Shown here: in pieces, positions 1 through 64,000 of the stretch
Layout: the number at the start of each line of letters is the position of its first letter
How positions within the stretch are numbered: position 1 is the stretch's first letter
Source of the DNA: Micromonospora sp. Llam0
Lineage (GTDB): Bacteria; Actinomycetota; Actinomycetes; Mycobacteriales; Micromonosporaceae
DNA: 64,000 bases
Assembly: GCF_003751085.1 (NCBI RefSeq)
Contig: NZ_RJJY01000001.1
Location: 3,224,001-3,288,000, forward strand
Direction of reading: 5' to 3'
Translations under genes and position numbers: made by a program
Notes under the pieces: model-generated
Database searches by the model: none
Seen by the model: the letters and a program-made list of their open reading frames with translations, nothing else
Told to the model about the DNA's origin: nothing

Positions 1-1877
1 ATGGTCCTACCCGGCTCCCCCGCTGCACCTGGGGTGATGGTGGGCACTGGCGGCGCGGTGGTGTCCGGGATGAACTGACACCACGACGACCACGGGCCGG
101 TGATCGAGTAGGGGGGTTTGTCGGTTCCCTTGGCCCGGAACGCGTACGTGCGGCCGGATGTGATCGCCACGGCGGAACTCGTGGCACGACTATTCGGGGT
201 GATTCCCGTCTTCGCTGGCGGCGGGCTCTTGCGGGCCGGGGTCGTGTCGGTCACCGCGCCTATGCCCCCAGCCGGTACCTCGATCCATTCGAAGGCGCCG
301 GTCAACGAGTCGCTGCTGTCGCCATCGGGGAAGACCGCAGAGAACGTCGGGCTCAGCGTACCTATCCTCAGCACGCTGGAGCCACAGCTCACACCCGCGA
401 CCTGCAAGGTGTGCGGAGCACCGGGCTTGGTGTCGTAGTCGACGAACAGCTTCGCGTTGTTGGGGAAGAACCGCTTCCATCGATCCTGCGTCGACTCCCC
501 CGACCCGTTGGCTGCCCGCGCCGTGAACCCCACGGTGATCGAGTTCCAATTCTTGTTCGCTGCAGCCTGTACCTGGTTGGTGGTGCCTGACCCGCTGAAG
601 TTCATGATCATGTCCGGCTGGATCGACGAACATCCACCTGCCTCATTCGCGTTACCGGTCGCCGAACTCATGAACGATGTCAGCGTCATCGCCGACCAAC
701 TCGCCTTCGGCGTCGCGTTGATCGCCGGAGTCAGGTACATCGACGCCACTGTCGGCCCACATGACCACGAGTGGTCCAGCTTCATCTGGACGTACGCGGA
801 CTCGATGTGCTTGCCCTTGAGCGACACCCCGTTGGCCGTCGTCGGGAACTGGAAGTATGAGCGGTACAGATCACCGGTGTCTGGCCTACGCCCCACCCGC
901 GCGGCGCTCAGGTCCGAGTTCGACGACCCGTTGTTCGTCCCGTACGCCCACTTGTTCTTGAAGACCGACCACGCCGGGTCCACAAACAGCGGGTACACCG
1001 CGTCCGGATCGTCCAGCAGCGTCACATCCGGGCGAAGCACCAGATTGCCCTCGGAAACCTCGACGTCGACCGAGCCGATCCGAGCCGCGTCTCCGGCCTC
1101 CGTCGCCGTCGACTGCGTGCTCTCCGCCTGCAGTCCCCGGGCTGAAAGGTCGCCCGGGAGATCCACTCGGGAATCCCACATCACCGCTGGCTCCGCCGAG
1201 GCAACTACAACCGACCCCGCCATCGCCCGCAGTCCTCCGTCCTGCCCCGGAACAACATCCACGTCGCCGCCGATTCGGAACCGCGCCGCACGTACGTCCG
1301 CAAGCTGCGCGGCCGCTGGGGTCTTCACCACCAGGACGTGTGTGAAACCTGTCCGCGTCGCCCGCACCACTAGGTCCACGTCGTCCAGTACGTTCGGGTA
1401 CGTCAACGAGTCGTCCGACACCGTCGGTGGGGGCAGTGTCTGCGGCCACGACAGCGTGACCGTTCGCCCGTCCCGCACCAGCGTCACCATCGCGCCGTCA
1501 CCGCCGTTCGAAAAGGCGACATCCGCGACCGACACCTCGGGCCGCCACAGCCCGTCCCCACCTTGAGCAAGTTCGAGGTCGATGTCGGCCCAGATGCCGC
1601 CCCTGCGCGTGCGCTGCGGCACGACCGCCGAAACGAACCGCAACCGACCGTCCGGTAACGCGGTTACCTCGGCGAGCTCTGTTCGCGACCCGTCCACCAC
1701 AACCGGCTGGCCGCACGCAACCGCGAGCGTTGTCGCCTCGACCTCAGAGCCGGCCACGTCCACGCACTCTGGCGTCTGTGCGGCGACCTGCTCCGGTGTT
1801 GGAACAGCGATGATCCCGACAGCGACCAGAGCCGTCACCCCAGCGGACAAACCACGCCGCCACCGAACCCTCAACAC
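1..1877 (-). CDS. Large secreted DNRLRE-type surface protein, N-terminal part (cut by window edge)
   Basis: One reading frame stays open from a GTG at 1877 to the left edge, giving 625 residues with no stop. It begins with basic residues and a hydrophobic stretch (LSAGVTALVAVGIIAVPTP), which I read as a signal peptide. A middle part contains the VYPLFVDPAWSVFKNKWAYG region, followed by a repeat-like beta-rich section with YRSYFQF, typical of DNRLRE domains found at the front of very large actinobacterial wall-associated proteins (LamG, RHS or toxin C-termini). Near the edge comes CQFIPDTTAPPVPTI, the usual linker into further beta-sandwich domains. A run of six G precedes the GTG on the minus strand and can serve as ribosome binding site. 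The C-terminal domains, and therefore the function, lie outside the window. Confidence 0.75.
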   Translation of the reverse strand, partial: MLRVRWRRGLSAGVTALVAVGIIAVPTPEQVAAQTPECVDVAGSEVEATTLAVACGQPVVVDGSRTELAEVTALPDGRLRFVSAVVPQRTRRGGIWADIDLELAQGGDGLWRPEVSVADVAFSNGGDGAMVTLVRDGRTVTLSWPQTLPPPTVSDDSLTYPNVLDDVDLVVRATRTGFTHVLVVKTPAAAQLADVRAARFRIGGDVDVVPGQDGGLRAMAGSVVVASAEPAVMWDSRVDLPGDLSARGLQAESTQSTATEAGDAARIGSVDVEVSEGNLVLRPDVTLLDDPDAVYPLFVDPAWSVFKNKWAYGTNNGSSNSDLSAARVGRRPDTGDLYRSYFQFPTTANGVSLKGKHIESAYVQMKLDHSWSCGPTVASMYLTPAINATPKASWSAMTLTSFMSSATGNANEAGGCSSIQPDMIMNFSGSGTTNQVQAAANKNWNSITVGFTARAANGSGESTQDRWKRFFPNNAKLFVDYDTKPGAPHTLQVAGVSCGSSVLRIGTLSPTFSAVFPDGDSSDSLTGAFEWIEVPAGGIGAVTDTTPARKSPPPAKTGITPNSRATSSAVAITSGRTYAFRAKGTDKPPYSITGPWSSWCQFIPDTTAPPVPTITPGAAGEPGRT

Positions 1878-2216
1878 ACACCCCCCGTGGATAGAGCTAT
1901 CAGTGGCGGCGACTGTACGGCCCCGAACCGATCTGGGTTACCCCCGCTGCAGCATGACGGAACCGCGAATCTCACAACTGATCTATGTTCATCGATATTG
2001 AAGACCTTGGACATGGATCGATCACTCGCGGTAGCAACCATTTGATCGACGTTCATGGATTATGATTTGGATCACATCCGGCGCGATTGCGTCGGCATGC
2101 GCCGGTTCCCGACGCGCCGCCGACTCGCCTCGCGATCCTGAAGGCGGCAGCTCTGATACGTAGCAACTTCCCGTAGAGCGGGGCGCTCGCCCCCTGCGTC
2201 CCAGCTACTCACCGCG
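1878..2216. other. Intergenic region, AT-richer than its surroundings
   Basis: No convincing gene is seen. The stretch 1960-2075 is clearly richer in A and T than the rest of the window and holds two related motifs, GTTCATCGATATTG near 1985 and GTTCATGGATTATG near 2052. It could contain the promoter of the secreted protein at 1877. Any N-terminal part of the phosphotransferase fragment downstream is absent here. Confidence 0.4.
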
Positions 2217-2574
2217 ACGCACTCGGACGCCATGACCAACGCGGATGCGCTGACCGTCATCGATCTCGACGACTGCGGGTACGGCTACTACCTCTACGAT
2301 TTCGGGGCCGCGTTGACGTTCTACGAGCATCGTGCGGAGGCCCGCGAGATGGCGGCGCGGTGGCTGGCCGGCTATCAGGAGCACGTACCGCTGCGCACCG
2401 CCGACCTCGACGTGGCCTGCGCCCTGTCGATGCTGCGCCGGCTCACCATGCTGGGCTGGGCCACCACCCATCGCGAGGACGCGTTGCCGGCGGATCTCTG
2501 GGCGGAGAACCAGCCCGGCACGGTGGAGGTCGCCGCCCGCTATCTCGCCGACCCGCTGTGGCTGGTACGTCCCC
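2217..2574 (+). pseudogene. Aminoglycoside/choline phosphotransferase-like C-terminal fragment
   Basis: The translation THSDAMTNADALTVIDLDD followed by CGYGYYLYDFG matches the region after the catalytic loop of APH-family kinases, where the IDxDD aspartate binds metal. The rest (helical, ending near WLVRP) resembles the family's C-terminal lobe. The whole N-lobe (about 180 residues with the ATP-binding part) is missing. The HxDxxxxN catalytic loop itself appears shortened to HSDA followed directly by MTNA. The frame also runs without a stop through the downstream hairpin into antisense of the next gene, so the native stop has been lost. I regard it as a decayed fragment, not a functional kinase. 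Confidence 0.6.
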
Positions 2575-2599
2575 GACGACGGCCCGTCCCGCGCGCAAT

Positions 2600-2638
2600 G
2601 TGGGCCGCCCGGTCCGGTGACCCGGTCGGGCGGCCCAC
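2600..2638. terminator. Bidirectional hairpin terminator
   Basis: A perfect 12-bp inverted repeat, GTGGGCCGCCCG and CGGGCGGCCCAC, encloses a 15-nt loop. It lies between the phosphotransferase fragment (plus) and the end of the aldehyde dehydrogenase (minus), so it can end transcription from both sides. Confidence 0.75.
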
Positions 2639-2659
2639 AGCCTGGCCACGGCTTGCGGC

Positions 2660-4135
2660 TCAGCCGATCGCCACGGCGTCACCGAGGATGACGGTCTTGG
2701 TCTCCAGGTACGCCCGGATGCCTTCCCGGACGCCCTCCCGCCCGATACCGGATTGCTTGAAGCCGCCGAAGGCGATGCCGAAGTCGGGCTTGAAGCCGTT
2801 CTGCCCGACGGTGCCGCTGCGCAACTGCCGGGCCACGGCGAGGGCCCGGTCTGTGTCCGGGGTGAACACGGCGGCGTTGAGGCCGTACATGGAGTCGTTC
2901 GCCAGCCGTACGGCGTCCTTCTCGTCCTGCGCCGGGATCACGCTGAGGACCGGCCCGAAGATCTCCTCCTGGGCGATCACCGACGAGTTGTCGACGTTGC
3001 CGAACACCGTCGGTTCGACGAACCAGCCACGGTCGAGTTCTTCGGCCGGCCGCCGCCAGCGGCGAGGGTCGCCCCGCTCGCGACGCCCTTGGCGACGTAC
3101 CCCTCGACCCGCTCCCGCTGCGCGGCGGACGCCAGCGGCCCCATCTGCGTCTGCGGGTCGAACGGCGACCCGACCCGGACCTCCCGGAACACGGCGGCGA
3201 TGGCCTCGACCATCTCGTCGTGCCGGCTGCGCGGCACGATGATCCGGGTCAGTGAGGCGCACACCTGGCCGGACTGGAAGCATTCGATGCCGGCGAGCGA
3301 CCGGGCGGCGCCCGCGACGTCGGCGTCGGCGAGGATGACGGCGGCCGACTTGCCGCCGAGTTCCAGGGTCACCCGGGCGACCCGCTGGCCGCCGAGCGCG
3401 GCGATCCGCCGGCCCGCCGTGGTCGAGCCGGTGAACGTGATCTTGTCGACCCGAGGGTCGGTGACGAGTTGCTCGCCGACGGTCCGGTCCGCCGTCACGA
3501 TGTTGAGGACCCCAGGTGGCAGGCCGATCTCGTCGGCGATCTCGGCGACGAGGTACGCCTCGCCCGGGGCCTGGGACGGTGACTTCAACACGACCGTGCA
3601 GCCGGCGAGCAGCGCCGGGCCGGCCTTGTGCACGATGTACTCAAGCGCGCCGTTCCACGGGTAGATCGCCCCGACCACGCCGACCGGCTCCCGGATCAGC
3701 ATCCCGGAGCCGCCCCACATACTGGGCAGCCCCGGTTCCTCGAAGGCGAACGTCTCGGCCAGGTCCGCGTAACCGTTCAGACTGTGCTCGGCCATCGCGC
3801 CGATCCGTACGGCGAAGTTGTAGAGCACGCCTGTCTCCCGCGCCCACATGCCTGCGAAGTCCTCGGTCCGGGCCTTGATGCCGGTGGCGAGCTTGCGGAG
3901 GTAGTCCGCCCGCTCCCGGTGTGACAGGCGGGGCCAGGGGCCCTCGTCGAACGCCCGGCGGGCGGCGGCGATCGCCCGGTCCATGTCCGGCTGCTGCGCC
4001 GCCGCGACCCGGAGGAACGGCTCCTCGGTCCGCCGAGTCGATCACTTCGATCATGGCGTCAGAGCTGGGTTCGACCCACCTGCCGTCGATGTAGAAGCGG
4101 TCGTGGACCCGGACGGTCTCTGCTGGTTCGGCCAT
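2660..4135 (-). pseudogene. Aldehyde dehydrogenase (NAD-dependent family) with two compensating frameshifts
   Basis: The pieces add up to a full ALDH of about 490 residues. The N-terminus is MAEPAETVRVHDRFYIDG. The middle has the LELGGKS glutamate motif and the catalytic cysteine in GQVCASLT. The C-terminus has QEEIFGPVLS and GGFKQSGIGREG. The first piece ends at about 4030-4034, where one extra G moves the frame. The middle piece ends near 3040, where one base appears missing and the original frame is restored. Start ATG at 4135 follows GGGAGA. Family substrates are medium-chain or aromatic aldehydes; nothing here fixes which. Either this is a recent pseudogene or both indels are sequencing errors; the otherwise intact motifs fit either reading. 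Confidence 0.75.
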
Positions 4136-4138
4136 CAC

Positions 4139-4627
4139 ACTCTCCCTGGGTTGCCGATCTTTCGTTAGCTAGCGTCATACATGTCAGCCGCTGACACGAA
4201 CCGCAGTACATGACAGCTCCAGGTAGGTGCTCTGGTCGACGTGCCACGGCCCAAGGCCCCTGCGTCCCAGCGTTGGGCCCGCCCGGTCGGTTGCTGTGGC
4301 CCAGCTGCCGCCGATGGGAACAGCTAGAGCCGGGCACTCGACCGCGCCGGTCTCGGCCCACCGTGGGGCGGGCTGGGAAGGGCCCCCGAGAGAAGGCCCG
4401 GCGACGCGCACAAGAGCCGCAATCATCCACCATCGAATTCCGTCTGATCAGAAAATTGCTTTGTGAGGGTCCGCGCTCACGGGCGTCATGACGGAGCCTC
4501 TGCGGCGGGCAGCGGCAAGGCTGCAAGCTCGCTGCACCATAGCCGGGTAGCTGACAGCCCTGGCCGATCACGTCAGCCGTAGGATCTTCGGTGCGCGACA
4601 TTCAGGCGACACGGTACCTAGCCGCGC
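4139..4627. other. Intergenic region upstream of the aldehyde dehydrogenase
   Basis: I see no supported gene here; frames on both strands have no start signal or recognisable similarity. The part nearest the dehydrogenase (4165-4215) holds a palindrome described separately and is a likely promoter/operator. The rest shows no structure I can name. Confidence 0.4.
4182..4196. promoter_or_regulatory. Candidate operator of the aldehyde dehydrogenase
   Basis: TGTCAGCCGCTGACA is a perfect 7+1+7 palindrome located about 47 bp upstream of the dehydrogenase ATG. A related TACATGACA lies 3' of it and TACATGTCA overlaps its left end. The form suits a dimeric TetR- or GntR-type repressor, but no such regulator gene is adjacent. 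Confidence 0.4.
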
Positions 4628-5818
4628 TCAGAGGTGGTCGAAGTAGCGCGTGAACCACGTGGCCGGGTATGTCGGGTATGCGCGCCGCAAGGCATCGCTC
4701 GTGCCGTCGTAGGGACGCGACAAGGCGTCCTCTAACAGGACCACATAGCCATGATTAGTCAGGACTTCCAGGACCTTTCGCCAGTCTGCATATGCGATGA
4801 GAATTCGGGTCTCCTCATCGTCGTAGACCCCGGGACGTTCGGCACCGAGCAGAGCCAGCCCACCGAAGTTGCTCACCCGAACGAAGATCTCGGTTTCCGT
4901 GGCCGTCGCCGACGCCGGGATCTCCAACTGCCCGAGATAGCTGGCGTCTTGGACATTCATGCCGGCGTCGACCGTGCAGACACAACCGAAGCGAGCCCCC
5001 ACATCGGCGACGAGCGCCGCGAACCGAGCCTGCTCAGCCGCGTAGTCAAACCCGGCCGGCCGCTCCAGCTGCACCGGATCATCCAGCTGCCATAGCAGCG
5101 AATCGATCTCGCCCCGACCGCTCAACGTCATGTCCTCACCCCGCCGGACAGTCACCGTTGCTCCAACCCGCCTGACACCAGGCCACCCCTTCACCTCTCG
5201 CCATTTATCAAGCAACAGAAAGTAAGTCGGGGCGCCCACAAAAGCCCGGAACAAGTAAAGTGCAGCCACTACCAGAAAGAAGGCACCAACCGTCCTACCA
5301 AAAATTTGAAAGCATCCATAGAGAAGTTCGAGTACGCGAGGGACCGACTTACCGTAGCCGCATTCGGTTCCGTCCGGGTCATGGCATGCCTCTTTAAGGG
5401 TGACAACTTTTCCAATCTGCCCCGGATTTGCAATGGATCCTCCGACAACCGCCTCGGCCCCTTGCCCGCCCTCTCGCTCGACCGAGATCCGGCAGACCCA
5501 CCAGTAGCCCAGTCCATGGTCGCTGACCGGACCTATCCGACGACACTCCTCGACGGCAGCTTGGACGGGCCGCTCGGTCGGGCCGTACGGACGAATTACA
5601 CCGGTTCCCGGGTAGAAGGAAAGCGCCGTCAGGTAAATGAGCGAAAACACGTACGCCACCGCCAGGGTGACGACCGCGAAGAACAGCAGGCGGAGCCGGT
5701 ACAGCACCGGTCCGTACCGCTGCCAGATCAAGATCTCGCGTGATCGAGCATCACGTTCGGCCTTGTCCAGATCCTGTCTGTTGCTCAGCGCAAGCCCTCT
5801 GTCCGGTCTACTGTCCAC
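4628..5818 (-). CDS. Two-TM membrane protein of unknown function
   Basis: 396 residues starting at a GTG that overlaps the end of the upstream frameshifted gene by 11 bp. Residues about 36-65 (LRLLFFAVVTLAVAYVFSL) and 177-203 (TVGAFFLVVAALYLF) are membrane segments. The loop between them is extracytoplasmic by prediction and has three to four cysteines (ECRRIG, WWVCRIS, EACHDPDG, ECGYG) that could form disulfides. The last 190 residues are soluble and rich in acidic and aromatic residues. It resembles actinobacterial membrane proteins of the DUF6346 kind in layout, but I cannot assign it firmly. Base use is less GC-biased than in neighbouring housekeeping genes (for example around 5200-5420), which suggests horizontal acquisition. 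Confidence 0.6.
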   Translation of the reverse strand: MDSRPDRGLALSNRQDLDKAERDARSREILIWQRYGPVLYRLRLLFFAVVTLAVAYVFSLIYLTALSFYPGTGVIRPYGPTERPVQAAVEECRRIGPVSDHGLGYWWVCRISVEREGGQGAEAVVGGSIANPGQIGKVVTLKEACHDPDGTECGYGKSVPRVLELLYGCFQIFGRTVGAFFLVVAALYLFRAFVGAPTYFLLLDKWREVKGWPGVRRVGATVTVRRGEDMTLSGRGEIDSLLWQLDDPVQLERPAGFDYAAEQARFAALVADVGARFGCVCTVDAGMNVQDASYLGQLEIPASATATETEIFVRVSNFGGLALLGAERPGVYDDEETRILIAYADWRKVLEVLTNHGYVVLLEDALSRPYDGTSDALRRAYPTYPATWFTRYFDHL

Positions 5819-7114
5819 GGGTCCGGAGTTGGCCCTGGCTTCGTAGGTGCTCCGCGAACGCCGCCTGGCCGCCCAGTGCGAGGTAGATCGCGTTGCGGTA
5901 GGCGACCGAAGCCCACAGGTGCAGCTCGACGTCGTCGATACTGCCGAACGGCTCGGCCAGTGCCTTGCGTTGCCGCCGGTTGAGCACCCGCTCCGGGCGG
6001 TCGAGCAGGTCGCCGGTGCGGCGGAGCCTGGCGAGGAAGACGTCCACCGCCGCCACGTAACCGCCGCCGAGCAGGCCGAACTCGAAGACGTGCAGCGCCG
6101 CCTCGGACTGCCAGTAGCCGGGCGGTCTGACGGGGCCGACAGGTACGGTGTGGACGTTCATCGTGTGGCGGGCCTCGAACAACAGCAGGACGCCGCGCCC
6201 GCGACGGCTCAACGGCGCACTCCCGGTCGGCAACCGCAGCGTACGGATCGGTTCGCCGGACGCCACGTCGAAGGACCCGCCGGAGGTCGGAAACCGGCCC
6301 GTCGTCGGCTCGGGGACCAGGCACGCGAAGCGGTGATACCGCTGCCCGGCCAGGGTGGCACCGCTCTGCTTGCGGCCTGCGGCGGCCAGCAGGTCGAGCA
6401 GCGTGCTGGTGCCGCAGCGCGAGGACCATCACGTCCGACAGCGGCAGGGCAAGTGGGCAGCGGTCCAGGAACGCCCGGGTCGTCTCGGTCTCGGCTCGCC
6501 CGCCGGCGACCTCGTCGACGGCGTCACGCCAGTCCCGGGCCACGCTCAGCCGGGCCGCGACGTCGCGAACGGCCGCCGCCGGGTCGGGATACCGCTGCTG
6601 TACTGCCAGCGGCAGCGGGTCGACCATCGCGAGTGGGTCGACGGCCGCGACCGGGTCGTCGGCATCGGCCGGTTGGGACGGTCTCCGGTGGTTGGCGCAG
6701 TCGGCGGCCGTGTGCGGGTCACCGTCGGCGGCGTGGCAGTCGCCGGCCCAGCTGGTCGACGGGTCCCACGAGCGCCGGCCGAACGCCAGCGACGGCAGCC
6801 GTCCGGTGGACAGCACCGCCTCATACTGGGACTTGGACCGGGCGAGGCGCTGCGCGTCGAGCGGCAGCACCGGTGCCAGCCGCGCGACGCCGTCAATGAT
6901 CGCGCAGTGCGGGCAGGCCGGCCCGGCCGGGTCAACGACCTGGTAGCGGCGGGGGTGGTCGACGCCCGGCTGCTCCCACTGCACCCAGACCTGGCCGCCG
7001 GGCTCCAGGTTGAAGTAGAGGTGGGTGGACGCGTCACGTTGCCGGGTGACCGGGATCAGTTCGTCGAAGAACTCAGCAGTGGTGACCGTGCGTGCGTGCC
7101 CCGCCGTCGGCCAT
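5808..7114 (-). pseudogene. Hypothetical protein, frameshifted twice
   Basis: A continuous protein can be pieced together from three frames. It starts at ATG 7114 (MADGGARTR). One extra base between about 7085 and 7110 leads into TVTTAEFFDELIPVTRQ. That frame runs to LALPLSDVMVLALRHQ near 6425, where one more extra base leads into STLLDLLAAAGRKQSGATL. The last frame ends at the stop at 5808. The reassembled product is about 430 residues with no membrane segment. It has a CPHCAI motif near residue 70 and a C-rich CHAADGD-CANH section. I do not recognise the family. Both breaks fall in GC-rich tracts, so sequencing error is possible. The 3' end overlaps the start of the following membrane protein, suggesting co-transcription. 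Confidence 0.5.
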
Positions 7115-7195
7115 CCGATCGCCTCTCACAGCGGCTCATAGGTGAAGCCACATGCTATCGGTGATCGTCAACCCAGGGCGGGGCCAGCGGGTCGG

Positions 7196-8701
7196 TCAGG
7201 TCTGGGTGGGGAAGCCGAGGTTGACACCACCGTGGCGGGGGTCGAGCCAGCGGCTGGTCACCACCTTGCCCCGGGTGAAGAAGTGTACCCCGTCGCGGCC
7301 GTGGGCGTGGCTGTCGCCGAACAGTGACGCCTTCCAACCGCCGAACGAGTAGTACGCCATCGGCACCGGGATCGGCACGTTGATGCCGACCATGCCGACC
7401 TCCACCTCGTGCTGGAAGCGCCGGGCGGCACCGCCGTCGTTGGTGAAGATCGCCGTACCGTTGCCGTAGGGGTTGGCGTTGACCAGCTCCAACGCGGCGT
7501 CGTACGACTCGACCCGCAGCACCGACAGCACCGGGCCGAAGATCTCGTCGGTATAGACGGACATCTGCGGCGTCACCTGGTCCAGTAGGGTGGGGCCGAG
7601 CCAGAAACCGGCGGCGTCGCCGTCGACCGGCACGCCCCGGCCGTCGACGACGATCTTGGCGCCGTCGGCGGCACCGGCGGCGACGTAGCCGGCGACCCGG
7701 TCGCGGTGCGCGGCAGTGATCAGCGGACCCATGTCGCAGCCGGGCCGGCGGCCGTCGCCGGTGCGGATCCGGCCGAGCCGTTCGACGATCCGGGCGACCA
7801 GGTCGTCGCCGACCGGTTCGACCGCCACCAGGGCGGAGATCGCCATGCACCGCTCCCCCGCCGAGCCGAAGCCGGCGTTGACCGCCGCGTCGGCGGCCAG
7901 GTCGAGATCGGCGTCGGGCAGCACCACCATGTGGTTCTTCGCCCCGCCGAGGGCCTGGACGCGTTTGCCGGCGGCGGTGCCCCGCTGGTAGACGTGCCGG
8001 GCCACCGGGGTCGAGCCGACGAACGACACCGCCCGTACGCCCGGATGGTCCAGCAGTGCGTCGACGGCCTCGCAGTCGCCGTGCACCACGTTGCAGACCC
8101 CGGGCGGCAGGCCGGCCTCGGTGAACCACTGCGCGAGCAGCACCGCCGCCGACGGGTCCTTCTCGGACGGTTTGACCACGACCGCGTTGCCGCAGGCGAC
8201 GGCGATCGGCACGAACCACAGCGGCACCATCGCCGGAAAGTTGAACGGCGAGATGACCGCGACCACGCCGAGCGGCTGACGCAGACTGTACGAGTCGACC
8301 TCGGTGGAGACGTTCTCGCTGAAACCGCCGGTGAGCAGCGTGGGGATGCCGCAGGCGTACTCGACGACCTCCAGGCCGCGTTGCACCTCGCCGGCGGCGT
8401 CGGCGAGGACCTTGCCGTGCTCGGCGGTGATCACGGCGGCGAGTTCGTCGCGCCGGGCGTTGATGATCTCCCGGAAGGCGAACAGCACGCTGGCGCGCCG
8501 GGACAGCGACACGTCCCGCCAGTCGCGGGCGGCCCGCGCCGCCACCTGCACGACGGCGTCGACCTGCGCGGCCGAGGCGAAGCCGACGGTGGCGGCGACC
8601 TGGCCGGTCGCCGGGTCGAACACCTCACCGTGCCGACCGTCGCCGCCGGCTTCGATCACAGTGGTACGGGCACCGTCGACGAAGTGCGGGATCCGGTTCA
8701 T
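7196..8701 (-). CDS. mmsA: CoA-acylating methylmalonate-semialdehyde dehydrogenase
   Basis: 501 residues. It converts methylmalonate or malonate semialdehyde, CoA and NAD to propionyl- or acetyl-CoA, CO2 and NADH in valine, beta-alanine and thymine/uracil catabolism. The ALDH fold is complete: the SPFNFPAMVP substrate region (about 151-160), the nucleophile Cys285 in GSAGERCMAI, and DEIFGPVLSV near the C-terminus. The general-base position reads GGAKNH, with Asn replacing the Glu of ordinary ALDHs, which is diagnostic for the CoA-acylating MMSDH family. The ATG overlaps the stop of the upstream aminotransferase by 4 bp (ATGA), so the two are translationally coupled. Confidence 0.92.
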   Translation of the reverse strand: MNRIPHFVDGARTTVIEAGGDGRHGEVFDPATGQVAATVGFASAAQVDAVVQVAARAARDWRDVSLSRRASVLFAFREIINARRDELAAVITAEHGKVLADAAGEVQRGLEVVEYACGIPTLLTGGFSENVSTEVDSYSLRQPLGVVAVISPFNFPAMVPLWFVPIAVACGNAVVVKPSEKDPSAAVLLAQWFTEAGLPPGVCNVVHGDCEAVDALLDHPGVRAVSFVGSTPVARHVYQRGTAAGKRVQALGGAKNHMVVLPDADLDLAADAAVNAGFGSAGERCMAISALVAVEPVGDDLVARIVERLGRIRTGDGRRPGCDMGPLITAAHRDRVAGYVAAGAADGAKIVVDGRGVPVDGDAAGFWLGPTLLDQVTPQMSVYTDEIFGPVLSVLRVESYDAALELVNANPYGNGTAIFTNDGGAARRFQHEVEVGMVGINVPIPVPMAYYSFGGWKASLFGDSHAHGRDGVHFFTRGKVVTSRWLDPRHGGVNLGFPTQT

Positions 8702-10011
8702 GCCGCACCCCCGACGACAGTGGCCGACACCGAGGCGATCGCGTCGACCAGGATGGTCAGACCTTCGCGGGCCTCGTCCTCGGTGAGGGTCAACGGTGGC
8801 CCCATCCGTAGCACGTTGCCGTACAACCCGCCCTTGCCGACCAGCAGGCCGCCGGCCCGGCAGGCCTCGAACACGGCGGTGGTCGCGGCCGGGTCCGGGT
8901 CGCGGGTGCCGGGCCGGACGAACTCGACGGCCAGCATCAAACCTTTGCCACGCACCTCGGCGACGATCGGATGCCGCGATGCCGCCTCGGTCAGCCCGCT
9001 GCGCAGCAGCGCGCCGGTGCGGGCGGCGTTGGCCTGCAGGTCGTGGTCGCGCAGGTAGTCGAGGACGGCGACCCCGGCGGCGGTGCTGACCGGATTGCCG
9101 CCGAAGGTGGAGAACGAGATCGCCGGTACGCAGTTGAGCACGTCGGCGCGGCCGACGACACCGGCCAGGGCGAAGCCGTTGCCGATGCCCTTGGCGAAGG
9201 TCAGCAGGTCCGGGACGACGCCGTGGGCCTGGTAGCCCCAGAAGTGTTCGCCGGTGCGGCCCCAGCCGGTCTGCACCTCGTCGGAGATCAGCAGGATGCC
9301 GGACTCGTCGAGGACCTTCTTCCATTCGCCGAGCAGCCCGTCGGGGCCGTGCACGAAGCCGCCGACGCCCTGGATCGGTTCGGCGATCAGGCAGGCGACG
9401 TCACCGGCGGTCTGGGTGGCGAGGACTTCGCGCAGGTCTTCGACGGCGGCGTCGAGTTGCTCGTCGGGGCCGAGCCGGGCCAGCAGGCCGCGCAGCCGGT
9501 CACCGGAGTGCAGCCAGGAGACCTGCAGCGGGTTGAGGGCGCTGGCCGACCAGCTGCGGTGCCCGGTGATGCCCATCGTGGCGTACGACCGGCCGTGGTA
9601 GCTGTTGCGGACGGCGAGGATCTGGTGCGATCGGCGGTGGTTGGTGGCGGCCAGCAGTGCCGCCTCGTTCGCTTCGGTGCCGGAGTTGGTGAAGAAGACC
9701 CGGGCGTCGGCGATGCCCGACAGTGCGGCGATCCGCTCGGCCAGCTCCACCTGGTGGCGGATCAGGTACAGCGTCGAGGTGTGCACGACGCCGGTGGCGA
9801 GTTGGCGTTGCACCGCGTCGCGGATCTCCGGGATGTCGTAGCCGATCATGTTTGTCAGCACGCCGCCGAAGAAGTCGAGGTAGCTGCGCCCGTCGGCGCC
9901 GGTGACCCGCCGGCCGGAGCCGGAGACGATCTCCAGGGGTTCGCTGTAGTAGATCGGCATCCAGTCGGGCATCACGGCCCGGTGTCGGGCCAGCAGGTCG
10001 TCGGCGGTCAT
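8698..10011 (-). CDS. Class III aminotransferase (beta-alanine/4-aminobutyrate type)
   Basis: 437 residues, PLP-dependent omega-aminotransferase. Visible motifs are FFTNSGTEANEAA (108-118, phosphate binding), SDEVQTGWGRTG (243-254, with Asp244 contacting the PLP nitrogen) and TFAKGIGNG with Lys274 as Schiff-base lysine. The ATG at 10011 is chosen because a GGGAAGGG ribosome site lies about 10 nt upstream; longer frames would add an unrelated arginine-rich tail. Coupling to mmsA implies that its product is malonate or methylmalonate semialdehyde, made from beta-alanine or 3-aminoisobutyrate, so the pair would finish pyrimidine or valine degradation. The exact amino donor is inferred from context. 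Confidence 0.88.
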   Translation of the reverse strand: MTADDLLARHRAVMPDWMPIYYSEPLEIVSGSGRRVTGADGRSYLDFFGGVLTNMIGYDIPEIRDAVQRQLATGVVHTSTLYLIRHQVELAERIAALSGIADARVFFTNSGTEANEAALLAATNHRRSHQILAVRNSYHGRSYATMGITGHRSWSASALNPLQVSWLHSGDRLRGLLARLGPDEQLDAAVEDLREVLATQTAGDVACLIAEPIQGVGGFVHGPDGLLGEWKKVLDESGILLISDEVQTGWGRTGEHFWGYQAHGVVPDLLTFAKGIGNGFALAGVVGRADVLNCVPAISFSTFGGNPVSTAAGVAVLDYLRDHDLQANAARTGALLRSGLTEAASRHPIVAEVRGKGLMLAVEFVRPGTRDPDPAATTAVFEACRAGGLLVGKGGLYGNVLRMGPPLTLTEDEAREGLTILVDAIASVSATVVGGAA

Positions 10012-10134
10012 CGGCGGCGCCACCCTTCCCCGGGGTAAGTCGGTGCTTGCACCCTCCCACCGTGTCCGGGTGATGGGCAACTGCCAGCGTGTAGCGGCCG
10101 ACCCGGCCCGACCTGACACTCCGTCGCAGGCGTC

Positions 10135-10911
10135 CTACCGGTGCGGTGGGGCCGCCAGTTCGGGGTCGGCGGAAAGGATGCGACGGTGCAGGTCCTGTAG
10201 TTGCGGGGTGGGATCCGCGCCGAGCTCCGCGGAGAGGACCTCGCGGACTCGTTGGTAGGCCAAGAGGGCCTCCGCCGAGCGACCGCTGCGGTGCAGCGCG
10301 AGCATCAACTGCCACCAGACACGCTCGCATTCCGGCTGCTCGGTTGCCAACGCCCTCAGCTCGGCGATGAGTTCGACGTGTCGACCCAGTAGTAGATCAG
10401 CGTCGATTCGATCACTGACGGCCGTTCGGCGCTGCTCCTCCAGACGTGCGCACTCCGCCGCGATGATCGGGGTCACGGGTACACCGGCGAGCGGATCGCC
10501 ACGCCACAACTCCAACGCCTCACTCAGGTATGCCGCCACGTCCGCGGTACGTCCCAGCCCATCTGCTGCACGAGCCTCTGCAACGAGTCGCCGGAAACGG
10601 TGCGCATCCACCTGCTCCGCAGCGATGGCGAGCAGGTAGCCGGATGTATGGCGAGTAAGGACTGGCCCGTCTGCACAGAAAGGCAGGTTTCGCCGGATTC
10701 GAGAGATCAGCGAATGCAGCGTCCGCGCGGCCGTCGGCGGGGGCTCGTCCCCCCAGACAGTACGGATCAACTGCCGGTCCGAGACGACCCTGTTGGCCTG
10801 GAGTAACAGCCGAGCCAGAACGGCACGCTGCTTCCCGGCATTGATTGATATCAACTGGTCATGCCGCGCCACCAGGAATGGACCCAGCAGGCCGAATCGG
10901 ATACAGGACAT
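10135..10911 (-). CDS. SARP/AfsR-type transcriptional activator (DNA-binding + BTAD)
   Basis: 258 residues. Residues 1-95 form an OmpR-like winged helix (FGLLGPFLVAR, then AVLARLLLQANRVVSDRQLI and the RTLHSLISRIRR recognition region). Residues 100-250 form the helical BTAD domain (AHRFRRLVAEAR, ERVWWQLMLALHRSGRSAEALLAYQRVREVL). It is the short SARP form without ATPase or TPR domains. SARPs usually activate secondary-metabolite clusters in actinomycetes, but no such cluster is in this window. The ATG at 10911 has a GGGGGAGAG site upstream. Targets could be the divergent protease at 11103 or the operon ending near 10011; this is inference from position only. Confidence 0.85.
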   Translation of the reverse strand: MSCIRFGLLGPFLVARHDQLISINAGKQRAVLARLLLQANRVVSDRQLIRTVWGDEPPPTAARTLHSLISRIRRNLPFCADGPVLTRHTSGYLLAIAAEQVDAHRFRRLVAEARAADGLGRTADVAAYLSEALELWRGDPLAGVPVTPIIAAECARLEEQRRTAVSDRIDADLLLGRHVELIAELRALATEQPECERVWWQLMLALHRSGRSAEALLAYQRVREVLSAELGADPTPQLQDLHRRILSADPELAAPPHR

Positions 10912-11102
10912 GGCAACTCTCCCCCGCCGAACACAGACCTCGCGCTCAAAGTAGCCACGCCCAGCAACCACCGCGCCCGGACACAGGACGCCTTCCCCGC
11001 TCTGCTGGCGCAACCATCACGCAACCGGTACGCACCAAGCCGGGTCTAGCGTGGTCCCTGATCGACTCGACAGTCGTTCGACACACCTGACTGGAGGATG
11101 AA

Positions 11103-11978
11103 ATGCGACGAGGCAACACGGGGGAAGGACACCGGGGTCCACGGTGGCGAAATCTGCCGCACTGGGGTCAACTGGTGGCGACACTGTCGGTCGCGATGCT
11201 GGTGATTGTCGGCGGATTCGCCGCGCCAGCGAACGCTATCATCGGCGGCGAGACAGTCAGCGGCAGTTCGTACCCTTGGATGGTGGCATTTGTCCGACAC
11301 AACAACGGTACGCCCGTCGAGCAACGATTCTACTGCTCCGGGGTCCTCATCAAGCCCCAGTGGGTACTTACCGCCGCCCATTGCATGCAAGGATATCGCA
11401 GCAATGACACGGTCGTCATCGGCCGAAGTGTTCTTCGTAGCGGCGGTGGCGAGACCCGCTCGATCGCTTATGTTCGGTCGTTGTGGAACAACTCCACCTA
11501 CTGCCCGTCCGGCCGAACGGACTACTGCGACGCGGCACTGGTCCGGCTGACTACGCCATCCACCCATCCCGATATCGACCTGGCGGACCCAAACGAAGCA
11601 TCGCAGTGGGGAGTGGGGACCGCAGCGCGAGCATACGGCTACGGCCGGCGGGCAGCATCGAACTCCACTGCTGTGGGGACCCTGAAGCGGGCCCACCTTC
11701 AAGTCACCAGTCTCCGGGAAAACCACTACACGATGTTCGCGAGGGACACGACCAGTCCGATCACCGACGCCGTCTGCTTCGGCGACAGCGGCGGACCGCT
11801 GATCGTCAGCACCTCGAATGGAGCGCGCGTGGTGGGGATCGTTCGCGCGCCGACGAATCACGACCCCAGCCCTTCTGGCTGCAACCCGGGGTCTGACCAG
11901 TCCTACGTGAAGGTGGGGTACCGCGGCGGATCGGTCGACAACCGACCGGTGTTCCGCTGGATCGTCGCGACCGTCTGA
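11103..11978 (+). CDS. Secreted trypsin-like serine protease (S1A)
   Basis: 291 residues. A basic N-terminus and hydrophobic core (LVATLSVAMLVIVGGFAAPANA) form a signal peptide or short propeptide. The mature chain would begin at Ile46 (IIGGE), as in activated trypsins. The catalytic triad is His93 (TAAHC), Asp143 (YCDAALVRL) and Ser229 (CFGDSGGPL). Cysteine pairs flank the triad as in the family. The start follows a clear GGAGG at 11094-11098. A strong terminator follows the stop, so it is probably monocistronic. Substrate specificity cannot be read with certainty. Confidence 0.92.
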   Translation: MRRGNTGEGHRGPRWRNLPHWGQLVATLSVAMLVIVGGFAAPANAIIGGETVSGSSYPWMVAFVRHNNGTPVEQRFYCSGVLIKPQWVLTAAHCMQGYRSNDTVVIGRSVLRSGGGETRSIAYVRSLWNNSTYCPSGRTDYCDAALVRLTTPSTHPDIDLADPNEASQWGVGTAARAYGYGRRAASNSTAVGTLKRAHLQVTSLRENHYTMFARDTTSPITDAVCFGDSGGPLIVSTSNGARVVGIVRAPTNHDPSPSGCNPGSDQSYVKVGYRGGSVDNRPVFRWIVATV

Positions 11979-11995
11979 CCGGTCTGTTCCATAAT

Positions 11996-12030
11996 GATCC
12001 CCTGGGAGGTTCGGAACCTCTCAGGGGATC
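11996..12030 (+). terminator. Terminator of the serine protease
   Basis: A long hairpin with arms GATCCCCTGGGAGGTTC and GGAACCTCTCAGGGGATC begins 17 nt after the protease stop. One internal mismatch and almost no loop make it very stable. Confidence 0.8.
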
Positions 12031-12097
12031 ACCTAGCGATCAGTAAGTTTCGGCCCAGGCGGCGAGCCGGTTGCCGGCCTGGTCGGTAGGCCTACCC

Positions 12098-12349
12098 TCA
12101 GTCGCCCGAGCCGCCCGCATCTGCCCCCGCCTCCGACGGCGCCTCCCCGTCAGAGTCCGTGCCGCCGGAGCGTCGCCGTGTCGAACGTCCCCACAGCCAG
12201 ACACCGGTCAGGGCGCTTACCACGGCGGCGAAGGTGACCACCGACCCCGTCGCCCACGGGATGTCGCTGAACGGCGAGATCCGCTGCACAACCAGCCCGG
12301 CGAAAGCGACGGCGAACAGCAGACAGGCGATTACCCGGTCACGAAACAT
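12098..12349 (-). CDS. Small two-TM membrane protein
   Basis: 83 residues. Two membrane segments, VIACLLFAVAFAGLVV (about 6-21) and TGSVVTFAAVVSALTGVWLW (about 34-53), are followed by a basic RSTRRRSGG stretch and an acidic, Gly/Ser-rich C-terminal tail. It begins 6 bp after the stop of murD2 on the same strand and is likely translated from the same message. I do not recognise the family. Its link to cell-wall synthesis is by position only. Confidence 0.65.
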   Translation of the reverse strand: MFRDRVIACLLFAVAFAGLVVQRISPFSDIPWATGSVVTFAAVVSALTGVWLWGRSTRRRSGGTDSDGEAPSEAGADAGGSGD

Positions 12350-12355
12350 GCCGTC

Positions 12356-13759
12356 CTATATAGCACCGGTGCCCGGTGTCGTGGTGGCCGGCACTGCGGA
12401 GTTGCCGGGTGCGGCGTCCCGGTCGGGTGCGGTGTCGTGGACGGCGGCGGCGAAGACCTCGGAGCGGTGTTCGAAGTTGCGGAAGTGCCCGTAGCTGGGG
12501 GCGGCCGGGGACAGCAGCACCACCCCGTCGGCCGGGGTCAGCTCGCGGGCGAGCCGGACCGCCGCCGGGACGTCGGCGGCGCAGGCCGTGCGGACACCGG
12601 GCAGCCCGGCCAGGGTGTCGAGGATCCGGGGCCCACTGTCCGGCACGCCGATCACCGTCAACTCCAGGTCGGCGACGTGCTCGCGCAGCGGCGTGTAGTC
12701 CAGCCCCCGGTCGGTGCCGCCGACGATGACGGTCAGCGGGCGGCCGACGTACGCGTCGATCGCGTGCATCGCCGAGTACGGGCTGGTGGAGATGCTGTCG
12801 TCGACGAAGGTTAGCCCGGACGGGTCGGGGATCTCGGCGAGCCGGTGCGGCAGGCCGGCGAAACCGGCGACGGCGTCGGCGACCGCGTCCCGGTCGGCGA
12901 CGCAGTCGACGCCGAGTGCTTCGAGCACCGCCAACGCCACGCACAGGTTGCTCTCGTTGTGCCGGCCGGCCAGCGGCAGCACCGCGCGGGCGAACAGCGG
13001 CTCGGCGGCCCGGTGCAGGTACGGCCGGCCGGCCGGGCCGGGCGCGACGTGGTAGCCGTCGGGCAGGCCGGCGGCGGTCGCTTCCACGCCGAGCAGCCGC
13101 CGCGCGAGCCGGGGATCCGTACCGTTGTAAATAATCGTTTCCGGACCGTGGGCGATGATGTTGAGCTTGTCGGCGTAGTAGCGTTCCTCGCTGCCGTGCG
13201 AGTCCAGGTGCTCCGGGAACAGTGAGGTCAGGACGGCGATCCGGGGCGAGTCGGTCAGGTCGCTGCACTGGTACGAGGAGAGCTCCAGCACGTACAGGTC
13301 CGCCTCGGGCATCGCCAGCAGCGGTACGCCGATGTTGCCACCGAACGCGTTGGGCCGCCCGAGCGCGGTCAACAGGTGGCTGATCAGGCTGGACGTGGTC
13401 GACTTGCCCTTGCTGCCGGTGACGCCGACGGTCCGGGCCGCGTGGTCGGCCATCCACAGCGCAGTGCCGCCGGTGATCGGCACACCGCGTTCGCGCAGCC
13501 GCACCACCCACGGGTGGGTCTGCGGCACCCCGGGTGAGCGGACCACGACGTCGGCGGCGGTCAGTCGGGCGAAGCCGTCCTCGCCGGTGTACAGCGGCGC
13601 GGTGTCGGTGTCCCAGTCGGCCGGGACGGTCGTCGCACTGTCGTCGACGGCGACCAGCGCGGCCGGGGACTGGGCGGCGATCGCGGTCACCGCGGCCCGT
13701 CCCTCGCGGCCGGTGCCCCACACCGCGACGGATCGGCCACGCAGGTCAGCCAGGCGCAC
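12356..13759 (-). CDS. murD2: UDP-N-acetylmuramoyl-L-alanine--L-glutamate ligase (MurD2)
   Basis: 467 residues of the Mur ligase family. The ATP-binding loop is GVTGSKGKSTTSSL; ELSSYQCSDL and the central LTSLFPEHLDSHGS region are typical of MurD. The C-terminal domain carries VVLLSPAAPSYGHFRNFEHR, the MurD-type end motif. The family ligates glutamate to UDP-MurNAc-L-Ala. The divergent neighbour at 13860 is a MurL-like epimerase, which points to the MurD2 variant that adds L-Glu for later epimerisation rather than the usual D-Glu-specific MurD. The substrate stereochemistry is therefore inferred from context. The GTG at 13759 follows AAGGAG. Confidence 0.85.
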   Translation of the reverse strand: MRLADLRGRSVAVWGTGREGRAAVTAIAAQSPAALVAVDDSATTVPADWDTDTAPLYTGEDGFARLTAADVVVRSPGVPQTHPWVVRLRERGVPITGGTALWMADHAARTVGVTGSKGKSTTSSLISHLLTALGRPNAFGGNIGVPLLAMPEADLYVLELSSYQCSDLTDSPRIAVLTSLFPEHLDSHGSEERYYADKLNIIAHGPETIIYNGTDPRLARRLLGVEATAAGLPDGYHVAPGPAGRPYLHRAAEPLFARAVLPLAGRHNESNLCVALAVLEALGVDCVADRDAVADAVAGFAGLPHRLAEIPDPSGLTFVDDSISTSPYSAMHAIDAYVGRPLTVIVGGTDRGLDYTPLREHVADLELTVIGVPDSGPRILDTLAGLPGVRTACAADVPAAVRLARELTPADGVVLLSPAAPSYGHFRNFEHRSEVFAAAVHDTAPDRDAAPGNSAVPATTTPGTGAI

Positions 13760-13822
13760 CGGTCATCTCCTTCACTGCGAAAGCATGTCATCGGGCGCCG
13801 GATCGGGGGCGCAAACCGGGAC

Positions 13823-13854
13823 TAGTATGTCTGGTCGGTGATCAGTGGAGGAGG
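13823..13854 (+). promoter_or_regulatory. Promoter and ribosome site of murL
   Basis: TAGTAT at 13823-13828 is a good -10 element, and GGAGGAGG at 13847-13854 is a strong ribosome site 5 nt before GTG 13860. This decides for the 13860 start over the GTG at 13845, which overlaps the ribosome site. Confidence 0.55.
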
Positions 13855-13859
13855 TACGG

Positions 13860-15218
13860 GTGACCCGTGACGAGCTAGGACGTTTCACCGTGTTCACCTT
13901 CCCCACGCTGGAGTTCGACCCGGTGACCGGGGTGGCCGAGCTGGGCTACGCACTCACCGGCGACGACGGCGCCGAGTTGACTTTCGTCGAGCGGGTCACC
14001 TTCCCGATGCCCGACGGCGGCACCCCGCCGCCGAACGGGCCCGGGTCGACGTTCCGCCGGGTGCTGGAGCTGCTGCACCTGGTCGCCGGGGTCAGCTACT
14101 TCAAGGCGGCGGCCCCACCGGCGCTGGTGGCGCCGGCACCGCTGGGGGCTGAGGCGGTCGCGCTGGTCACCGCCGTCTACACCAAGGGCCTGGCCGAGTA
14201 CGCGTACCGCAACGATCTGCCGCACGTGCTCGACCTGGCACCGACCGTGCCGGACGGGGTGCCGGCGCCGCCGGAGCCGGTGGACACCGCCGACCGGCGG
14301 CCGTTGTCGGCGGTCGGCGGCGGCAAGGATTCGATCGTCACCCTGGAGGCGCTGCGCCGGGCCGGGTTCGACCCGGTGCCGTTCTCGGTCAACCCGAACC
14401 CGGTGATCGTCGCGGTCAACGCGGCCTCCGGGTTGCCGGCGCTGGCCGCCCGCCGGGCGTTGGACCCGCGGCTGTTCGAGCTCAACGCGGCCGGTGCGTA
14501 CAACGGGCACATTCCGGTGACCGCGATCAACTCGCTGATCGCGGTCGGTACGGCGGTGCTGCACGGCCTCGGCCCGGTGGTGATGTCCAACGAACGCTCG
14601 GCCTCGGATCCGAACCTGATCTGGAACGGACACGAGATCAACCACCAGTGGTCCAAGGGTGTCGAGGCCGAGGGGATGCTGCGGGCCACGCTGCGCGGCC
14701 ACGCCGGGCTGACCGAGCCGTACTTCTCGCTGCTGCGCACCCTGTCCGAGCTGCACATCGCCAAGCTGTACGCCCGCTCGACCGGCTACGACCCGGTGGT
14801 GACCAGCTGCAACGCGGCGTTCAAGCTGCGGGACCGCAGCGAACGCTGGTGCGGGGCGTGCCCGAAGTGCCGGTTCGTGTTCCTGGCGTTCGCACCGTTC
14901 ATGGACCGCGACCGGCTGGTCGGAATCTTCGGCGTCGACCTGCTCGCCGACCCGGCCCAGCTGGCCGGCTACCGGGAACTGCTCGGCGTCGACGGACACA
15001 AGCCGTTCGAGTGTGTCGGCGAGGTCGAGGAGTCCCTCGTCGCGTTGCGGATGCTGGCGCAGTCACCGCAGTGGCGCGACGCCCCGCTGGTACGCGAGCT
15101 GATGGCGGCGGTGCCGGAGCAGGCCTGGCCGGCGGTCGACGCCTCCGATGTGTTGCTGCCCGGCGGTCCGCACCACGTGCCGGCGGCGTACGCGAAGGTC
15201 CTCACCGCGTTGGCCTGA
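13860..15218 (+). CDS. murL: UDP-MurNAc-L-Ala-L-Glu epimerase (MurL)
   Basis: 452 residues. A PP-loop-type ATP site, SAVGGGKDSIVTLEAL (150-165), and a CGACPKCRFVFLAF cysteine cluster around residues 328-341 match the MurL family. MurL uses ATP to epimerise the terminal L-Glu of UDP-MurNAc-L-Ala-L-Glu to D-Glu. With MurD2 it replaces the glutamate racemase plus D-Glu-specific MurD route. Other conserved-looking parts are NPNPVIVAVN, VMSNERSAS and NGHEINHQWSKG. The gene is divergent from murD2 with about 100 bp between the starts, so both may share a control region. The assignment rests on family recognition and on the pairing. Confidence 0.85.
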   Translation: MTRDELGRFTVFTFPTLEFDPVTGVAELGYALTGDDGAELTFVERVTFPMPDGGTPPPNGPGSTFRRVLELLHLVAGVSYFKAAAPPALVAPAPLGAEAVALVTAVYTKGLAEYAYRNDLPHVLDLAPTVPDGVPAPPEPVDTADRRPLSAVGGGKDSIVTLEALRRAGFDPVPFSVNPNPVIVAVNAASGLPALAARRALDPRLFELNAAGAYNGHIPVTAINSLIAVGTAVLHGLGPVVMSNERSASDPNLIWNGHEINHQWSKGVEAEGMLRATLRGHAGLTEPYFSLLRTLSELHIAKLYARSTGYDPVVTSCNAAFKLRDRSERWCGACPKCRFVFLAFAPFMDRDRLVGIFGVDLLADPAQLAGYRELLGVDGHKPFECVGEVEESLVALRMLAQSPQWRDAPLVRELMAAVPEQAWPAVDASDVLLPGGPHHVPAAYAKVLTALA

Positions 15219-15364
15219 GGTCCGGTTCGCGACGGCGCCGCATGCACGATGGGCAACCGCGCCCGGAACGTACAAGGATGTCGCATTTCGCGGACGGCTG
15301 CCGATTCACGATCTTCTTCCTTAACCTTAACAACAGCCGAGCATTGCTCCAGAAGGGACCGGGC

Positions 15365-15622
15365 ATGATCAGGTTCATCCGGAACGCTGTTGTCGTCATG
15401 GTGCTGGCCGTCTCCTCCAGTCTCGTCGCCGCCGCACCGGCCCAGGCCTATTTCCCCGCCCCACCGGTCGGTTCGCTGATCGACGTCACCTTCTGGACGA
15501 ACTCCGGTCATACCACCGAGGTCGGCCGCTGGCTCTACGGAATCTGCGACGGCACCTACACGGACGAGCTCTGGGGCCAACGGACCAAGTACTACAGCTG
15601 GCGAGAGTATCCCTGCCACTGA
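15365..15622 (+). CDS. Small secreted protein, DUF6289-like
   Basis: 85 residues. The signal peptide MIRFIRNAVVVMVLAVSSSLVAAAPAQA ends at a typical AQA cleavage site. It is followed by a mature domain of about 57 residues with two cysteines (GICDGTY and the C-terminal EYPCH) and several tyrosines. Length, signal peptide and the WGQRTKYYS pattern resemble the DUF6289 group of small actinobacterial exported proteins, whose role is unknown. AAGGGACC precedes the ATG by about 6 nt. Confidence 0.7.
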   Translation: MIRFIRNAVVVMVLAVSSSLVAAAPAQAYFPAPPVGSLIDVTFWTNSGHTTEVGRWLYGICDGTYTDELWGQRTKYYSWREYPCH

Positions 15623-15645
15623 TCCCATCGGTTGCCCATACCCGC

Positions 15646-16047
15646 CTACATGTGGCGGTCGTCGACCAGGTGCGGCTGCCAGCAGCCGGTGCCGCAGCTT
15701 CCGGTGTGTACGGCGAGGATCCGCAGGCCGGGCAGCACGTCGGCGAGCCGGTCGGCGGCTCGACGCAGCTGATCGTGGTGCTCGGCCTCGCTGACCGGGT
15801 TGCCGGCGCAGTCGGCGTGCCCGGCCAGCACCAGAGTGCCGCTGCCATGCGCGGTCCGGGAGACGCCCACCGCGTCCAGCAGCCGGGTCAGTTCCGCCGG
15901 GTCGGCGGTGGCCAGCACCCGGTCCGCGCCCGGCTCGGTGATCAGGTCGAGGTGGTCGACGCCGAGCCGGTCGCGGACCCACTGCCCGAGCGGCCCGTGA
16001 ATCCGGCCGTCGATGCAGGTCACCACGGTGGCGAACCGGTCCGGCAC
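15646..16047 (-). CDS. Beta-carbonic-anhydrase-like zinc protein
   Basis: 133 residues, shorter than classical beta-carbonic anhydrases (about 200). It keeps both zinc motifs: Cys11-x-Asp13-x-Arg15 (TCIDGRI) and His77-x-x-Cys80 (GHADCAGN). It may interconvert CO2 and bicarbonate, or act only as a structural or binding relative. Its GTG lies 1 nt after the stop of the SulP transporter, with the transporter's GGAGGTG end as ribosome site, so both are made from one mRNA. SulP transporters with carbonic-anhydrase partners or fusions are known elsewhere. A CysCys motif, SCGTGC, near the C-terminus is an unusual extra. Confidence 0.7.
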   Translation of the reverse strand: MPDRFATVVTCIDGRIHGPLGQWVRDRLGVDHLDLITEPGADRVLATADPAELTRLLDAVGVSRTAHGSGTLVLAGHADCAGNPVSEAEHHDQLRRAADRLADVLPGLRILAVHTGSCGTGCWQPHLVDDRHM

Positions 16048-16048
16048 T

Positions 16049-17800
16049 TCAGTACACCTCCTGCGGCAGGCGCGGCGGCGCCTCGGCGGCGGCTAACGGC
16101 CCACCCAGGGCGTCGACCGCGCCGGCCACCTCCGCGTGCAGCTGGCCGGCTTCCCGCATCGTCGGCCACAGGCCGGAACGGGTGAGCAGGTCCCGGACCG
16201 GTCCCCTGACGGTGGACAGGTGCAGCGCGACACCCCGGCTGGCCAGCCGCTCCCGGGCCTGGGCGAGGGCGTGCGCGCCGTCGGCGTCGGCGTCGCCGAT
16301 CGCGCTGGCGTCGACCACCACCGCCCGTAGCGCTTCGCGGGTCTCGGCCAGCGTCAGCAGCCGGTCGGCGAGGTACTGCGCGTTGGCGAAGTACAGCGGC
16401 CCGTCGATGCGCAGCACCACCACCTGCGGATCGGTGACCAGCCCCTGGTAGCGGGCCAGGTTGCGGAAGGTCGAGGTGCCGGGCACCCGGCCCAGTTCGG
16501 CGGTGTGCGGACGGGCGGACCGGCGCAGGAACACCGCGAGGCTGAACACCACCCCGGCGGCCAGGCCCGGCTCCACCCCGGCGACCAGGGTGACCGCGAA
16601 GGTCAGGGCCAGGGTCAGCCCGTCGACCCGGCGAAGACGCCAGGCCGTCCAGGCGCCCCGGTAGTCGACCAACCCGAGTACGGCGACCACTACGATCGCC
16701 CCGAGTACCGCCTTGGGCAGGTAGTGGAAAGCCGGGGTGAGCAGCAACGCGGTCAGCCCCACCACGCCGGCGGTGACCACCGACGCCACCGGGGTACGGG
16801 CCCCGGCGGAAAAGTTGACCGCGCTGCGGGAGAACCCGCCGGCCACCGGGAAGGCGTGGAAGGCACCGGCGGCGGCGTTCGCCGCGCCGACCGCGACGAG
16901 TTCGGCGTTCGGGTCGACGTGCTGGCGGGACCGGGCGGCCAGCGACTTGGCCACCGCGATGCCCTCCATGTAGGCGACCAGGGCGATGGCGATCGCGGCT
17001 GGCAGCAGGGCCGCTACGTCGGCCAGGGCGATCGCCGGCAGGTCCGGGGTGGGCAGCCCGCTCGGCACCTCCCGCAGGATCGGTACGCCGCGGTCGCCGA
17101 GGGCCAGCACGGCGCTGACCGTGGTGACGGCGGCGACGACCAGCAGCGCACCGGGCACCTTCGGGGCGTACCGGCGCAGCAGGACCAGCCCGGCGATGCT
17201 GGCGGCGGCGACCGCCACGGTCAGCGGGTGGATCGTGGCGGCGCCGTGCCACAGGCTGGCCAGGATGCCGGGCAGGTTCTCGGCCCGCTCGACGCGCATC
17301 CCGAGCAGGTCCTTGACCTGGCTGGCGGCGATGACGAGGGCGGCGGCCGAGGTGAACCCGGACAGCACCGAGTGGGACAGGAAGTTGACCAGCGCGCCGA
17401 GGCGCAGCACCCCCATCAGGATCTGGATGGCGCCGACCAGCAGGGCGAGCAGGCCAGCGAGGGCGGCGTACCGGCCGGGGTCGCCGTCGGCGAGCGGGGC
17501 AAGCGCGGTGGCGGTCATCAGCGCGGTGATCGCCACCGGGCCGACGGCGAGCGAACCGGAGGTGCCGAGCAGGGCGTACACCAGCACCGGCACGATCGCG
17601 GCGTACAGGCCGGTGACCGGTGGCATGCCGGCCAGGGCGGCGTACGCCATGCTCTGCGGCACCAGCATCACCGCGACGGTGAGACCGGCGATCAGGTCGT
17701 GGCGCAGCACGTGCCGGTCGTAGCCGCGCCGCCAGCCGAGGATGGGCAGGACCCGCGCCGGGCCGGTGCGCTCCTGGCGTGGGTACGCGGTGGTGGTCAT
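16049..17800 (-). CDS. SulP-family anion transporter with STAS domain
   Basis: 583 residues. The N-terminal 440 residues are hydrophobic with about 12-14 helices and the SulP signature (HDLIAGLTVAVMLVPQSMAYA near residue 35, then AGMPPVTGLYAAIVP). Residues about 455-565 form a cytosolic STAS domain (VVVLRIDGPLYFANAQYLADRL, then VVVDASAIGDADADGAHAL). The family moves sulfate, bicarbonate or related anions. Placement after a rhodanese and a persulfide-dioxygenase-like gene suggests a sulfur oxyanion; the downstream carbonic-anhydrase-like gene suggests bicarbonate. The ATG overlaps the upstream stop by 4 bp. Confidence 0.9.
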   Translation of the reverse strand: MTTTAYPRQERTGPARVLPILGWRRGYDRHVLRHDLIAGLTVAVMLVPQSMAYAALAGMPPVTGLYAAIVPVLVYALLGTSGSLAVGPVAITALMTATALAPLADGDPGRYAALAGLLALLVGAIQILMGVLRLGALVNFLSHSVLSGFTSAAALVIAASQVKDLLGMRVERAENLPGILASLWHGAATIHPLTVAVAAASIAGLVLLRRYAPKVPGALLVVAAVTTVSAVLALGDRGVPILREVPSGLPTPDLPAIALADVAALLPAAIAIALVAYMEGIAVAKSLAARSRQHVDPNAELVAVGAANAAAGAFHAFPVAGGFSRSAVNFSAGARTPVASVVTAGVVGLTALLLTPAFHYLPKAVLGAIVVVAVLGLVDYRGAWTAWRLRRVDGLTLALTFAVTLVAGVEPGLAAGVVFSLAVFLRRSARPHTAELGRVPGTSTFRNLARYQGLVTDPQVVVLRIDGPLYFANAQYLADRLLTLAETREALRAVVVDASAIGDADADGAHALAQARERLASRGVALHLSTVRGPVRDLLTRSGLWPTMREAGQLHAEVAGAVDALGGPLAAAEAPPRLPQEVY

Positions 17801-18384
17801 TTCGCCGCGCCGGCCCGGCTGATCCGGGTCAGCGAGGTGTTGACGTCACATCCGGCGCCCTGGTTGTACGGCAGGCGGGCCAGCAGCATGCCCATGGCAC
17901 AGGTGTTGGTGAGCGCCGCGACGGTCAGCCCGGCGCCGATGAGGCCGGCGACGTACCGGGCCGGCGGGTACCAGATGCTGGCCAGCACCGAGACCAGCAC
18001 GATCGCGCCGGCGACCAGCCGCACCTGACGTTCCAGGCTCCAGCGTTGCCGGCCCCGGTTGACCGGGGCGCCGGCGGAGATCCAGGCGTTCATTCCGCCG
18101 TCGAGTACGGTCGCGTCGGCCAGGCCGGCACCGGCGAGTTTCGCGCAGGCCTGGTTGGCCCGGTTGCCGGACTGGCAGATCAGCAGGATCCGCCCACCGG
18201 CGTCGGCGACGATCCGGTTGAGGTGCGCGTCGACCTGGTCCAGTGGCAGGTTGATCGCCCCGTCGATGTGGGCGGTCTCGAACTCGGCCGGGGTGCGCAC
18301 GTCGACGACCAGGGTGTCGGGGTTGTCGGCCAACAGGGCTCGGGCGGCGGGCACCTGGATGTTCGGGTTGGTGGTGGGGGGCAT
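17797..18384 (-). CDS. Membrane rhodanese (rhodanese + YgaP-like TM domain)
   Basis: 195 residues. Residues 1-110 form one rhodanese domain with active-site Cys70 in LLICQSGNRANQA. The stretch 118-185 contains two membrane helices (RLVAGAIVLVSVLASIWY and AGLIGAGLTVAALTNTCAMGML), like the C-terminal part of E. coli YgaP. It would pass sulfane sulfur between carriers at the membrane. The ATG at 18384 has CGGAGGAA 8 nt upstream. It lies 44 bp after the MBL-rhodanese gene and overlaps the SulP gene, in the middle of a four-gene operon. Confidence 0.88.
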   Translation of the reverse strand: MPPTTNPNIQVPAARALLADNPDTLVVDVRTPAEFETAHIDGAINLPLDQVDAHLNRIVADAGGRILLICQSGNRANQACAKLAGAGLADATVLDGGMNAWISAGAPVNRGRQRWSLERQVRLVAGAIVLVSVLASIWYPPARYVAGLIGAGLTVAALTNTCAMGMLLARLPYNQGAGCDVNTSLTRISRAGAAK

Positions 18385-18428
18385 GTCGTTCCTCCGGGCG
18401 GTGGTGGTCAGACGTCGTGCGGTGGTGG

Positions 18429-19757
18429 TCAGGATTTGGTGGCCAGGTCGGCGACGCCGGCACCGTTGAGTACGGCGGGCCGGTGGCCGGCGCGGACCAG
18501 CAGGCTGGCGGCGATGGCGGCCCGCCGACCGCTGCCGCAGGCGACCAGGACCGGTCGCTGCGGGTCGAGTTCGGCGGGGATGCCGTCGGTGACCAGGTCG
18601 GCGAGGAAGCGTTCGACCGCACCCGGCCAGCGCACCTGTGCCCGCTCGCTCGGCATCCGAACGTCGAGCAGTTGCGCGTCGGGCTGGGCCAGCCGCCGCC
18701 GGAAGCTGTCCAGGTCGAGCAGTTCGTAGCCGGGGCCGAGCTGGTCGGTGGTGGTCGGCCGGTGGACGCCCTGGACGGTGTCGAGGCCGATGCGGGCCAG
18801 CTGGACGACGGCCTCGGTGACGTCCTGGTCGGGGCCGGCGATCAGCACGACGGGTGCGCCGTACGGCAGCAGCCAGCCGGCCCAGCTGCCGAAGTCGTCG
18901 GTGAGTTCGATGCCGACGGAGCCGGGCAGCAGACCGGCGGCCTGGACCGGCCGGGGTCGGATGTCCAGCAGCTGGGTGTCGTCGCTGGCCGGCAGGTCGG
19001 CGGCGGTGATCTCCGGGACCTCGACGGCCGGCATCGGCTCGCCGCCACGGATGTTGGCCGGGCCCATGTACTGGTAGAAGGCCGGGATCGGCATCGGCTC
19101 GGCGAGCAGCCGGTCGGCGAACGTCTCCGGGTCGCCGATGCCGAGCAGCGGGTTGGTGTCGACCTCGTCGCCGATGGTCGAGGTGAACCGGCCGGCGCCG
19201 GTGGCGGTGCAGAACGAGCCTTCGCCGTGGGTCGGGTAGAGCTCGACGGCCCGGGGCAGACCGGCGAGGCGGTGCAGCGAGCCGTGCTGCAGCCGGGCCA
19301 GGGTGCGGGCCCGGTCGGGGCCGAGCAGGTCGGGTCGGCCGGCGGAGGCGACGAGCAGGCTGCCGCCGGAGAAGACGGCGACCGGCTCGCCGTCGATCAG
19401 CACCAGGTAGCTGGTGTGTTCCGGGGTGTGGCCGGGGGTGTGCACGGGGCGCAGGGTGAGGTTGTCGGCCTTGATGTCCTCGAGGTGGAAGGCGGGGGTG
19501 TGCCGGTAGGTGGGTGCCGCGCCAGCCGGCAGGACCAGTTCGGCGCCGGTGCGCCGGGCGAGCTGCGGCCCGCCGGAGACGTAGTCGTTGTGCAGGTGGG
19601 TCTCCAGGACGAACCGCAGGTCGACGTCGCGTTCGGCGGCGGCGTCGAGAAACCGGTCGATGTCGCGCTGCGGGTCGACGAGCACCCCCTTGCCCTCGTG
19701 GACCAGCAGGTAGGACTGGTCGCCGAGGCCGGGGGTACGGAATGAGATGAGTTCCAC
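18429..19757 (-). CDS. Persulfide-dioxygenase-like MBL-fold protein with two rhodanese domains
   Basis: 442 residues. Residues 1-240 form a metallo-beta-lactamase domain with THLHNDYVSGG (His55, His57, Asp59), PGHTPEH and THGEGSFC metal-site motifs of the persulfide dioxygenase/CstB group. Residues about 250-335 are a rhodanese fold without a catalytic cysteine. Residues 345-442 are an active rhodanese with Cys407 (VACGSGRR). The family oxidises glutathione or bacillithiol persulfides to sulfite and can form thiosulfate. The GTG at 19757 is preceded by GGAGGAG; longer versions would run into antisense of the repressor gene. The promoter contains a palindromic operator. Confidence 0.88.
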   Translation of the reverse strand: MELISFRTPGLGDQSYLLVHEGKGVLVDPQRDIDRFLDAAAERDVDLRFVLETHLHNDYVSGGPQLARRTGAELVLPAGAAPTYRHTPAFHLEDIKADNLTLRPVHTPGHTPEHTSYLVLIDGEPVAVFSGGSLLVASAGRPDLLGPDRARTLARLQHGSLHRLAGLPRAVELYPTHGEGSFCTATGAGRFTSTIGDEVDTNPLLGIGDPETFADRLLAEPMPIPAFYQYMGPANIRGGEPMPAVEVPEITAADLPASDDTQLLDIRPRPVQAAGLLPGSVGIELTDDFGSWAGWLLPYGAPVVLIAGPDQDVTEAVVQLARIGLDTVQGVHRPTTTDQLGPGYELLDLDSFRRRLAQPDAQLLDVRMPSERAQVRWPGAVERFLADLVTDGIPAELDPQRPVLVACGSGRRAAIAASLLVRAGHRPAVLNGAGVADLATKS

Positions 19758-19779
19758 GGGTGCTCCTCCGCTCTCGCGT

Positions 19780-19795
19780 ATACCCCTGGGGGTAT
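19780..19795. promoter_or_regulatory. CsoR/CstR-type operator, site A
   Basis: ATACCCCTGGGGGTAT differs from a perfect 16-bp palindrome by one base pair. It lies 22 bp upstream of the first MBL-rhodanese start. G/C tracts flanked by ATA/TAT are the known operator form of CsoR-family repressors. Confidence 0.8.
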
Positions 19796-19837
19796 CTACG
19801 AGCCCAGTATGTTCGAATGAACGTACATCTGCAAGTG

Positions 19838-19853
19838 ATACCCCCGGGTGTAT
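19838..19853. promoter_or_regulatory. CsoR/CstR-type operator, site B
   Basis: ATACCCCCGGGTGTAT is a second copy of the same palindrome with one mismatch, 67 bp upstream of the repressor's ATG and 42 bp from site A. Repression of the repressor's own gene is the natural reading. Confidence 0.78.
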
Positions 19854-19920
19854 CGTGTAAACCCAGTTGGGCAGGCCCGGAAAGCACCAGCGGGAGACCC
19901 CGGACCAGGAGGAACTCGCC

Positions 19921-20190
19921 ATGCAGGTCGAGGAGAACACCACGGCGGACGTGGTCAAGCGGCTACGCCGGGCCGAAGGGCAGATCCGCGGCATCATCGC
20001 GATGTTGGAGTCCGGCCGGGACTGCGCCGAGGTGGTCACCCAGCTCGCCGCCGTCTCCCGGGCGCTCGACCGGGCCGGCTTCAAGGTCATCGCCAGCGGG
20101 CTCGAACAGTGCGTGAGCCCCGACGCCGACGTCACCGAGCGCAAGGCCAACCTGGAGCAGATGGAGAAGCTGTTCCTCTCCCTGGCCTGA
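19921..20190 (+). CDS. cstR: CsoR/CstR-family repressor, probably persulfide-sensing
   Basis: 89 residues, all-helical CsoR fold (VVKRLRRAEGQIRGI...). Cys35 and Cys64 occupy the two conserved cysteine positions. The histidine that copper-sensing CsoR proteins carry four residues before the second cysteine is Gly60 here. Loss of that ligand with retention of both cysteines is the hallmark of CstR, which reacts with persulfides to form di- or trisulfide links and leaves DNA. The ATG at 19921 follows AGGAGG; an earlier GTG in frame would add a tail with no support. It is divergent from the sulfur operon and has operators on both sides. Confidence 0.85.
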   Translation: MQVEENTTADVVKRLRRAEGQIRGIIAMLESGRDCAEVVTQLAAVSRALDRAGFKVIASGLEQCVSPDADVTERKANLEQMEKLFLSLA

Positions 20191-20279
20191 CACCGGAGCC
20201 CGACGGATCGGCCCGACGCCGGGACGCGACGATCCGCCGGGGCCCGGTGGGTCGCCGGGCCCCGGGCAGGGTCGTGCAG

Positions 20280-20966
20280 TCAGCTCCGGTCCGGTCGGGT
20301 GGCCAGGTACCAGTCGGTCAGCTTGACCGTGTCGTCGGCCAGCCGCGCGTCCAGGTCGGCCTCGGTACGCGGCGCACCGAGCACCACGTCGTCACCGGGT
20401 CGCCAGTTCGCCGGACAGGACACCCCGTCGCGGTCCGCGGTCTGCAGCGCGTCGACCAGCCGCAGGATCTCCGGGATCATCCGGCCGGCGTTCATCGGGT
20501 AGTACAGCACCGCCCGGACGATCTGCTCGGCATCGATGACGAACACGGCCCGTACCGCCGCCGTGCCGGACGTGTTCGGGTGCAGCATCCCGTACGCGTG
20601 CGACACCGCCATGTCCAGGTCGGCGATGATCGGGAACGGGATCCGCACGCCGAGCTTGTCGTGGATCGACCGGGTCCAGGCCAGGTGGCTGAAGACCGAG
20701 TCCACCGAGTTGCCCAGCAACGCCACGTCGCGCGCGGCGAACTCGTCGGCCAGTTCGGCGAAGCCGACGAACTCGGTGGTGCAGACCGGGGTGAAGTCGG
20801 CCGGGTGGCTGAACAGCACCAGCCAGCGGCCGGCGTAGTCGGCCAGCCGGACCGGGCCGTGGGTGCTCTCCGCCGCGAAGTCGGGTGCCCGGTCGCCGAT
20901 CAGCGGCAGCCGCGCGGCCGGCGCCGACGCTGCGGCCGGTGCCGCTACGGTGGCAGTCTCGCTCAT
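20280..20966 (-). CDS. Peroxiredoxin, Prx6-like (1-Cys type)
   Basis: 228 residues. The peroxidatic cysteine is Cys62 in SHPADFTPVCTTE, the Prx6/AhpC-like signature. A second cysteine sits in SCPANWRPGDDV near residue 190 and may be resolving. The long C-terminal arm (LGAPRTEADLDAR...) matches Prx6-type arm domains. It reduces peroxides or possibly organic persulfides. The ATG at 20966 is 46 bp after the second MBL-rhodanese gene on the same strand, so it is probably in the same palindrome-controlled operon. The N-terminus carries an Ala-rich extension of about 20 residues. Confidence 0.88.
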   Translation of the reverse strand: MSETATVAAPAAASAPAARLPLIGDRAPDFAAESTHGPVRLADYAGRWLVLFSHPADFTPVCTTEFVGFAELADEFAARDVALLGNSVDSVFSHLAWTRSIHDKLGVRIPFPIIADLDMAVSHAYGMLHPNTSGTAAVRAVFVIDAEQIVRAVLYYPMNAGRMIPEILRLVDALQTADRDGVSCPANWRPGDDVVLGAPRTEADLDARLADDTVKLTDWYLATRPDRS

Positions 20967-21012
20967 GGTCGTCGATACTCCTTCACTGGTAGGTGGGGGG
21001 ATGGCCAAGGGC

Positions 21013-22428
21013 TCAGGCGGTGCCGACCGGCTGCCGCAGGGCACGCCAGGCCTGGTAACCGCCGAGCAGGTCGGAGACGTCCGGGTGGCCGTTGGCTCGC
21101 AGCAGGCTGGCAGCGACCGACGAGCGGTAACCGCCGGCGCAGTGCACCACCACCGGCCGGTCGGTCGGCACCTCGGCGATCCGCCGGGACAGTTCGGCCA
21201 GCGGGATGTGCAGCGCACCGGCGATGACCCCGGACTCGCGCTCGCCGTCGATGACCCCGGCGGCACGCTCGCCGGCGTTGCGCACGTCGAGCACCACCGG
21301 CGGCCGCTCGCCGTCGAGCGCGGCGGCCAACTGCGCCACGGTCAGCCGGCTGGCCCGGGTCAACTGGTCGATCATGTGCAGGAACGCCTGCTCCGGCTCA
21401 CGCAGGTAGCCGGCGACGGTGTCGAAGCCGATCCGGGCCAGCCGGGTGACGATCTCCTCCTCGCGGTCCTGCGGGGCGACCACCAGGATCTGCGTACCGG
21501 GGGCCAGCACGCTGCCGGCGGTCTCGGCGAACCGGCCGTCGGCGGGGACGTTCAGCGCGCCCCGTAGGTGGCCGGCGGCGTACTCCTGCGGGTCGCGGGC
21601 GTCGACCACGACGGCGCCGGCGGCCTGCCGGGCGGCGAACTCCGCCGGGCTCAGCGGCGTGGGCGCGGCGGTGACGTCGAACAGGGCGTGGTCGCGGCGG
21701 TTGAGCACCGCGTCGTAGCCGAAGTACGCCGGGGCGGCCGGCTGGCCGGCGGTGACGATCGCCAGGAACTGGTCGACGTCCATCGGGGCGCAGGCGTAGT
21801 TGGTGGCCCGCTGCTCGCCGATGGTCGACGAGCGCTCGGTGGACAGGTTCTTGCCGCAGGCCGATCCGGCACCGTGGGCCGGGAAGACCCGCACCGGGTC
21901 GGGCAGCGTCATCAGCTTGTGCTGCACGCTGTCGTAGAGCATCCGGCCGAGTTCGTCGGCGGTGACGCCGAGCGAGGCGAGCAGATCGGGCCGGCCGACG
22001 TCGCCGATGAACAGCGCGTCGCCGGTGAGTACGCCGTACGCGACCGGGTCGTCGGCGTGTTCGTAGACCAGGATGCTGATCGACTCCGGGGTGTGCCCGG
22101 GGGTCTCCATGATCTCCAGGGTCACGTCGCCGAGGCTGATCCGGTCCCCGTCGGCCAGCTTGCGGATCGGGTAGTCGGCCTCGGCCCGCCGGCCGTAGCC
22201 GATCCACGCGCCGGTGCGCGCGGCCAGTTCGAGGTGGCCGGCGATGAAGTCGGCGTGGAAGTGAGTGTTGACGACGCCTTCGATGGTGAGGCCGTGCGCC
22301 TGCGCGTCGGCCAGGTACTCGGTGACGTCGCGACGCGGGTCGACCACGACGGCGCGTTTCGTGGTCTCGTCGGCGATCAGATAGGACGCCTGGGACAGGC
22401 AGTCCAGGTAGTACTGGGCGAAGAACAT
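21013..22428 (-). CDS. Persulfide-dioxygenase-like MBL-fold protein with two rhodanese domains (second copy)
   Basis: 471 residues. The MBL domain (1-255) has THFHADFIAGH (His56, His58, Asp60), ETPGHTPES and FPAHGAGSACG. Residues about 265-350 form an inactive rhodanese (VVVDARDPQEYAAGH, no catalytic Cys). Residues 370-471 form an active rhodanese with Cys430 (VVHCAGGYRSS). The layout equals the protein at 18429-19757 but the sequences differ throughout, so this is an old paralogue and not a recent duplication. Having two persulfide oxidases in one regulon suggests different substrates or fluxes. A perfect operator palindrome lies 52 bp upstream of the ATG. Confidence 0.88.
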   Translation of the reverse strand: MFFAQYYLDCLSQASYLIADETTKRAVVVDPRRDVTEYLADAQAHGLTIEGVVNTHFHADFIAGHLELAARTGAWIGYGRRAEADYPIRKLADGDRISLGDVTLEIMETPGHTPESISILVYEHADDPVAYGVLTGDALFIGDVGRPDLLASLGVTADELGRMLYDSVQHKLMTLPDPVRVFPAHGAGSACGKNLSTERSSTIGEQRATNYACAPMDVDQFLAIVTAGQPAAPAYFGYDAVLNRRDHALFDVTAAPTPLSPAEFAARQAAGAVVVDARDPQEYAAGHLRGALNVPADGRFAETAGSVLAPGTQILVVAPQDREEEIVTRLARIGFDTVAGYLREPEQAFLHMIDQLTRASRLTVAQLAAALDGERPPVVLDVRNAGERAAGVIDGERESGVIAGALHIPLAELSRRIAEVPTDRPVVVHCAGGYRSSVAASLLRANGHPDVSDLLGGYQAWRALRQPVGTA

Positions 22429-22479
22429 GCCCGGGACCTCCTTCGGCGGTGGTTCACGGCTGCCGGATTCAGTCCCAAC

Positions 22480-22495
22480 ATACCCCCGGGGGTAT
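22480..22495. promoter_or_regulatory. CsoR/CstR-type operator, site C
   Basis: ATACCCCCGGGGGTAT is a perfect 16-bp palindrome in the promoter of the second MBL-rhodanese/peroxiredoxin operon. It matches sites A and B near 19.8 kb. Confidence 0.85.
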
Positions 22496-22576
22496 TAACA
22501 GATGGCGGCTCAAGGTCCCGAAGATTCAGGACCTTCGACCCGGTAGGGCGCACGCCCCGGCCTGCCTGGTGGGCGG

Positions 22577-24334
22577 TCAGGCCAGCGGGCGGGCCCGTAC
22601 CTCGTCCAACGCCAGCACCGCGACGTGCAGCGACAGGCACGCCTGCACCGAGTCCAGGTCGACGCCGAGAATCCGCCCCAACCGGGTCAACCGCTCGTAG
22701 AACGCCGGCCGGGACAGGTGCACCGCTGCGGCCGCCGCCGACTTGTTGCGGCCGTGCTCCAGGTACGCCCGCAGCGTGGCCAGCATCCGCTCCCGGGGAT
22801 GACGCGCCTCGTACGCCAGCAGCGCACCCAGCTCACGCTCGACGAAGACCTGCAACCGGGGCTCCTCCCGCAGCAGGTGCAGCAGTCCGGCCAGGCCGAC
22901 GTCCGGCAGCCGCAGCACCTGATCGGCGCGGCGATCCCGACGGCCGGCCTCGGCCACCTGGCGGGCCTCGACCAGCGTCCGCCGGGCCTCCCGGACACTG
23001 TCCACCCCGCTGCCGGCGGCGACCACCACCGGCACCGGCTCGGATCGGCGCAACCGGTGCAGTGCGGCCAGCAGACCGTCCAGCGCCGGGTCCGCCGCCG
23101 CGGCGTCACGGACCGCCAGCAGTACGCCGACCGCGTACTCGTCCAACGGGCTGGCCAGGCCGGTCAACCCGGCTTCCCGCAACGCCAGGCCGACCGTCTC
23201 GGCAAGGTCGCGCAGCCGACCCTGGACCGCCTCGGCACTGTCAGCCGCCGGCACCGCGACAGCCGACCCGGCCCCGGCGGCCCCGGCGGCCGCACCGGAC
23301 TCGGTGTCGGAACCGACGTCCCGGAACCGGACCGCAACGCCGACCAGATGCCGACGGTCCAGACCGACACCGAGCGCCCGGGCCCGCATCGCCACCTCGT
23401 CGACCGGCTGCGACCCGTCCAGCAACGCGGTCAGCAGCGTCCGGTGGATCTGCCGCTCCAGCCCTTCGGCATCGCGGCGGATCAGCCGGCCCAACGCCAG
23501 GGTTGACGCGGCCCGTTCGAGCAGGATCGACCACCGCAGCGGCGGACCACCCGACCCGGTGGACCCGCTGGACCCACCGGAGACACCCGACCCGCCCGAG
23601 CCGCTGAGCGCGGCAGCCGGGCAGCGCAGCAGCAGCCGACCCCAGTCCTGGCCTCGGGCACCGACCATGGTCACCAGCCAACCGGTGTCCGCGTGGTACG
23701 CGGTACGCCCGGTCGGCTGGATCCGGCGCGAATGCTGCTCCCAGCCGTCCAGCAGCAGCCGGGGATTCTCTCCGACGGTGTGGTAGGCCAGCACCCGACG
23801 GGACAGGTTCTCCAGCACCACCGGTGCACCGGCCAGCTCGGCCGCCTGGCGTACCACCTCGGTGGCCTCCGCGCCCTCCACGGACAGCTCGGTGAACCGC
23901 TGGTGGATCTCCTCGGTGGCCCGCAGCTCGGCCAGCTGGGCGTCCACGATCAGGGCGTGCACTGCCTCGGTGACCAGCACGAACGGGGTCTCCCGGCGCA
24001 ACTCCACCAGCGGCAGGCCGTGCCGGTGCGCCGCCGCGGCCATCGCCTTCGGCACCCCGCCGTGGTAGCGGCGGCCGAGCTCCACCACCAGACCGGCGAC
24101 ACCCACCTCGGCCAGGTCGGCGATGAAGGCCCGCACACCGGCGTCGTCGCCGGGCAGCCCGATCCCGGTGGTCAGCACCAGCTCACCGCCGCGCAGCAAG
24201 CTGGCGATGTCCGGCACCTCGGTGACATGCACCCAGCGGACCGGCCGGTCCAGGCCCTCCTCGGCGGCGACCACCCGGGGTCCGCCGTTCCGCACCGGGT
24301 CGAGCGCCAGCACCTCACGGACGGTCGGGAACAC
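22577..24334 (-). CDS. PucR-family transcriptional regulator
   Basis: 585 residues. The N-terminal PucR domain (about 5-125) has VRWVHVTEVPD and GGELVLTTG. The middle is a GGDEF-like linker with a low-complexity Gly/Ser tract near residue 245-265. The C-terminal helix-turn-helix (MLATLRAYLEHGRNKSAAAAAVHLSRPAFYERLTRLGRILG) is the PucR recognition domain. Members act on purine, pyrimidine or amino-acid catabolic genes; the beta-alanine-type operon at 7-10 kb is a possible but distant target. The GTG at 24334 is preceded by TAGCGT with a 7-nt gap, so the mRNA is likely leaderless. Confidence 0.88.
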   Translation of the reverse strand: MFPTVREVLALDPVRNGGPRVVAAEEGLDRPVRWVHVTEVPDIASLLRGGELVLTTGIGLPGDDAGVRAFIADLAEVGVAGLVVELGRRYHGGVPKAMAAAAHRHGLPLVELRRETPFVLVTEAVHALIVDAQLAELRATEEIHQRFTELSVEGAEATEVVRQAAELAGAPVVLENLSRRVLAYHTVGENPRLLLDGWEQHSRRIQPTGRTAYHADTGWLVTMVGARGQDWGRLLLRCPAAALSGSGGSGVSGGSSGSTGSGGPPLRWSILLERAASTLALGRLIRRDAEGLERQIHRTLLTALLDGSQPVDEVAMRARALGVGLDRRHLVGVAVRFRDVGSDTESGAAAGAAGAGSAVAVPAADSAEAVQGRLRDLAETVGLALREAGLTGLASPLDEYAVGVLLAVRDAAAADPALDGLLAALHRLRRSEPVPVVVAAGSGVDSVREARRTLVEARQVAEAGRRDRRADQVLRLPDVGLAGLLHLLREEPRLQVFVERELGALLAYEARHPRERMLATLRAYLEHGRNKSAAAAAVHLSRPAFYERLTRLGRILGVDLDSVQACLSLHVAVLALDEVRARPLA

Positions 24335-24364
24335 CCGCAGAACGCTACCCCGGCGACCGGCACA

Positions 24365-25180
24365 ATGCCCGGTGTGCCAACAACGGAGATCATGGACCCG
24401 GACGACGAGCGGATCGCCGACTACCGGGCGCTGACCGACGTCGAGCTGCGGACCCGGTGGGAGCCGCCGAACGGTCTGTTCATCGCCGAGGGCGAGCTGG
24501 TCATCGGGCGGGCCCTGCGGGCCGGCTACCGGCTACGGTCGGTGCTGGTCGACGCCAAACGGGTCGACCAGCTCGCCGACCTGCCGCCGGACGCGACGGT
24601 CTACGCGGCGACCCCGGCGGTGCTGGAGTCGATCACCGGATTCCACGTGCACCGGGGGGTGCTCGCCTCGTTCCACCGCCGGGCCCTGCCGACCCTGGAC
24701 GAGGTGCTCGACCGGGCCCGCCGACTGGTCGTCTGTGAAGGGATCAACACGCACACCAACCTGGGTGCGCTGTTCCGCAGCGCGGCGGCGCTCGGCATGG
24801 ACGCCGTGGTCCTCTCCCCCACCTGCGCGGATCCCCTGTACCGGCGGTCGGTGCGGGTCAGCATGGGCGAGGTGTTCGCGGTGCCGTACGCCCGGGCGGC
24901 GGCCTGGCCGGCGGCGCTGGCCACCATCCGTACCGCCGGGTTCCGGCTGCTCGCGATGACCCCGGCCCCGGACGCGGTGCCGGTGCAGCGGCTGGACGCC
25001 ACCGCCCGGGCCCGGCCGGCGCTGCTGCTCGGCGCCGAAGGGCCGGGGCTGAGCACTGCGGCGGTCCAGGCCGCCGACGTACGGGTGGCGGTGCCGATGC
25101 GGCGCGGCGTCGACTCGCTCAACGTAGCGACGGCGGCGGCGGTCGCCTTCTGGGAGCTGTGCCGCGACGACCCGGCCTAA
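24365..25180 (+). CDS. SpoU/TrmH-family RNA 2'-O-methyltransferase
   Basis: About 271 residues. An N-terminal substrate-binding part (PPNGLFIAEGELVIGRAL) is followed by the SPOUT fold: CEGINTHTNLGALFRSAAALG, ALLLGAEGPGLS and VPMRRGVDSLNVATAAAV are the three SpoU motifs for S-adenosylmethionine binding in the knot. It methylates ribose in rRNA or tRNA; which site is not visible. In-frame starts exist at 24365 (ATG), 24374 (GTG) and 24392 (ATG with GGAG close by). The first is reported, and the true start may be up to 9 codons later. It is divergent from the PucR gene with 30 bp between. Confidence 0.85.
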   Translation: MPGVPTTEIMDPDDERIADYRALTDVELRTRWEPPNGLFIAEGELVIGRALRAGYRLRSVLVDAKRVDQLADLPPDATVYAATPAVLESITGFHVHRGVLASFHRRALPTLDEVLDRARRLVVCEGINTHTNLGALFRSAAALGMDAVVLSPTCADPLYRRSVRVSMGEVFAVPYARAAAWPAALATIRTAGFRLLAMTPAPDAVPVQRLDATARARPALLLGAEGPGLSTAAVQAADVRVAVPMRRGVDSLNVATAAAVAFWELCRDDPA

Positions 25181-25216
25181 CGGGAGCCGAGCCAGCCTGG
25201 TGGAAGCCGACCCGGC

Positions 25217-26029
25217 CTAATGGGAGTCGGCCGGGGCGCTCGCCGACACGTGGACGCTGGGCACCATCCGGCCGGCGGACCAGGCCAGACCGATCCCGGC
25301 GGTCAGGGTGAGGACCGCGCCGACGGTCTGCAGCGGCCCGGAGAGCAGCCCGACGAGCCCGAGCAGCGGGGACGCGACGATCAGCAGCCAGCCGTCGAGC
25401 CGGTTGAACAGCTCCGAGCGCAGCACCGCGGCACCGGCGAGCAGCCAGCCGAAGCTGTACAGGGCGGCGCCGACCAGGGCGATCGACCGGGCCGACGTAC
25501 CGTAGATCGTCGTGCCGTCGGGCAGCCCGACGAACGGCACCGTCAGCGCCGTACCGGCCAGGCCGACCAGCAGTGCCGAAACGGCGGTGCCCCGGCTGCG
25601 GGCGGCGGCGTGGATCCCGGCGATCGCCACCAGCGCGACCAGCCCCAGCCAGCTGGCGATCACCCAGGAGACCAGGTACGCCGGCCGACCGTCGACCAGG
25701 TCGGGTGCCGGGCCGCCGCCGCGCAGCCCGCTCAGGCTGCCGATGCCGAAGGCGATCGCGTACAGCGGCAACGTCCAGATGGCGACCCGGCTGAACCGAC
25801 GGATCGACCATGCCCAGGCGGCGTTGGTGGCCGGGCCGGCCGGGGTGTTCTCCGGCGCGGCGGCGGCCACCACGGCGACCCCGGCGTCGCTCCGCGAGAC
25901 CACCCGCACCGGGCCGGACCGGCCGGCGTTGGACGCGGTCGTCCGGGGCCGGGTGTTCCTGACGGCACGCGTCACGGTCTCGCCTCCCGCGCTGCGGGGC
26001 CGCACCGGGCCCCCGTCGGCTGTGCTCAC
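25217..26029 (-). CDS. Multi-pass membrane protein of unknown function
   Basis: 270 residues. The first 70 are basic and disordered-looking. Then come about six membrane helices (for example VAIWTLPLYAIAFGIGSL, LVSWVIASWLGLVALVAIAGIHAA, AVSALLVGLAGTALTVPFVGL, IALVGAALYSFGWLLAGAAV, LLIVASPLLGLVGLL, AVLTLTAGIGLAWSAG). No catalytic motif is visible. The layout is common in Micromonosporaceae as a conserved hypothetical. It converges on the methyltransferase gene with 36 bp between the ends. Confidence 0.7.
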   Translation of the reverse strand: MSTADGGPVRPRSAGGETVTRAVRNTRPRTTASNAGRSGPVRVVSRSDAGVAVVAAAAPENTPAGPATNAAWAWSIRRFSRVAIWTLPLYAIAFGIGSLSGLRGGGPAPDLVDGRPAYLVSWVIASWLGLVALVAIAGIHAAARSRGTAVSALLVGLAGTALTVPFVGLPDGTTIYGTSARSIALVGAALYSFGWLLAGAAVLRSELFNRLDGWLLIVASPLLGLVGLLSGPLQTVGAVLTLTAGIGLAWSAGRMVPSVHVSASAPADSH

Positions 26030-26174
26030 TGACCGACCGATCGTGACAGCCGACGGCGGCGGTACGCGCGGGTTCCTCGGATTTCCACCGGTCGGGTCAG
26101 CTGACCCACGGCCGGGACCGGCGGCCCGGTGCCGGGCCGGATCGGGCCGGATCGGGTCCCGTCCCGGCTGCGGG

Positions 26175-27314
26175 TCAGCCGCGTTCGGCCTGCGGGCGCT
26201 GCTGCTCGGCGTTCAGCTCGCCGAGCAGCTCGGACGCGGGCACCGGCTCGGGCGCCGGCAGCCCGGCCGGCCGGGCCTTGGCGCCGCCGGCCGCCGTACC
26301 GCCGCTGGTCACCTGCTCGGCGGCCCGCACCTCGTCGTTGACCCGCTGCGCCTCGGCGGCGGCGGCCTCGGCCGCCTCGGCCGCCTCCCGTTCCACGGCG
26401 CTGGAGTCGACCTGCTGCGACGGCGCGTCACCGACCATCTGGCTGAGCCCGCCGAGCGCCCCGCCCAGACCTTCGAGGGCCTTGGTCAGCTCGGCCGGGA
26501 CGATCCACATCTTGTTGGACTGGCCGTTGGCGATCTGCGGCAGCGCCTGCAGGTACTGGTAGGCGAGCACCTTCTGGCTCGGGTTGGCCTGGTGGATGGC
26601 GTCGAAGACGGTCCGGATCGCCTTGGCCTGGCCTTCGGCCTGCAGGATCCGGGCCTGCCGGTCGCCGTCGGCGCGCAGCACCGCGGCCTGCTTCTCGCCC
26701 TCGGCGCCGAGGATCTGCGACTGCTTGTGCCCTTCGGCGGTGAGGATCGCGGCGCGGCGGTCCCGCTCGGCGCGCATCTGCTTCTCCATCGAATCGCGGA
26801 TGCTCGGCGGCGGCTCGATCGCCTTGATCTCCACCCGGGTCACCTTGATGCCCCACCGGCCGGTGGTCTCGTCCAGCACGCCGGACAGGTGCTGGTTGAT
26901 CTCCTCGCGGCTGGTCAGCGCGCGCTCCAGGTCGAGCGACCCAATGACGTTACGCAGCGTGGTGACGGTGAGCTGCTCGATCGCCTGCAGGAAGTTGGCG
27001 ATCTCGTAGGTGGCGGCCCGGGGATCGACGACCTTGAAGTAGAGGACGGTGTCGATCGACACCACCAGGTTGTCCGAGGTGATCACCGGTTGGGGCGGAA
27101 AGCTGACCACCTGTTCCCGCATGTCGACCTTGGCCCGTACGGTGTCGACGAACGGGACGAGCAGGTTGAGACCGGGAGTCAGGGTGCGCTGGTACCGGCC
27201 GAGCCGCTCGACCAGGTCCATCCGCTGCTGCGGGACGATCCGCACCGCCCGGATCAGGGTTAGCACCGTGATCAGGGCGACCGCCCCGACCAGCACAGCG
27301 ATCACTAAGTCCAT
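26175..27314 (-). CDS. SPFH/Band 7 (stomatin/QmcA-like) membrane-scaffold protein
   Basis: 379 residues. One N-terminal membrane helix (LVIAVLVGAVALITVLTLI) is followed by a prohibitin-type Band 7 domain (about 25-200, with VPQQRMDLVERLGRY, RDSMEKQMRAERDRRA). A helical, charged region rich in AEG repeats (AEGHKQSQILGAEGEKQAAVLRADG) probably forms a coiled coil. Such proteins oligomerise in membrane microdomains and modulate proteases. The NfeD-like gene lies directly upstream on the same strand (47 bp), the standard partner. Confidence 0.9.
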   Translation of the reverse strand: MDLVIAVLVGAVALITVLTLIRAVRIVPQQRMDLVERLGRYQRTLTPGLNLLVPFVDTVRAKVDMREQVVSFPPQPVITSDNLVVSIDTVLYFKVVDPRAATYEIANFLQAIEQLTVTTLRNVIGSLDLERALTSREEINQHLSGVLDETTGRWGIKVTRVEIKAIEPPPSIRDSMEKQMRAERDRRAAILTAEGHKQSQILGAEGEKQAAVLRADGDRQARILQAEGQAKAIRTVFDAIHQANPSQKVLAYQYLQALPQIANGQSNKMWIVPAELTKALEGLGGALGGLSQMVGDAPSQQVDSSAVEREAAEAAEAAAAEAQRVNDEVRAAEQVTSGGTAAGGAKARPAGLPAPEPVPASELLGELNAEQQRPQAERG

Positions 27315-27361
27315 CGTCGTTCACCTTCTCGGCTCGGGATGTTGATGCCGGCCCGGGGTGT

Positions 27362-27820
27362 TCATGCCGGTCCGCCGCCGGTGACGTCGTCCCGCCAGAC
27401 CAGCGCGGTGACGCCCTTGACCTGGATCACCTGTACCCGTTCGCCGGGGGCGAAGACCTGGGTGCCGTCGTACGAGCGGGCGCTCCACAATTCGCCGTCG
27501 ATCTTGACTTGGCCGCTGTCGGCGTCCACCCGCTCCAGCACCAGCGCCGAGGCGCCCTCGATCGCCTGCACGCCGAACGGTTCTTCGCCGCCGCTGAGCG
27601 CGGACTGCCGGTGCCGCTGGATGACCGGCCGGACGGCGACCACGGTCAGCGCCGAGACGGCGGCGAAGACCAGGGCCTGGGCGGCCACCGGGGCGCCGAG
27701 AGCGGCGGCGATCGCCGCGGCGAACGCGCCGGCGGCGAACATGACGAGGAACAGCGTCGCGGTGAACAATTCCGCGACCGCCAGCACGACGCCCAATACG
27801 ATCCACAGGACGGGTTCCAC
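27362..27820 (-). CDS. NfeD-like membrane protein
   Basis: 152 residues. Two to three membrane helices at the start (WIVLGVVLAVAELFTATLFLVMFAAGAFAAAIAAALG) are followed by a C-terminal OB-fold (about 85-150) with the typical GELWSARSYDG and GERVQVIQVKGVTALV pattern. NfeD proteins work with SPFH scaffolds such as the downstream gene. The GTG at 27820 is chosen because helix 1 begins directly after it. Confidence 0.87.
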   Translation of the reverse strand: MEPVLWIVLGVVLAVAELFTATLFLVMFAAGAFAAAIAAALGAPVAAQALVFAAVSALTVVAVRPVIQRHRQSALSGGEEPFGVQAIEGASALVLERVDADSGQVKIDGELWSARSYDGTQVFAPGERVQVIQVKGVTALVWRDDVTGGGPA

Positions 27821-27958
27821 ACACCGATCGTGACATGTATGCGCACCACCGGCGACCCTCAACCCGACAAATCGGGCAGCTATCCGCGAGTCGGAATGAC
27901 TCGACCACCCTGAGTCAGGATTCCACCCACCTGAGTCACGAGCAAGGAGCATGTACGC

Positions 27959-29290
27959 GTGTCCGCACCCCTGTCCCCCGACACCATCAGCATGATCGAC
28001 ACCGCGGTCGCCGAGACCCAGTCGTACGGCCGGGCGCCCTCCGTCGTCCTCGGCGTGCTCCTGGACCGGCGGCTGGTACACGTCGCGTCCGCCGGGGACC
28101 ACCCGTCACCCCACCCCGACCTGCAGTACCGGATCGGCTCGATCACCAAGACCTTCACCGCCACCCTGGTGCTGCGGCTACGCGACGCCGGCCGGCTCGA
28201 CCTCGACGACCGGCTCCGCGACCACCTGCCCGACGCCCCGTTCGAGCGGATCACCCTGCGCCAGCTCCTCGGCCACGCCGCCGGTCTGCAACGCGAACCG
28301 GACGGCGACGCCTGGTGGGAACGCAGCACCGGCACCGACGTCGGCACCCTGCTGGCCGGACTCGGACCGGACAAGGTCGCCTTCCCGCCGCACCGCACGT
28401 ACCACTACTCGAACCTGGCGTACGGGCTGCTCGGCGCCGCCCTGCAGCGGATCACCGGCACGCCGTGGGCCGAACTGGTCGCCACCGACCTGCTCGACCC
28501 GCTCGGCATGACCCGCACCACCTACCACCCCACCGCCCCGTACGCCGCCGGCTACGTGGTGCACCCGTGGCACGGCACGCTGCGCGACGAGCCGCGTACC
28601 GACACCCGGGCGATGGCCCCCGCCGGCCAGCTCTGGTCCACCGTCACCGACCTGAGCCGATGGGCGGCGTTCCTCGCCGACCCGGACCCGGCGGTGCTGG
28701 ACCCCGACACGATGGCGGAGATGTGCCTGCCGGTGGCGATCAACGACCCGCAGCGGTGGACCGGCGGCCACGGGCTCGGCCCCGAGCTGTACCGGGTCGG
28801 GGAGCGGGTCTTCGCCGGCCACGGCGGCTCCATGCCCGGCTACGTCGCGCTGCTCGCCGTGCACCGCGACACCGGCAGCGCCGTGGTGGCCTTCGCCAAC
28901 TCGTACGGCTTCGCCCGGGGCACCATCCGCGAGCTGGGGTTACGGGTGCTGGCCGGGGTGCTCGACCGGGAACCGGCCGCGCCGCGTCCGTGGCGGCCGG
29001 GCACCCTGCCGCCGCCGGAGATCGACGCGATCTGCGGCCGGTGGTGGTGGATGGGACGGGAGATGCAGGTCTCCTGGGACGCCGACGCCGCCGAACTGGT
29101 CCTCACCCTGCTCGGGCCGGTACAGCCGGTGACGTCGCGGTTCGCCGCGGCGGGCGCGGACCGCTGGCAGGGCCGCAGCGGCGCCCAGCAGGGCGAGTTC
29201 CTCACCGTACGGCGTGGACCGACCGGCACCCCGACGGCGCTGGACCTGGCCACCTTCGTCCTCACCCGCGACCCGGACGACCTCGGCTGA
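27959..29290 (+). CDS. Serine hydrolase, class C beta-lactamase/esterase family
   Basis: 443 residues. The nucleophile is Ser61 in SITK (SxxK, Lys64); the YSN motif stands at about 145-147 and HGGSMPG near residue 285 replaces the KTG triad. This is typical of D-aminopeptidase/esterase relatives rather than resistance enzymes. A C-terminal beta domain follows from about residue 345. No signal peptide is evident, so it may be cytoplasmic. AAGGAG lies 9 nt before the GTG at 27959. Confidence 0.85.
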   Translation: MSAPLSPDTISMIDTAVAETQSYGRAPSVVLGVLLDRRLVHVASAGDHPSPHPDLQYRIGSITKTFTATLVLRLRDAGRLDLDDRLRDHLPDAPFERITLRQLLGHAAGLQREPDGDAWWERSTGTDVGTLLAGLGPDKVAFPPHRTYHYSNLAYGLLGAALQRITGTPWAELVATDLLDPLGMTRTTYHPTAPYAAGYVVHPWHGTLRDEPRTDTRAMAPAGQLWSTVTDLSRWAAFLADPDPAVLDPDTMAEMCLPVAINDPQRWTGGHGLGPELYRVGERVFAGHGGSMPGYVALLAVHRDTGSAVVAFANSYGFARGTIRELGLRVLAGVLDREPAAPRPWRPGTLPPPEIDAICGRWWWMGREMQVSWDADAAELVLTLLGPVQPVTSRFAAAGADRWQGRSGAQQGEFLTVRRGPTGTPTALDLATFVLTRDPDDLG

Positions 29291-29351
29291 CCGGCCGCCA
29301 GCGCACCCCACTGCGGCGGCACGGTCGGCTCACTGCGACGGTGCGGTCAGC

Positions 29352-30176
29352 TCACTGCGGCGGCACGGTGACGAAGTCGATCAGCCGCTCCATCGCGTTG
29401 ATCAGCGGCGTCTCCACGTCCTGGTAGCTGTGCACACTGGACAGGATCCGGCGCCACAGCTGCGCCGGATCGGCCACGCCGACCGCCGCGCAGACGCCTT
29501 CCTTCCACGGCTGTCCGGGCGGGATCCGGGGCCACTGCCGCAACCCGATCCGGTCCGGTCTGACCGCCTGCCACACGTCCACGTACGGATGCCCGGTGAC
29601 CAGCACGTACGGCGAGGTGACCGTGGCGACGACCCGACTCTCCTTGGACCCGGGGACCAGGTGGTCGACCAGCACGCCGAGCCGGCGCTGCGGGCCGGGC
29701 GCGAAACCGGCCACCGCGGCGGCCAGCCCGTCGATGCCGTCCAACGGTTCGACGACGACGCCCTCGACGCGCAGGTCGTCGCCCCAGATCCGCTCGATGA
29801 GCGCGGCGTCGTGCACCCCCTCCACCCAGATCCGGCTGGCCTGGGCGACCCGGGCCGGCCGCTGGCCGACCGCGACCGACCCGGAGGCGGTGCGCTGCCG
29901 CTGCAGGGGCGCCGTCGGTGCCCGGGGCGGCCGGCGCAGCGTCACCGGCTGGCCGTCGAGCAGGAAACCGGCCGGAACCAGCGGGAAGTGCCGCCGGCGG
30001 CCGTGCCGGTCCTCCAGGGTGACCGCGCCGGACTCGAAGCCGACGACCGCGCCGCAGAAACCGGAGTCGGCGTCCTCCACCACCAGGTCCGGCTCGGCGT
30101 CGACCTCCGGCACCACCCGACGGCGGCGCCAGTTGCCCGCCAACACGTCGTCGCCGTACCGCCGGTCACCGCCCAC
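29352..30176 (-). CDS. DUF3097 family protein
   Basis: About 274 residues. RRYGDDVLAGNWRRRRVVPEV near the start and GFCGAVVGFESGAVTLEDRHGRRRHFPL match the DUF3097 family of actinobacteria, which has no known function. The GTG at 30176 is preferred over the ATG at 30299: TAGCCT stands 7 nt upstream (leaderless arrangement), it gives the family's usual beginning, and it leaves a divergent promoter gap. EGVHDAALIERIWGDDLRVEGVVVEPLDG resembles a Toprim-like segment, which may mean nucleic-acid binding; this is inference. Confidence 0.82.
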   Translation of the reverse strand: MGGDRRYGDDVLAGNWRRRRVVPEVDAEPDLVVEDADSGFCGAVVGFESGAVTLEDRHGRRRHFPLVPAGFLLDGQPVTLRRPPRAPTAPLQRQRTASGSVAVGQRPARVAQASRIWVEGVHDAALIERIWGDDLRVEGVVVEPLDGIDGLAAAVAGFAPGPQRRLGVLVDHLVPGSKESRVVATVTSPYVLVTGHPYVDVWQAVRPDRIGLRQWPRIPPGQPWKEGVCAAVGVADPAQLWRRILSSVHSYQDVETPLINAMERLIDFVTVPPQ

Positions 30177-30297
30177 GTCGGGCAGGCTAGCCGCACCGGC
30201 CGGCGGTGGCCCGCCGACGCGCCGACCGGACACCCCCGACGGTGACCTGCCGCCCGGTGTCGAGACAACCGGCAGCGCGGCACGTACCCTAGCGTGC

Positions 30298-31089
30298 ATG
30301 TCCCCCGCAGCAGGCGCGGCGACCCTCGCGACGCGCCGCTCCAGCCGGTTCGTGGCCTGGGTGCGCGCGTGGCGCGCCGGCCTGGTGCCGTACGACGAGA
30401 TAGCCGACGAGATAGCCGGCGACGAGGAGCATCTGGTCGCCGACGCACCCGGTGCCTGGACCGACCTGCCGTTGCGCGACGCGCTGTCCTGCTTCGCGAA
30501 GTTGCCGCCGGACGAGATCCGGCTGGCGTTGCCGGCCCCCGGCGACCCGCGTGGCCTGCCCGGTCCGGGTGAGTTCACCGGTGCCGCGCTGCTGGCCGGC
30601 GAGGCGGTGGTGGCGCGCGGGCTGGGCGTCATCCCCGAGGTGCGCTCGCACACGTCCGGGTCCGGGGTCACCTTCGAGACGGTGCTGTGGCGGATCTACC
30701 CGCTGCCGCAGGAGCTGCCCGCCGCCGGGCACGCCGGGCCGAGCGCCGCCGAGGCCGAGGCCGAGTTGTCCACCGCGCTGGCCGAGACGACCACGGCGCT
30801 GACCCGGCTGGACGTCGCTCACTGGCGGCCGGAGCTGGCCGGGGCGTTGGCCGCGCTGCGCCGCCCGGACGGCGGGATGGACCTGCCGCCCGGTTTCGAC
30901 CCGCGGGCCCGCCGGCTGTTCGCCCGGGCCAGTGTGCTGGACCAGGTGCTGGCGCTCGCCGAGCACGTCGCCCCCGGCGGTGCCGTCAACGGCTACGAGG
31001 CCCAGCAGCGCGACGCCGCGCTGCGGCCGCTCACCACCGCCTGCCGCCGGGCGCTGGTCGCCGCCTGCAACGCCCCGCTGCGGCCCTGA
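30298..31089 (+). CDS. Conserved hypothetical protein
   Basis: 263 residues, soluble, helical, acidic and Ala/Leu-rich, with no signal peptide or membrane segment. TACCCT lies 7 nt before the ATG, indicating a leaderless transcript. The N-terminal half has RRSSRFVAWVRAWRAGLVPYDEI and the DALSCFAKLPPDEIRLALPAPGDPRGLPG segment, which looks like a conserved core. No family function is recognised. It is divergent from DUF3097, and such pairs often share regulation. Confidence 0.72.
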   Translation: MSPAAGAATLATRRSSRFVAWVRAWRAGLVPYDEIADEIAGDEEHLVADAPGAWTDLPLRDALSCFAKLPPDEIRLALPAPGDPRGLPGPGEFTGAALLAGEAVVARGLGVIPEVRSHTSGSGVTFETVLWRIYPLPQELPAAGHAGPSAAEAEAELSTALAETTTALTRLDVAHWRPELAGALAALRRPDGGMDLPPGFDPRARRLFARASVLDQVLALAEHVAPGGAVNGYEAQQRDAALRPLTTACRRALVAACNAPLRP

Positions 31090-31130
31090 CTCCCGATCGC
31101 GGCCCTCATGGCACCGGCGTGGCGGTGGCG

Positions 31131-31910
31131 TCAGATCTCGTCGATCAGGTCGGCCACCGACGGGACGATCCGCGACGGCCGGTACGGGTAGCGGTCGATG
31201 TCGGTGCGGCTGCTGATCCCGGTGAGCACCAGGATCGTCTGCAGCCCCGCCTCCAGCCCGCAGAGCACGTCGGTGTCCATCCGGTCACCGATCATCGCGG
31301 TACTCTCCGAGTGCGCGTCGATCGTGTTCAACGCCGACCGCATCATCATCGGGTTCGGCTTGCCGACGAAGTACGGCTCCACCCCGGTCGCCTTCGAGAT
31401 CATCGCCGCGACCGAACCCGCCGCCGGCAGCGCGCCCTCGGTCGACGGCCCGGTCGGGTCCGGGTTGGTGCAGATGAACCGGGCGCCGCCGTTGATCAGC
31501 CGGACGGCCTTGGTGATCGCCTCGAAGCTGTAGGTGCGGGTCTCCCCCAGCACCACGTAGTCCGGGGCGTAGTCGGACAGGATGTAGCCGACCGCGTGCA
31601 TCGCCGTGGTCAGCCCGGCCTCACCGATGACGTACGCGGTGCCACCCGGCCGCTGGTCGGCGAGAAACTGCGCGGTGGCCAGCGCCGCCGTCCAGATCGC
31701 CTGCTCCGGCACGTCGAAACCCATCCGGGTGAGCCGGGCCTGCAGGTCGCGGGGGGTGTAGATGGAGTTGTTGGTCAACACCAGGAACGGTTTGCCGGAG
31801 GAGCGCAGCCGGTTGATGAACTCCGGCGCCCCGGGGACCGGTTGGCCCTCGTGCACCAGCACACCGTCCATGTCGGTCAGCCAACTCTCGACGGGCTTAC
31901 GGTCGGTCAC
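31131..31910 (-). CDS. HAD-IIA family phosphatase (NagD-like)
   Basis: 259 residues. Motif I is WLTDMDGVLVHEG (nucleophile Asp), motif II is LVLTNNS, and motifs III/IV lie at VGKPNPMMM and MIGDRMDTDV. A C2 cap lies between II and III. It dephosphorylates small phospho-metabolites, possibly nucleoside monophosphates or 4-nitrophenylphosphate-like substrates. Its ATG overlaps the stop of the ferrochelatase gene by 4 bp, so it is coupled to haem synthesis genes, though no direct functional tie is evident. Confidence 0.87.
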   Translation of the reverse strand: MTDRKPVESWLTDMDGVLVHEGQPVPGAPEFINRLRSSGKPFLVLTNNSIYTPRDLQARLTRMGFDVPEQAIWTAALATAQFLADQRPGGTAYVIGEAGLTTAMHAVGYILSDYAPDYVVLGETRTYSFEAITKAVRLINGGARFICTNPDPTGPSTEGALPAAGSVAAMISKATGVEPYFVGKPNPMMMRSALNTIDAHSESTAMIGDRMDTDVLCGLEAGLQTILVLTGISSRTDIDRYPYRPSRIVPSVADLIDEI

Positions 31911-32947
31911 GAGGATCTCCGGGGGGTGGAAGAGGCAATGCAGCAGTTCACCGGGCAGGTGTCCCAGACCGGCAGCGTACCGAGCCGCGCCCGGGTGAGG
32001 GCGCCGTCCGGGCGCAGCCGCTCCGACACCAGGTCCCGGACCATCGACACGAAGGCCGAGTGGGTGCCGGGGCTGGCCGCCCGGGTGTACGCCAGACCGA
32101 GCTCCTTGGCGGTCGCCGCCGCCTCGGTGTCCAGGTCCCAGACCACTTCGAGGTGGTCGGAGACGAAGCCGATCGGGCTGACCACCACCGCGTCGACCCC
32201 TTGACCGGCGAGTTCACGCAGGTGGTCGTTGACGTCCGGCTCCAGCCAGGGCACCTGCGGTGGGCCGGACCGGCTCTGCCAGACCAGGTCGTACGGCAGG
32301 TCCGGCGCGGCGTCGGCGGCGACCAGCCGGGCGGTCTCGGCCAGCTGGGCCTGGTAGCGCCCGCCCTCCGGGCCGGCGGCGGCCGCCGCGCTGGTCGGGA
32401 CCGAATGGGCGGTGAACACCAGCCGGGTACGCCGACGCAGCGCCGGGTCGAGGGTGCCCAGCGCGGCCCGGACCGCTTCGACGTGCGGGCCGACGAACCC
32501 GGGATGGTCGTGGAACTGCCGCAGCTTGTCGATCACCGGGGCGTCCTGGCCAACCGTGGCCCGCGCCGCCGCGATGTCCTCCTGGTACTGCCGGCACGAC
32601 GAGTAGCCGCCGTAGGCGCTGGTGGCGAAGGCGAGGGCGCGGCGGACCCCGTCGTCGCGCATCCGGGCCACCGTGTCGGCCAGCATCGGATGCCAGTTGC
32701 GGTTGCCCCAGTAGACCGGCAGGTCGATTCCGTGGGCGGCGAAGTCGGCGCGGATCGCGGCGAGCAGCTCCCGGCACTGCTGGTTGATCGGCGACACGCC
32801 GCCGAAGTGCTGGTAGTGCTCGGCGACCTCGGCCAGCCGCTCCGGCGGCACGTTGCGGCCCCGGGTCACGTTGCGCAGGAAGGGCAGCACGTCCTGCGGA
32901 CCTTCCGGGCCGCCGAACGACAGCAGAACCAGTGCGTCGTACGCCAT
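31907..32947 (-). CDS. hemH: Ferrochelatase (coproporphyrin type, CpfC/HemH)
   Basis: 346 residues. It inserts Fe2+ into a porphyrin; in actinobacteria the substrate is coproporphyrin III, followed by oxidative decarboxylation. Visible parts are ALVLLSFGGPEGPQDVLPFL at the start, WGNRNWHPMLADTV, and VFTAHSVP with the catalytic His. DAVVVSPIGFVSDHLEV is the second metal-site motif. The C-terminal CPVNCC cluster fits the [2Fe-2S] site seen in actinobacterial enzymes. The ATG at 32947 is chosen because the family begins right there; a longer frame adds only a Pro/Ala tail. Confidence 0.92.
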   Translation of the reverse strand: MAYDALVLLSFGGPEGPQDVLPFLRNVTRGRNVPPERLAEVAEHYQHFGGVSPINQQCRELLAAIRADFAAHGIDLPVYWGNRNWHPMLADTVARMRDDGVRRALAFATSAYGGYSSCRQYQEDIAAARATVGQDAPVIDKLRQFHDHPGFVGPHVEAVRAALGTLDPALRRRTRLVFTAHSVPTSAAAAAGPEGGRYQAQLAETARLVAADAAPDLPYDLVWQSRSGPPQVPWLEPDVNDHLRELAGQGVDAVVVSPIGFVSDHLEVVWDLDTEAAATAKELGLAYTRAASPGTHSAFVSMVRDLVSERLRPDGALTRARLGTLPVWDTCPVNCCIASSTPRRSS

Positions 32948-32999
32948 GGGCCCTATTGTTCCTGGTCGGGCCGGGCCGGGCGGCGGCGCATCCCGAAGA

Positions 33000-33767
33000 T
33001 CAGGCGCCGATGGCGTGGAAGCCGCCGTCGACGTGCACGATCTCACCGGTGGTCGCCGGGAACCAGTCCGACAGCAGCGCCAGGCAGGCCCGCGCCGCCG
33101 GCTCCTGGTCGGTCAGCTGCCAGCCCAGCGGCGCCCGCTCGGTCCAGGCCTGCTCGAAGGCCTCGAAGCCGGGGATCGACTTGGCCGCCATGGTGCGCAG
33201 CGGGCCGGCGGAGACCAGGTTGCTGCGGATGCCCTTCGGCCCCAGGTGCAGCGCCAGGTAGCGGGACGCGGACTCCAGACCGGCCTTGGCGACCCCCATC
33301 CAGTCGTAGACCGGCCAGGCCAGGGTGGCGTCGAAGGTCAGCCCGACGACCGCGCCGCCGGGACGCATCAGCGGCAGCGCCGCCATCGCCAGCGACTTGT
33401 ACGAGAAGGTGGAGATGTGCAGCGCGGTGGCCACGTCGTCCCAGGGCGCGTCGAGGAACCCGCCACCGAGGCAGCTCTGCGGGGCGAACCCGATCGAGTG
33501 CACCACCCCGTCGAGGCCGTCGACGTGACCGGAGACCTTGTCGGCCAGCCCGGCCAGATGCTCCGGGTTGGTCACATCGAGCTCGATCACCGGCGCCTCG
33601 GCCGGCAGCCGCTTGGCGATCCGCTCCACCAGCGACATCCGGCCGAACCCGGTGAGCACCACGGTGGCGCCGTTCTCCTGGGCGAGCTTCGCCACCGAGA
33701 AGGCGATCGACTGGTCGGTGATGACGCCGGTGACGAGCAGCCGCTTACCGGCCAGCAGTGCGGACAC
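33000..33767 (-). CDS. fabI: Enoyl-ACP reductase (InhA/FabI)
   Basis: 255 residues, SDR fold. NADH loop motif GVITDQSIAFSVAKLAQENG and catalytic Tyr154-x6-Lys161 (YDWMGVAK) are of the FabI/InhA type. It makes the last reduction in each round of fatty-acid elongation. Order fabG-fabI-hemH on one strand is conserved in actinobacteria. The gap to fabG is 42 bp, so they form one operon. Confidence 0.93.
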   Translation of the reverse strand: MSALLAGKRLLVTGVITDQSIAFSVAKLAQENGATVVLTGFGRMSLVERIAKRLPAEAPVIELDVTNPEHLAGLADKVSGHVDGLDGVVHSIGFAPQSCLGGGFLDAPWDDVATALHISTFSYKSLAMAALPLMRPGGAVVGLTFDATLAWPVYDWMGVAKAGLESASRYLALHLGPKGIRSNLVSAGPLRTMAAKSIPGFEAFEQAWTERAPLGWQLTDQEPAARACLALLSDWFPATTGEIVHVDGGFHAIGA

Positions 33768-33809
33768 AGATTTTCTCCGTTCGGTCTTCGATTGCCAGGT
33801 CGGGTGCGG

Positions 33810-34529
<720 letters not shown>

Positions 34530-34729
34530 TCATTGATGATCCGGCTTTGGAGACTAGGTGCTACCGCCGGGTAAGCAGTAACCCGGGGGTACTACCCCGG
34601 TGGTGTCCTGACACCAGGTCGGTCCGGTCGTAGCCGCACAGTGGTGAACGGCGGCACGGTCCAACAGGTGCGGCAGGCGCTGCGGTGACGGGTCGTCGGG
34701 CCGAACTTCCCGACCCGCCGGCCCGGGTG

Positions 34730-34775
34730 TACGCTCTTGCCCGGTTCAACGGCCGGACGACCTGTGGAGGTGATC
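34730..34775 (+). promoter_or_regulatory. Candidate promoter and unusually perfect ribosome binding site
   Basis: TACGCT at 34730-34735 fits an actinobacterial -10. GGAGGTGATC at 34766-34775 is fully complementary to the conserved 3' end of 16S rRNA, longer than any other site in the window. It is followed 4 bases later by GTG. The same bases can pair with AGCGATCCTCC just downstream (34787-34797), which could hide the site in a hairpin. Confidence 0.45.
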
Positions 34776-34778
34776 GCT

Positions 34779-34832
34779 GTGCGAGATAGCGATCCTCCTA
34801 GTCGTCGCCGGGCCACCGGTCGAGCGCGCTGA
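34779..34832 (+). CDS. Putative 17-residue leader peptide
   Basis: GTG at 34779 follows the perfect ribosome site and opens 17 codons (MRDSDPPSRRRATGRAR) to TGA at 34830-34832. It is too short for family comparison. It could be a regulatory leader or a genuine small protein; the basic C-terminal half is noticeable. Support is the ribosome site and the surrounding promoter/terminator. Confidence 0.35.
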   Translation: MRDSDPPSRRRATGRAR

Positions 34833-34944
34833 GGTCGGCGCGGCTCCCGGTGCGCCCGCGCGATCTGCCCGTGTCGCCCCGTCAGCCCGCCCGCCGGTCA
34901 CCCTGATCCACAGGTGGCCGGCCCGTCGCCGGAGTCCACCCTCG

Positions 34945-35031
34945 ATGAACCGTTACGTCGCACCGCTGGGGTTCACCCTGGCCGCCGTCTGGATCGCCGT
35001 CATCTTCGTACTGGCCAGCGGCGCACGGTGA
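34945..35031 (+). CDS. Putative 28-residue single-TM small protein
   Basis: The ATG at 34945 has GGAG 10 nt upstream and encodes MNRYVAPLGFTLAAVWIAVI plus FVLASGAR. This is one membrane helix framed by polar ends, the usual form of bacterial small membrane proteins. The stop is 1 nt before the terminator hairpin, as expected for the last gene of a transcript. Confidence 0.5.
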   Translation: MNRYVAPLGFTLAAVWIAVIFVLASGAR

Positions 35032-35032
35032 C

Positions 35033-35077
35033 GGGTCCCGGGCCGGCGGGTATCCGTCACCCGCCGGCCCGGGACCC
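35033..35077 (+). terminator. Very strong hairpin terminator
   Basis: A perfect 19-bp inverted repeat, GGGTCCCGGGCCGGCGGGT and its complement, has a 7-nt loop. It sits right after the 28-residue ORF and could also serve the minus-strand VWA operon, whose last stop is at 35138. Confidence 0.82.
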
Positions 35078-35137
35078 GCCACCTACCGACCGTCGCCCAC
35101 TGCCCGACCCGGCACCTGCTGGTCCGGCCGGGCCGTC

Positions 35138-36088
35138 TCACGGCAGCCGCGAGGTCCACAACAGACTGAGCACCGCCGCGCCCAACGCGAGCAGCAACGC
35201 CAGGGCCGCGTACCACTGGGTTATCTCCCGGGGCACGGTCCGCTGCCCGATCGACGAGCCCATGTCCTCGTACACCTGGTTGAGCTCGCCCACCGACGCC
35301 GCCTCGTAGAAGAAGCCGTTGGTCGCCTCGGCCAGCTCGGCCAGCGCGAACCGGTCCACCGGCACCCGCTGCACCTGGTTGCCGATCTGCACCTGGCCGT
35401 CGTCGGTGCCGAACGCGATCGTCGACACCGGTACGTTGGCCGCCGACGCCGCCGCGGCGGCCTCCTCGACCGACCGGCCCGAGGTGCGGTAGCCGTCCGA
35501 CAACAGCACGATCCGGGCCGGCGGCGGGCCCTGCGCGCCGTCGGTCGGCACCAGCCGGATCGCCTCCAACGAGGTGAACACGGCCTCGCCGGTGGCGGTC
35601 GCCTCGGCCAGCACCAGACCGTCGATCGCCTGGGACACCGCGGCCCGGTCCTTGGTCGGCGAGACCAGCACGTTCGCCGACTTGGCGAACGCGACCAACC
35701 CGATGTTGTAGCCCTCCGGCAGCTCCGCGACGAACTCCTTCGCCGCCTGCTGGGCCGCCTCGATCCGGCTGGGCGGCACGTCGTCGGCCTCCATCGACAG
35801 CGACACGTCGATGGCGAGCATGACGGTGGCCCGCTCCAGCGACTCCTCGGTGTCGATCGACGGCCGGGCCAGCGCCGACGCCAGCACCAGCAGGCTGAGC
35901 AGGAACGCCCCGGCGGCCAGGTGACGGCGCCAGCCGAGACCACGCGGGGCCAGCGTGCGCAGCAGGTCCACATTGGTGAACCGGACCGCGTACGCCTTAC
36001 GACGGAACTGACGCCAGACGTACATCCCGGCGATCGCCAGGACCGGTAGCAGGGCGAGCAGCCACCAGGGCTGCAGGAAACGGATCAT
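35138..36088 (-). CDS. VWA-domain membrane protein (BatA-like)
   Basis: 316 residues. Two N-terminal helices (WWLLALLPVLAIAGMYVW and LAAGAFLLSLLVLASALA) are followed by a von Willebrand A domain (about 85-270) with the MIDAS motif DVSLSM and a later conserved Thr/Asp region. A last C-terminal membrane helix (YAALALLLALGAAVLSLLW) follows. Such proteins act with MoxR ATPases and DUF58 proteins in metal-dependent protein assembly or envelope stress. The ATG overlaps the DUF58 stop by 4 bp. Confidence 0.9.
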   Translation of the reverse strand: MIRFLQPWWLLALLPVLAIAGMYVWRQFRRKAYAVRFTNVDLLRTLAPRGLGWRRHLAAGAFLLSLLVLASALARPSIDTEESLERATVMLAIDVSLSMEADDVPPSRIEAAQQAAKEFVAELPEGYNIGLVAFAKSANVLVSPTKDRAAVSQAIDGLVLAEATATGEAVFTSLEAIRLVPTDGAQGPPPARIVLLSDGYRTSGRSVEEAAAAASAANVPVSTIAFGTDDGQVQIGNQVQRVPVDRFALAELAEATNGFFYEAASVGELNQVYEDMGSSIGQRTVPREITQWYAALALLLALGAAVLSLLWTSRLP

Positions 36089-37050
36089 CGAGCTTCGCTT
36101 TCCGGGCGCGGGGTGGGGGCCGGGCGGGCGATGCCCCGGGTACGGGCGTGCCGCTGCCCGGCAACGAACCGGACGATGTCCAGCAGCCAGTCCGAGTCGG
36201 TCCGCAGCCGCAGGTGGGCCGCGCCGGCACCGCGCAGGGTCTGCGCGATCGCCGCCCGCTGGGCCCCGGCCGCCTCGGCGTACCGCCGGCGCAGCCGTGG
36301 ATCGGCGGTCTGCACCTCGTGCAGCGTGCCGGTCTCCGGGTCGGCCAGGGTCAGCACGCCGGCGTCGGGCAGCTCCAGCTCACGCGGATCGACCACCTCG
36401 ACGGCGAGGACGTCGTGGCGGACGGCGAGTTTGCGGACCTGCCGGCCCCACTGCTGCGGCGGGGCCAGGAAATCGGAGATCACCACGGCGACGCCACGGC
36501 GACGCGGCGGCCGGTTCAGCATGTCGATCAGGGCGCCGAGGTCGCTGCGGCCGGGCCGGGACTGGGTGCCGGCGATCGCCCGCAGCAGCCCGTGCGCCTC
36601 CTTGCGGCCGGTCCGCGCCGGCAGCCGGGTGAGGACGCCGCCCAGCGCCGGATCACCGGTGCCGATCACCGCGCCGACCCGGTTACCGCCCCGCGCGGTC
36701 AGGTGCACCATCGCCGCCGCCGCCGAGACGGCCAGATCCCGCTTGAGACAGCGGGCGGTGCCGAAGTCCAGACTGGCCGACAGGTCCACCGCCACCCAGG
36801 CTTCCAGCTCCCGGTCGGCCACGGTACGCCGTACGTGCGGCACGGTGGTCCGGGCCGTCACCGGCCAGTCCATCCGGCGTACGTCGTCACCGGGCCGGTA
36901 CTCGGTCGACTCACCGGCCTCGCTGCCCGGACCGGGCAGCAGCCCCACGTAGTCGCCCTGCAGCAGGCCGTCGAGTTTGCGGGTGACGGTCAGGTAGAGC
37001 CGGGACAGCACCGCCTCCGCCCGGCCCGAACTCGGCACCGCAGCGGTCAC
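36085..37050 (-). CDS. DUF58 protein
   Basis: 321 residues. The DUF58 core stands at EYRPGDDVRRMDWPVTARTTVPHVR and the following DRELEAWVAVDLSASLDFG, a VWA-like part that retains DxSxS. No membrane helices are present, unlike many DUF58 relatives. It overlaps both neighbours by 4 bp, so moxR, DUF58 and VWA genes form one coupled operon. Confidence 0.9.
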   Translation of the reverse strand: MTAAVPSSGRAEAVLSRLYLTVTRKLDGLLQGDYVGLLPGPGSEAGESTEYRPGDDVRRMDWPVTARTTVPHVRRTVADRELEAWVAVDLSASLDFGTARCLKRDLAVSAAAAMVHLTARGGNRVGAVIGTGDPALGGVLTRLPARTGRKEAHGLLRAIAGTQSRPGRSDLGALIDMLNRPPRRRGVAVVISDFLAPPQQWGRQVRKLAVRHDVLAVEVVDPRELELPDAGVLTLADPETGTLHEVQTADPRLRRRYAEAAGAQRAAIAQTLRGAGAAHLRLRTDSDWLLDIVRFVAGQRHARTRGIARPAPTPRPESEAR

Positions 37051-38189
37051 TGCGACTGCCCGGGCCAGCCGGCGCCGCCGCCGGGCGGGCCGGGCACCGC
37101 GGCGGCCGGCGCGGCATGTCCCATCGGTCCCACCGGCTGCGGCGTCGCGTTCTGCCGGGGAGCGACCGACGGCAGCGGCACCGTCTGCATGATCCGCCCG
37201 ACGACGTGGTCGGCGGGCACGTCGTCGGCGAGCGCGTCGTAGCTGAGCACCAGCCGGTGACGCAGGATGTCCGGGGCGATGTCCTGCACGTCCTGCGGCA
37301 ACGCGTAGTCGCGTCCACGCAGCAGCGCCAACGCCCGGGTGGCCCGCACGATGCCCAGCGAGGCGCGCGGGCTGGCACCGTACTGGATCAGCTGCGCGAC
37401 GTCCGGCATGCCGTGCTCGGCCGGTGCCCGGGTGGCCAGCACCAGCCGTACGGTGTAGTCGACCAACGCGTTGTGCACGAACACCCTGTCCGCCTTGCGC
37501 TGCAGGTCGACCAGGTCGGTGGGTTTGAAGATGACGCTCGGCTGCGGCGCCTCCACCCCCATCCGGTAGACGATCTCCCGCTCCTCCGCGTCGGTCGGAT
37601 AGCCCACCACGATCTTCATCAGGAACCGGTCGCGCTGGGCCTCCGGCAGTGGGTAGACGCCCTCCTGCTCGATCGGGTTCTGGGTGGCCATCACCAGGAA
37701 CGGATCCGGTACCGGGTGTGTCTGCCCGCCCAGCGACACCTGCCGCTCGCTCATCACCTCGAGCAGCGCCGACTGCACCTTGGCCGGCGCGCGGTTGATC
37801 TCGTCGGCGAGCAGGAAGTTGACGAACACCGGCCCGAGTTCGATGTCGAACTTCTCGCTGGACTGCCGGTAGATCCGGGTGCCCACCAGGTCGGCGGGGA
37901 CCAGGTCAGGGGTGAACTGGATCCGGGCGAACGAACCACCCACGACGGTGGCGAGGGTCTCCACGGCGAGTGTCTTCGCCACCCCGGGGACGCCTTCCAG
38001 GAGGCAGTGCCCCCGGGCGAGCAGCGCGACGAACATCCGCTCGACCATCCGGTCCTGACCGACGATGACCCGTTTCACCTCGAACATCGCCCGCTCGAGC
38101 AGGGTCGCGTCGGTGGCCGGTGTCGCCTCGGGGGGCGACGGCGGCGCGGCGGTCGGTGTCGACGATTCGGGCGTGGTCGGCTGGGCCAC
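37047..38189 (-). CDS. MoxR-family AAA+ ATPase
   Basis: 380 residues. An N-terminal Pro/Ala/Thr tail is followed by the AAA core: LLEGVPGVAKT (Walker A, about 64-74), FLLADEINRAPAKVQSALLEVM (Walker B), QNPIEQEGVYPLPEAQRDRF (sensor and arginine finger). The C-terminal lid has PRASLGIVRATRALALLRGR. The tail after residue 345 is Gly/Pro-rich. It acts as chaperone for the DUF58/VWA partners in the same operon. Confidence 0.93.
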   Translation of the reverse strand: MAQPTTPESSTPTAAPPSPPEATPATDATLLERAMFEVKRVIVGQDRMVERMFVALLARGHCLLEGVPGVAKTLAVETLATVVGGSFARIQFTPDLVPADLVGTRIYRQSSEKFDIELGPVFVNFLLADEINRAPAKVQSALLEVMSERQVSLGGQTHPVPDPFLVMATQNPIEQEGVYPLPEAQRDRFLMKIVVGYPTDAEEREIVYRMGVEAPQPSVIFKPTDLVDLQRKADRVFVHNALVDYTVRLVLATRAPAEHGMPDVAQLIQYGASPRASLGIVRATRALALLRGRDYALPQDVQDIAPDILRHRLVLSYDALADDVPADHVVGRIMQTVPLPSVAPRQNATPQPVGPMGHAAPAAAVPGPPGGGAGWPGQSQ

Positions 38190-38432
38190 CGGTCCTCCAC
38201 AGCGTGGTTCTGGCGCCGTCAGGGTTCTGGCGTCGTCGGTTGAAAAGGTCGTGCCGCACTAAGCGTCGCACGCCGGTCCGAACCGGCGGGCAGGGGCCGA
38301 GAAAGCACCGCCAGGTGGGTAGACACGAGGGGGATCGGCGTGTGTACGATTCAGCCGTCGCCGGGCGGCTTCCCCCGTGGCCGCCCGGCGCTCACACCCT
38401 CGGCTCGTGCCGCCTCTGGCCTGGTACCGACC
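38190..38432. other. Intergenic region between divergent moxR and small zinc-protein genes
   Basis: About 245 bp with no convincing ORF; it must hold the moxR promoter on one strand. The plus-strand promoter of the next gene is the TAGACT at 38433-38438, listed under that gene. Confidence 0.4.
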
Positions 38433-38444
38433 TAGACTCGTGCC

Positions 38445-38669
38445 GTGGCCACGCCCCCCGATTCCGCCGACACCGCACCGGGTGAGCAGTTGATCTGCTC
38501 AGCCAAAGGCTGCCGTGCCCCGGCGATCTGGGCGCTCAACTGGAACAATCCCCGGCTGCACCAGCCCGAACGCCGCAAGACCTGGCTGGCCTGCGCCGAC
38601 CACCGGGAGCGGCTCGGCGACTTCCTGCACGTACGCGGATTCCTCCGCGACGTGGCACCGCTTGGCTGA
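38445..38669 (+). CDS. Small zinc-finger-like protein
   Basis: 74 residues. Four likely metal ligands, CSAKGC (Cys18/Cys23) and CADH (Cys50/His53), frame a WALNWNNPRLHQPERRKTW segment. Homologues occur widely in actinobacteria next to PH-domain genes and are sometimes misnamed; function unknown. TAGACT is 6 nt before the GTG, indicating a leaderless message. Confidence 0.75.
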   Translation: MATPPDSADTAPGEQLICSAKGCRAPAIWALNWNNPRLHQPERRKTWLACADHRERLGDFLHVRGFLRDVAPLG

Positions 38670-38687
38670 TCGCCTACGCTCGTAAGG

Positions 38688-39209
38688 GTGACCGAACAGT
38701 CCGCCGCACCGGCAGCCCCGCTCAGCCCGTTGGAGCCCTGGCCGGAGACGGTGCAGTGGCAGCCCGTCTCCCGTGACCTGGTCTGGGTGGAGCTGATCCG
38801 GCTCGCCATCGGGATGAGTTTCCTGCTCGTCGGCCTCGGCATCGGCTGGGCGATCACCGGCTTCTGGTTCGTCGGCGTCGGCTTCGCCGCCGCCGTGCTG
38901 CTCACCGTGCTGCGGGTGGTGGCGACGGTGCGGGCCGTCTACGCCTGGGGGTACGCCGAGCGCGACGACGACCTGCTGGTGCGACACGGACTGCTGGTAC
39001 GCCGGCTGTCGATCGTCCCGTACGCCCGGATGCAGTTCGTCGACGTCTCCGCCGGCCCGCTGGAACGGGCCTTCGACCTGGCGACCGTGCAGCTGCACAC
39101 GGCCGCAGCGGCCAGCGACGCCCGGGTGCCCGGGCTACGACCCGCCGAGGCGTCCCGGCTACGGGACCGGCTCACCGCGCTCGGCGAGATCCGGGCGGAG
39201 GGCCTGTGA
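38688..39209 (+). CDS. PH-domain membrane protein (YdbS-like)
   Basis: 173 residues. Two membrane helices (about 35-75: LIRLAIGMSFLLVGLGIGWAI, FWFVGVGFAAAVLLTVLRVV) come before a bacterial PH (bPH2/DUF304) domain with the signature YAERDDDLLVRHGLLVRRLSIVPYARMQFVDV. The pair with the next gene mirrors B. subtilis YdbS-YdbT. Its stop overlaps the next ATG/GTG by 4 bp. TACGCT lies 7 nt before the GTG. Confidence 0.87.
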   Translation: MTEQSAAPAAPLSPLEPWPETVQWQPVSRDLVWVELIRLAIGMSFLLVGLGIGWAITGFWFVGVGFAAAVLLTVLRVVATVRAVYAWGYAERDDDLLVRHGLLVRRLSIVPYARMQFVDVSAGPLERAFDLATVQLHTAAAASDARVPGLRPAEASRLRDRLTALGEIRAEGL

Positions 39210-40753
39210 GCCAGCCGCACGAGCCGGTCCCACCGCCAGTCCCGCCGGCCCAGCCCGGGCCGCCGCCCGGCCAGCCGCCGCCCGGGGCCCCGGCGCCGTA
39301 CCCGCCGCCCGGCCAGGCCTACCCACTGCCCGGCCAGCCGTACCCGCCGTACCCGCCGTACCCGCCGCACGGTCCGGTCGAGGAGCCCCGCCAGCGGCTG
39401 CACCCGCTGAGCCCGATCCTCAAGGGCAGCAGGGCCCTCGTGGTGATCATCGCCGGCCTGTCCTGGCAGACGCTCGGCCGGGTCGGTTTCGGCCGCTTCG
39501 CGCTGCTGGTCGTGCTGTGCCTGCTCGGCTACCTGGCGGTGGCGGTGATCAGCTGGTACAACACCGGCTACCACGTGGTCGGCCGTGAGCTGCGAATTCA
39601 CGAGGGACTGCTGTGGCGGCGGACCCGTGCCATCCCGCTGGAGCGGCTGCAGGCCGTCGAAGTGGTCCGGCCACTGCTTGCCCAGCTGACCGGCCTGGCC
39701 GAGCTGCGGCTCGAAGTGGTCGGCGGTGGCCAGACCGAGGCACCGCTGGCGTACTTGACCGTCGCCGACGCCGCCGCGCTGCGGGCCCGGCTGCTGGCGC
39801 TCGCCGGCCGCGCCGGCCGCACCGGGGCGGCACCGGACGCGACGGCCCCCGACGGGACGGCACCGCCCGACGGCACCCCGGCCGGCCTGCCCGACCCGTC
39901 TGCGCCGCCACCCGGCCGGCTGCTGCACACCGTGGTCAACCGGGACCTGCTGATCAGCCAGCTGCTCACCCCGCAGACCATGTTCCTGCCGTTCGGCGCC
40001 GCGTTCGTGATCGCCCAGTTCGCGATGGACGCCACCTGGTCGTTCGTGGCGGTCGCCAGCACCCTGACCGCCACCGCCGGCATCATCCTGCAGCCGATCC
40101 GACGGGTGCTCAGCGACTGGAACTTCCGGCTGGCCCGCGACGAGGTGGGGCTGCGGGTCCGGCACGGGCTGACCGAGACCCGGTCGCAGACCGTACCGCT
40201 GCACCGGATCCAGGCGATCGGGGTTACCTGGCCGCTGCTGTGGCGGGGGAAGAAGTGGCTGCAGATGCGGCTGCACGTCGCCGGCTACGCCGCACCGGAC
40301 GGGCAGGGCGGCGGCACCCAGTCCGACCAGTTGCTGCCGGTCGGCGTACTGCCGACCGCGAACCACATCCTCGCTGACGTGCTGCCCGGCATCGCGCTCG
40401 ACGCGCTGCGAATGACGCCGCCGCCGCGCCGGGCCCGCTGGCTCAACCCGCTGGTGCAGCCGAAGCTCGGCGCCGGGCTGGCCGACGACGTGTTCAGCGT
40501 GCGCAGCGGGCTGCTGACCCGGCAAATGATGGTCGTGCCGTACGCGCGGATGCAGAGCGTACGGGTGGTGCGCGGGCCGTTGCAGCGGCTGCTCGGATTG
40601 GCCACCGTGTACGCCGACACCGCCGGTGGGCCGAGCGCCGCCGCCAAGGATCGGGACGTAGCCGAGGCGTGGTGGCTGGCGGCGCAGCTCAGCGACCGGG
40701 CCCGCGCCGCCCGCAGCACAGCCGATCCGACCTCGCCGCAGCCGTCGATCTAG
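39206..40753 (+). CDS. PH-domain membrane protein (YdbT-like)
   Basis: 515 residues. The first 65 are Pro/Gly/Tyr-rich with PYPPYPPYPP-type repeats. Then follow about five membrane helices and three bPH2 domains, each with a polar patch such as LLWRRTRAIPLERLQAVEV, HGLTETRSQTVPLHRIQAIGV and SGLLTRQMMVVPYARMQSV. Residues 210-240 contain an Ala/Pro/Gly-rich insert. The family is thought to act in envelope defence against antimicrobial proteins. The stop TAG lies in an inverted-repeat arm. Confidence 0.87.
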   Translation: MSQPHEPVPPPVPPAQPGPPPGQPPPGAPAPYPPPGQAYPLPGQPYPPYPPYPPHGPVEEPRQRLHPLSPILKGSRALVVIIAGLSWQTLGRVGFGRFALLVVLCLLGYLAVAVISWYNTGYHVVGRELRIHEGLLWRRTRAIPLERLQAVEVVRPLLAQLTGLAELRLEVVGGGQTEAPLAYLTVADAAALRARLLALAGRAGRTGAAPDATAPDGTAPPDGTPAGLPDPSAPPPGRLLHTVVNRDLLISQLLTPQTMFLPFGAAFVIAQFAMDATWSFVAVASTLTATAGIILQPIRRVLSDWNFRLARDEVGLRVRHGLTETRSQTVPLHRIQAIGVTWPLLWRGKKWLQMRLHVAGYAAPDGQGGGTQSDQLLPVGVLPTANHILADVLPGIALDALRMTPPPRRARWLNPLVQPKLGAGLADDVFSVRSGLLTRQMMVVPYARMQSVRVVRGPLQRLLGLATVYADTAGGPSAAAKDRDVAEAWWLAAQLSDRARAARSTADPTSPQPSI

Positions 40754-40793
40754 AAGGATTATGGTCGATATACCGGCCAAATCCTTCTAGATC
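40747..40793. terminator. Inverted repeat carrying both convergent stop codons
   Basis: GATCTAGAAGGATT (40747-40760) and its exact complement AATCCTTCTAGATC (40780-40793) enclose a 19-nt loop. The PH-domain gene's TAG lies in the left arm and the Sir2 pseudogene's TAG lies in the right arm. It can act as a bidirectional terminator. The AT content is unusual for this window. Confidence 0.65.
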
Positions 40794-41306
40794 AACTGGT
40801 GGACGAGGGCGGGCAGCACCGTACCGATGGGTTCGCGCAGCACCGCGTCGGCGATCGGGTCGTACGGCGTCGCGGCCTTCAGGATGCCGCCGCACAAGCG
40901 GCAGTCCGGGTCGTCCTCACCGGCCGCCACCCGGGCCAGCGCCTCGTCCATGCCGGTCCGGTCGTCGCAGCTTAGGCACTCGACCTCGGACATGGTGCCG
41001 TGGATCTCGATCACCTTGTCCGGACTGTTGCCGGCACGCTGGTGCAGGCCGTCGATGTTCTGGGTGACGATCGCGGCCAGCCGACCGGACCGCTCCAGCT
41101 CCACCAGACTCGCGTGGCCCTCGTTCGGCTGCGCGGACCAGGCCGGATGATCCCGCCGGCCGAGCCAGGACCGCCGCCGCACCGCCGGGTCGGCGACGTA
41201 CGCGTCGAGGGTGAACAGCTTGGCGGCCTGCGGGTCCCTCGTCCAGACGCCGTTGGGCCCACTGCGCCACCTCGTCGACAGGTGCCACACTCGATCGGTC
41301 GGACAT
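40787..41306 (-). pseudogene. Sir2-family NAD-dependent deacylase pseudogene
   Basis: The sequence is a paralogue of the intact gene at 51870-52637. It starts MSDRSSVAPVDEVAQW at ATG 41306, then a deletion removes the NAD-binding GAGIST region (about 26 residues) and shifts the frame into GPNGVWTRDPQAAKL. The TQNIDGLHQRAGNSP loop, catalytic-type His (IEIHGTM) and zinc cysteines (CLSC, CRLCG) are still readable. After GGILKAAT a second in-frame deletion of about 65 residues jumps to PYDPIADAV. Without GAGIST and the second half of the Rossmann domain it cannot be active. A TACCGT-7nt-ATG promoter relic remains. Confidence 0.8.
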
Positions 41307-41397
41307 GTCCCCGACGGTAACCGCCGTTCGCGGCGTCGGCCGCCGCGATCCCGGCGGGCGAGGCGAGCCGCGTCCACCGCAGGTGCCGGTCGCCGGG

Positions 41398-41874
41398 TCA
41401 CCCGTCACCGTCGTCGTCCGGCTCGCCGGCCGGCATCAGCCCGGACAGGTGCAGCACAGCCCGGATGCGCCGGGTGGAGCTCGCGTCCCATCGGTCCAGA
41501 ATGGTGAGTGCCCGCAGGAACGGTCGACACGGTGCCGGGATGCCGCCGCACCGGTGACACTCCCCGGTGGTGCGGTTCGGGATGTGGGTCCGGGCGGTGG
41601 AGTTCGCATCATGGACGGCTCGGACCAGCTCCGGTGACCAGGTAGGGTCGCCGCCTCGCGCCGGGTCGTCCAGGGCGCCAGCGGGAGTTGGCGCCATGCC
41701 GCATCCCCCGGCGAGCTGGAAACGGTCGTCCTGGTCCGGGTCTGTCTCCCCCGGGTTGCGCTTCGGCAGCGGCGGCCGGCCCGGTGTCGGATCGACGTTT
41801 CGCGGTGTGCCGATCGAGGTGTAGCGGGCCAGCCTCGGCGTCCCACCGATCCCGTCGTTTCTGATCATCATTAC
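41398..41874 (-). CDS. Hypothetical protein with a small Cys/His motif
   Basis: 158 residues from the first of two adjacent ATGs (41874, 41871) behind GAGGGGGT. The N-terminal half is polar and Pro-rich; CHRCGGIPAPC (about 110-120) looks like part of a metal site. It is divergent from the XRE/DUF397 pair with about 160 bp between. I do not recognise the family; it appears lineage-specific. Confidence 0.55.
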   Translation of the reverse strand, partial: VMMIRNDGIGGTPRLARYTSIGTPRNVDPTPGRPPLPKRNPGETDPDQDDRFQLAGGCGMAPTPAGALDDPARGGDPTWSPELVRAVHDANSTARTHIPNRTTGECHRCGGIPAPCRPFLRALTILDRWDASSTRRIRAVLHLSGLMPAGEPDDDGDG

Positions 41875-42036
41875 CCCCTCGGATCGATTACGAACAGCGT
41901 GTATCTTTCTGCTGAGTTCCAGCCTGGATCGCTGACCATGCTCAATGGAAGAAGGCGTTAAGCCCAGGGAATGTACATGCCGTCCAGGCCAGCAAAAGAT
42001 CAACAACTTCGAGTGATTTGGGGGATGTGAAGGTCT

Positions 42037-42822
42037 ATGGCTGGGAGCGATTATCTGATATCGGAGCTACGCCGGCTGCGCGAGTCGTTCGGGTTGACCC
42101 AGGAAGCGTGGGCCGACCGGATCCACTTCTCGGCGAAGCACGTGGGTGCCATCGAGCGCGGCGAACGGCCCGCGCTGCCGGACTACCTGAAGGCCGTCGA
42201 CAAGGTGTTCGGCACCGCCCTGGTCAGGTTCTATCGGGAGTTCGTCCGGGGCGACTGGACACCCGTGTGGTACCGGCCGTTCGTCGAGTACGAAGGTCGG
42301 GCGACCCTGCTGCGGGTCTACCATCCGACGCTGATCCCCGGACTGCTGCAAACCGAGGCGTACGCACGCGCTCTCCTGCCGGCGATGAACGTCCCGGCCG
42401 AGGACGTCGAACAGACGCTCGCGGCAAGGCTGGACCGGCAAGAGATCATCAGCCGAACCACCAGCCCATGCCGCCTGGTCGTGATCCTCGACGAAATGGC
42501 GATCCGCCGCACCGTCGGCGGGCCGGAAGTGATGCGCGAGCAACTCAAAGCGCTGACGGAGGTAGGCGATCGGCCGAATGTACAGATCCACGTGGTGCCA
42601 CTGGCCACCCCGGCGTATGTCGGGATGTACGGCCCGATCGTCCTGGCCTCGGTTGAGGGTCGCACAGTCGGCTTCCTCGAAGGCCACCAGGAGGGCCGAG
42701 TGGTGGAGTCACCCGACCGCACCGCGAGCCTGGAGAGCGACTGGGAGTCGATCCGGCAGTACGCTCTACCCTGCGCGCAGTCGCTCGAATTGATCACGAA
42801 GGCGGGAGAGACATGGACCTGA
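42037..42822 (+). CDS. XRE-family regulator with DUF5753 domain
   Basis: 261 residues. The N-terminal helix-turn-helix (LRRLRESFGLTQEAWADRIHFSAKHVGAIERGERPA) is followed by a DUF5753 domain (about 90-260, GLLQTEAYARALLPA, QNPIV-free core, VPLATPAYVGMYGPIVLAS). Such regulators are abundant in streptomycetes and relatives and are paired with DUF397 proteins in development and antibiotic control. It overlaps the next gene by 10 bp. Confidence 0.9.
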   Translation: MAGSDYLISELRRLRESFGLTQEAWADRIHFSAKHVGAIERGERPALPDYLKAVDKVFGTALVRFYREFVRGDWTPVWYRPFVEYEGRATLLRVYHPTLIPGLLQTEAYARALLPAMNVPAEDVEQTLAARLDRQEIISRTTSPCRLVVILDEMAIRRTVGGPEVMREQLKALTEVGDRPNVQIHVVPLATPAYVGMYGPIVLASVEGRTVGFLEGHQEGRVVESPDRTASLESDWESIRQYALPCAQSLELITKAGETWT

Positions 42823-43001
42823 CCAAGCCTCGTTGGCGTAAGAGCACCAAGTCCGACACAGGGGCCTGCGTCGAGGTGGCCGACAACGTCGCCGGGCGCG
42901 TCCTCGTACGGGACACCAAGGACCGCGACGGCGCGATGCTGACCTTCGGACCGACCGCGTGGCAGTCCTTCGTGTCGACGGCTGCCACCCTGAAGCCTTG
43001 A
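42813..43001 (+). CDS. DUF397 protein
   Basis: 62 residues with the DUF397 signature: WRKSTKSDTGACVEVAD at the start, VLVRDTKDRDGAMLTF in the middle and W-x-F near the end. It overlaps the XRE gene by 10 bp, the standard arrangement. DUF397 proteins are thought to counter or partner the adjacent XRE regulator (as in toxin-antitoxin-like and WhiJ/BldB-like systems). Confidence 0.9.
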   Translation: MDLTKPRWRKSTKSDTGACVEVADNVAGRVLVRDTKDRDGAMLTFGPTAWQSFVSTAATLKP

Positions 43002-43039
43002 GCCATCGGACAGCACCAAGTCAGCCGTAGGCCGGATCG

Positions 43040-43081
43040 CCCAGCCCCGGCTCCGCTCTCGCGGTTGGAGCCGAGGCTGGG
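43040..43081. terminator. Hairpin terminator
   Basis: CCCAGCCCCGGCTCC and GGAGCCGAGGCTGGG form a 15-bp stem with one mismatch and a 12-nt loop, between the DUF397 stop and the convergent MFS pseudogene. Confidence 0.75.
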
Positions 43082-43086
43082 CCGTC

Positions 43087-43826
43087 CTATTGGGCTGCGG
43101 TGCTCTCGATCTCCGGCAGCCGGTACGTTGTCCGCAGCGGCGACAGCAGGGCCGGCAGGAAGGCGGCGGTCATCCCGGCCGTACCGATCCACAGTACGGC
43201 CGACGCCCCGAACAGGCCGCCGAGCGTACCGCCGAGCAGCGCCGCGACCGGCATGCTGCCCCACTGGACGAAGCGGACAGTGGCGCTCATCCGGCCCAGC
43301 AGCCGGTCCGGGGTGACCCGCTGCTGCAGGCCCGCCTGCGCGATCAGCCGGACCACGCCGCCGAAGGACAGCAGGGCCAACCCGCAGCGATCCTGCTGTT
43401 CGCCTCGACCAGGTGGTCCCGGCCGACCAGCGCCGGGATGTAGCTCGTGTAACCGACCTCGAAGAGCACGGTCAGCAGTCCGTGGCCGAGGGCGATCGCG
43501 TACAGCAGCCAGATCGTCAGCGCGTCGGCCCACCAGGCCAGCGAAACCGTCATCAGCAGCGCCGCCCGCAGCAGATCGGTGTTGACCAGCACTGGGCGCT
43601 TGCGCCACCGGTCGACCCACGCACCCGCAGGCAGCCCGATCAGCAGCGACCCGGCCGTGGTCATCGCGGTCAGCACGCCGACCGCGAACTCGTCCGCGTC
43701 CAGCCAGAGGATCGCCACCAGCGGCAGCGCGAGGTAGACGAACCGGTCGGCGAGCTGCCCGGCGACGGTCGCGCCGAAGAACCGCCGGAAGTCTGGCTCC
43801 CGGAACAGGCCGAGTCGGACCATCAT
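43087..43826 (-). pseudogene. MFS transporter with internal deletion and frameshift
   Basis: The first part (ATG 43826, MVRLGLFREPDFRRFFGATV onward) covers about five helices with an MFS loop (LPAGAWVDRWRKRPVLV) and ends at LVEANSRIAAG. Beyond about 43385 the frame changes, and the next readable sequence is LALLSFGGVVRLIAQAGLQQRVTPDRLLGRM plus two helices. In intact relatives 110-150 residues lie between these parts. About one third of the gene has therefore been deleted, with a shift at the junction. Not expected to be functional. Confidence 0.72.
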
Positions 43827-43881
43827 CGAATCCGATCCTCGCTGTCCACAAGGACCGTGGATACGCAGGAGGCATCTGATC

Positions 43882-44733
43882 ATGGCTACGCGGCCGTCGT
43901 ATGTGGTCACTGGAGGTGCCCGGGGCATCGGCCGGGCGATCGCCGAACGCCTGACCCGCGACGGTCAGGTCGTCGTCGTGGATGTCACCGGTGAACTCGG
44001 CTGGCAGCACGAACGCGTCATTCTGATCACCGGCGACGCTCGTGATGCCAAGACAGTGCGGCGGGCAGCGGCCACCGCCGAGTCCGCTGGTCCGCTGCTC
44101 GGCTGGGTCAACAACGCAGCGGTTTTCGGCGACGCAGGGATGGACGACGCGTCGGCGGCCCAGATCCTGGACCTGATCTCCACGAACCTCGCCCTGGCGG
44201 TCACCGGCTGCCACGTCGCGGTCAACCACTTCCTGGCACACGGGCGCGGCGGGGCCATCGTCAACGTCTCGTCCCACCAGGCGCAGCGCCCGGTCCGCGG
44301 AGCGCTGCCCTACGCGACCGCGAAGGCTGCTGTCGAGGGTCTGACCCGGGCAATGGCGGTGGGTCACGGGCCGGCCGGCATCCGTACCAATGCTGTCGCG
44401 CTCGGCTCGATCGCTACCGACCGATTCGAGAGCTACCGTGCCCAGCACCCCGAGGTGGACGCCGAGATGGCCGCGCTGCATCCGCTTGGTCGAGTCGGGA
44501 CCCCAGGTGAGGTGGCCGACGCTGTCACCTTCCTGCTGTTTCCCGCCGCCGGATTCGTCAACGGCGTCGTCCTCGCCGTCGACGGCGGACGAGCAGTCAA
44601 CGGACCCGACCCCGAAGCCACCCGGGCCCCAGGTCGGACCCAGCTGGAAGGCCTCCAGCAGCGCGGTGGTTCGTTCGGCGCGACGCCGGGCGTGGGGATG
44701 TTCGCCGACGGCGCTGGTTCGTCGCGGCCGTAG
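43882..44733 (+). CDS. Short-chain dehydrogenase/reductase
   Basis: 283 residues. TGGARGIG cofactor loop, VNNAAVF, active-site Ser in IVNVSSHQAQ, and YATAK with Tyr/Lys. The fold ends near residue 240 (VVLAVDGGRAVNGPD). The last 40 residues (EATRAPGRTQLEGLQQ...) have low complexity and no match to the family, perhaps because the stop was lost. CAGGAGG precedes the ATG. Substrate unknown. Confidence 0.82.
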   Translation: MATRPSYVVTGGARGIGRAIAERLTRDGQVVVVDVTGELGWQHERVILITGDARDAKTVRRAAATAESAGPLLGWVNNAAVFGDAGMDDASAAQILDLISTNLALAVTGCHVAVNHFLAHGRGGAIVNVSSHQAQRPVRGALPYATAKAAVEGLTRAMAVGHGPAGIRTNAVALGSIATDRFESYRAQHPEVDAEMAALHPLGRVGTPGEVADAVTFLLFPAAGFVNGVVLAVDGGRAVNGPDPEATRAPGRTQLEGLQQRGGSFGATPGVGMFADGAGSSRP

Positions 44734-44770
44734 CCGGAAACGACCGGTAGTACCGGCGGACCGGCTACGG
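44728..44770. terminator. Cruciform-type bidirectional terminator
   Basis: CCGTAGCCGG (44728-44737) and CCGGCTACGG (44761-44770) pair perfectly. The loop contains another palindrome, CCGGTAGTACCGG. It lies between the convergent SDR and GH2 genes and includes the SDR stop codon. Confidence 0.65.
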
Positions 44771-44801
44771 TCTCCTGCCTCGGCTACCCGTCAGCACGCG
44801 G

Positions 44802-47150
44802 TCACGGGGCCCAGGCGGGGCCGACCTGCCAGGTGGAGTCCGCCGCCCAGCTGGTCGGCGAGTTCCAGCTGGGGCCGTCCGCGCCGTCGCTGAGCCAGAT
44901 CTCGGCCGCGTAGTGGCGCAGGAACGAACCCGGATAGTTGTACGACTCCAGCGACACACCGCTGCCGGTCAGCCCGCGCCGCGCGCACCAGGTGGCGTCG
45001 GCGCGCAGCAGCGCGGTGCCGTCGTCGGGCGAGTTGCGGACCCGGGAGTTGGCGTGCCGCAGGTACTGGCCGGGGAAGTTGACCGACTCGAACGAGAAGC
45101 AGTCCGGGTCGGCCAGACCGGGCCGGATCACGTACGTCGCGTCGTCCCTGAGCAGTTGCGGGCTGTCGGCGGTGACCACGTCGGTGTAGGCCAGGCTGTC
45201 GCGGTGCCGCAGGTAGCGGTCGGTGAAGCCGGGGGTGGTGACCCGCAGCGACCGGCGGGCGTCCAGCGGCAGGGCGACCGGTGTACGCGACGGCAGCGCC
45301 CGGGAGGTGGCGATCAGCGCCAGGTTGGCCGCCCGGACCCGGGCCTCGTCCATCTTGGCCACCTGCCGGTCGTAGGTGAGGAAGCCGTTCAGCTCGCCCT
45401 CGACGTCGGTGATCTCGGTGTAGACGGCGGCGCTGAGCCCTCGGCCGATCATCAGGTTGGTGGTGCCCTGGATCAGGCCCACGTAGCGGTCGGTCAACGC
45501 GGCCGGGGTCGGCTGCCACTCGTACGCCTGGAAGTTGCCGTTCGGGCTGTATTCGTGGCCCGGCACCCGCAGTCCGGGGCCGCCGAACTCGCCCAGCACG
45601 GAGATCCGCCCGCCGGTCGGCGCCGGCGCGCCGGGCCCGACGTAGACGTGCCAGTCGTCCATGTCGCCGTTGCCGGGGTTGCCCAGCGACTGGCAGCAGT
45701 TGTATCCGCTGTGGGTGTCGACCAGCCGGGTCGGGTCGAGGTCCTTGACGGCCTGGCCGACCCGGATCGTGTCGGCCAGGGCACGCTCGCCCCAGCCTTC
45801 GTTGTAGACGACGTAGGCGACCACCGACGGCGAGTTGCGGTGTTCGGCGACGATCTGGCGCGCCTCGGCCTCGAACTGGGCCTGCTGCGCGTCGGTGGGG
45901 TCGATGTCCTGGGCGGTCATCGACGGGATGTCCTGCCACACCAGCAGGCCGAGCCGGTCGGCGTGGTAGAACCAGCGCTGCGGTTCGACCTTGATGTGCT
46001 TGCGCACCATGTTGAACCCGAGGCTCTTGTGCTTGCGCAGGTCGAAGGCGAGCGCTTCGTCGGTCGGCGCGGTGTACCCGCCGTCGGGCCAGTAGCCCTG
46101 GTCGAGGGTGCCGAGCTGGAAGACGAACTCGCCGTTGAGGGTCGGTCGCGGCACCCCGTCGAGCATCCGTACGCCGATCTCCCGCATGCCGAAGTAGTGG
46201 GTGGTCCGGTCGACGACCCGGCCGCGCCGGTCGCGCAGGGTGACCCGCAGGTCGTACAGGTACGGGTCGTCCGGTGACCAGCGGCGGGCGTTCGGCACCG
46301 GTACGGCGAACTCGGTGAAGCCGCCGGTGGCGGTGCCGACGACGGTGGCTCCGGCGAGGGCCTCGGCGCGGACGGTGTGGCCGGCAGCGTTGCCTCGTAT
46401 TGCTGCCCGGACTCGGATGGTGTCGCTGGCCAGGTCGGGGCGCAGGTCGACGTCGCTGATCGAGGTGGCCGGGGTGGGTTCCAGCCAGACGGTCTGCCAG
46501 ATACCCGAGGCCGGGGTGTAGAAGATCCCGCCCGGGGTCTTGGTCTGTTTGCCGATCGGTGGCAGGCTGCCGTGCTGGCGGCTGTCGGTCGGGTCCCAGG
46601 CGGTGACGATCAGTTCGTTGGGGCCGCGACGCAGCGCACTGGTGATGTCGAAGCTGAAGGCGTCGTAGCCGCCGGTGTGGCCGCCGACCCGCCGGCCGTT
46701 GACCCAGACGGTGGCCTGCCAGTCGACGGCGCCGAAGTGCAGCTGCACCCGCCGCCCGGCCCAGTTGGCCGGGACGGTGAAGGTGCGCCGGTAGGTCAGG
46801 TGGTGCCGGTTGTCGTCGGCGGCCCGGCCGATGCCGGACAGCGCCGACTCGACCGGGAACGGGACGTTGACCCGTTCGGGCAGGTCGACGCCGAACTGTG
46901 GGGGGTCGTCGGTGGTGGACTGCCGCAGCTGCCATTCGCCGTTGAGGTTGCGCCAGTCGGGGCGGGTCATCTGCGGCCTGGGGTATTCGGGCAGCGGGGT
47001 GCCGGTGAGCGCCTGGGCGGTCCACGGGGTGGTCAGCGGCGCGGGGCGAGCGGGCACCGCGACGGCGGCCGGGGGCGCGACGAGCAGGCCGGCGGCTGCG
47101 GTCGCGGTCGCTGCCGCAACAGCGGTCCAACGGGTACGGGGTGATCGCAT
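44802..47150 (-). CDS. Secreted GH2 glycoside hydrolase with arabinose-binding AbfB (CBM42) domain
   Basis: 782 residues. Signal peptide (AVAAATATAAAGLLVAPPAAVA). The GH2 order is sugar-binding sandwich (about 60-230), immunoglobulin-like domain (230-340) and TIM barrel (340-640). The probable acid/base is Glu451 (VVYNEGWGE) and the nucleophile Glu521 (LGEFGG). Residues 645-780 form an AbfB domain with repeating YLRH-type triplets (FTDRYLRHRDSL, PGQYLRHANSRV, PGSFLRHYAA). The AbfB part binds arabinofuranose, so the target is probably arabinoxylan or arabinogalactan side chains. It is divergent from a LacI regulator. Confidence 0.87.
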   Translation of the reverse strand: MRSPRTRWTAVAAATATAAAGLLVAPPAAVAVPARPAPLTTPWTAQALTGTPLPEYPRPQMTRPDWRNLNGEWQLRQSTTDDPPQFGVDLPERVNVPFPVESALSGIGRAADDNRHHLTYRRTFTVPANWAGRRVQLHFGAVDWQATVWVNGRRVGGHTGGYDAFSFDITSALRRGPNELIVTAWDPTDSRQHGSLPPIGKQTKTPGGIFYTPASGIWQTVWLEPTPATSISDVDLRPDLASDTIRVRAAIRGNAAGHTVRAEALAGATVVGTATGGFTEFAVPVPNARRWSPDDPYLYDLRVTLRDRRGRVVDRTTHYFGMREIGVRMLDGVPRPTLNGEFVFQLGTLDQGYWPDGGYTAPTDEALAFDLRKHKSLGFNMVRKHIKVEPQRWFYHADRLGLLVWQDIPSMTAQDIDPTDAQQAQFEAEARQIVAEHRNSPSVVAYVVYNEGWGERALADTIRVGQAVKDLDPTRLVDTHSGYNCCQSLGNPGNGDMDDWHVYVGPGAPAPTGGRISVLGEFGGPGLRVPGHEYSPNGNFQAYEWQPTPAALTDRYVGLIQGTTNLMIGRGLSAAVYTEITDVEGELNGFLTYDRQVAKMDEARVRAANLALIATSRALPSRTPVALPLDARRSLRVTTPGFTDRYLRHRDSLAYTDVVTADSPQLLRDDATYVIRPGLADPDCFSFESVNFPGQYLRHANSRVRNSPDDGTALLRADATWCARRGLTGSGVSLESYNYPGSFLRHYAAEIWLSDGADGPSWNSPTSWAADSTWQVGPAWAP

Positions 47151-47220
47151 GTCGTCTCCATCGGTGGACGGGCCGGGGACGGGATCGGATGTGAGCGCAT
47201 CGAGGTACGTCGAGATTATC

Positions 47221-47232
47221 TATAACGTTATA
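47221..47232. promoter_or_regulatory. Candidate LacI-type operator
   Basis: TATAACGTTATA is a perfect 12-bp palindrome centred on CG, as LacI-family operators usually are. It lies between the divergent GH2 and LacI genes (70 bp and 57 bp from the starts), the normal place for an autoregulated sugar repressor. It is strikingly AT-rich in this GC-rich DNA. Confidence 0.7.
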
Positions 47233-47288
47233 AACCTCTGGTCGACCGTCGTCAATCTCCACCCGTCGATGTATGTCAGGATCGACGG

Positions 47289-48341
47289 ATGGGTGCCAGT
47301 CTGCGGAGCATCGCCGAGCGCGCGGGCGTCTCACTGGCCACGGTCTCCAACGTGGTCAACGGCTACCGGCCGGTCGCCGAACCCACCCGACGCCGGGTGC
47401 AGCAGGCCATCGACGAACTTGGCTACACCCCGAACCTCAGCGCCCGGCACCTGCGGCGCGGCCGGACCGGACTGATCGCGCTGGCCATCCCCGAGCTGAC
47501 CAACCCGTACTTCGCCGAGCTGGCCGAGATGGCGATCCGGGAGGCCGCAGCGCTCGGTTACACCCTGGTGATGGAGAGCACCGACGCCGACGCCGACATG
47601 GAGCTGGCGCTGCTCGGCGGCTCCCGCCGGCACGTGGTCGACGGGCTGATCCTCAGCCCGGTGCGGATCGGCCGCACCGAGGTGCTCGCCCGCCGCGACG
47701 CGCTGCCGCTGGTCCTCATCGGCGAGGGCGTCTCCGACGTACCGCATGATCACATCGCCATCGACAACGTCGCGGCCAGCCGCGCGGCGGTGGCGCACCT
47801 GGTCGCGCTCGGCCGCCGCCGGATCGCCTTCATCGGGGCCCGGGGCCACGACGACCGACAGTCGGCGCAGCTGCGGCTGCGCGGTTTCCGGGCGGGCATC
47901 GCCGCCGCCGGGCTGCCCGACCGACCGGAACTGACCGTGGTCACCGACCGGTTCGGCCGGGCCGACGGCTCGGCCGCGATGCGACGACTGCTCACCCTCG
48001 CCGAGCCACCGGACGCGGTCTTCGCGTACAACGACCTGATCGCACTCGGTGCGATGCGCGCCGCCACCGACGCCGGCCGGCGGATCCCGCAGGACGTCGC
48101 GGTCGTCGGGATCGACGACATCGAGGAGGGACGGTACGCCAACCCGAGCCTGACCAGCATCTCCCCTGACAAGGCGGAGATCGCCCGGCTGGCGGTCCGA
48201 CGGCTGGTCGACCGGATCGAAGGGCGTCCGCCCCGGCCGCCGTACGACGTGCAGACCCCGTTCACCATGGCGGTCCGGCAGAGCACCGCCGGCGCGCGGT
48301 CCGGCTTTCGTGGTCCGACGCAGGTCGAGCACCTAGGCTGA
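47289..48341 (+). CDS. LacI-family transcriptional regulator
   Basis: 350 residues. Helix-turn-helix and hinge (SLRSIAERAGVSLATVSNVVNG, then LGYTPNLSARHLRRGRT) precede a periplasmic-binding-protein-like effector domain (60-330, LIALAIPELTNPYFAELA, GIDDIEEGRYANPSLTSI). It likely represses the divergent GH2 gene in the absence of a plant- or alga-derived sugar. The inducer cannot be read. Confidence 0.9.
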   Translation: MGASLRSIAERAGVSLATVSNVVNGYRPVAEPTRRRVQQAIDELGYTPNLSARHLRRGRTGLIALAIPELTNPYFAELAEMAIREAAALGYTLVMESTDADADMELALLGGSRRHVVDGLILSPVRIGRTEVLARRDALPLVLIGEGVSDVPHDHIAIDNVAASRAAVAHLVALGRRRIAFIGARGHDDRQSAQLRLRGFRAGIAAAGLPDRPELTVVTDRFGRADGSAAMRRLLTLAEPPDAVFAYNDLIALGAMRAATDAGRRIPQDVAVVGIDDIEEGRYANPSLTSISPDKAEIARLAVRRLVDRIEGRPPRPPYDVQTPFTMAVRQSTAGARSGFRGPTQVEHLG

Positions 48342-48347
48342 TTGGTC

Positions 48348-48803
48348 ATGGGACAGACGCCGGAGAACAGCTTCCGCCCGGGTGCCACCGCCCGGGTCGA
48401 GCTGACCGTGACCGATTCCGACACCGCCCAGGCGGTCGGCTCGGGCGACGTACCGGTCCTCGGTACCCCGCGGCTACTCGCGCTGGCCGAGGCGGCGACG
48501 GTCGCCGCCACCGCCACCGGGCTGCCACCCGGCATGACCACCGTCGGCACCCGGGTCGAGCTGGACCACCGGGCGGCGACCCCGGTCGGCCGCACGGTGG
48601 CCGCGATGGCCCGGCTGAGCGAGGTCGACGGGCGGCGGCTGGTCTTCGAGGTGGTGGTGTTCGAGGGGAGCACGACCATCGCGCAGGGCCGCATCGAGCG
48701 GGCCCTGGTCGACCGGCACCGGTTCGTCGAGCGGGCCTTCGACCGCACGCCGGCGCCACGTGTCGGCGACGACCCCACCGGTGAGCGGGCCGTCTCCGGA
48801 TGA
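48348..48803 (+). CDS. Hotdog-fold thioesterase-like protein (FlK type)
   Basis: 151 residues. The GTPRLLALAEAATVAA segment followed by TVGTRVELDHRAATPVGRTV resembles the fluoroacetyl-CoA thioesterase-like hotdog family. The usual role is hydrolysis of an acyl-CoA. TAGGCT is 8 nt before the ATG (leaderless arrangement). The stop overlaps the start of the MBL gene by 4 bp, so both are co-expressed. Confidence 0.78.
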   Translation: MGQTPENSFRPGATARVELTVTDSDTAQAVGSGDVPVLGTPRLLALAEAATVAATATGLPPGMTTVGTRVELDHRAATPVGRTVAAMARLSEVDGRRLVFEVVVFEGSTTIAQGRIERALVDRHRFVERAFDRTPAPRVGDDPTGERAVSG

Positions 48804-49630
48804 GCGCCCGGTTCGTCGAGGTCGGCGACCGGGTGTACGTGCTGCGCCGACCGCGGCTCGACGTCAACTCGACGCTGGTCGTCGGCGCGGCCGCCGCCGT
48901 GCTCGTCGACACCGGCAGTACCCCGGCCGAGGCCGCCGAGCTGGTCGAGGCGGCCCGGCGGATCACCCACCTGCCATGGTCGGTGGTCAACACCCACCAC
49001 CACTTCGACCACTGCTTCGGCAACCAGGTGGCCGCCGGGGACCCACCCGCGCCGGTATGGGCCCATCAGGAGGCGGCCCGGCTGCTGGCCCGCCCGGTCG
49101 AGGTGGTCCGCGACGAGGCGTACCGCGAAATGATCGGCCACGACCCGCAGCTGGCCGAGCAGCTCAGCCACGCGGTGGTCCACCCACCGGACCGTACGGT
49201 GACCCGCGCCGCGACGCTCGACCTCGGCGGCCGGGCGGTCGAGCTGTGGCATCCCGGGCGCGGGCACACCATCGGCGACCTGGTGGTGCACGTCCCGGAC
49301 GCGGACCTGCTGGTCGCCGGTGACCTGGTCGAGCAGGGTGCCCCACCGTCGTTCGACGACGCCTACCCGCTGGAGTGGCCGGACACCCTCGCGGCGGTGC
49401 TGCGGCGGCTCGGGCCGGCCAGTGTCGTGGTCCCCGGCCACGGCGCCTGCGTCGGTGTCGACTTCGTCCGGGCCCAGCACGCCGACCTGGTGGCGTTGGA
49501 GTGGCTGATCCGCGACGGGCACGCCGACGGCGCGCCGCCGGCACGGGTGGCCGCGCGGGCGCCGTTCGGGCCGCAGGCGGCGGGCACCGCGGTCGTCCGC
49601 GGCTACGCCGAACTGTCCAACCGGGCCTGA
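48800..49630 (+). CDS. MBL-fold metallohydrolase
   Basis: 276 residues. THHHFDHCFGN is the canonical metal motif; further ligands are at HPGRGHTIGD and VVPGHG. It may be a hydrolase such as a thioesterase or lactonase; coupling to a hotdog thioesterase hints at acyl-CoA related chemistry. Its end overlaps the convergent NsrR gene by 28 bp. A fragment of a paralogue is at 58547. Confidence 0.85.
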   Translation: MSARFVEVGDRVYVLRRPRLDVNSTLVVGAAAAVLVDTGSTPAEAAELVEAARRITHLPWSVVNTHHHFDHCFGNQVAAGDPPAPVWAHQEAARLLARPVEVVRDEAYREMIGHDPQLAEQLSHAVVHPPDRTVTRAATLDLGGRAVELWHPGRGHTIGDLVVHVPDADLLVAGDLVEQGAPPSFDDAYPLEWPDTLAAVLRRLGPASVVVPGHGACVGVDFVRAQHADLVALEWLIRDGHADGAPPARVAARAPFGPQAAGTAVVRGYAELSNRA

Positions 49631-50097
49631 CTGGCCTCGGCGCGCCTGTCGAGGGCCGGCGACGGTTCTCCAAGGTCGATGGTGAGCAGTGCGGGCAGTG
49701 GACCGGTGTCGGCGTCGACGAGGTCACCGAGACGGACCTCGTCGAGCGCGGCGAGGAAGGCCGCCCGGGCCCGGCGCAGCTCGACCCGCAACCGGCAGCC
49801 GGCGAGCAGCGGGCAGGCCGGCTGTTCGCAGGAGACGACCTCACCGTCGCCTTCGAAGGCCCGTACCACCTGGGCCACGGTCATCTCGGCGGCGTCCGGG
49901 GCGAACGCGCTGCCGCCTGCCCGGCCCCGGACCGTGGCCAGGACGCCGAGCCGCTGCAGCCGCTGCACGACCTTGGCGACGTGGCTGCGCGGCAGGGCGA
50001 GCCGGTCGGCCAGGTCGTCCACCGTGGTCCGGGTGCGAGACGCGGCGGTGAGCATGGCGATCCGTAACGCCATGTCCGTGGACCGGTTGAGCTTCAC
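49603..50097 (-). CDS. nsrR: Rrf2-family [Fe-S] repressor (NsrR-like)
   Basis: 164 residues. Winged helix (SHVAKVVQRLQRLGVLATVRGRAGG) plus a cysteine cluster Cys90-x4-Cys95-x5-Cys101 (CEQPACPLLAGC), the spacing of E. coli NsrR. NsrR holds an Fe-S cluster that reacts with NO and releases DNA. The divergent neighbour is a flavohaemoglobin, the classical NsrR target, and a candidate operator lies between. The C-terminal 35 residues are longer than usual. Confidence 0.87.
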   Translation of the reverse strand: MKLNRSTDMALRIAMLTAASRTRTTVDDLADRLALPRSHVAKVVQRLQRLGVLATVRGRAGGSAFAPDAAEMTVAQVVRAFEGDGEVVSCEQPACPLLAGCRLRVELRRARAAFLAALDEVRLGDLVDADTGPLPALLTIDLGEPSPALDRRAEASQARLDSSA

Positions 50098-50195
50098 GTC
50101 CCGACCTTAACCAGCCACGGCAGGCCGGCACCGGCCCAGCCGCGTTCGGCGCGGCCGGCGCGGCGCGGCGTGAACGCGGCTCGGGACCAATGGCC

Positions 50196-50225
50196 CTAAA
50201 AGAGGAGTCGCAGATTCCTGTTTAG
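50196..50225. promoter_or_regulatory. Candidate NsrR operator upstream of hmp
   Basis: CTAAA (50196-50200) and TTTAG (50221-50225) are the ends of an imperfect inverted repeat (arms CTAAAAGAGGA and TTCCTGTTTAG) in the AT-richest part of the nsrR-hmp gap, 36 bp before the hmp start. NsrR sites are AT-rich imperfect palindromes of about this size. Confidence 0.5.
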
Positions 50226-50261
50226 TGACGACGTACCGTCCCGATCCCCTAAGGAGTGACC

Positions 50262-51485
50262 GTGCTCTCGAAGTCCTCAGCGGCGGTGGTGACCGCGACC
50301 CTGCCCGCCGTACAGGCCCACGGCGAGGCCATCACCAGCCGGTTCTACCAGCGGATGTTCGCCGCCCATCCGGAGCTGCTGGAGCTGTTCAACCGAGGCA
50401 ACCAGGCGACCGGCCGCCAGCAGGCGGCGCTGGCCGCCGCGGTGGTCGCCTACGCCGAGCACCTGACCGGGCGGAGCACAGTGCCCTGGGCGCCGATCCT
50501 GGACCGGATCGCGCACAAGCACGCCTCGCTCGGCATCACCGCCACCCAGTATCCGATCGTCGGACGGCATCTGCTCGCCGCCGTCGGTGAGGTGCTCGGC
50601 GACGCCGTGACGTCCGAGGTGGCGGCGGCGTGGGACGAGGTCTACTGGCTGCTGGCCTGCGAGCTCATCGCCCGGGAGGCCCGGCTGTACACCGTCGCCG
50701 GACTCCCCCTGCAGGCCGACGCCGGCTGGCGGCCCTGGCGGGTCGTCGAAAAGAACCCGGAGACCGCCGACGTCGTGTCGCTGATCCTGGCCCCGGCCGA
50801 CGGCGACCCGGCCCCCACCTTCACCCCCGGCCAGTACGTCTCGGTCGCAGTCGATCTCTCCGGCGGCCAGGGCCGGCAGATCCGCCAGTACAGTCTGTCC
50901 GGCCGGCCCGGTGCCGCCACCTGGCGGATCACCGTCAAACGGCTCCGGGGCAGGGCCGGGTCGCCGGCGCCGGACGGGACAGTCTCCAGCCAGCTGCACG
51001 ACCGGACCGCCGTCGGTGACGTCCTGCGGCTGAGCCCGGCGTTCGGCGAGGTCAGCTCCATCGGCGAGCTCGGCGTGCCGCTGCTGCTGGTCAGCGCCGG
51101 GATCGGCGTCACCCCGGCGATGGCCGCCCTCGCCCAGCTGAGCACGGTCGCGCCGGCCCGCGAGGTGGTGCTGGTACACGCCAACCGGTCCGCGGCCGCG
51201 CACCCGTTGCGCCACGAGTTGCCGGAGCTCCAGCAGCGGATGCCCAACCTGTCGGTGCACCTGTGGTACGAAAACGCCACCGACGGCGAACTCCCCGATC
51301 TGAAGGCGACGATCCACTCCGGATGGGTCGATCCGGCACGGATCCCGTTCGCGCCGGACACGTACGCGCACCTGTGCGGGCCGGTGCCGTTCATGGCCCA
51401 GGTCCGTGGCGAGCTGCTGCTCCGGGGCCTGCCCGCCGAGCGGATCGTCTACGAGGTGTTCGGGCCAGGGATGCTGGCGGGCTGA
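50262..51485 (+). CDS. hmp: Flavohaemoglobin, nitric oxide dioxygenase
   Basis: 407 residues. Globin domain (1-140) with proximal His87 (RIAHKHASLGI) and Tyr29; FAD domain with RQYSLS near residue 210; NAD domain with AGIGVTPAMA and a C-terminal VYEVFGPG. It oxidises NO to nitrate using O2 and NAD(P)H. The GTG at 50262 has AAGGAG 5 nt upstream and begins LSKSSAAVV as in the family; the GTG 6 nt earlier overlaps the ribosome site. Control by the divergent NsrR is expected. Confidence 0.93.
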   Translation: MLSKSSAAVVTATLPAVQAHGEAITSRFYQRMFAAHPELLELFNRGNQATGRQQAALAAAVVAYAEHLTGRSTVPWAPILDRIAHKHASLGITATQYPIVGRHLLAAVGEVLGDAVTSEVAAAWDEVYWLLACELIAREARLYTVAGLPLQADAGWRPWRVVEKNPETADVVSLILAPADGDPAPTFTPGQYVSVAVDLSGGQGRQIRQYSLSGRPGAATWRITVKRLRGRAGSPAPDGTVSSQLHDRTAVGDVLRLSPAFGEVSSIGELGVPLLLVSAGIGVTPAMAALAQLSTVAPAREVVLVHANRSAAAHPLRHELPELQQRMPNLSVHLWYENATDGELPDLKATIHSGWVDPARIPFAPDTYAHLCGPVPFMAQVRGELLLRGLPAERIVYEVFGPGMLAG

Positions 51486-51704
51486 GCCGCCGACAAGCCG
51501 AACCCGGCCCCGCAGCACCAGCAGGGTCGCCTCACCCGGGCTGGCGTGTTCGGCGAGCGCGTGTCCGCCGGTCAGCGCGAGCAGCGTGTGTCGCAGCGAC
51601 GTACCGGGGCCACCGTGTACGGTCTTGGCGCTGCGCCCGTTGTCGCTGGCCTGGGCCACGGCGAGTTGCTCGTCGGCCAGCGCACGCAGCGAGGACACCG
51701 ACAT
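51480..51704 (-). pseudogene. Cupin-domain protein, C-terminally truncated
   Basis: ATG 51704 follows a good GGAGGTG site. The translation (SSLRALADEQLAVAQ, then SLRHTLLALTGGHALAEHASPGEATLLVLRGRVRLVGG) is the first half of a small single-domain cupin of about 100 residues. At about 51480 the similarity stops and the frame continues only as antisense of hmp. The second beta-strand set with the conserved His is missing. The gene was cut at the 3' end of hmp. Confidence 0.65.
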
Positions 51705-51869
51705 GGGACACCTCCGGGACGGTCGGATCGGATGAGGCGGTCGATGCGGATACCTGTCCCGCCTCTCACTCAGCGTCGCCGCTACGCGACCCGATCACCA
51801 GGGACGTTGGTCCCGACCCAACCGGGTCACGCCGCTCACCCGAGAGCCGATCACCCCGAGAGCCGCCGC

Positions 51870-52637
51870 TCAACCCGAGACAAGAGCCGGCAGGACCGTA
51901 CCGATCGGCCCGCGCACCACCGCGTCGGCGATCGCGTCGTACGGTGTCGGCGCGGCGTTGATGATCACGACGCGGGCGCCGGACTCGGCGGCGATCTCCA
52001 CCAGCCCGGCAGCCGGCTGCACCGTCAGCGAGGTGCCGACGGCGAGCATCAGGTCGCAGTCGGCGGCGGCCCGCGCCGCCCGCCGCAGGGTCGGTCCGTG
52101 CAGCGACTGGCCGAACGAGATCGTCGCCGTCTTGAGGATGCCGGCGCAGTACCGGCAAGCCGGGTCGTCCTCGCCGGCGGCCACCCGGTCCAGGACCTCC
52201 TGGATGCCGGTACGGTCGGCGCAGCCGAGGCACTCGACCTCGTACAACGTGCCGTGGATCTCGATCACGGTGTCCGGTGAGTTGCCGGCCCGCTGGTGCA
52301 GCCCGTCGATGTTCTGGGTGACGATCGCGGCCAGCCTGCCGGCGCGCTCCAACGCGACCAACGCGGCGTGGCCGACGTTGGGTTCGGCCGTCCAGGCGGC
52401 GTGGTCACGGCGTCCCTGCCAGGCCCGGCGGCGGATGGCCGGATCGGCGACGTACGCGTCGAGGGTGAACAGTTTCGCCGCCTCGGGGTCGCGGGTCCAG
52501 ACGCCGTTCGGTCCCCGGAAGTCGGGTATGCCGGAGTCGGTGGAGATGCCGGCTCCGGTCAGCGCCACGATCCGGCGGGCGTCGGCGACCCAACCGGTGA
52601 CCTGCCGGATGTCGACGTCGTCGCGTACACCGCTCAT
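51870..52637 (-). CDS. Sir2-family NAD-dependent protein deacylase
   Basis: 255 residues. ALTGAGISTDSGIPDFRG (NAD loop), TQNIDGLHQRAG, catalytic His in IEIHGTLYEVECL, zinc cysteines CLGC and CRYC, and VGTSLTVQPAAGLVE. It removes acyl groups from lysines and forms O-acyl-ADP-ribose. TACCGT lies 7 nt before the ATG (leaderless). It is the intact relative of the pseudogene at 40787. Confidence 0.92.
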   Translation of the reverse strand: MSGVRDDVDIRQVTGWVADARRIVALTGAGISTDSGIPDFRGPNGVWTRDPEAAKLFTLDAYVADPAIRRRAWQGRRDHAAWTAEPNVGHAALVALERAGRLAAIVTQNIDGLHQRAGNSPDTVIEIHGTLYEVECLGCADRTGIQEVLDRVAAGEDDPACRYCAGILKTATISFGQSLHGPTLRRAARAAADCDLMLAVGTSLTVQPAAGLVEIAAESGARVVIINAAPTPYDAIADAVVRGPIGTVLPALVSG

Positions 52638-52779
52638 GCCTGCGACGGTAGCCGGCGTCACCGCCGGACGACGACTCCCGGCGCACACACCAAGCGCCCC
52701 ACGACCACCGCCGACTGTGTAAGACCGATGGGCGGTACCCCGTCCCTCGCCGTTGATTCGGGTCGGCTGTGGTCGGCGA

Positions 52780-52838
52780 AGCAGAAAACTCAACCCGTGA
52801 GGGTCGAATCTCCCTGCTTCAGCAGGGAGATGTCAACC
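52780..52838 (+). mobile_element. Relic of an IS200/IS605-type right end
   Basis: A short perfect stem, ATCTCCCTGCT and AGCAGGGAGAT (52808-52831), is followed by GTCAAC. It is preceded by AAACTCAACCCGTGAGGGTCG. Subterminal hairpins of the form GAATC-CTC stem-TTCAG-stem GAG-ATGTCAA end many actinobacterial IS605/TnpB elements and form the 3' end of their omega RNA. No tnpA or tnpB remains, so this is a relic or a non-autonomous end. The comparison is from memory, not a search. Confidence 0.45.
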
Positions 52839-52856
52839 AGACACGTCACGGGCGAC

Positions 52857-52894
52857 GGTACGGGGCGGCCCGGAAGACTGGGCCGCCCAGTACC
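52857..52894. terminator. Terminator of the first GH43 gene
   Basis: GGTACGGGGCGGCCC and GGGCCGCCCAGTACC form a 15-bp stem with one mismatch, 21 bp downstream of the GH43 stop on the minus strand. Confidence 0.78.
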
Positions 52895-52915
52895 GCAGAG
52901 GGACAGACGTCAGGT

Positions 52916-55318
52916 CTAGCCGCAGGAATGAGCCTCGTACGGCACGTCCAACGTCACCGACACCAGTTCACCGTCGACCTTCGCCGACGCGGTCACCGTC
53001 GCCACACCAGCCGGCACGGTCGCCGTCTCCGTCGGGAACGTCCGCACCTTGCTCGTCCCCGGCTGCACGCCGTACTCCTTGGTCCCGTAGTCCGTCGCCA
53101 CCGACCCGGTGATCCGGGCCGACGCGTCGTTGGTGACGTCGACGACCAGCTGGGCGTTACGCCCGAAGCATCGGACGCTGCCGGTCGCCGAGACCGCCAG
53201 GTCCCGCGCGAACGCCCAGGCGTCCAGCTCGAACAGGTCCTCCCCGGCCGGTCCGGCGTAGGTGAAGTACACGTCGTGCACCCCGGTGACGCCGTCCAGG
53301 GACGCGGTCACCTCGGTCCACTCGCCCAGCGGCGCGTCGACCGGGATCGTCGCCACCACCGGCGCGGTGACGTCGCCGAGCCGCAGCTCGATCGTCGCGC
53401 CGGCCACCAGCGGACGAACCTTCGCCGTCAGGCTCCGCGCACCGGCACCGAAGTCCACCGAGGACAGCGCCGTCCAGTCGCCGTTGTCGACGTCGCGCAC
53501 CACCAGGTTGGGAGCCGCGTCACCGAACTGTGGGGAACCGCCGTCGACCTTCGCGGTCGCGACCCCCTTGCTCCAGCCGAACGTTTCGGCCTCGAAGACA
53601 CGGTACGGGTCGAAGTCGCGGACCTGCTCCACGCCGGCGTAGGTGCCGACGACCTGCTGGATGGTGCCGTCGGAGTTGAAGGTCAGTTCCTGGATGTGCG
53701 GGCTGCGGTAGCCCTGGGTGGTGTTGCCGTTGATCCGCTTGTTCAGCGTCGGGGCGTGGTAGGTGAAGTAGTACCTGCCCTCGTACTCGAACACGGACTG
53801 GTGGTTGTTGCCGCCGGTGCCGGCGCCGAAGAACTGCGACTGGTTGGGGAACAGCACGCCCGCGTACGTCTCCTTCGGCCACGACATCGGGTCGTCGGAG
53901 ATCAGGTAGCCGATCTGGCCGCCGCCCGGGTAGCCGGGCAGTGGCGTCTGGTCGCCGCCGAAGTCCGGCCCACCGAAGTGCGACGAGTACGACAGGTAGT
54001 ACTTGCCGTCACGCTTGAACACCTGGGCCGCCTCGAAGGCCACCGGGGCGTCCACCACAGCGGCTGTGCCCTCGGTCGACACCATGTCCGAGCCGAGTTC
54101 GATCGCCCGCAGGTTCTTGGGGTTGTTGAACCGCTCCTCCGGCGGCATGCTGGTCGACGCGGGACCGCCACCGAAGTAGAGGTACTCCTCGCCGTCGTCG
54201 TCGACGAACGGCGCCGGGTCGAACTTCCAGGCGACGTCCTCGGCGCCGGGGGTACGGCCGTCGATCAGGGTGCTCGTCCGCTCGCTGACCCACGGACCGA
54301 TCGGCGACGCACCGGTGATCACGTTGCTCGACCCCCCGCCGTTGGCGTAGTAGAGGAAGAACTTCTCCTCACCGTCGACCACCTTGCGGGCCATGCCGGG
54401 TGCCCACGAGTTGTTGGTGAACGGCGCGACACCGTCCGGGCCGGCGACCTGGATCTCGCCGTGGTCGGTCCAGTTGACCATGTCGGTCGTCGAGATCACC
54501 GTGATCTGGTTGATGTCACCGTAGTTGATGCCGGGCGAAACACCGGTGTTCGGGTCGGGGGCGTACCCCTGGGTGTCGTTGGTCAGGTACAGGTATACCC
54601 GGCCGTCGTGGACGAAGCCGTACCCGTCGGCACCGAACTTGTGCCCAATCAACGGGTTGTGCTCGCCGGGCAGCTTGCCGACGACCTCGATGGTCCTCGA
54701 CGGTGCCGGGGGCGGCGGGGCGCCGACCACCGACACGTCGTCCAGGGTGAAGTCCATCAGGTGCAGGTCCGGGTCCGCCGACGGGTTCGACGTCCACGGC
54801 GTCTCGAAGAACAGCCGTGCCGTCGCGACGTTCTGGCTGGCCGGGATCGTGAAGGTCCCGTTGAACTGCGCCCACTGGCCCTTGGTCGCGGTCACGCTGA
54901 CCAGGTTGGTGTACGTCGCCCCGCCGTAGTGCATCGTGGCGAAGAACTGCTTGGTCGCCGGCGAGGCCTCGTTCTCGTACTTGATCCGGGCGGTCAGGCT
55001 GTAGGTCTGACCGGCCTGCACCTTGCCGGACAGGTTCTGCATCGGACCGGATCCGGTCGTCGCCCGGTCGGTGACGAGCACCGCGCTCGCCCCCGAGTAG
55101 GCGTCGTCGGTCGGCGTCAGCGTCGCGCTGTCGGTGGCGTTGCCATTGTTGGCGAACCAGCCGTCCAGTCCGGCTTCGAACCCGCCGTTGACGATGAGGT
55201 CGGAGTCGGCGGCGTACACCGGCGAGGTCGGGGCGACGAGCCCGGCGGCCGCCAGGGCGCCGACCGCCGCGAGCGCGCCGACCCGTCGCCGGGCCGTCGC
55301 TGTCACGTGTCGTCTCAC
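52916..55318 (-). CDS. Secreted GH43 glycosidase with CBM domains
   Basis: 800 residues. Signal peptide (RRVGALAAVGALAAAGLVAPTSPVYA). Residues 40-190 are a CBM4/9-like sandwich (LIVNGGFEAGLDGWFANN). Residues 200-530 are the GH43 five-blade propeller (NPLIGHKFGADGYGFVHDGRVYLYLTND, WAPGMARKVVDG, KFDPAPFVDDDGEEYLYFGG, AFEAAQVFKRDGKYYLSYS). Then comes a CBM6-like domain (FEAETFGWSKGVATAKVDGG). The last about 85 residues are a Cys-bounded module shared with the next gene. It likely removes xylose or arabinose from plant hemicellulose. GTG 55318 has GAGAGG 6 nt upstream. Confidence 0.85.
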   Translation of the reverse strand: MRRHVTATARRRVGALAAVGALAAAGLVAPTSPVYAADSDLIVNGGFEAGLDGWFANNGNATDSATLTPTDDAYSGASAVLVTDRATTGSGPMQNLSGKVQAGQTYSLTARIKYENEASPATKQFFATMHYGGATYTNLVSVTATKGQWAQFNGTFTIPASQNVATARLFFETPWTSNPSADPDLHLMDFTLDDVSVVGAPPPPAPSRTIEVVGKLPGEHNPLIGHKFGADGYGFVHDGRVYLYLTNDTQGYAPDPNTGVSPGINYGDINQITVISTTDMVNWTDHGEIQVAGPDGVAPFTNNSWAPGMARKVVDGEEKFFLYYANGGGSSNVITGASPIGPWVSERTSTLIDGRTPGAEDVAWKFDPAPFVDDDGEEYLYFGGGPASTSMPPEERFNNPKNLRAIELGSDMVSTEGTAAVVDAPVAFEAAQVFKRDGKYYLSYSSHFGGPDFGGDQTPLPGYPGGGQIGYLISDDPMSWPKETYAGVLFPNQSQFFGAGTGGNNHQSVFEYEGRYYFTYHAPTLNKRINGNTTQGYRSPHIQELTFNSDGTIQQVVGTYAGVEQVRDFDPYRVFEAETFGWSKGVATAKVDGGSPQFGDAAPNLVVRDVDNGDWTALSSVDFGAGARSLTAKVRPLVAGATIELRLGDVTAPVVATIPVDAPLGEWTEVTASLDGVTGVHDVYFTYAGPAGEDLFELDAWAFARDLAVSATGSVRCFGRNAQLVVDVTNDASARITGSVATDYGTKEYGVQPGTSKVRTFPTETATVPAGVATVTASAKVDGELVSVTLDVPYEAHSCG

Positions 55319-55362
55319 GAGCATCCTCTCTGAGTGGTTCCGGTCGGTGGGTGGAAATTCGG

Positions 55363-58281
55363 TCACTGGCAGACGCGGGCCTCGTACGGCACCGTCACGG
55401 TCGTGCTGACCGGCGTCCCGTCGATGCGTGCCGTGGCGGTCACCGTCACCTCGCCGGCCGGCATCGACGCCGCGCCGGTCGGGAAGGTGCGCACCTTGCT
55501 GGCGTCCGGCTGCACCCCGTACTCCTTGGTCCCGTACGGCGAGGTCACCGTGCCGGTCGCCCGCGACGACGCGACACCGGTCAACTCGACGACGAGCTGG
55601 ACCTTCTTGGCCAGGCAGCGGCTCGACGTGTCGACCGACACCAGCGCCGGCGCGTCGAGCCGGAGCACGCCGAGCCGGGCCAGTTGGTAGCTGAGTGCCC
55701 GCTCCGGAGCGTCGATCTGGTTCTGGGTGCCGAACTGGCCGGCCCGCGCGGCCACCGCGTCGTCGAGGGCGGCCCGCATCGCGGCCCAGGCGTCCGCCGG
55801 GTAGTCGGCCGCGCGCAGCGTCGCCGCGTACGCGATGGCTGCGTCGAGGTCGGCGGTACGCAGCGGCTGGGCCTGCGCAGTCAGCGTGTCGCTGAGCAGG
55901 TAGTGGTCGAAGTCGACGTGTCCGCCGGTGCTCTGGGTGGCGTAGGTGAACAACCCGACCCGGTGACCCATGAAGTGGGCGAGGGAGCCGTCGAGGGTCT
56001 GCGGGCCGACCCGGTCCCCGAGTGGGGTCCAGCTGAGCCCGTCGAGGCTGTAGTGGAAGGTGGTCCAGAGCTGCCCGGTCGGCGAAGCGAAGTCCAGGTC
56101 GGCCTTGAGGTGGACGTCGGTGGCGTCACCCAGCGACACGGTCGTCCCCGGCAGAAAGCTCTCCAGCGTGGCCTGGTCAAGGTCGACGGTGAACGGCTGG
56201 CCCCGGTTCACCACGCCGAGGGTGTTGACTCCGTCGACGCGCTTGACCGCCGCGTACGAGAATCCGCGGTTGTAGGCGGCGAGGCCGGCGACGTCGCCGT
56301 CGCGCATCGCGGATATGTCCATCTTGGTCTCGGCCGATTGGCGGGGACCGAACGTCCGCTGCGACAGGGTGTTGCGGGCTTCCTCGAACCAGGCGAGCTC
56401 GGCCCGGTTGGACAGCTTTGTGTAGACGTAGTCGCCGGTGACGACCTTGCCGTTGGTCAGGCGCAGCCAGCCGTCCCGGTCGGTGAGCGACCAGTAGCGG
56501 TTGTCCGGGGCGTGGTTCCACTCCCAGGCCATGTCGAGCCGGGAGCCGTTGGGGGCGATCTCGGCCTCGGTCGGGTGTTCGATGGTCGACGGCTGCCCGA
56601 CGATCGACACGTCGTCGAGCAGGTACTCGACGCTCGACGACGGTGGCTGCGGGTTGGCCCACGGTGTCTCGACGGCGAACTTGTAGTTCGCCAGGTTGGC
56701 CGAGGCCGGCACGGTGTAGCGGCCGGTGACGGTGGTCCACCGGCCGGCCGGCACGTCATCGGCGGCCATCACCTGCACGCCGCCGCCCCAGTCGGCGACC
56801 AGGTTGAACCGCACGCTGGCCGGCCCCGAAGTGTATTTGACCTTCGCCGAGACGGTGTAGGTGACACCGTGCTGCATCTTGCCGTTGAGGAACTGGTTCG
56901 GGCCGGACCCGTTGAGGGTCCGGTTGCTCACCCGCAGCGCCGCCGACCCGCTGGCCGGGTCGGTGGAGTCCAGGCTGAGCGTGGCACCGTACTGCGCGCC
57001 CCACGGGGTGAGCGTGCCGGATTCGAAGCCGGCGTTGTCGAGCAGTTCGACGCCGATCAGCGAGTCGTCGATGTCGGGCGGCGTCGGGATCGTCCACTGT
57101 TCGTCCTGGTACGCCTTGTGCGGGGCGTCGTTGGCGAAGTCGTCGGAGGCCACGATGCTCTTCTGCCGCTGGAACAGTTCCTCGGCCGGGCTGAGCCGGA
57201 TCGGCTTGTCGAACACCCCGCCGACCGGCACGACGCCGTTGGTGCCGAAGACCGGCCAGCCGTCGGACCAGGTGGCCGGGATCAGCGCCGGGATGCGGCC
57301 GATCGGGAACGTGTCGCGGAAGAACATGCCGTGCCAGTCGGTGCCGCCGTCGGCGGCGGCGATCGGTATCAGGCTGCCCTGGGCGAAGCCGTTGGAGTTG
57401 AGCACGCCACGGGCTTCGTAGGTGTTGACGCCGCCGGCCGAGGTGTGGCGGCCGAGCAGTTCCGTCGAGCGGAACATGACGACCTGCCGGCCCTGACCGG
57501 ACGGCCAGGTGATGATCACCGCGTAGTAGTAGCCGTCGATGTAGTAGATCTGGGCGCCCTCGAACAGTCCGCCGATGAACGGCTCGCCGGCGTAGTCGGC
57601 GGCGGTGAAGATGTTCGGGTAGTCCTGCTCGATGGCGGTCAGGTCGGCGTTGAGCCGCACCGCGCTGGTGCCACCGGATCCGTAGAAGATGTACGGGGTG
57701 CCGTCGACGTCGAAGAACAGCGACGGGTCGTGCAGCCCGCGGCCGAGCGCGGTCCGCTGCCAGGCGCCGTCGTCGATATCATCGGTACGGTAGACGTACG
57801 CGCCGCCGAGGTTGTTGGTGTTGAACGCGACGTAGAACGTGCCGTCGTGGTAGCGCAGCGACGACGCCCACTGGCCCTGGCCGTACGAGTTCTCTCCGTT
57901 GCGCAGCGAGAACGAGTCGCCGATGTTCGCCCGGTCGAACACGTAGTTGACGATCTCCCAGTTGACCAGGTCGTAGGACTTCATGATCGGCGCACCAGGG
58001 CTGAGGTGCATCGTGGTGCTGATCATGTAGTAGATGTCCCGGCCCTCGTCGTTCTCGGCGGCCGGGACCCGCTCGACGCTGATGTCCGGCACGTCGGAGC
58101 GCAGCAGCGGTACGGAGTATGTGCCGTCGCCGTTGTCGGTCGATGTGTACGACGAGCGCGGGGACCAGGTCTCGGCGGCGTGCGCCGTCCCGCCGACCGG
58201 TGCCAGTACGCCACAGAGGAGCACGCCGGCCGTGACGTACGCGAGGCGGCGTCGAAGGCCGGCTCGGTGAGCGCTAACCAT
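55363..58281 (-). CDS. Large secreted GH43 glycosidase with CBM, laminin-like and FIVAR-like domains
   Basis: 972 residues. Signal peptide to GGTAHA near residue 37. Residues 50-420 are a GH43 propeller (SVPLLRSDVPDISVERV, WASSLRYHDGTFYVAFNTNN, HDPSLFFDVDGTPYIFYGSGG, EGAQIYYIDGYYYAVI). Then come a CBM4/9-like sandwich, a beta-xylosidase C-terminal-type lectin domain (RTFGPRQSAETKMDIS..HVDFDHYLL), a helical FIVAR-like stretch and the Cys-bounded end module. The start ATG at 58281 is best placed for a signal peptide, but ATG 58299 is possible. It shares orientation with the GH43 gene downstream (45 bp gap), so they form one operon with this gene first. Confidence 0.82.
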   Translation of the reverse strand: MVSAHRAGLRRRLAYVTAGVLLCGVLAPVGGTAHAAETWSPRSSYTSTDNGDGTYSVPLLRSDVPDISVERVPAAENDEGRDIYYMISTTMHLSPGAPIMKSYDLVNWEIVNYVFDRANIGDSFSLRNGENSYGQGQWASSLRYHDGTFYVAFNTNNLGGAYVYRTDDIDDGAWQRTALGRGLHDPSLFFDVDGTPYIFYGSGGTSAVRLNADLTAIEQDYPNIFTAADYAGEPFIGGLFEGAQIYYIDGYYYAVIITWPSGQGRQVVMFRSTELLGRHTSAGGVNTYEARGVLNSNGFAQGSLIPIAAADGGTDWHGMFFRDTFPIGRIPALIPATWSDGWPVFGTNGVVPVGGVFDKPIRLSPAEELFQRQKSIVASDDFANDAPHKAYQDEQWTIPTPPDIDDSLIGVELLDNAGFESGTLTPWGAQYGATLSLDSTDPASGSAALRVSNRTLNGSGPNQFLNGKMQHGVTYTVSAKVKYTSGPASVRFNLVADWGGGVQVMAADDVPAGRWTTVTGRYTVPASANLANYKFAVETPWANPQPPSSSVEYLLDDVSIVGQPSTIEHPTEAEIAPNGSRLDMAWEWNHAPDNRYWSLTDRDGWLRLTNGKVVTGDYVYTKLSNRAELAWFEEARNTLSQRTFGPRQSAETKMDISAMRDGDVAGLAAYNRGFSYAAVKRVDGVNTLGVVNRGQPFTVDLDQATLESFLPGTTVSLGDATDVHLKADLDFASPTGQLWTTFHYSLDGLSWTPLGDRVGPQTLDGSLAHFMGHRVGLFTYATQSTGGHVDFDHYLLSDTLTAQAQPLRTADLDAAIAYAATLRAADYPADAWAAMRAALDDAVAARAGQFGTQNQIDAPERALSYQLARLGVLRLDAPALVSVDTSSRCLAKKVQLVVELTGVASSRATGTVTSPYGTKEYGVQPDASKVRTFPTGAASMPAGEVTVTATARIDGTPVSTTVTVPYEARVCQ
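58267..58278. promoter_or_regulatory. AGCGCT half-palindrome at the GH43 start
   Basis: GTGAGCGCTAAC (read on the minus strand as GTTAGCGCTCAC) overlaps the first codons of the large GH43 gene. It is the same 12-mer as in the upstream site at 58458-58469 but in opposite orientation. Because part of it codes for the signal peptide, its role as an operator is uncertain. Confidence 0.35.
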
Positions 58282-58456
58282 CGCCGGGATCCGGGCCATC
58301 GCCGCAACGCACCGTCTGACAATTCTGGCGAGGCGGACCGGTACGAGCCCGGTCCGGACAGGATTGGGCCTGCGTGTGGATGAGCTACGGGGAACGTGGC
58401 GGCCGATGGACGCTTGCATGCGAGCTCCAGACGCGAACGTGACGGGAGCCTCATCC

Positions 58457-58470
58457 TGTTAGCGCTCACA
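58457..58470. promoter_or_regulatory. LacI-family operator candidate upstream of the GH43 operon
   Basis: TGTTAGCGCTCACA is one base from the perfect palindrome TGTGAGCGCTCACA. Operators centred on AGCGCT are used by LacI-family regulators of polysaccharide genes in actinobacteria. It stands about 175 bp before the GH43 start. Confidence 0.6.
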
Positions 58471-58546
58471 TACACCGGTCAAGGTTTCCAGCGATACTCG
58501 TCTGAAATGTCCGCGAAACCTGGGTCCCACGTGGATTCCCACCTGG

Positions 58547-58615
58547 ATGGAGCCGACCGTCACCGAGGTCGCCGACCGGGTGCACGTGCTGCGCCAACCC
58601 GGTCTCGACGCCAAC
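58547..58615 (+). pseudogene. N-terminal fragment of an MBL-fold hydrolase
   Basis: ATG 58547 opens MEPTVTEVADRVHVLRQPGL and DANVSD. This aligns with the first residues of the MBL protein at 48800 (VEVGDRVYVLRRPRLDVNST). Similarity ends after about 23 codons and the rest is antisense to the PfkB gene. A relic left by deletion. Confidence 0.5.
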
Positions 58616-58649
58616 GTCAGCGACGACCAGGTCAGCCGGGCGCAAAAGG

Positions 58650-59579
58650 TCAGCCGAAACGTTCGGCGACGGCCGCCCGGGTGGGCATGGAGACCGCACC
58701 GCCCGGTGACTCGCACACCAGCCCCGCCACCTGCAGGGCGAAACCGACCCGGGCGGCCCAGCCGGCGGCGTCGGCCGGCAGCCCGGTGTCGAGCAGTTCG
58801 GCGATCAGGGCGGCCATCACCGAGTCGCCGGCGCCGGTGGCGTCGATTGCGGCGACCGTCGGGGCGGCCACGGTCAGCACCTCGCGGCCGGCGCTGACCA
58901 GGGCGCCGTCCGCACCCCGGGTGACCACCACCGCACCGGCGCCGAGATCGTGCAGCAGCGCGGCGGCGGTCACCGGGTCGGCGCCGTCGTAGAGCACCCC
59001 GGCGTCGGCGGCGCTGAGCTTGACCAGATCGGCGGTTGCCGCGAAGCCGGCGACGACCTGCCGGTACGCGGCCAGCGACGCGGCGTCGGGCAGCAGCCGG
59101 GGCCGGACGTTGGGGTCGAAGACCCGCAGCCCGCCGGTGCCCGCCCAGGCCTGCCGGGCGGCGGCCAGGGTCGGCTCGCACAGCAGCGCGATGGAGCCGC
59201 AGCAGAGCACGGCGGCGTCGCCGACCAGTTTCCCGTCGAGGCTGGCCGGTTCGAGCAGCCCGTACGACGGCGGGTCGCCGTAGAAGCGGAAGTCCGGCTC
59301 GGCGCCGGTGAAGGTGGCCACCGCCAGGGTGGTGGGCGCGGGCACGGTGACCATGGCCCGGTCGCCGACCCCGGCGGTACGCAGGAAGTCGCGGATCCGG
59401 TCGGCGAGCGGATCGTCGCCGAGGGTCCCGGCGAACTCGACCGCGCCGCCGAGCCGGGCGACGCCGACCGCGACGTTCAGTGGTGCCCCGCCGATCACCT
59501 GGCGGTAGACCGGTTGACCGGCGCATTCGCCGTCGAGCAGGTCGATCAGTGCCTCGCCGAGCACCACCGCGTACCGCAT
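58650..59579 (-). CDS. PfkB-family carbohydrate kinase (fructokinase-like)
   Basis: 309 residues. GGAPLNVAVGVARLG near residue 30 is the substrate motif; VAAIDATGAGDSVMAAL near residue 245 is the ATP/anion-hole motif with the catalytic Asp. It phosphorylates a sugar, fructose or a 2-keto-3-deoxy sugar being common. GGAGGAG stands 5 nt before ATG 59579. Located next to the GH43 operon, it may act on released sugar, but orientation suggests its own transcript or read-through into the operon. Confidence 0.87.
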   Translation of the reverse strand: MRYAVVLGEALIDLLDGECAGQPVYRQVIGGAPLNVAVGVARLGGAVEFAGTLGDDPLADRIRDFLRTAGVGDRAMVTVPAPTTLAVATFTGAEPDFRFYGDPPSYGLLEPASLDGKLVGDAAVLCCGSIALLCEPTLAAARQAWAGTGGLRVFDPNVRPRLLPDAASLAAYRQVVAGFAATADLVKLSAADAGVLYDGADPVTAAALLHDLGAGAVVVTRGADGALVSAGREVLTVAAPTVAAIDATGAGDSVMAALIAELLDTGLPADAAGWAARVGFALQVAGLVCESPGGAVSMPTRAAVAERFG

Positions 59580-59945
59580 GGATCTCCTCCCACCTGCAGT
59601 TTTGCCGCTGCGAAGTCTGCCAGGTCGGTGCCGGGACGCCGGTCGCCACCCCGCACCCCGCACCGCACATCGAGAAGCGACTATTGCGCTTCCGATCGAT
59701 GTATGGTGGGATATCGATTACCAGGACAGTGTGGGGGCAACTCGCTGTCCTTCGGACTCGCCGGGAGCTGCGCGAGCGCGCTAGACGTCCATCGGACGGC
59801 ACGTCGGTACGCCGTACCTGCGGCACGATCGACCGGTCGCCGTTCCTCCTCATGTTTCCTGACGTTCCGCCATGTCGGAACCCATCGCCCTGTCCACCGG
59901 CCCGGGTCCGTCCCGCGCCGTGGACCGGTTCACGAAGGAGTCTCG
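59580..59945. other. Upstream region of the LPMO gene
   Basis: About 365 bp without a gene. An AT-richer patch at 59684-59722 (TTGCGC..GATCGATGTATGG..GATATCGATTACC) may hold promoters for the PfkB gene and for the LPMO gene. That would give the LPMO a 5' leader of over 200 nt. I see no riboswitch I can name. Confidence 0.35.
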
Positions 59946-61055
59946 GTGAAAGCTCTACGCAGAGTGGCGGTAGTCGCCGCCGCTTCCGCGCTCACCGCCG
60001 GCCTGCTCACGGTGGTGACCCCCAACGCGGCTTCCGCGCACGGTGCCGCCATGACGCCGGGCAGCCGCACCTACCTCTGCTGGGTCGACGGTCTGACGCA
60101 GACCGGCCAGATCATCCCGCAGAACCCGGCCTGCTCGGCCGCCGTCGCCCAGAGCGGCGCCAACTCGCTGTACAACTGGTTCAGCGTGCTGCGCTCCGAC
60201 GCGGGCGGCCGCACCACCGGCTTCATCCCCGACGGACAGCTGTGCAGCGGCGGCAACTCCGGCTTCTCCGGCTACAACCTGGCCCGCAACGACTGGCCGC
60301 TGACCCACCTGACCGCCGGTGCCCGGATGGAGTTCAAGTACAGCAACTGGGCCCACCACCCTGGCACGTTCTACTTCTACGTGACCAAGGACAGCTGGAG
60401 CCCGAACCGGGCGCTGGCCTGGAACGACCTGGAGGCGACGCCGTTCCTGACGGTGACCAACCCGCCGCAGCGCGGCGCGGTCGGCACCAACGACGGCCAC
60501 TACTACTTCAGCGGCAACCTGCCCAGCAACAAGAGCGGCCGGCACATCATCTACTCGCGCTGGGTGCGCTCGGACAGCCAGGAGAACTTCTTCGGCTGCT
60601 CGGACGTGACGTTCGACGGTGGTAACGGTGAGGTCACCGGGATCGGCGGAGACAACCCGCCCCCGCCGCCCACCACCGCTCCGCCGCCGCCCACCACGGC
60701 TCCCCCGCCCACCACGGCCCCGCCGACCACCGCGCCGCCGACCAGCAACCCGCCGACCGGCGGCTGCTCGGCCGCCTACCGGACCACCAGCTCCTGGTCC
60801 GGTGGATTCCAGGGCGAGGTGACGGTCACCAACAACAGTTCCGCGAGCATCGGCGGCTGGACCACGACCCTGAACTTCGGCAGCGGGGTCACCATCAACA
60901 GCCTGTGGAGCGGCACCCACACGGTGAGCGGATCGAGTGTCACCGTCCGCAACGCGGACTGGAACGGGTCGCTGTCGCCAAGCGGATCGACCACGTTCGG
61001 CTTCGTCGCCAACGGCAGCCCCGGCACACCGTCGACGGCCTGCTCGGCGAGCTGA
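59946..61055 (+). CDS. Secreted lytic polysaccharide monooxygenase (AA10) with CBM2
   Basis: 369 residues. Signal peptide MKALRRVAVVAAASALTAGL to AASA, so His32 becomes the mature N-terminus and half of the copper histidine brace (HGAAMTPGSR). The second brace His is at 137/138 (NWAHHPG). The AA10 domain ends near residue 238 and a Pro/Thr-rich linker (PPPTTAPPPP-type, about 239-275) leads to a CBM2 domain (CSAAYRTTSSWSGGF to the end) with conserved tryptophans and a Cys pair. It cleaves crystalline cellulose or chitin oxidatively. AAGGAG is 6 nt before the GTG. Confidence 0.92.
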   Translation: MKALRRVAVVAAASALTAGLLTVVTPNAASAHGAAMTPGSRTYLCWVDGLTQTGQIIPQNPACSAAVAQSGANSLYNWFSVLRSDAGGRTTGFIPDGQLCSGGNSGFSGYNLARNDWPLTHLTAGARMEFKYSNWAHHPGTFYFYVTKDSWSPNRALAWNDLEATPFLTVTNPPQRGAVGTNDGHYYFSGNLPSNKSGRHIIYSRWVRSDSQENFFGCSDVTFDGGNGEVTGIGGDNPPPPPTTAPPPPTTAPPPTTAPPTTAPPTSNPPTGGCSAAYRTTSSWSGGFQGEVTVTNNSSASIGGWTTTLNFGSGVTINSLWSGTHTVSGSSVTVRNADWNGSLSPSGSTTFGFVANGSPGTPSTACSAS

Positions 61056-61088
61056 TCCACCGCCACACACGGCAGATTCCCACCTGAC

Positions 61089-61121
61089 CGGGCCCGGCAG
61101 CGCGAAACGCTGCCGGGCCCG
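61089..61121 (+). terminator. Terminator of the LPMO gene
   Basis: CGGGCCCGGCAGCG and CGCTGCCGGGCCCG form a perfect 14-bp stem with a CGAAA loop, 34 nt after the LPMO stop; it can also serve the convergent asparagine synthetase gene. Confidence 0.85.
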
Positions 61122-61167
61122 TTCCGTGCGTGGCTGGGTAGTCCCGGCGACGCGTGACCGCGGTGGG

Positions 61168-63171
61168 TCAGGCGACCATCGACCCGACCACCGGCTTGGT
61201 GAGCAGCGCCGACTGGTTGCGCCGGATGCCGGGATCGAGCGAACGCTCCACGAAGATCGCGTGCCAGATGCAGAACACCAGCACCGTCCACACCTTGCGG
61301 GAGTGGTCGGCCTCCTCACGCTTGTGCTCGTCCAGCAGCCGCATCGCGTACGACAGGTCGAGCAGGTCGCCGGCGCCCGAGGTGGCGAAGATGTGCCGGG
61401 CCCACTCGTACATCTCACCGCGCAGCCACACCCGGGTCGGGGTCGGGAAGCCCAGCTTGCGGCGGTTCACGATGGCCGGCGGCACCACGCCCTGCAGGGC
61501 CTGGCGCATCGCGTACTTGGTGGCGTCGGAACGCGGCGGCAGCCGCAGCTCCACCGGGATCTTCGCGGCGACGTCGAAGACCTCCTTGTCGAGGAACGGC
61601 ACCCGCACCTCCAGCGAATGCGCCATCGAGATCCGGTCCGCCTTGACCAGAATGTCGCCGCGCAGCCAGGTGTACAGGTCGACGTACTGCATCTTGGTGA
61701 CGTCGTCGAGCTCGGCGCACTCGGCGTAGATCGGCGCGGTCACGTCGGTGTAGCGCACCGACGGGTCGTAGCGGCGCAGCAGGTGCCGCTTCTCCTCCTC
61801 GGTGAACATCCGCGCGTTGCCGTAGTAGCGCTCCTCGATCGGGGTGGTGCCCCGTTCCAGGAAACTCTTGCCCTTGACCCCCTGCGGGATCACCTTGGAG
61901 ACGGCGCGCAGCCCTTTCTGCATCGGGTCCGGCAGTCCGTGCACCGCGCCCAGCGACAACGGCTCCCGGTAGATGGTGTAGCCGCCGAAGAACTCGTCCG
62001 CGCCCTCGCCGGAGAGCACGACGGTGACGTGTTCGGCGGCTTTCTGCGCCACGAAGTACAGCGGCACCAGCGCCGGGTCGGCCACCGGGTCGTCCAGGTG
62101 CCAGACGATGCGCGGCAGCGCCTCCATCATGTCCTGCGGCCCGATCTTCGTCGGGATGGTGGTCACGTTCAGGTGCCGGGCCGAGTCCTGGGCCACCTCG
62201 ATCTCCGAGTAGCCCGACACGTCGTACCCGACGGTGAAGGTCAGGATGTTCGGGTTGAACTCGCGGGCCAGCGCCACCACTGCGGTCGAGTCGATGCCGC
62301 TGGACAGGAACGCTCCGACCGGCACGTCGGCCCGCATGTGCATGCGTACGCTCTCCCGCAGCGTTTCGCGGATCTCGTCGTAGAGGCGCTGCGGGTCCGG
62401 CGTCGGCGTCGGCCGGAAGATCGGCTGGTACCAGCGTCGGACCTGCACCCCACCGGCCGGGTCCGGTGCCGGACCGCCGGTCGTCGGGTCCAGCGCCGGG
62501 GGCGACCAGGTCAGGCACTCCCCGGAGCCGATCCGGCTGATCCCGGAGTGCAGGGTGCGCGGCTCCGGCACATACTGCAGGGTCAGGTAGTGCGACAGGT
62601 TCGCGGTGTCCACCCCGGCGTCGCCGGCGCCGGCGGCGGCGGAGAATGGCAGCAGCGCCTTCTTCTCCGAGGCCAGGTAGATGCCGTCCGGGGTCTGCAG
62701 GTAGTGCAGCGGCTTGATCCCGAAGTAGTCCCGGGCGCCGAACGCGCGACGCCGCTGCCGGTCCCAGATCACGAAGGCGAACATGCCGCGCAGCTTGTGC
62801 AGCACCTTCTCGCCCCAGTAGTGGTACCCGGCGACGATCACCTCACCGTCACCGGCGGTGGCGAACTGCGCGCCGAACTCCCGGACCAGCTGGTCCCGCA
62901 GCTCGATGTAGTTGTAGATCTCGCCGTTGAAGGTGAGCAGGTAGCGGCCGTCGGCGTAGGCGAGCGGCTCCTGGCTGGACGCCACGTCGATGATGGCCAG
63001 CCGCTTGTGCGCGAACACCGCGTCCGCCCACCGGCCGGTCGGGTCGCCGATCACCTCCACGCCGGTCTCGTCCGGGCCACGGTGGTGCAGGCATTCCAAC
63101 GCGTGGGCGATCGCGTCGCGGTGTGCGCCGGCGTCGCCGCGGGCGCTGAAAAAGGCCAGGAGTCCGCACAT
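61168..63171 (-). CDS. asnB: Asparagine synthase (glutamine-hydrolysing)
   Basis: 667 residues. The ATG at 63171 is chosen because it puts Cys2 (MCGLLAFFSARG) as the Ntn nucleophile; an ATG three codons earlier would mask it. Glutaminase domain 1-220 (HRGPDE, LTFNGEIYNYIELR), synthetase domain from about 240 with the PP-loop-like VGAFLSSGIDSTAVVALA and LSGEGADEFFGGY. Complete. It makes asparagine from aspartate, glutamine and ATP, though in actinomycetes some AsnB members modify peptides. Confidence 0.92.
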   Translation of the reverse strand: MCGLLAFFSARGDAGAHRDAIAHALECLHHRGPDETGVEVIGDPTGRWADAVFAHKRLAIIDVASSQEPLAYADGRYLLTFNGEIYNYIELRDQLVREFGAQFATAGDGEVIVAGYHYWGEKVLHKLRGMFAFVIWDRQRRRAFGARDYFGIKPLHYLQTPDGIYLASEKKALLPFSAAAGAGDAGVDTANLSHYLTLQYVPEPRTLHSGISRIGSGECLTWSPPALDPTTGGPAPDPAGGVQVRRWYQPIFRPTPTPDPQRLYDEIRETLRESVRMHMRADVPVGAFLSSGIDSTAVVALAREFNPNILTFTVGYDVSGYSEIEVAQDSARHLNVTTIPTKIGPQDMMEALPRIVWHLDDPVADPALVPLYFVAQKAAEHVTVVLSGEGADEFFGGYTIYREPLSLGAVHGLPDPMQKGLRAVSKVIPQGVKGKSFLERGTTPIEERYYGNARMFTEEEKRHLLRRYDPSVRYTDVTAPIYAECAELDDVTKMQYVDLYTWLRGDILVKADRISMAHSLEVRVPFLDKEVFDVAAKIPVELRLPPRSDATKYAMRQALQGVVPPAIVNRRKLGFPTPTRVWLRGEMYEWARHIFATSGAGDLLDLSYAMRLLDEHKREEADHSRKVWTVLVFCIWHAIFVERSLDPGIRRNQSALLTKPVVGSMVA

Positions 63172-63237
63172 GGCAGACATCTTTTCACGTGCCGGTCACG
63201 CGGTACCGTCGAGTACGCCCAACCGTGGGGAGGACGC

Positions 63238-64000
63238 ATGACACACGATCAGACCGAGGGCCCGGTGCCGGACCGGGCCGGAGCCGCCGGCACCGAGATG
63301 ACCGCCGAGGGCACCGAGACGGCCGCCGAGGGCACCGAGACGGCCGCCGAGGTCGCCGCCGAGCAGCCGCGCACCGAGTCGCACGACCCGGACTTCCCGG
63401 AGAAGCTCCTGGAGTTCATGCGCACCGGCTGGCGCGACGACACGTTGCCGCTCGCCCCGCGCGCCGAGGTGCCGAACCACGCCCGCCGCCGCGCCGCCCT
63501 CGCCGACGCCTTCCCCGGCGAGACCCTGGTGGTGCCGACCGGCACCGAGAAGACCCGGGCCAACGACACCGACTACCCGTTCCGGCCGGGCAGCGACTTC
63601 GTCTATCTGACCGGTGACCACGATCCGGACAGCGTGCTGGTGCTGCACCCGAGCGGGGACGGACACGACGCGGTGCTCTACACCCGGCAGCGGTCGTCGC
63701 GGGAGACCGACGAGTTCTTCCGCAGCCGCGACGGCGAGCTGTGGGTGGGCCGGCGGCGCACCCTGGCGGAGAAGTCCGCCGAGCTGGGCCTGCGCACGGC
63801 GCCGCTGAGTGAGCTGCCGCAGGCGTTGGCCGGGTGCGCGCCGGCCCGGACCCGGGTGCTGCGCGGCTTCGACCCGCGGGTGGACGCGGCGGTGCTGCCG
63901 TACGACAGCGGCGACGACGCCGGGGCCCGCGACCGCGAGCTGGCCACGGCGATCGCCGAGGCGAAGCTGGTCAAGGACGAGTGGGAGGTCGCCCAGCTGC
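63238..64000 (+). CDS. Aminopeptidase P family protein, N-terminal part (cut by window edge)
   Basis: 254 residues are in the window. After an acidic low-complexity start (repeated EGTETAA) comes the creatinase/prolidase N-terminal domain: FMRTGWRDDTLPL, RRRAALADAFPGETLVVPTG, DYPFRPGSDFVYLTGD, then the linker to the catalytic domain (AEAKLVKDEWEVAQL). Typical for PepP, which removes N-terminal residues before proline. The metal site lies beyond the edge. GGGGAGGA precedes the ATG. It is divergent from asnB. Confidence 0.85.
   Translation, partial: MTHDQTEGPVPDRAGAAGTEMTAEGTETAAEGTETAAEVAAEQPRTESHDPDFPEKLLEFMRTGWRDDTLPLAPRAEVPNHARRRAALADAFPGETLVVPTGTEKTRANDTDYPFRPGSDFVYLTGDHDPDSVLVLHPSGDGHDAVLYTRQRSSRETDEFFRSRDGELWVGRRRTLAEKSAELGLRTAPLSELPQALAGCAPARTRVLRGFDPRVDAAVLPYDSGDDAGARDRELATAIAEAKLVKDEWEVAQL

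Follow-up and report, generated by a model that had tools for sequence, protein, structure and literature searches.

What does a SulP anion transporter do in a bacterial persulfide regulon, and why should a carbonic-anhydrase-like protein be encoded beside it? The question is raised by a locus of the soil actinomycete Micromonospora sp. Llam0 lying at 15646-22500 of the window, the whole stretch of 64,000 nucleotides analysed here. The gene list of an earlier sequence-only reading was confirmed: all seven proteins are present at this place and fall by Pfam into the families then given. Its layout of two operons plus a divergent repressor gene agrees with the gene anatomy, from which the operons are predicted. 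The parts are:

15646..16047, minus strand: beta-carbonic-anhydrase-like protein, Pro_CA_2 (133 aa, GTG start; Pfam PF20393, 128.1 bits)
16049..17800, minus strand: SulP (SLC26/SULTR-like) anion transporter with C-terminal STAS domain (583 aa; Pfam PF00916, 369.8 bits; STAS, 62.2 bits)
17797..18384, minus strand: rhodanese with YgaP-like membrane domain (195 aa; Pfam PF00581, PF11127)
18429..19757, minus strand: MBL-fold/rhodanese protein 1, csoR-adjacent type (Pfam Lactamase_B and rhodanese)
19780..19795, no strand: operator 1, ATACCCCTGGGGGTAT, before the MBL-rhodanese 1 operon (pattern search)
19838..19853, no strand: operator 2, ATACCCCCGGGTGTAT, imperfect with one mismatch in one half, before csoR (pattern search)
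19921..20190, plus strand: CsoR-family repressor, CstR-like, with Cys35, Gly60 and Cys64 (89 aa; Pfam PF02583, 86.6 bits)
20280..20966, minus strand: peroxiredoxin (228 aa; Pfam AhpC-TSA and 1-cysPrx_C; NCBIfam NF009668, 267.3 bits, cut-off 211)
21013..22428, minus strand: MBL-fold/rhodanese protein 2, persulfide-dioxygenase-like, Asp ligand kept (Pfam Lactamase_B and rhodanese)
22480..22495, no strand: operator 3, ATACCCCCGGGGGTAT, before the MBL-rhodanese 2-peroxiredoxin operon (pattern search)

The membrane rhodanese gene shares 4 nt with the start of the SulP gene, whose stop lies a single base before the start of the carbonic anhydrase (CA) gene. The start of MBL-rhodanese 1 was corrected to the GTG at 19757.

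The repressor belongs to the CsoR fold family and has two cysteines, at positions 35 and 64; the site of the histidine of copper-binding CsoR, four residues before the second cysteine, is taken by Gly60, and the other CsoR of the genome (L001) has histidine there. Both cysteines are kept and the histidine is missing in all 115 aligned homologues (matches to the window repressor at >60 bits), 108 of which show a Cys-Gly-Cys pattern. The closest solved chain is 7mq1 at 54 bits (7mq1/7mq2), and 7MQ2 is named CstR in a figure legend of PMC9774590. These residues, together with an ATACC-N6-GGTAT operator of ScCsoR-like form and the conserved neighbours, support the CstR assignment made in the sequence-only reading, and the locus is taken to be a CstR-type regulon like ScCsoR-PDO-TauE-Rhod of Streptomyces coelicolor, in which the repressor would sense persulfide. 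That it should be a copper CsoR in a fortuitous neighbourhood is very improbable. Such a repressor would have the same fold family, and a weak, similar site does lie beside the copper-type CsoR of the genome, but there is no copper gene among the seven, and the membrane-rhodanese type neighbours csoR in 48 of 60 family loci and 25 of 40 class loci; the uniform lack of the histidine led us to reject the copper reading.

The operators are not a product of chance, as judged from shuffled and whole-genome counts. With up to three mismatches the pattern has eight matches in the window (0.72 expected), six of which are the three sites read on both strands, and none of 100 shuffled windows reached eight. 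In the 8.9 Mb genome, with up to two mismatches, only the three locus sites and a weak one next to the other csoR gene were found, and the reversed pattern had no match. Three copies of one operator had been claimed; the three sites are there, two of them strictly of the form ATACC-N6-GGTAT, but the third carries one mismatch, and a similar imperfect form (CCGGTGTAC) was found in several relatives. ATACCn6GGTAT sites have been demonstrated for ScCsoR (PMC7533328). Across 114 csoR- or CA-centred loci, 94 contain 166 ATACC-N6-GGTAT sites in all; the reversed pattern has none there, and no more than 17 were counted with any of 29 other arm permutations. An operator lies 5' of the MBL-rhodanese 2 orthologue in 14 of the 15 CA-bearing relatives where this gene was seen, and relatives also have it before MBL-rhodanese genes unlinked to the locus. 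Among 11 stretches drawn from the sites listed in relatives, extra operators lie 5' of MBL-rhodanese genes in nine; of the remaining two, one involves a csoR-like frame and the other a contig end with csoR and rhodanese. The sequence-only reading was to fall if the neighbours proved scattered in relatives; the set is largely conserved, and those moved members that were followed keep the operator.

The two MBL-rhodanese proteins differ at the iron site. MBL-rhodanese 2 has HxHxD and keeps the His and Asp columns, which gives it the His, His and Asp ligands whose roles we assume to be those of ETHE1; its closest solved relatives are 3tp9 and 3r2u, with ETHE1 (4chl) at 63 bits. MBL-rhodanese 1 has Gly at the position of the iron-ligand Asp of persulfide dioxygenases, as have all 75 rows of the csoR-adjacent type (window included), and this actinomycete type without the iron ligand may need a new functional reading. 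No sulfide:quinone oxidoreductase (SQR) orthologue was found in seven genomes of the window's genus with one query type (best match 40.9 bits), a point against the persulfide account proposed below.

The transporter combines a Sulfate_transp domain with STAS, as in SLC26 sulfate-type proteins, and exceeds the cut-off of TIGR00815 with 479 bits. Its best solved relative is AtSULTR4;1 (7lhv, 373 bits), far ahead of BicA (6ki1, 89 bits); since it reaches only 111.7 bits against the NCBIfam BicA equivalog, with a cut-off of 880, a BicA-type assignment was rejected. In the sulfate and proton-coupling sites, residues Q49, Y53, A90, E279, F323, S324 and R325 correspond to Q112, Y116, A153, E347, F391, S392 and R393 of AtSULTR4;1, and all seven are present in 21 of 22 intact SulP rows, the remaining row having F changed to L; Thr388 and Ser390 of AtSULTR4;1 are Ala and Gly in the window SulP. 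SULTRs are symporters serving uptake or release from stores. Passages of PMC8298490 describe AtSULTR4;1 as an electroneutral H+/sulfate symporter whose Glu347 is required for the proton drive, and the SULTR-like site suggests that the window SulP moves an anion together with protons. As a counterpoint to efflux, an inward pH gradient would oppose it.

SulP had been read as an addition to the regulon. Its presence there holds, but it stands in for TauE, the usual sulfite exporter, which it replaces in this lineage. Among 60 family loci (of 64 matches above 61 bits besides the window's own; G002:C379 twice, G081:C14 and G026 were left out), 38 have TauE, 8 SulP, 1 both and 15 neither, and the corresponding numbers are 21, 2, 0 and 17 for 40 class loci hand-picked for spread, with L192 taken for its CA; a transporter is therefore not always linked to csoR. 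Genes were counted from stop-to-stop frames, the rough gene caller missing short csoR genes. The window type of SulP and TauE never occur in one neighbourhood in these 60 and 40 loci: the sole family locus with both, L064, has a distant SulP of 282 bits, and all seven family loci with a SulP of at least 690 bits lack TauE. The naive probability of seven out of seven, 4e-4, ignores kinship, five of the seven being from the window's genus, and includes L097-L100, which by their length are the same contigs as L130, L129, L138 and L141 and were left out of the residue-conservation and operator-permutation counts. With this mutual exclusion, SulP as an addition beside TauE was rejected.

Searches for the regulon TauE orthologue agree with the replacement. 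It scores at least 420 bits in all eight TauE-type Micromonospora, one of them the source of the query, and at most 37.1 bits in 20 of 21 genomes from the window's genus and CA-bearing Micromonospora. Two further SulP genomes, G112 and G023, give 21 bits or no match, TauE-like fragments scoring 90 and 82 bits were found in G239, and G000 carries two other TauE-family genes over the cut-off elsewhere in the genome. In L139 the SulP-CA pair occupies the exact position of TauE in sister loci, and in L192 it lies at the operon end, where two congeners carry TauE. On a csoR tree of 89 columns, in which 14 of the 22 SulP rows were picked for carrying CA, the SulP label requires five changes, at least four of them forced by starred branches.

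The CA-like protein keeps the CxDGR and HxDC zinc-site motifs, and C11, D13, R15, H77, D79 and C80 are invariant in 47 sequences. We take C11, H77 and C80 to be the zinc ligands and D13-R15 the Asp-Arg dyad by their roles in beta-CAs; the predicted structure (pLDDT 95.1) has the beta-CA fold, so that fold, Cys/His/Cys ligands and dyad of a beta-CA are all present. Eighteen of the 354 family genomes encode Pro_CA_2, every time directly behind a window-type SulP, with about 10 or 11 first-look candidates scored per genome. SulP itself does not need the CA, as four SulP regulons are without it (L037, L042, L043 and L062). A general tie between Pro_CA_2 and SulP was rejected outside this group on nine distant homologues (L101-L109), which have no SulP match within the stretches examined, some of them short.

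We propose that a CstR-type repressor would hold three promoters at GC-rich palindromes and be released when persulfide or polysulfide modifies Cys35/Cys64, by analogy with ScCsoR and CstR. Induction would supply rhodaneses moving sulfane sulfur, the persulfide-dioxygenase-like MBL-rhodanese 2, which would yield sulfite and acid, and the peroxiredoxin. SulP would then remove sulfite or sulfate, the role of TauE in sister regulons; a carrier of the electroneutral 2H+:anion type is able to work outward once product accumulates and would in this way export the dioxygenase products. The CA-like protein, translated next to SulP, would interconvert CO2 and bicarbonate, either as a buffer against the acid or to provide a counter-anion. 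The most likely role of SulP, with help from the CA, is thus to clear the sulfite/sulfate and acid of persulfide oxidation, and we consider this account as a whole, with SulP in TauE's role and the CA buffering acid or supplying the counter-anion, somewhat more probable than its negation.

Other functions of the pair have to be weighed against this account. SulP and CA might form a bicarbonate transport or pH module of the SulP-carbonic anhydrase kind, induced under sulfide stress so that acid is neutralised or carboxylations are fed, sulfite leaving otherwise. The zinc site is intact, the genome has further TauE-family genes, and PMC6458275 interprets known SulP-CA pairs and fusions as bicarbonate systems; yet this leaves unexplained both the appearance of SulP where TauE is lost and the four SulP regulons without CA. 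The far closer match to AtSULTR4;1 than to BicA also speaks against it, and PMC6458275 contrasts the can2-linked SulP clade of Acidithiobacillus ferrooxidans with STAS-bearing SulPs, whereas the window SulP has STAS; we regard the module as unlikely. It is less probable again that the CA-like protein is a COS or CS2 hydrolase in a module that deals with one-carbon sulfur compounds, an activity that structure comparison does not distinguish from that of a CA. Import of sulfate or thiosulfate for assimilation, with persulfide control as a sulfur-supply circuit, would fit the SULTR-like sulfate/proton residues, but import amid an excess of sulfane sulfur seems contrary to need and the TauE swap is left unexplained; this we rate as slightly more doubtful still.

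Sulfur-detoxifying persulfide regulons are already known, and what is new here is SulP, often with CA, for TauE. As described in PMC7533328, the ScCsoR-ScPDO-SctauE-Scrhod circuit of S. coelicolor shares with our locus the two-Cys CsoR-like repressor, ATACCn6GGTAT, a persulfide dioxygenase (PDO) with rhodanese domain, a rhodanese gene and auto-regulation; ScPDO and the exporter TauE are co-transcribed there under ScCsoR, whereas our locus has SulP and Pro_CA_2 without TauE, and an extra peroxiredoxin and second MBL-rhodanese. The Staphylococcus aureus CstR (cst) operon and the Bacillus licheniformis YrkD cluster likewise have a CsoR-family persulfide repressor, PDO and rhodanese-type proteins, as well as TauE; SQR and TauE are named there, and a term search of PMC7315123, PMC9774590 and PMC9918477 found nothing relevant on SulP transporters or carbonic anhydrase. 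In Acidithiobacillus, SulP adjoins a CA gene in the can2-sulP pair, and SulP-CA fusions are also known (PMC6458275, with Felce and Saier 2004 as cited there); in the can2-sulP pair, however, the clade C SulP lacks STAS, the CA is a clade B beta-CA and expression is CO2-dependent, while the window has a STAS-bearing SULTR-like SulP, Pro_CA_2 rather than a classical CA, and a persulfide-type operator. The mto clusters of Methylophaga (pdo, sqrB, sulP) place SulP, read as a sulfate/sulfite permease, beside persulfide dioxygenase genes, but serve methanethiol oxidation, and a CsoR-type operator and CA are absent from the description given in the pertinent part of PMC6548844. A whole-word search of the open-licence literature found no publication with CstR and SulP together; SulP and persulfide dioxygenase occur together in three. 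TauE appears in the persulfide-regulon papers cited here as a putative or hypothetical sulfite exporter; since separate lineages have naturally exchanged it for SulP, the cargo of both in sulfide detoxification can be tested directly, and the swap locus gives reason to consider carbonic anhydrase a partner of persulfide oxidation.

More tentatively, SulP and the Cys-pair Pro_CA_2 might act together as a single efflux module, which would have taken the place of TauE repeatedly in persulfide regulons. SulP would export sulfite/sulfate coupled to protons or bicarbonate, and would have a dedicated CA whose extra CGxxCW (or CGDRGC) pair may respond to sulfane sulfur. If so, sulfite efflux would be the task of a SULTR-type transporter and a carbonic anhydrase would be under persulfide control, neither of which was found in the open-licence literature, mostly judged from listings. 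The window protein and all 17 SulP-linked Micromonosporaceae relatives have the C-terminal CGxxCW pair, which L101-L109 lack, but so do 45 of 120 homologues listed (L097-L100 included), mostly of undefined context; we regard it as a lineage mark and not as proof of sensing. L192 has a shifted form of the pair.

The predicted regulon is of the known CstR/ScCsoR type; what is new is a SulP transporter, often with a Pro_CA_2 protein, in place of TauE. In the window's genome (8.9 Mb, two contigs) the locus comprises seven genes:

15646-16047, minus strand, CA-like protein
16049-17800, minus strand, SulP
17797-18384, minus strand, membrane rhodanese
18429-19757, minus strand, MBL-rhodanese 1
19921-20190, plus strand, divergent, repressor csoR
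20280-20966, minus strand, peroxiredoxin
21013-22428, minus strand, MBL-rhodanese 2

The genes for MBL-rhodanese 1, the membrane rhodanese, SulP and the CA-like protein follow one another in this order on the minus strand; the membrane rhodanese and SulP genes overlap by 4 bases, and one base separates SulP from the CA-like gene. MBL-rhodanese 2 and the peroxiredoxin form a second gene pair on the same strand.

The repressor is a CsoR-family protein whose nearest solved chains by sequence are 7mq1 and 7mq2, the latter named CstR in a passage of PMC9774590. It retains Cys35 and Cys64 and carries Gly at the copper-His position; both Cys are present in 115 of 115 homologues (>60 bits), and the His in none. 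We take ScCsoR of S. coelicolor as its equivalent, which, according to PMC7533328, binds ATACCn6GGTAT, leaves the DNA upon exposure to polysulfide in a manner that depends on both Cys, and targets PDO-TauE, a rhodanese and its own gene. The second CsoR of the window's genome, L001 (G000:C1:6026689-6026925), has the copper His and is preceded, at about 50 bp, by a weak site resembling the operator.

A motif search of the window predicts two operators between MBL-rhodanese 1 and csoR and a third before MBL-rhodanese 2. When up to two mismatches are allowed, the whole genome has matches only at these three places in the regulon and at a single weak one next to the other csoR, and the reversed-pattern control gives no match across the genome at the same tolerance. 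Among relatives, the strict ATACC-N6-GGTAT palindrome occurs 166 times in 94 of 114 csoR- or CA-centred loci (2.17 Mb), against 0 for the reversed pattern and 17 for the top of 29 other arm permutations. Sites outside the csoR locus were also among the matches listed for 31 whole genomes (own included), and 11 stretches with such distant sites were fetched from these. In six the operator lies 5' of a separate MBL-rhodanese 1 gene, in two it lies 5' of MBL-rhodanese 2 accompanied by a further rhodanese-like frame, and, in one each, it is found between the two MBL-rhodanese types, before a csoR-like frame, and at a contig end with csoR-rhodanese. Because relocated members retain the operator, these sequences provide good evidence for a single regulon.

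For the MBL-rhodanese proteins, we take the iron-ligand roles of the aligned positions to be those of ETHE1. MBL-rhodanese 1 (window 18429-19757 included) has Gly at the Asp ligand position in all 75 aligned rows of this type, reading SGG/TGG where persulfide dioxygenases read SGD/TGD; for MBL-rhodanese 2, 31 of 33 rows keep the Asp, the others being one Gly and one gap. The alignment thus indicates that the csoR-adjacent MBL-rhodanese type as a whole has lost an iron ligand, so this type may not be an ordinary dioxygenase. ScPDO of S. coelicolor is described as active in a passage of PMC7533328.

The repressor search matched 148 of 150 family genomes at E 0.001, copper-type paralogues counted, and loci were fetched for 60 of the 64 family matches above 61 bits, the window's own excluded. 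Within 7 kb, these hold MBL-rhodanese 1 and the membrane rhodanese in 48 each, TauE in 38, SulP in 8 and neither transporter in 15, with SQR in 6, peroxiredoxin in 5 and CA in 3; SulP and TauE co-occur in one, L064, with a distant SulP (282 bits). Forty hand-picked class loci contain TauE in 21, SulP in 2, both in 0 and neither in 17, the SulP pair being L192, chosen for its CA, and L196, with a distant SulP (285 bits). An orthologue of the regulon TauE is present in all eight TauE-type Micromonospora (81-100%; one is the query's source). Of 21 other genomes, seven from the window's genus and 14 from CA-bearing Micromonospora, 20 score at most 37.1 bits, the exception being the SulP-CA genome G239, with TauE fragments of 90 and 82 bits. 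The query reached 21 bits in SulP-type G112 and had no match in SulP-type G023. The window's genome holds other TauE-family genes. The G239 fragments lie on contigs C666 and C499, at 43-47% identity.

Locus L139 reads csoR - MBL-rhodanese 1 - rhodanese - SulP - CA, and its sisters read csoR - MBL-rhodanese 1 - rhodanese - TauE, with TauE in the SulP-CA slot. L192, from another family, has SulP-CA at the operon end where its congeners L223 and L228 have TauE, the preceding gene order differing. A csoR tree with 114 rows and 89 columns, in which 14 of 22 SulP rows were selected for having CA, requires five changes of the SulP label, at least four of them forced by starred branches.

The CA-like protein has a complete beta-CA zinc motif and a predicted beta-CA fold, and Solwaraspora sp. 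WMMB335 has its nearest named homologue (79%). Within the family, 18 of 354 genomes (2 of 44 genera) encode CA; in the class sample 2 of 394 do, the window's and G574. SulP and the membrane rhodanese lie directly upstream of CA in 17 of 17 CA-bearing relatives, with csoR visible nearby in 16 and the remaining one at a contig end; the SulP regulons L037, L042, L043 and L062 are without CA. In L132, a Micromonospora locus, SulP is split across two frames, which may reflect decay or sequencing error. A C-terminal CGxxCW Cys pair is found in the SulP-linked Pro_CA_2 proteins of the window (15646-16047), L038-L040 and L128-L141, takes the form CGDRGC in L192, and is absent from nine Pro_CA_2 homologues unlinked to SulP.

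A passage of PMC8298490 describes AtSULTR4;1 as electroneutral, its authors inferring two protons per sulfate. Seven residues that serve the sulfate site or the protons in AtSULTR4;1 are retained in the window SulP, and two site neighbours differ. Since oxidation of persulfide yields sulfite and two protons, a SulP of the AtSULTR4;1 kind could export exactly this product, and buffering by CA could assist. One SQR-type query found no orthologue in seven genomes of the window's genus. Elsewhere in the window's genome, L147 and L148 (G000:C1:6006178 and 5758020) are two SulP genes that by eye look closely similar; a similar MFS-like frame adjoins each of them, perhaps as part of a duplicated segment.
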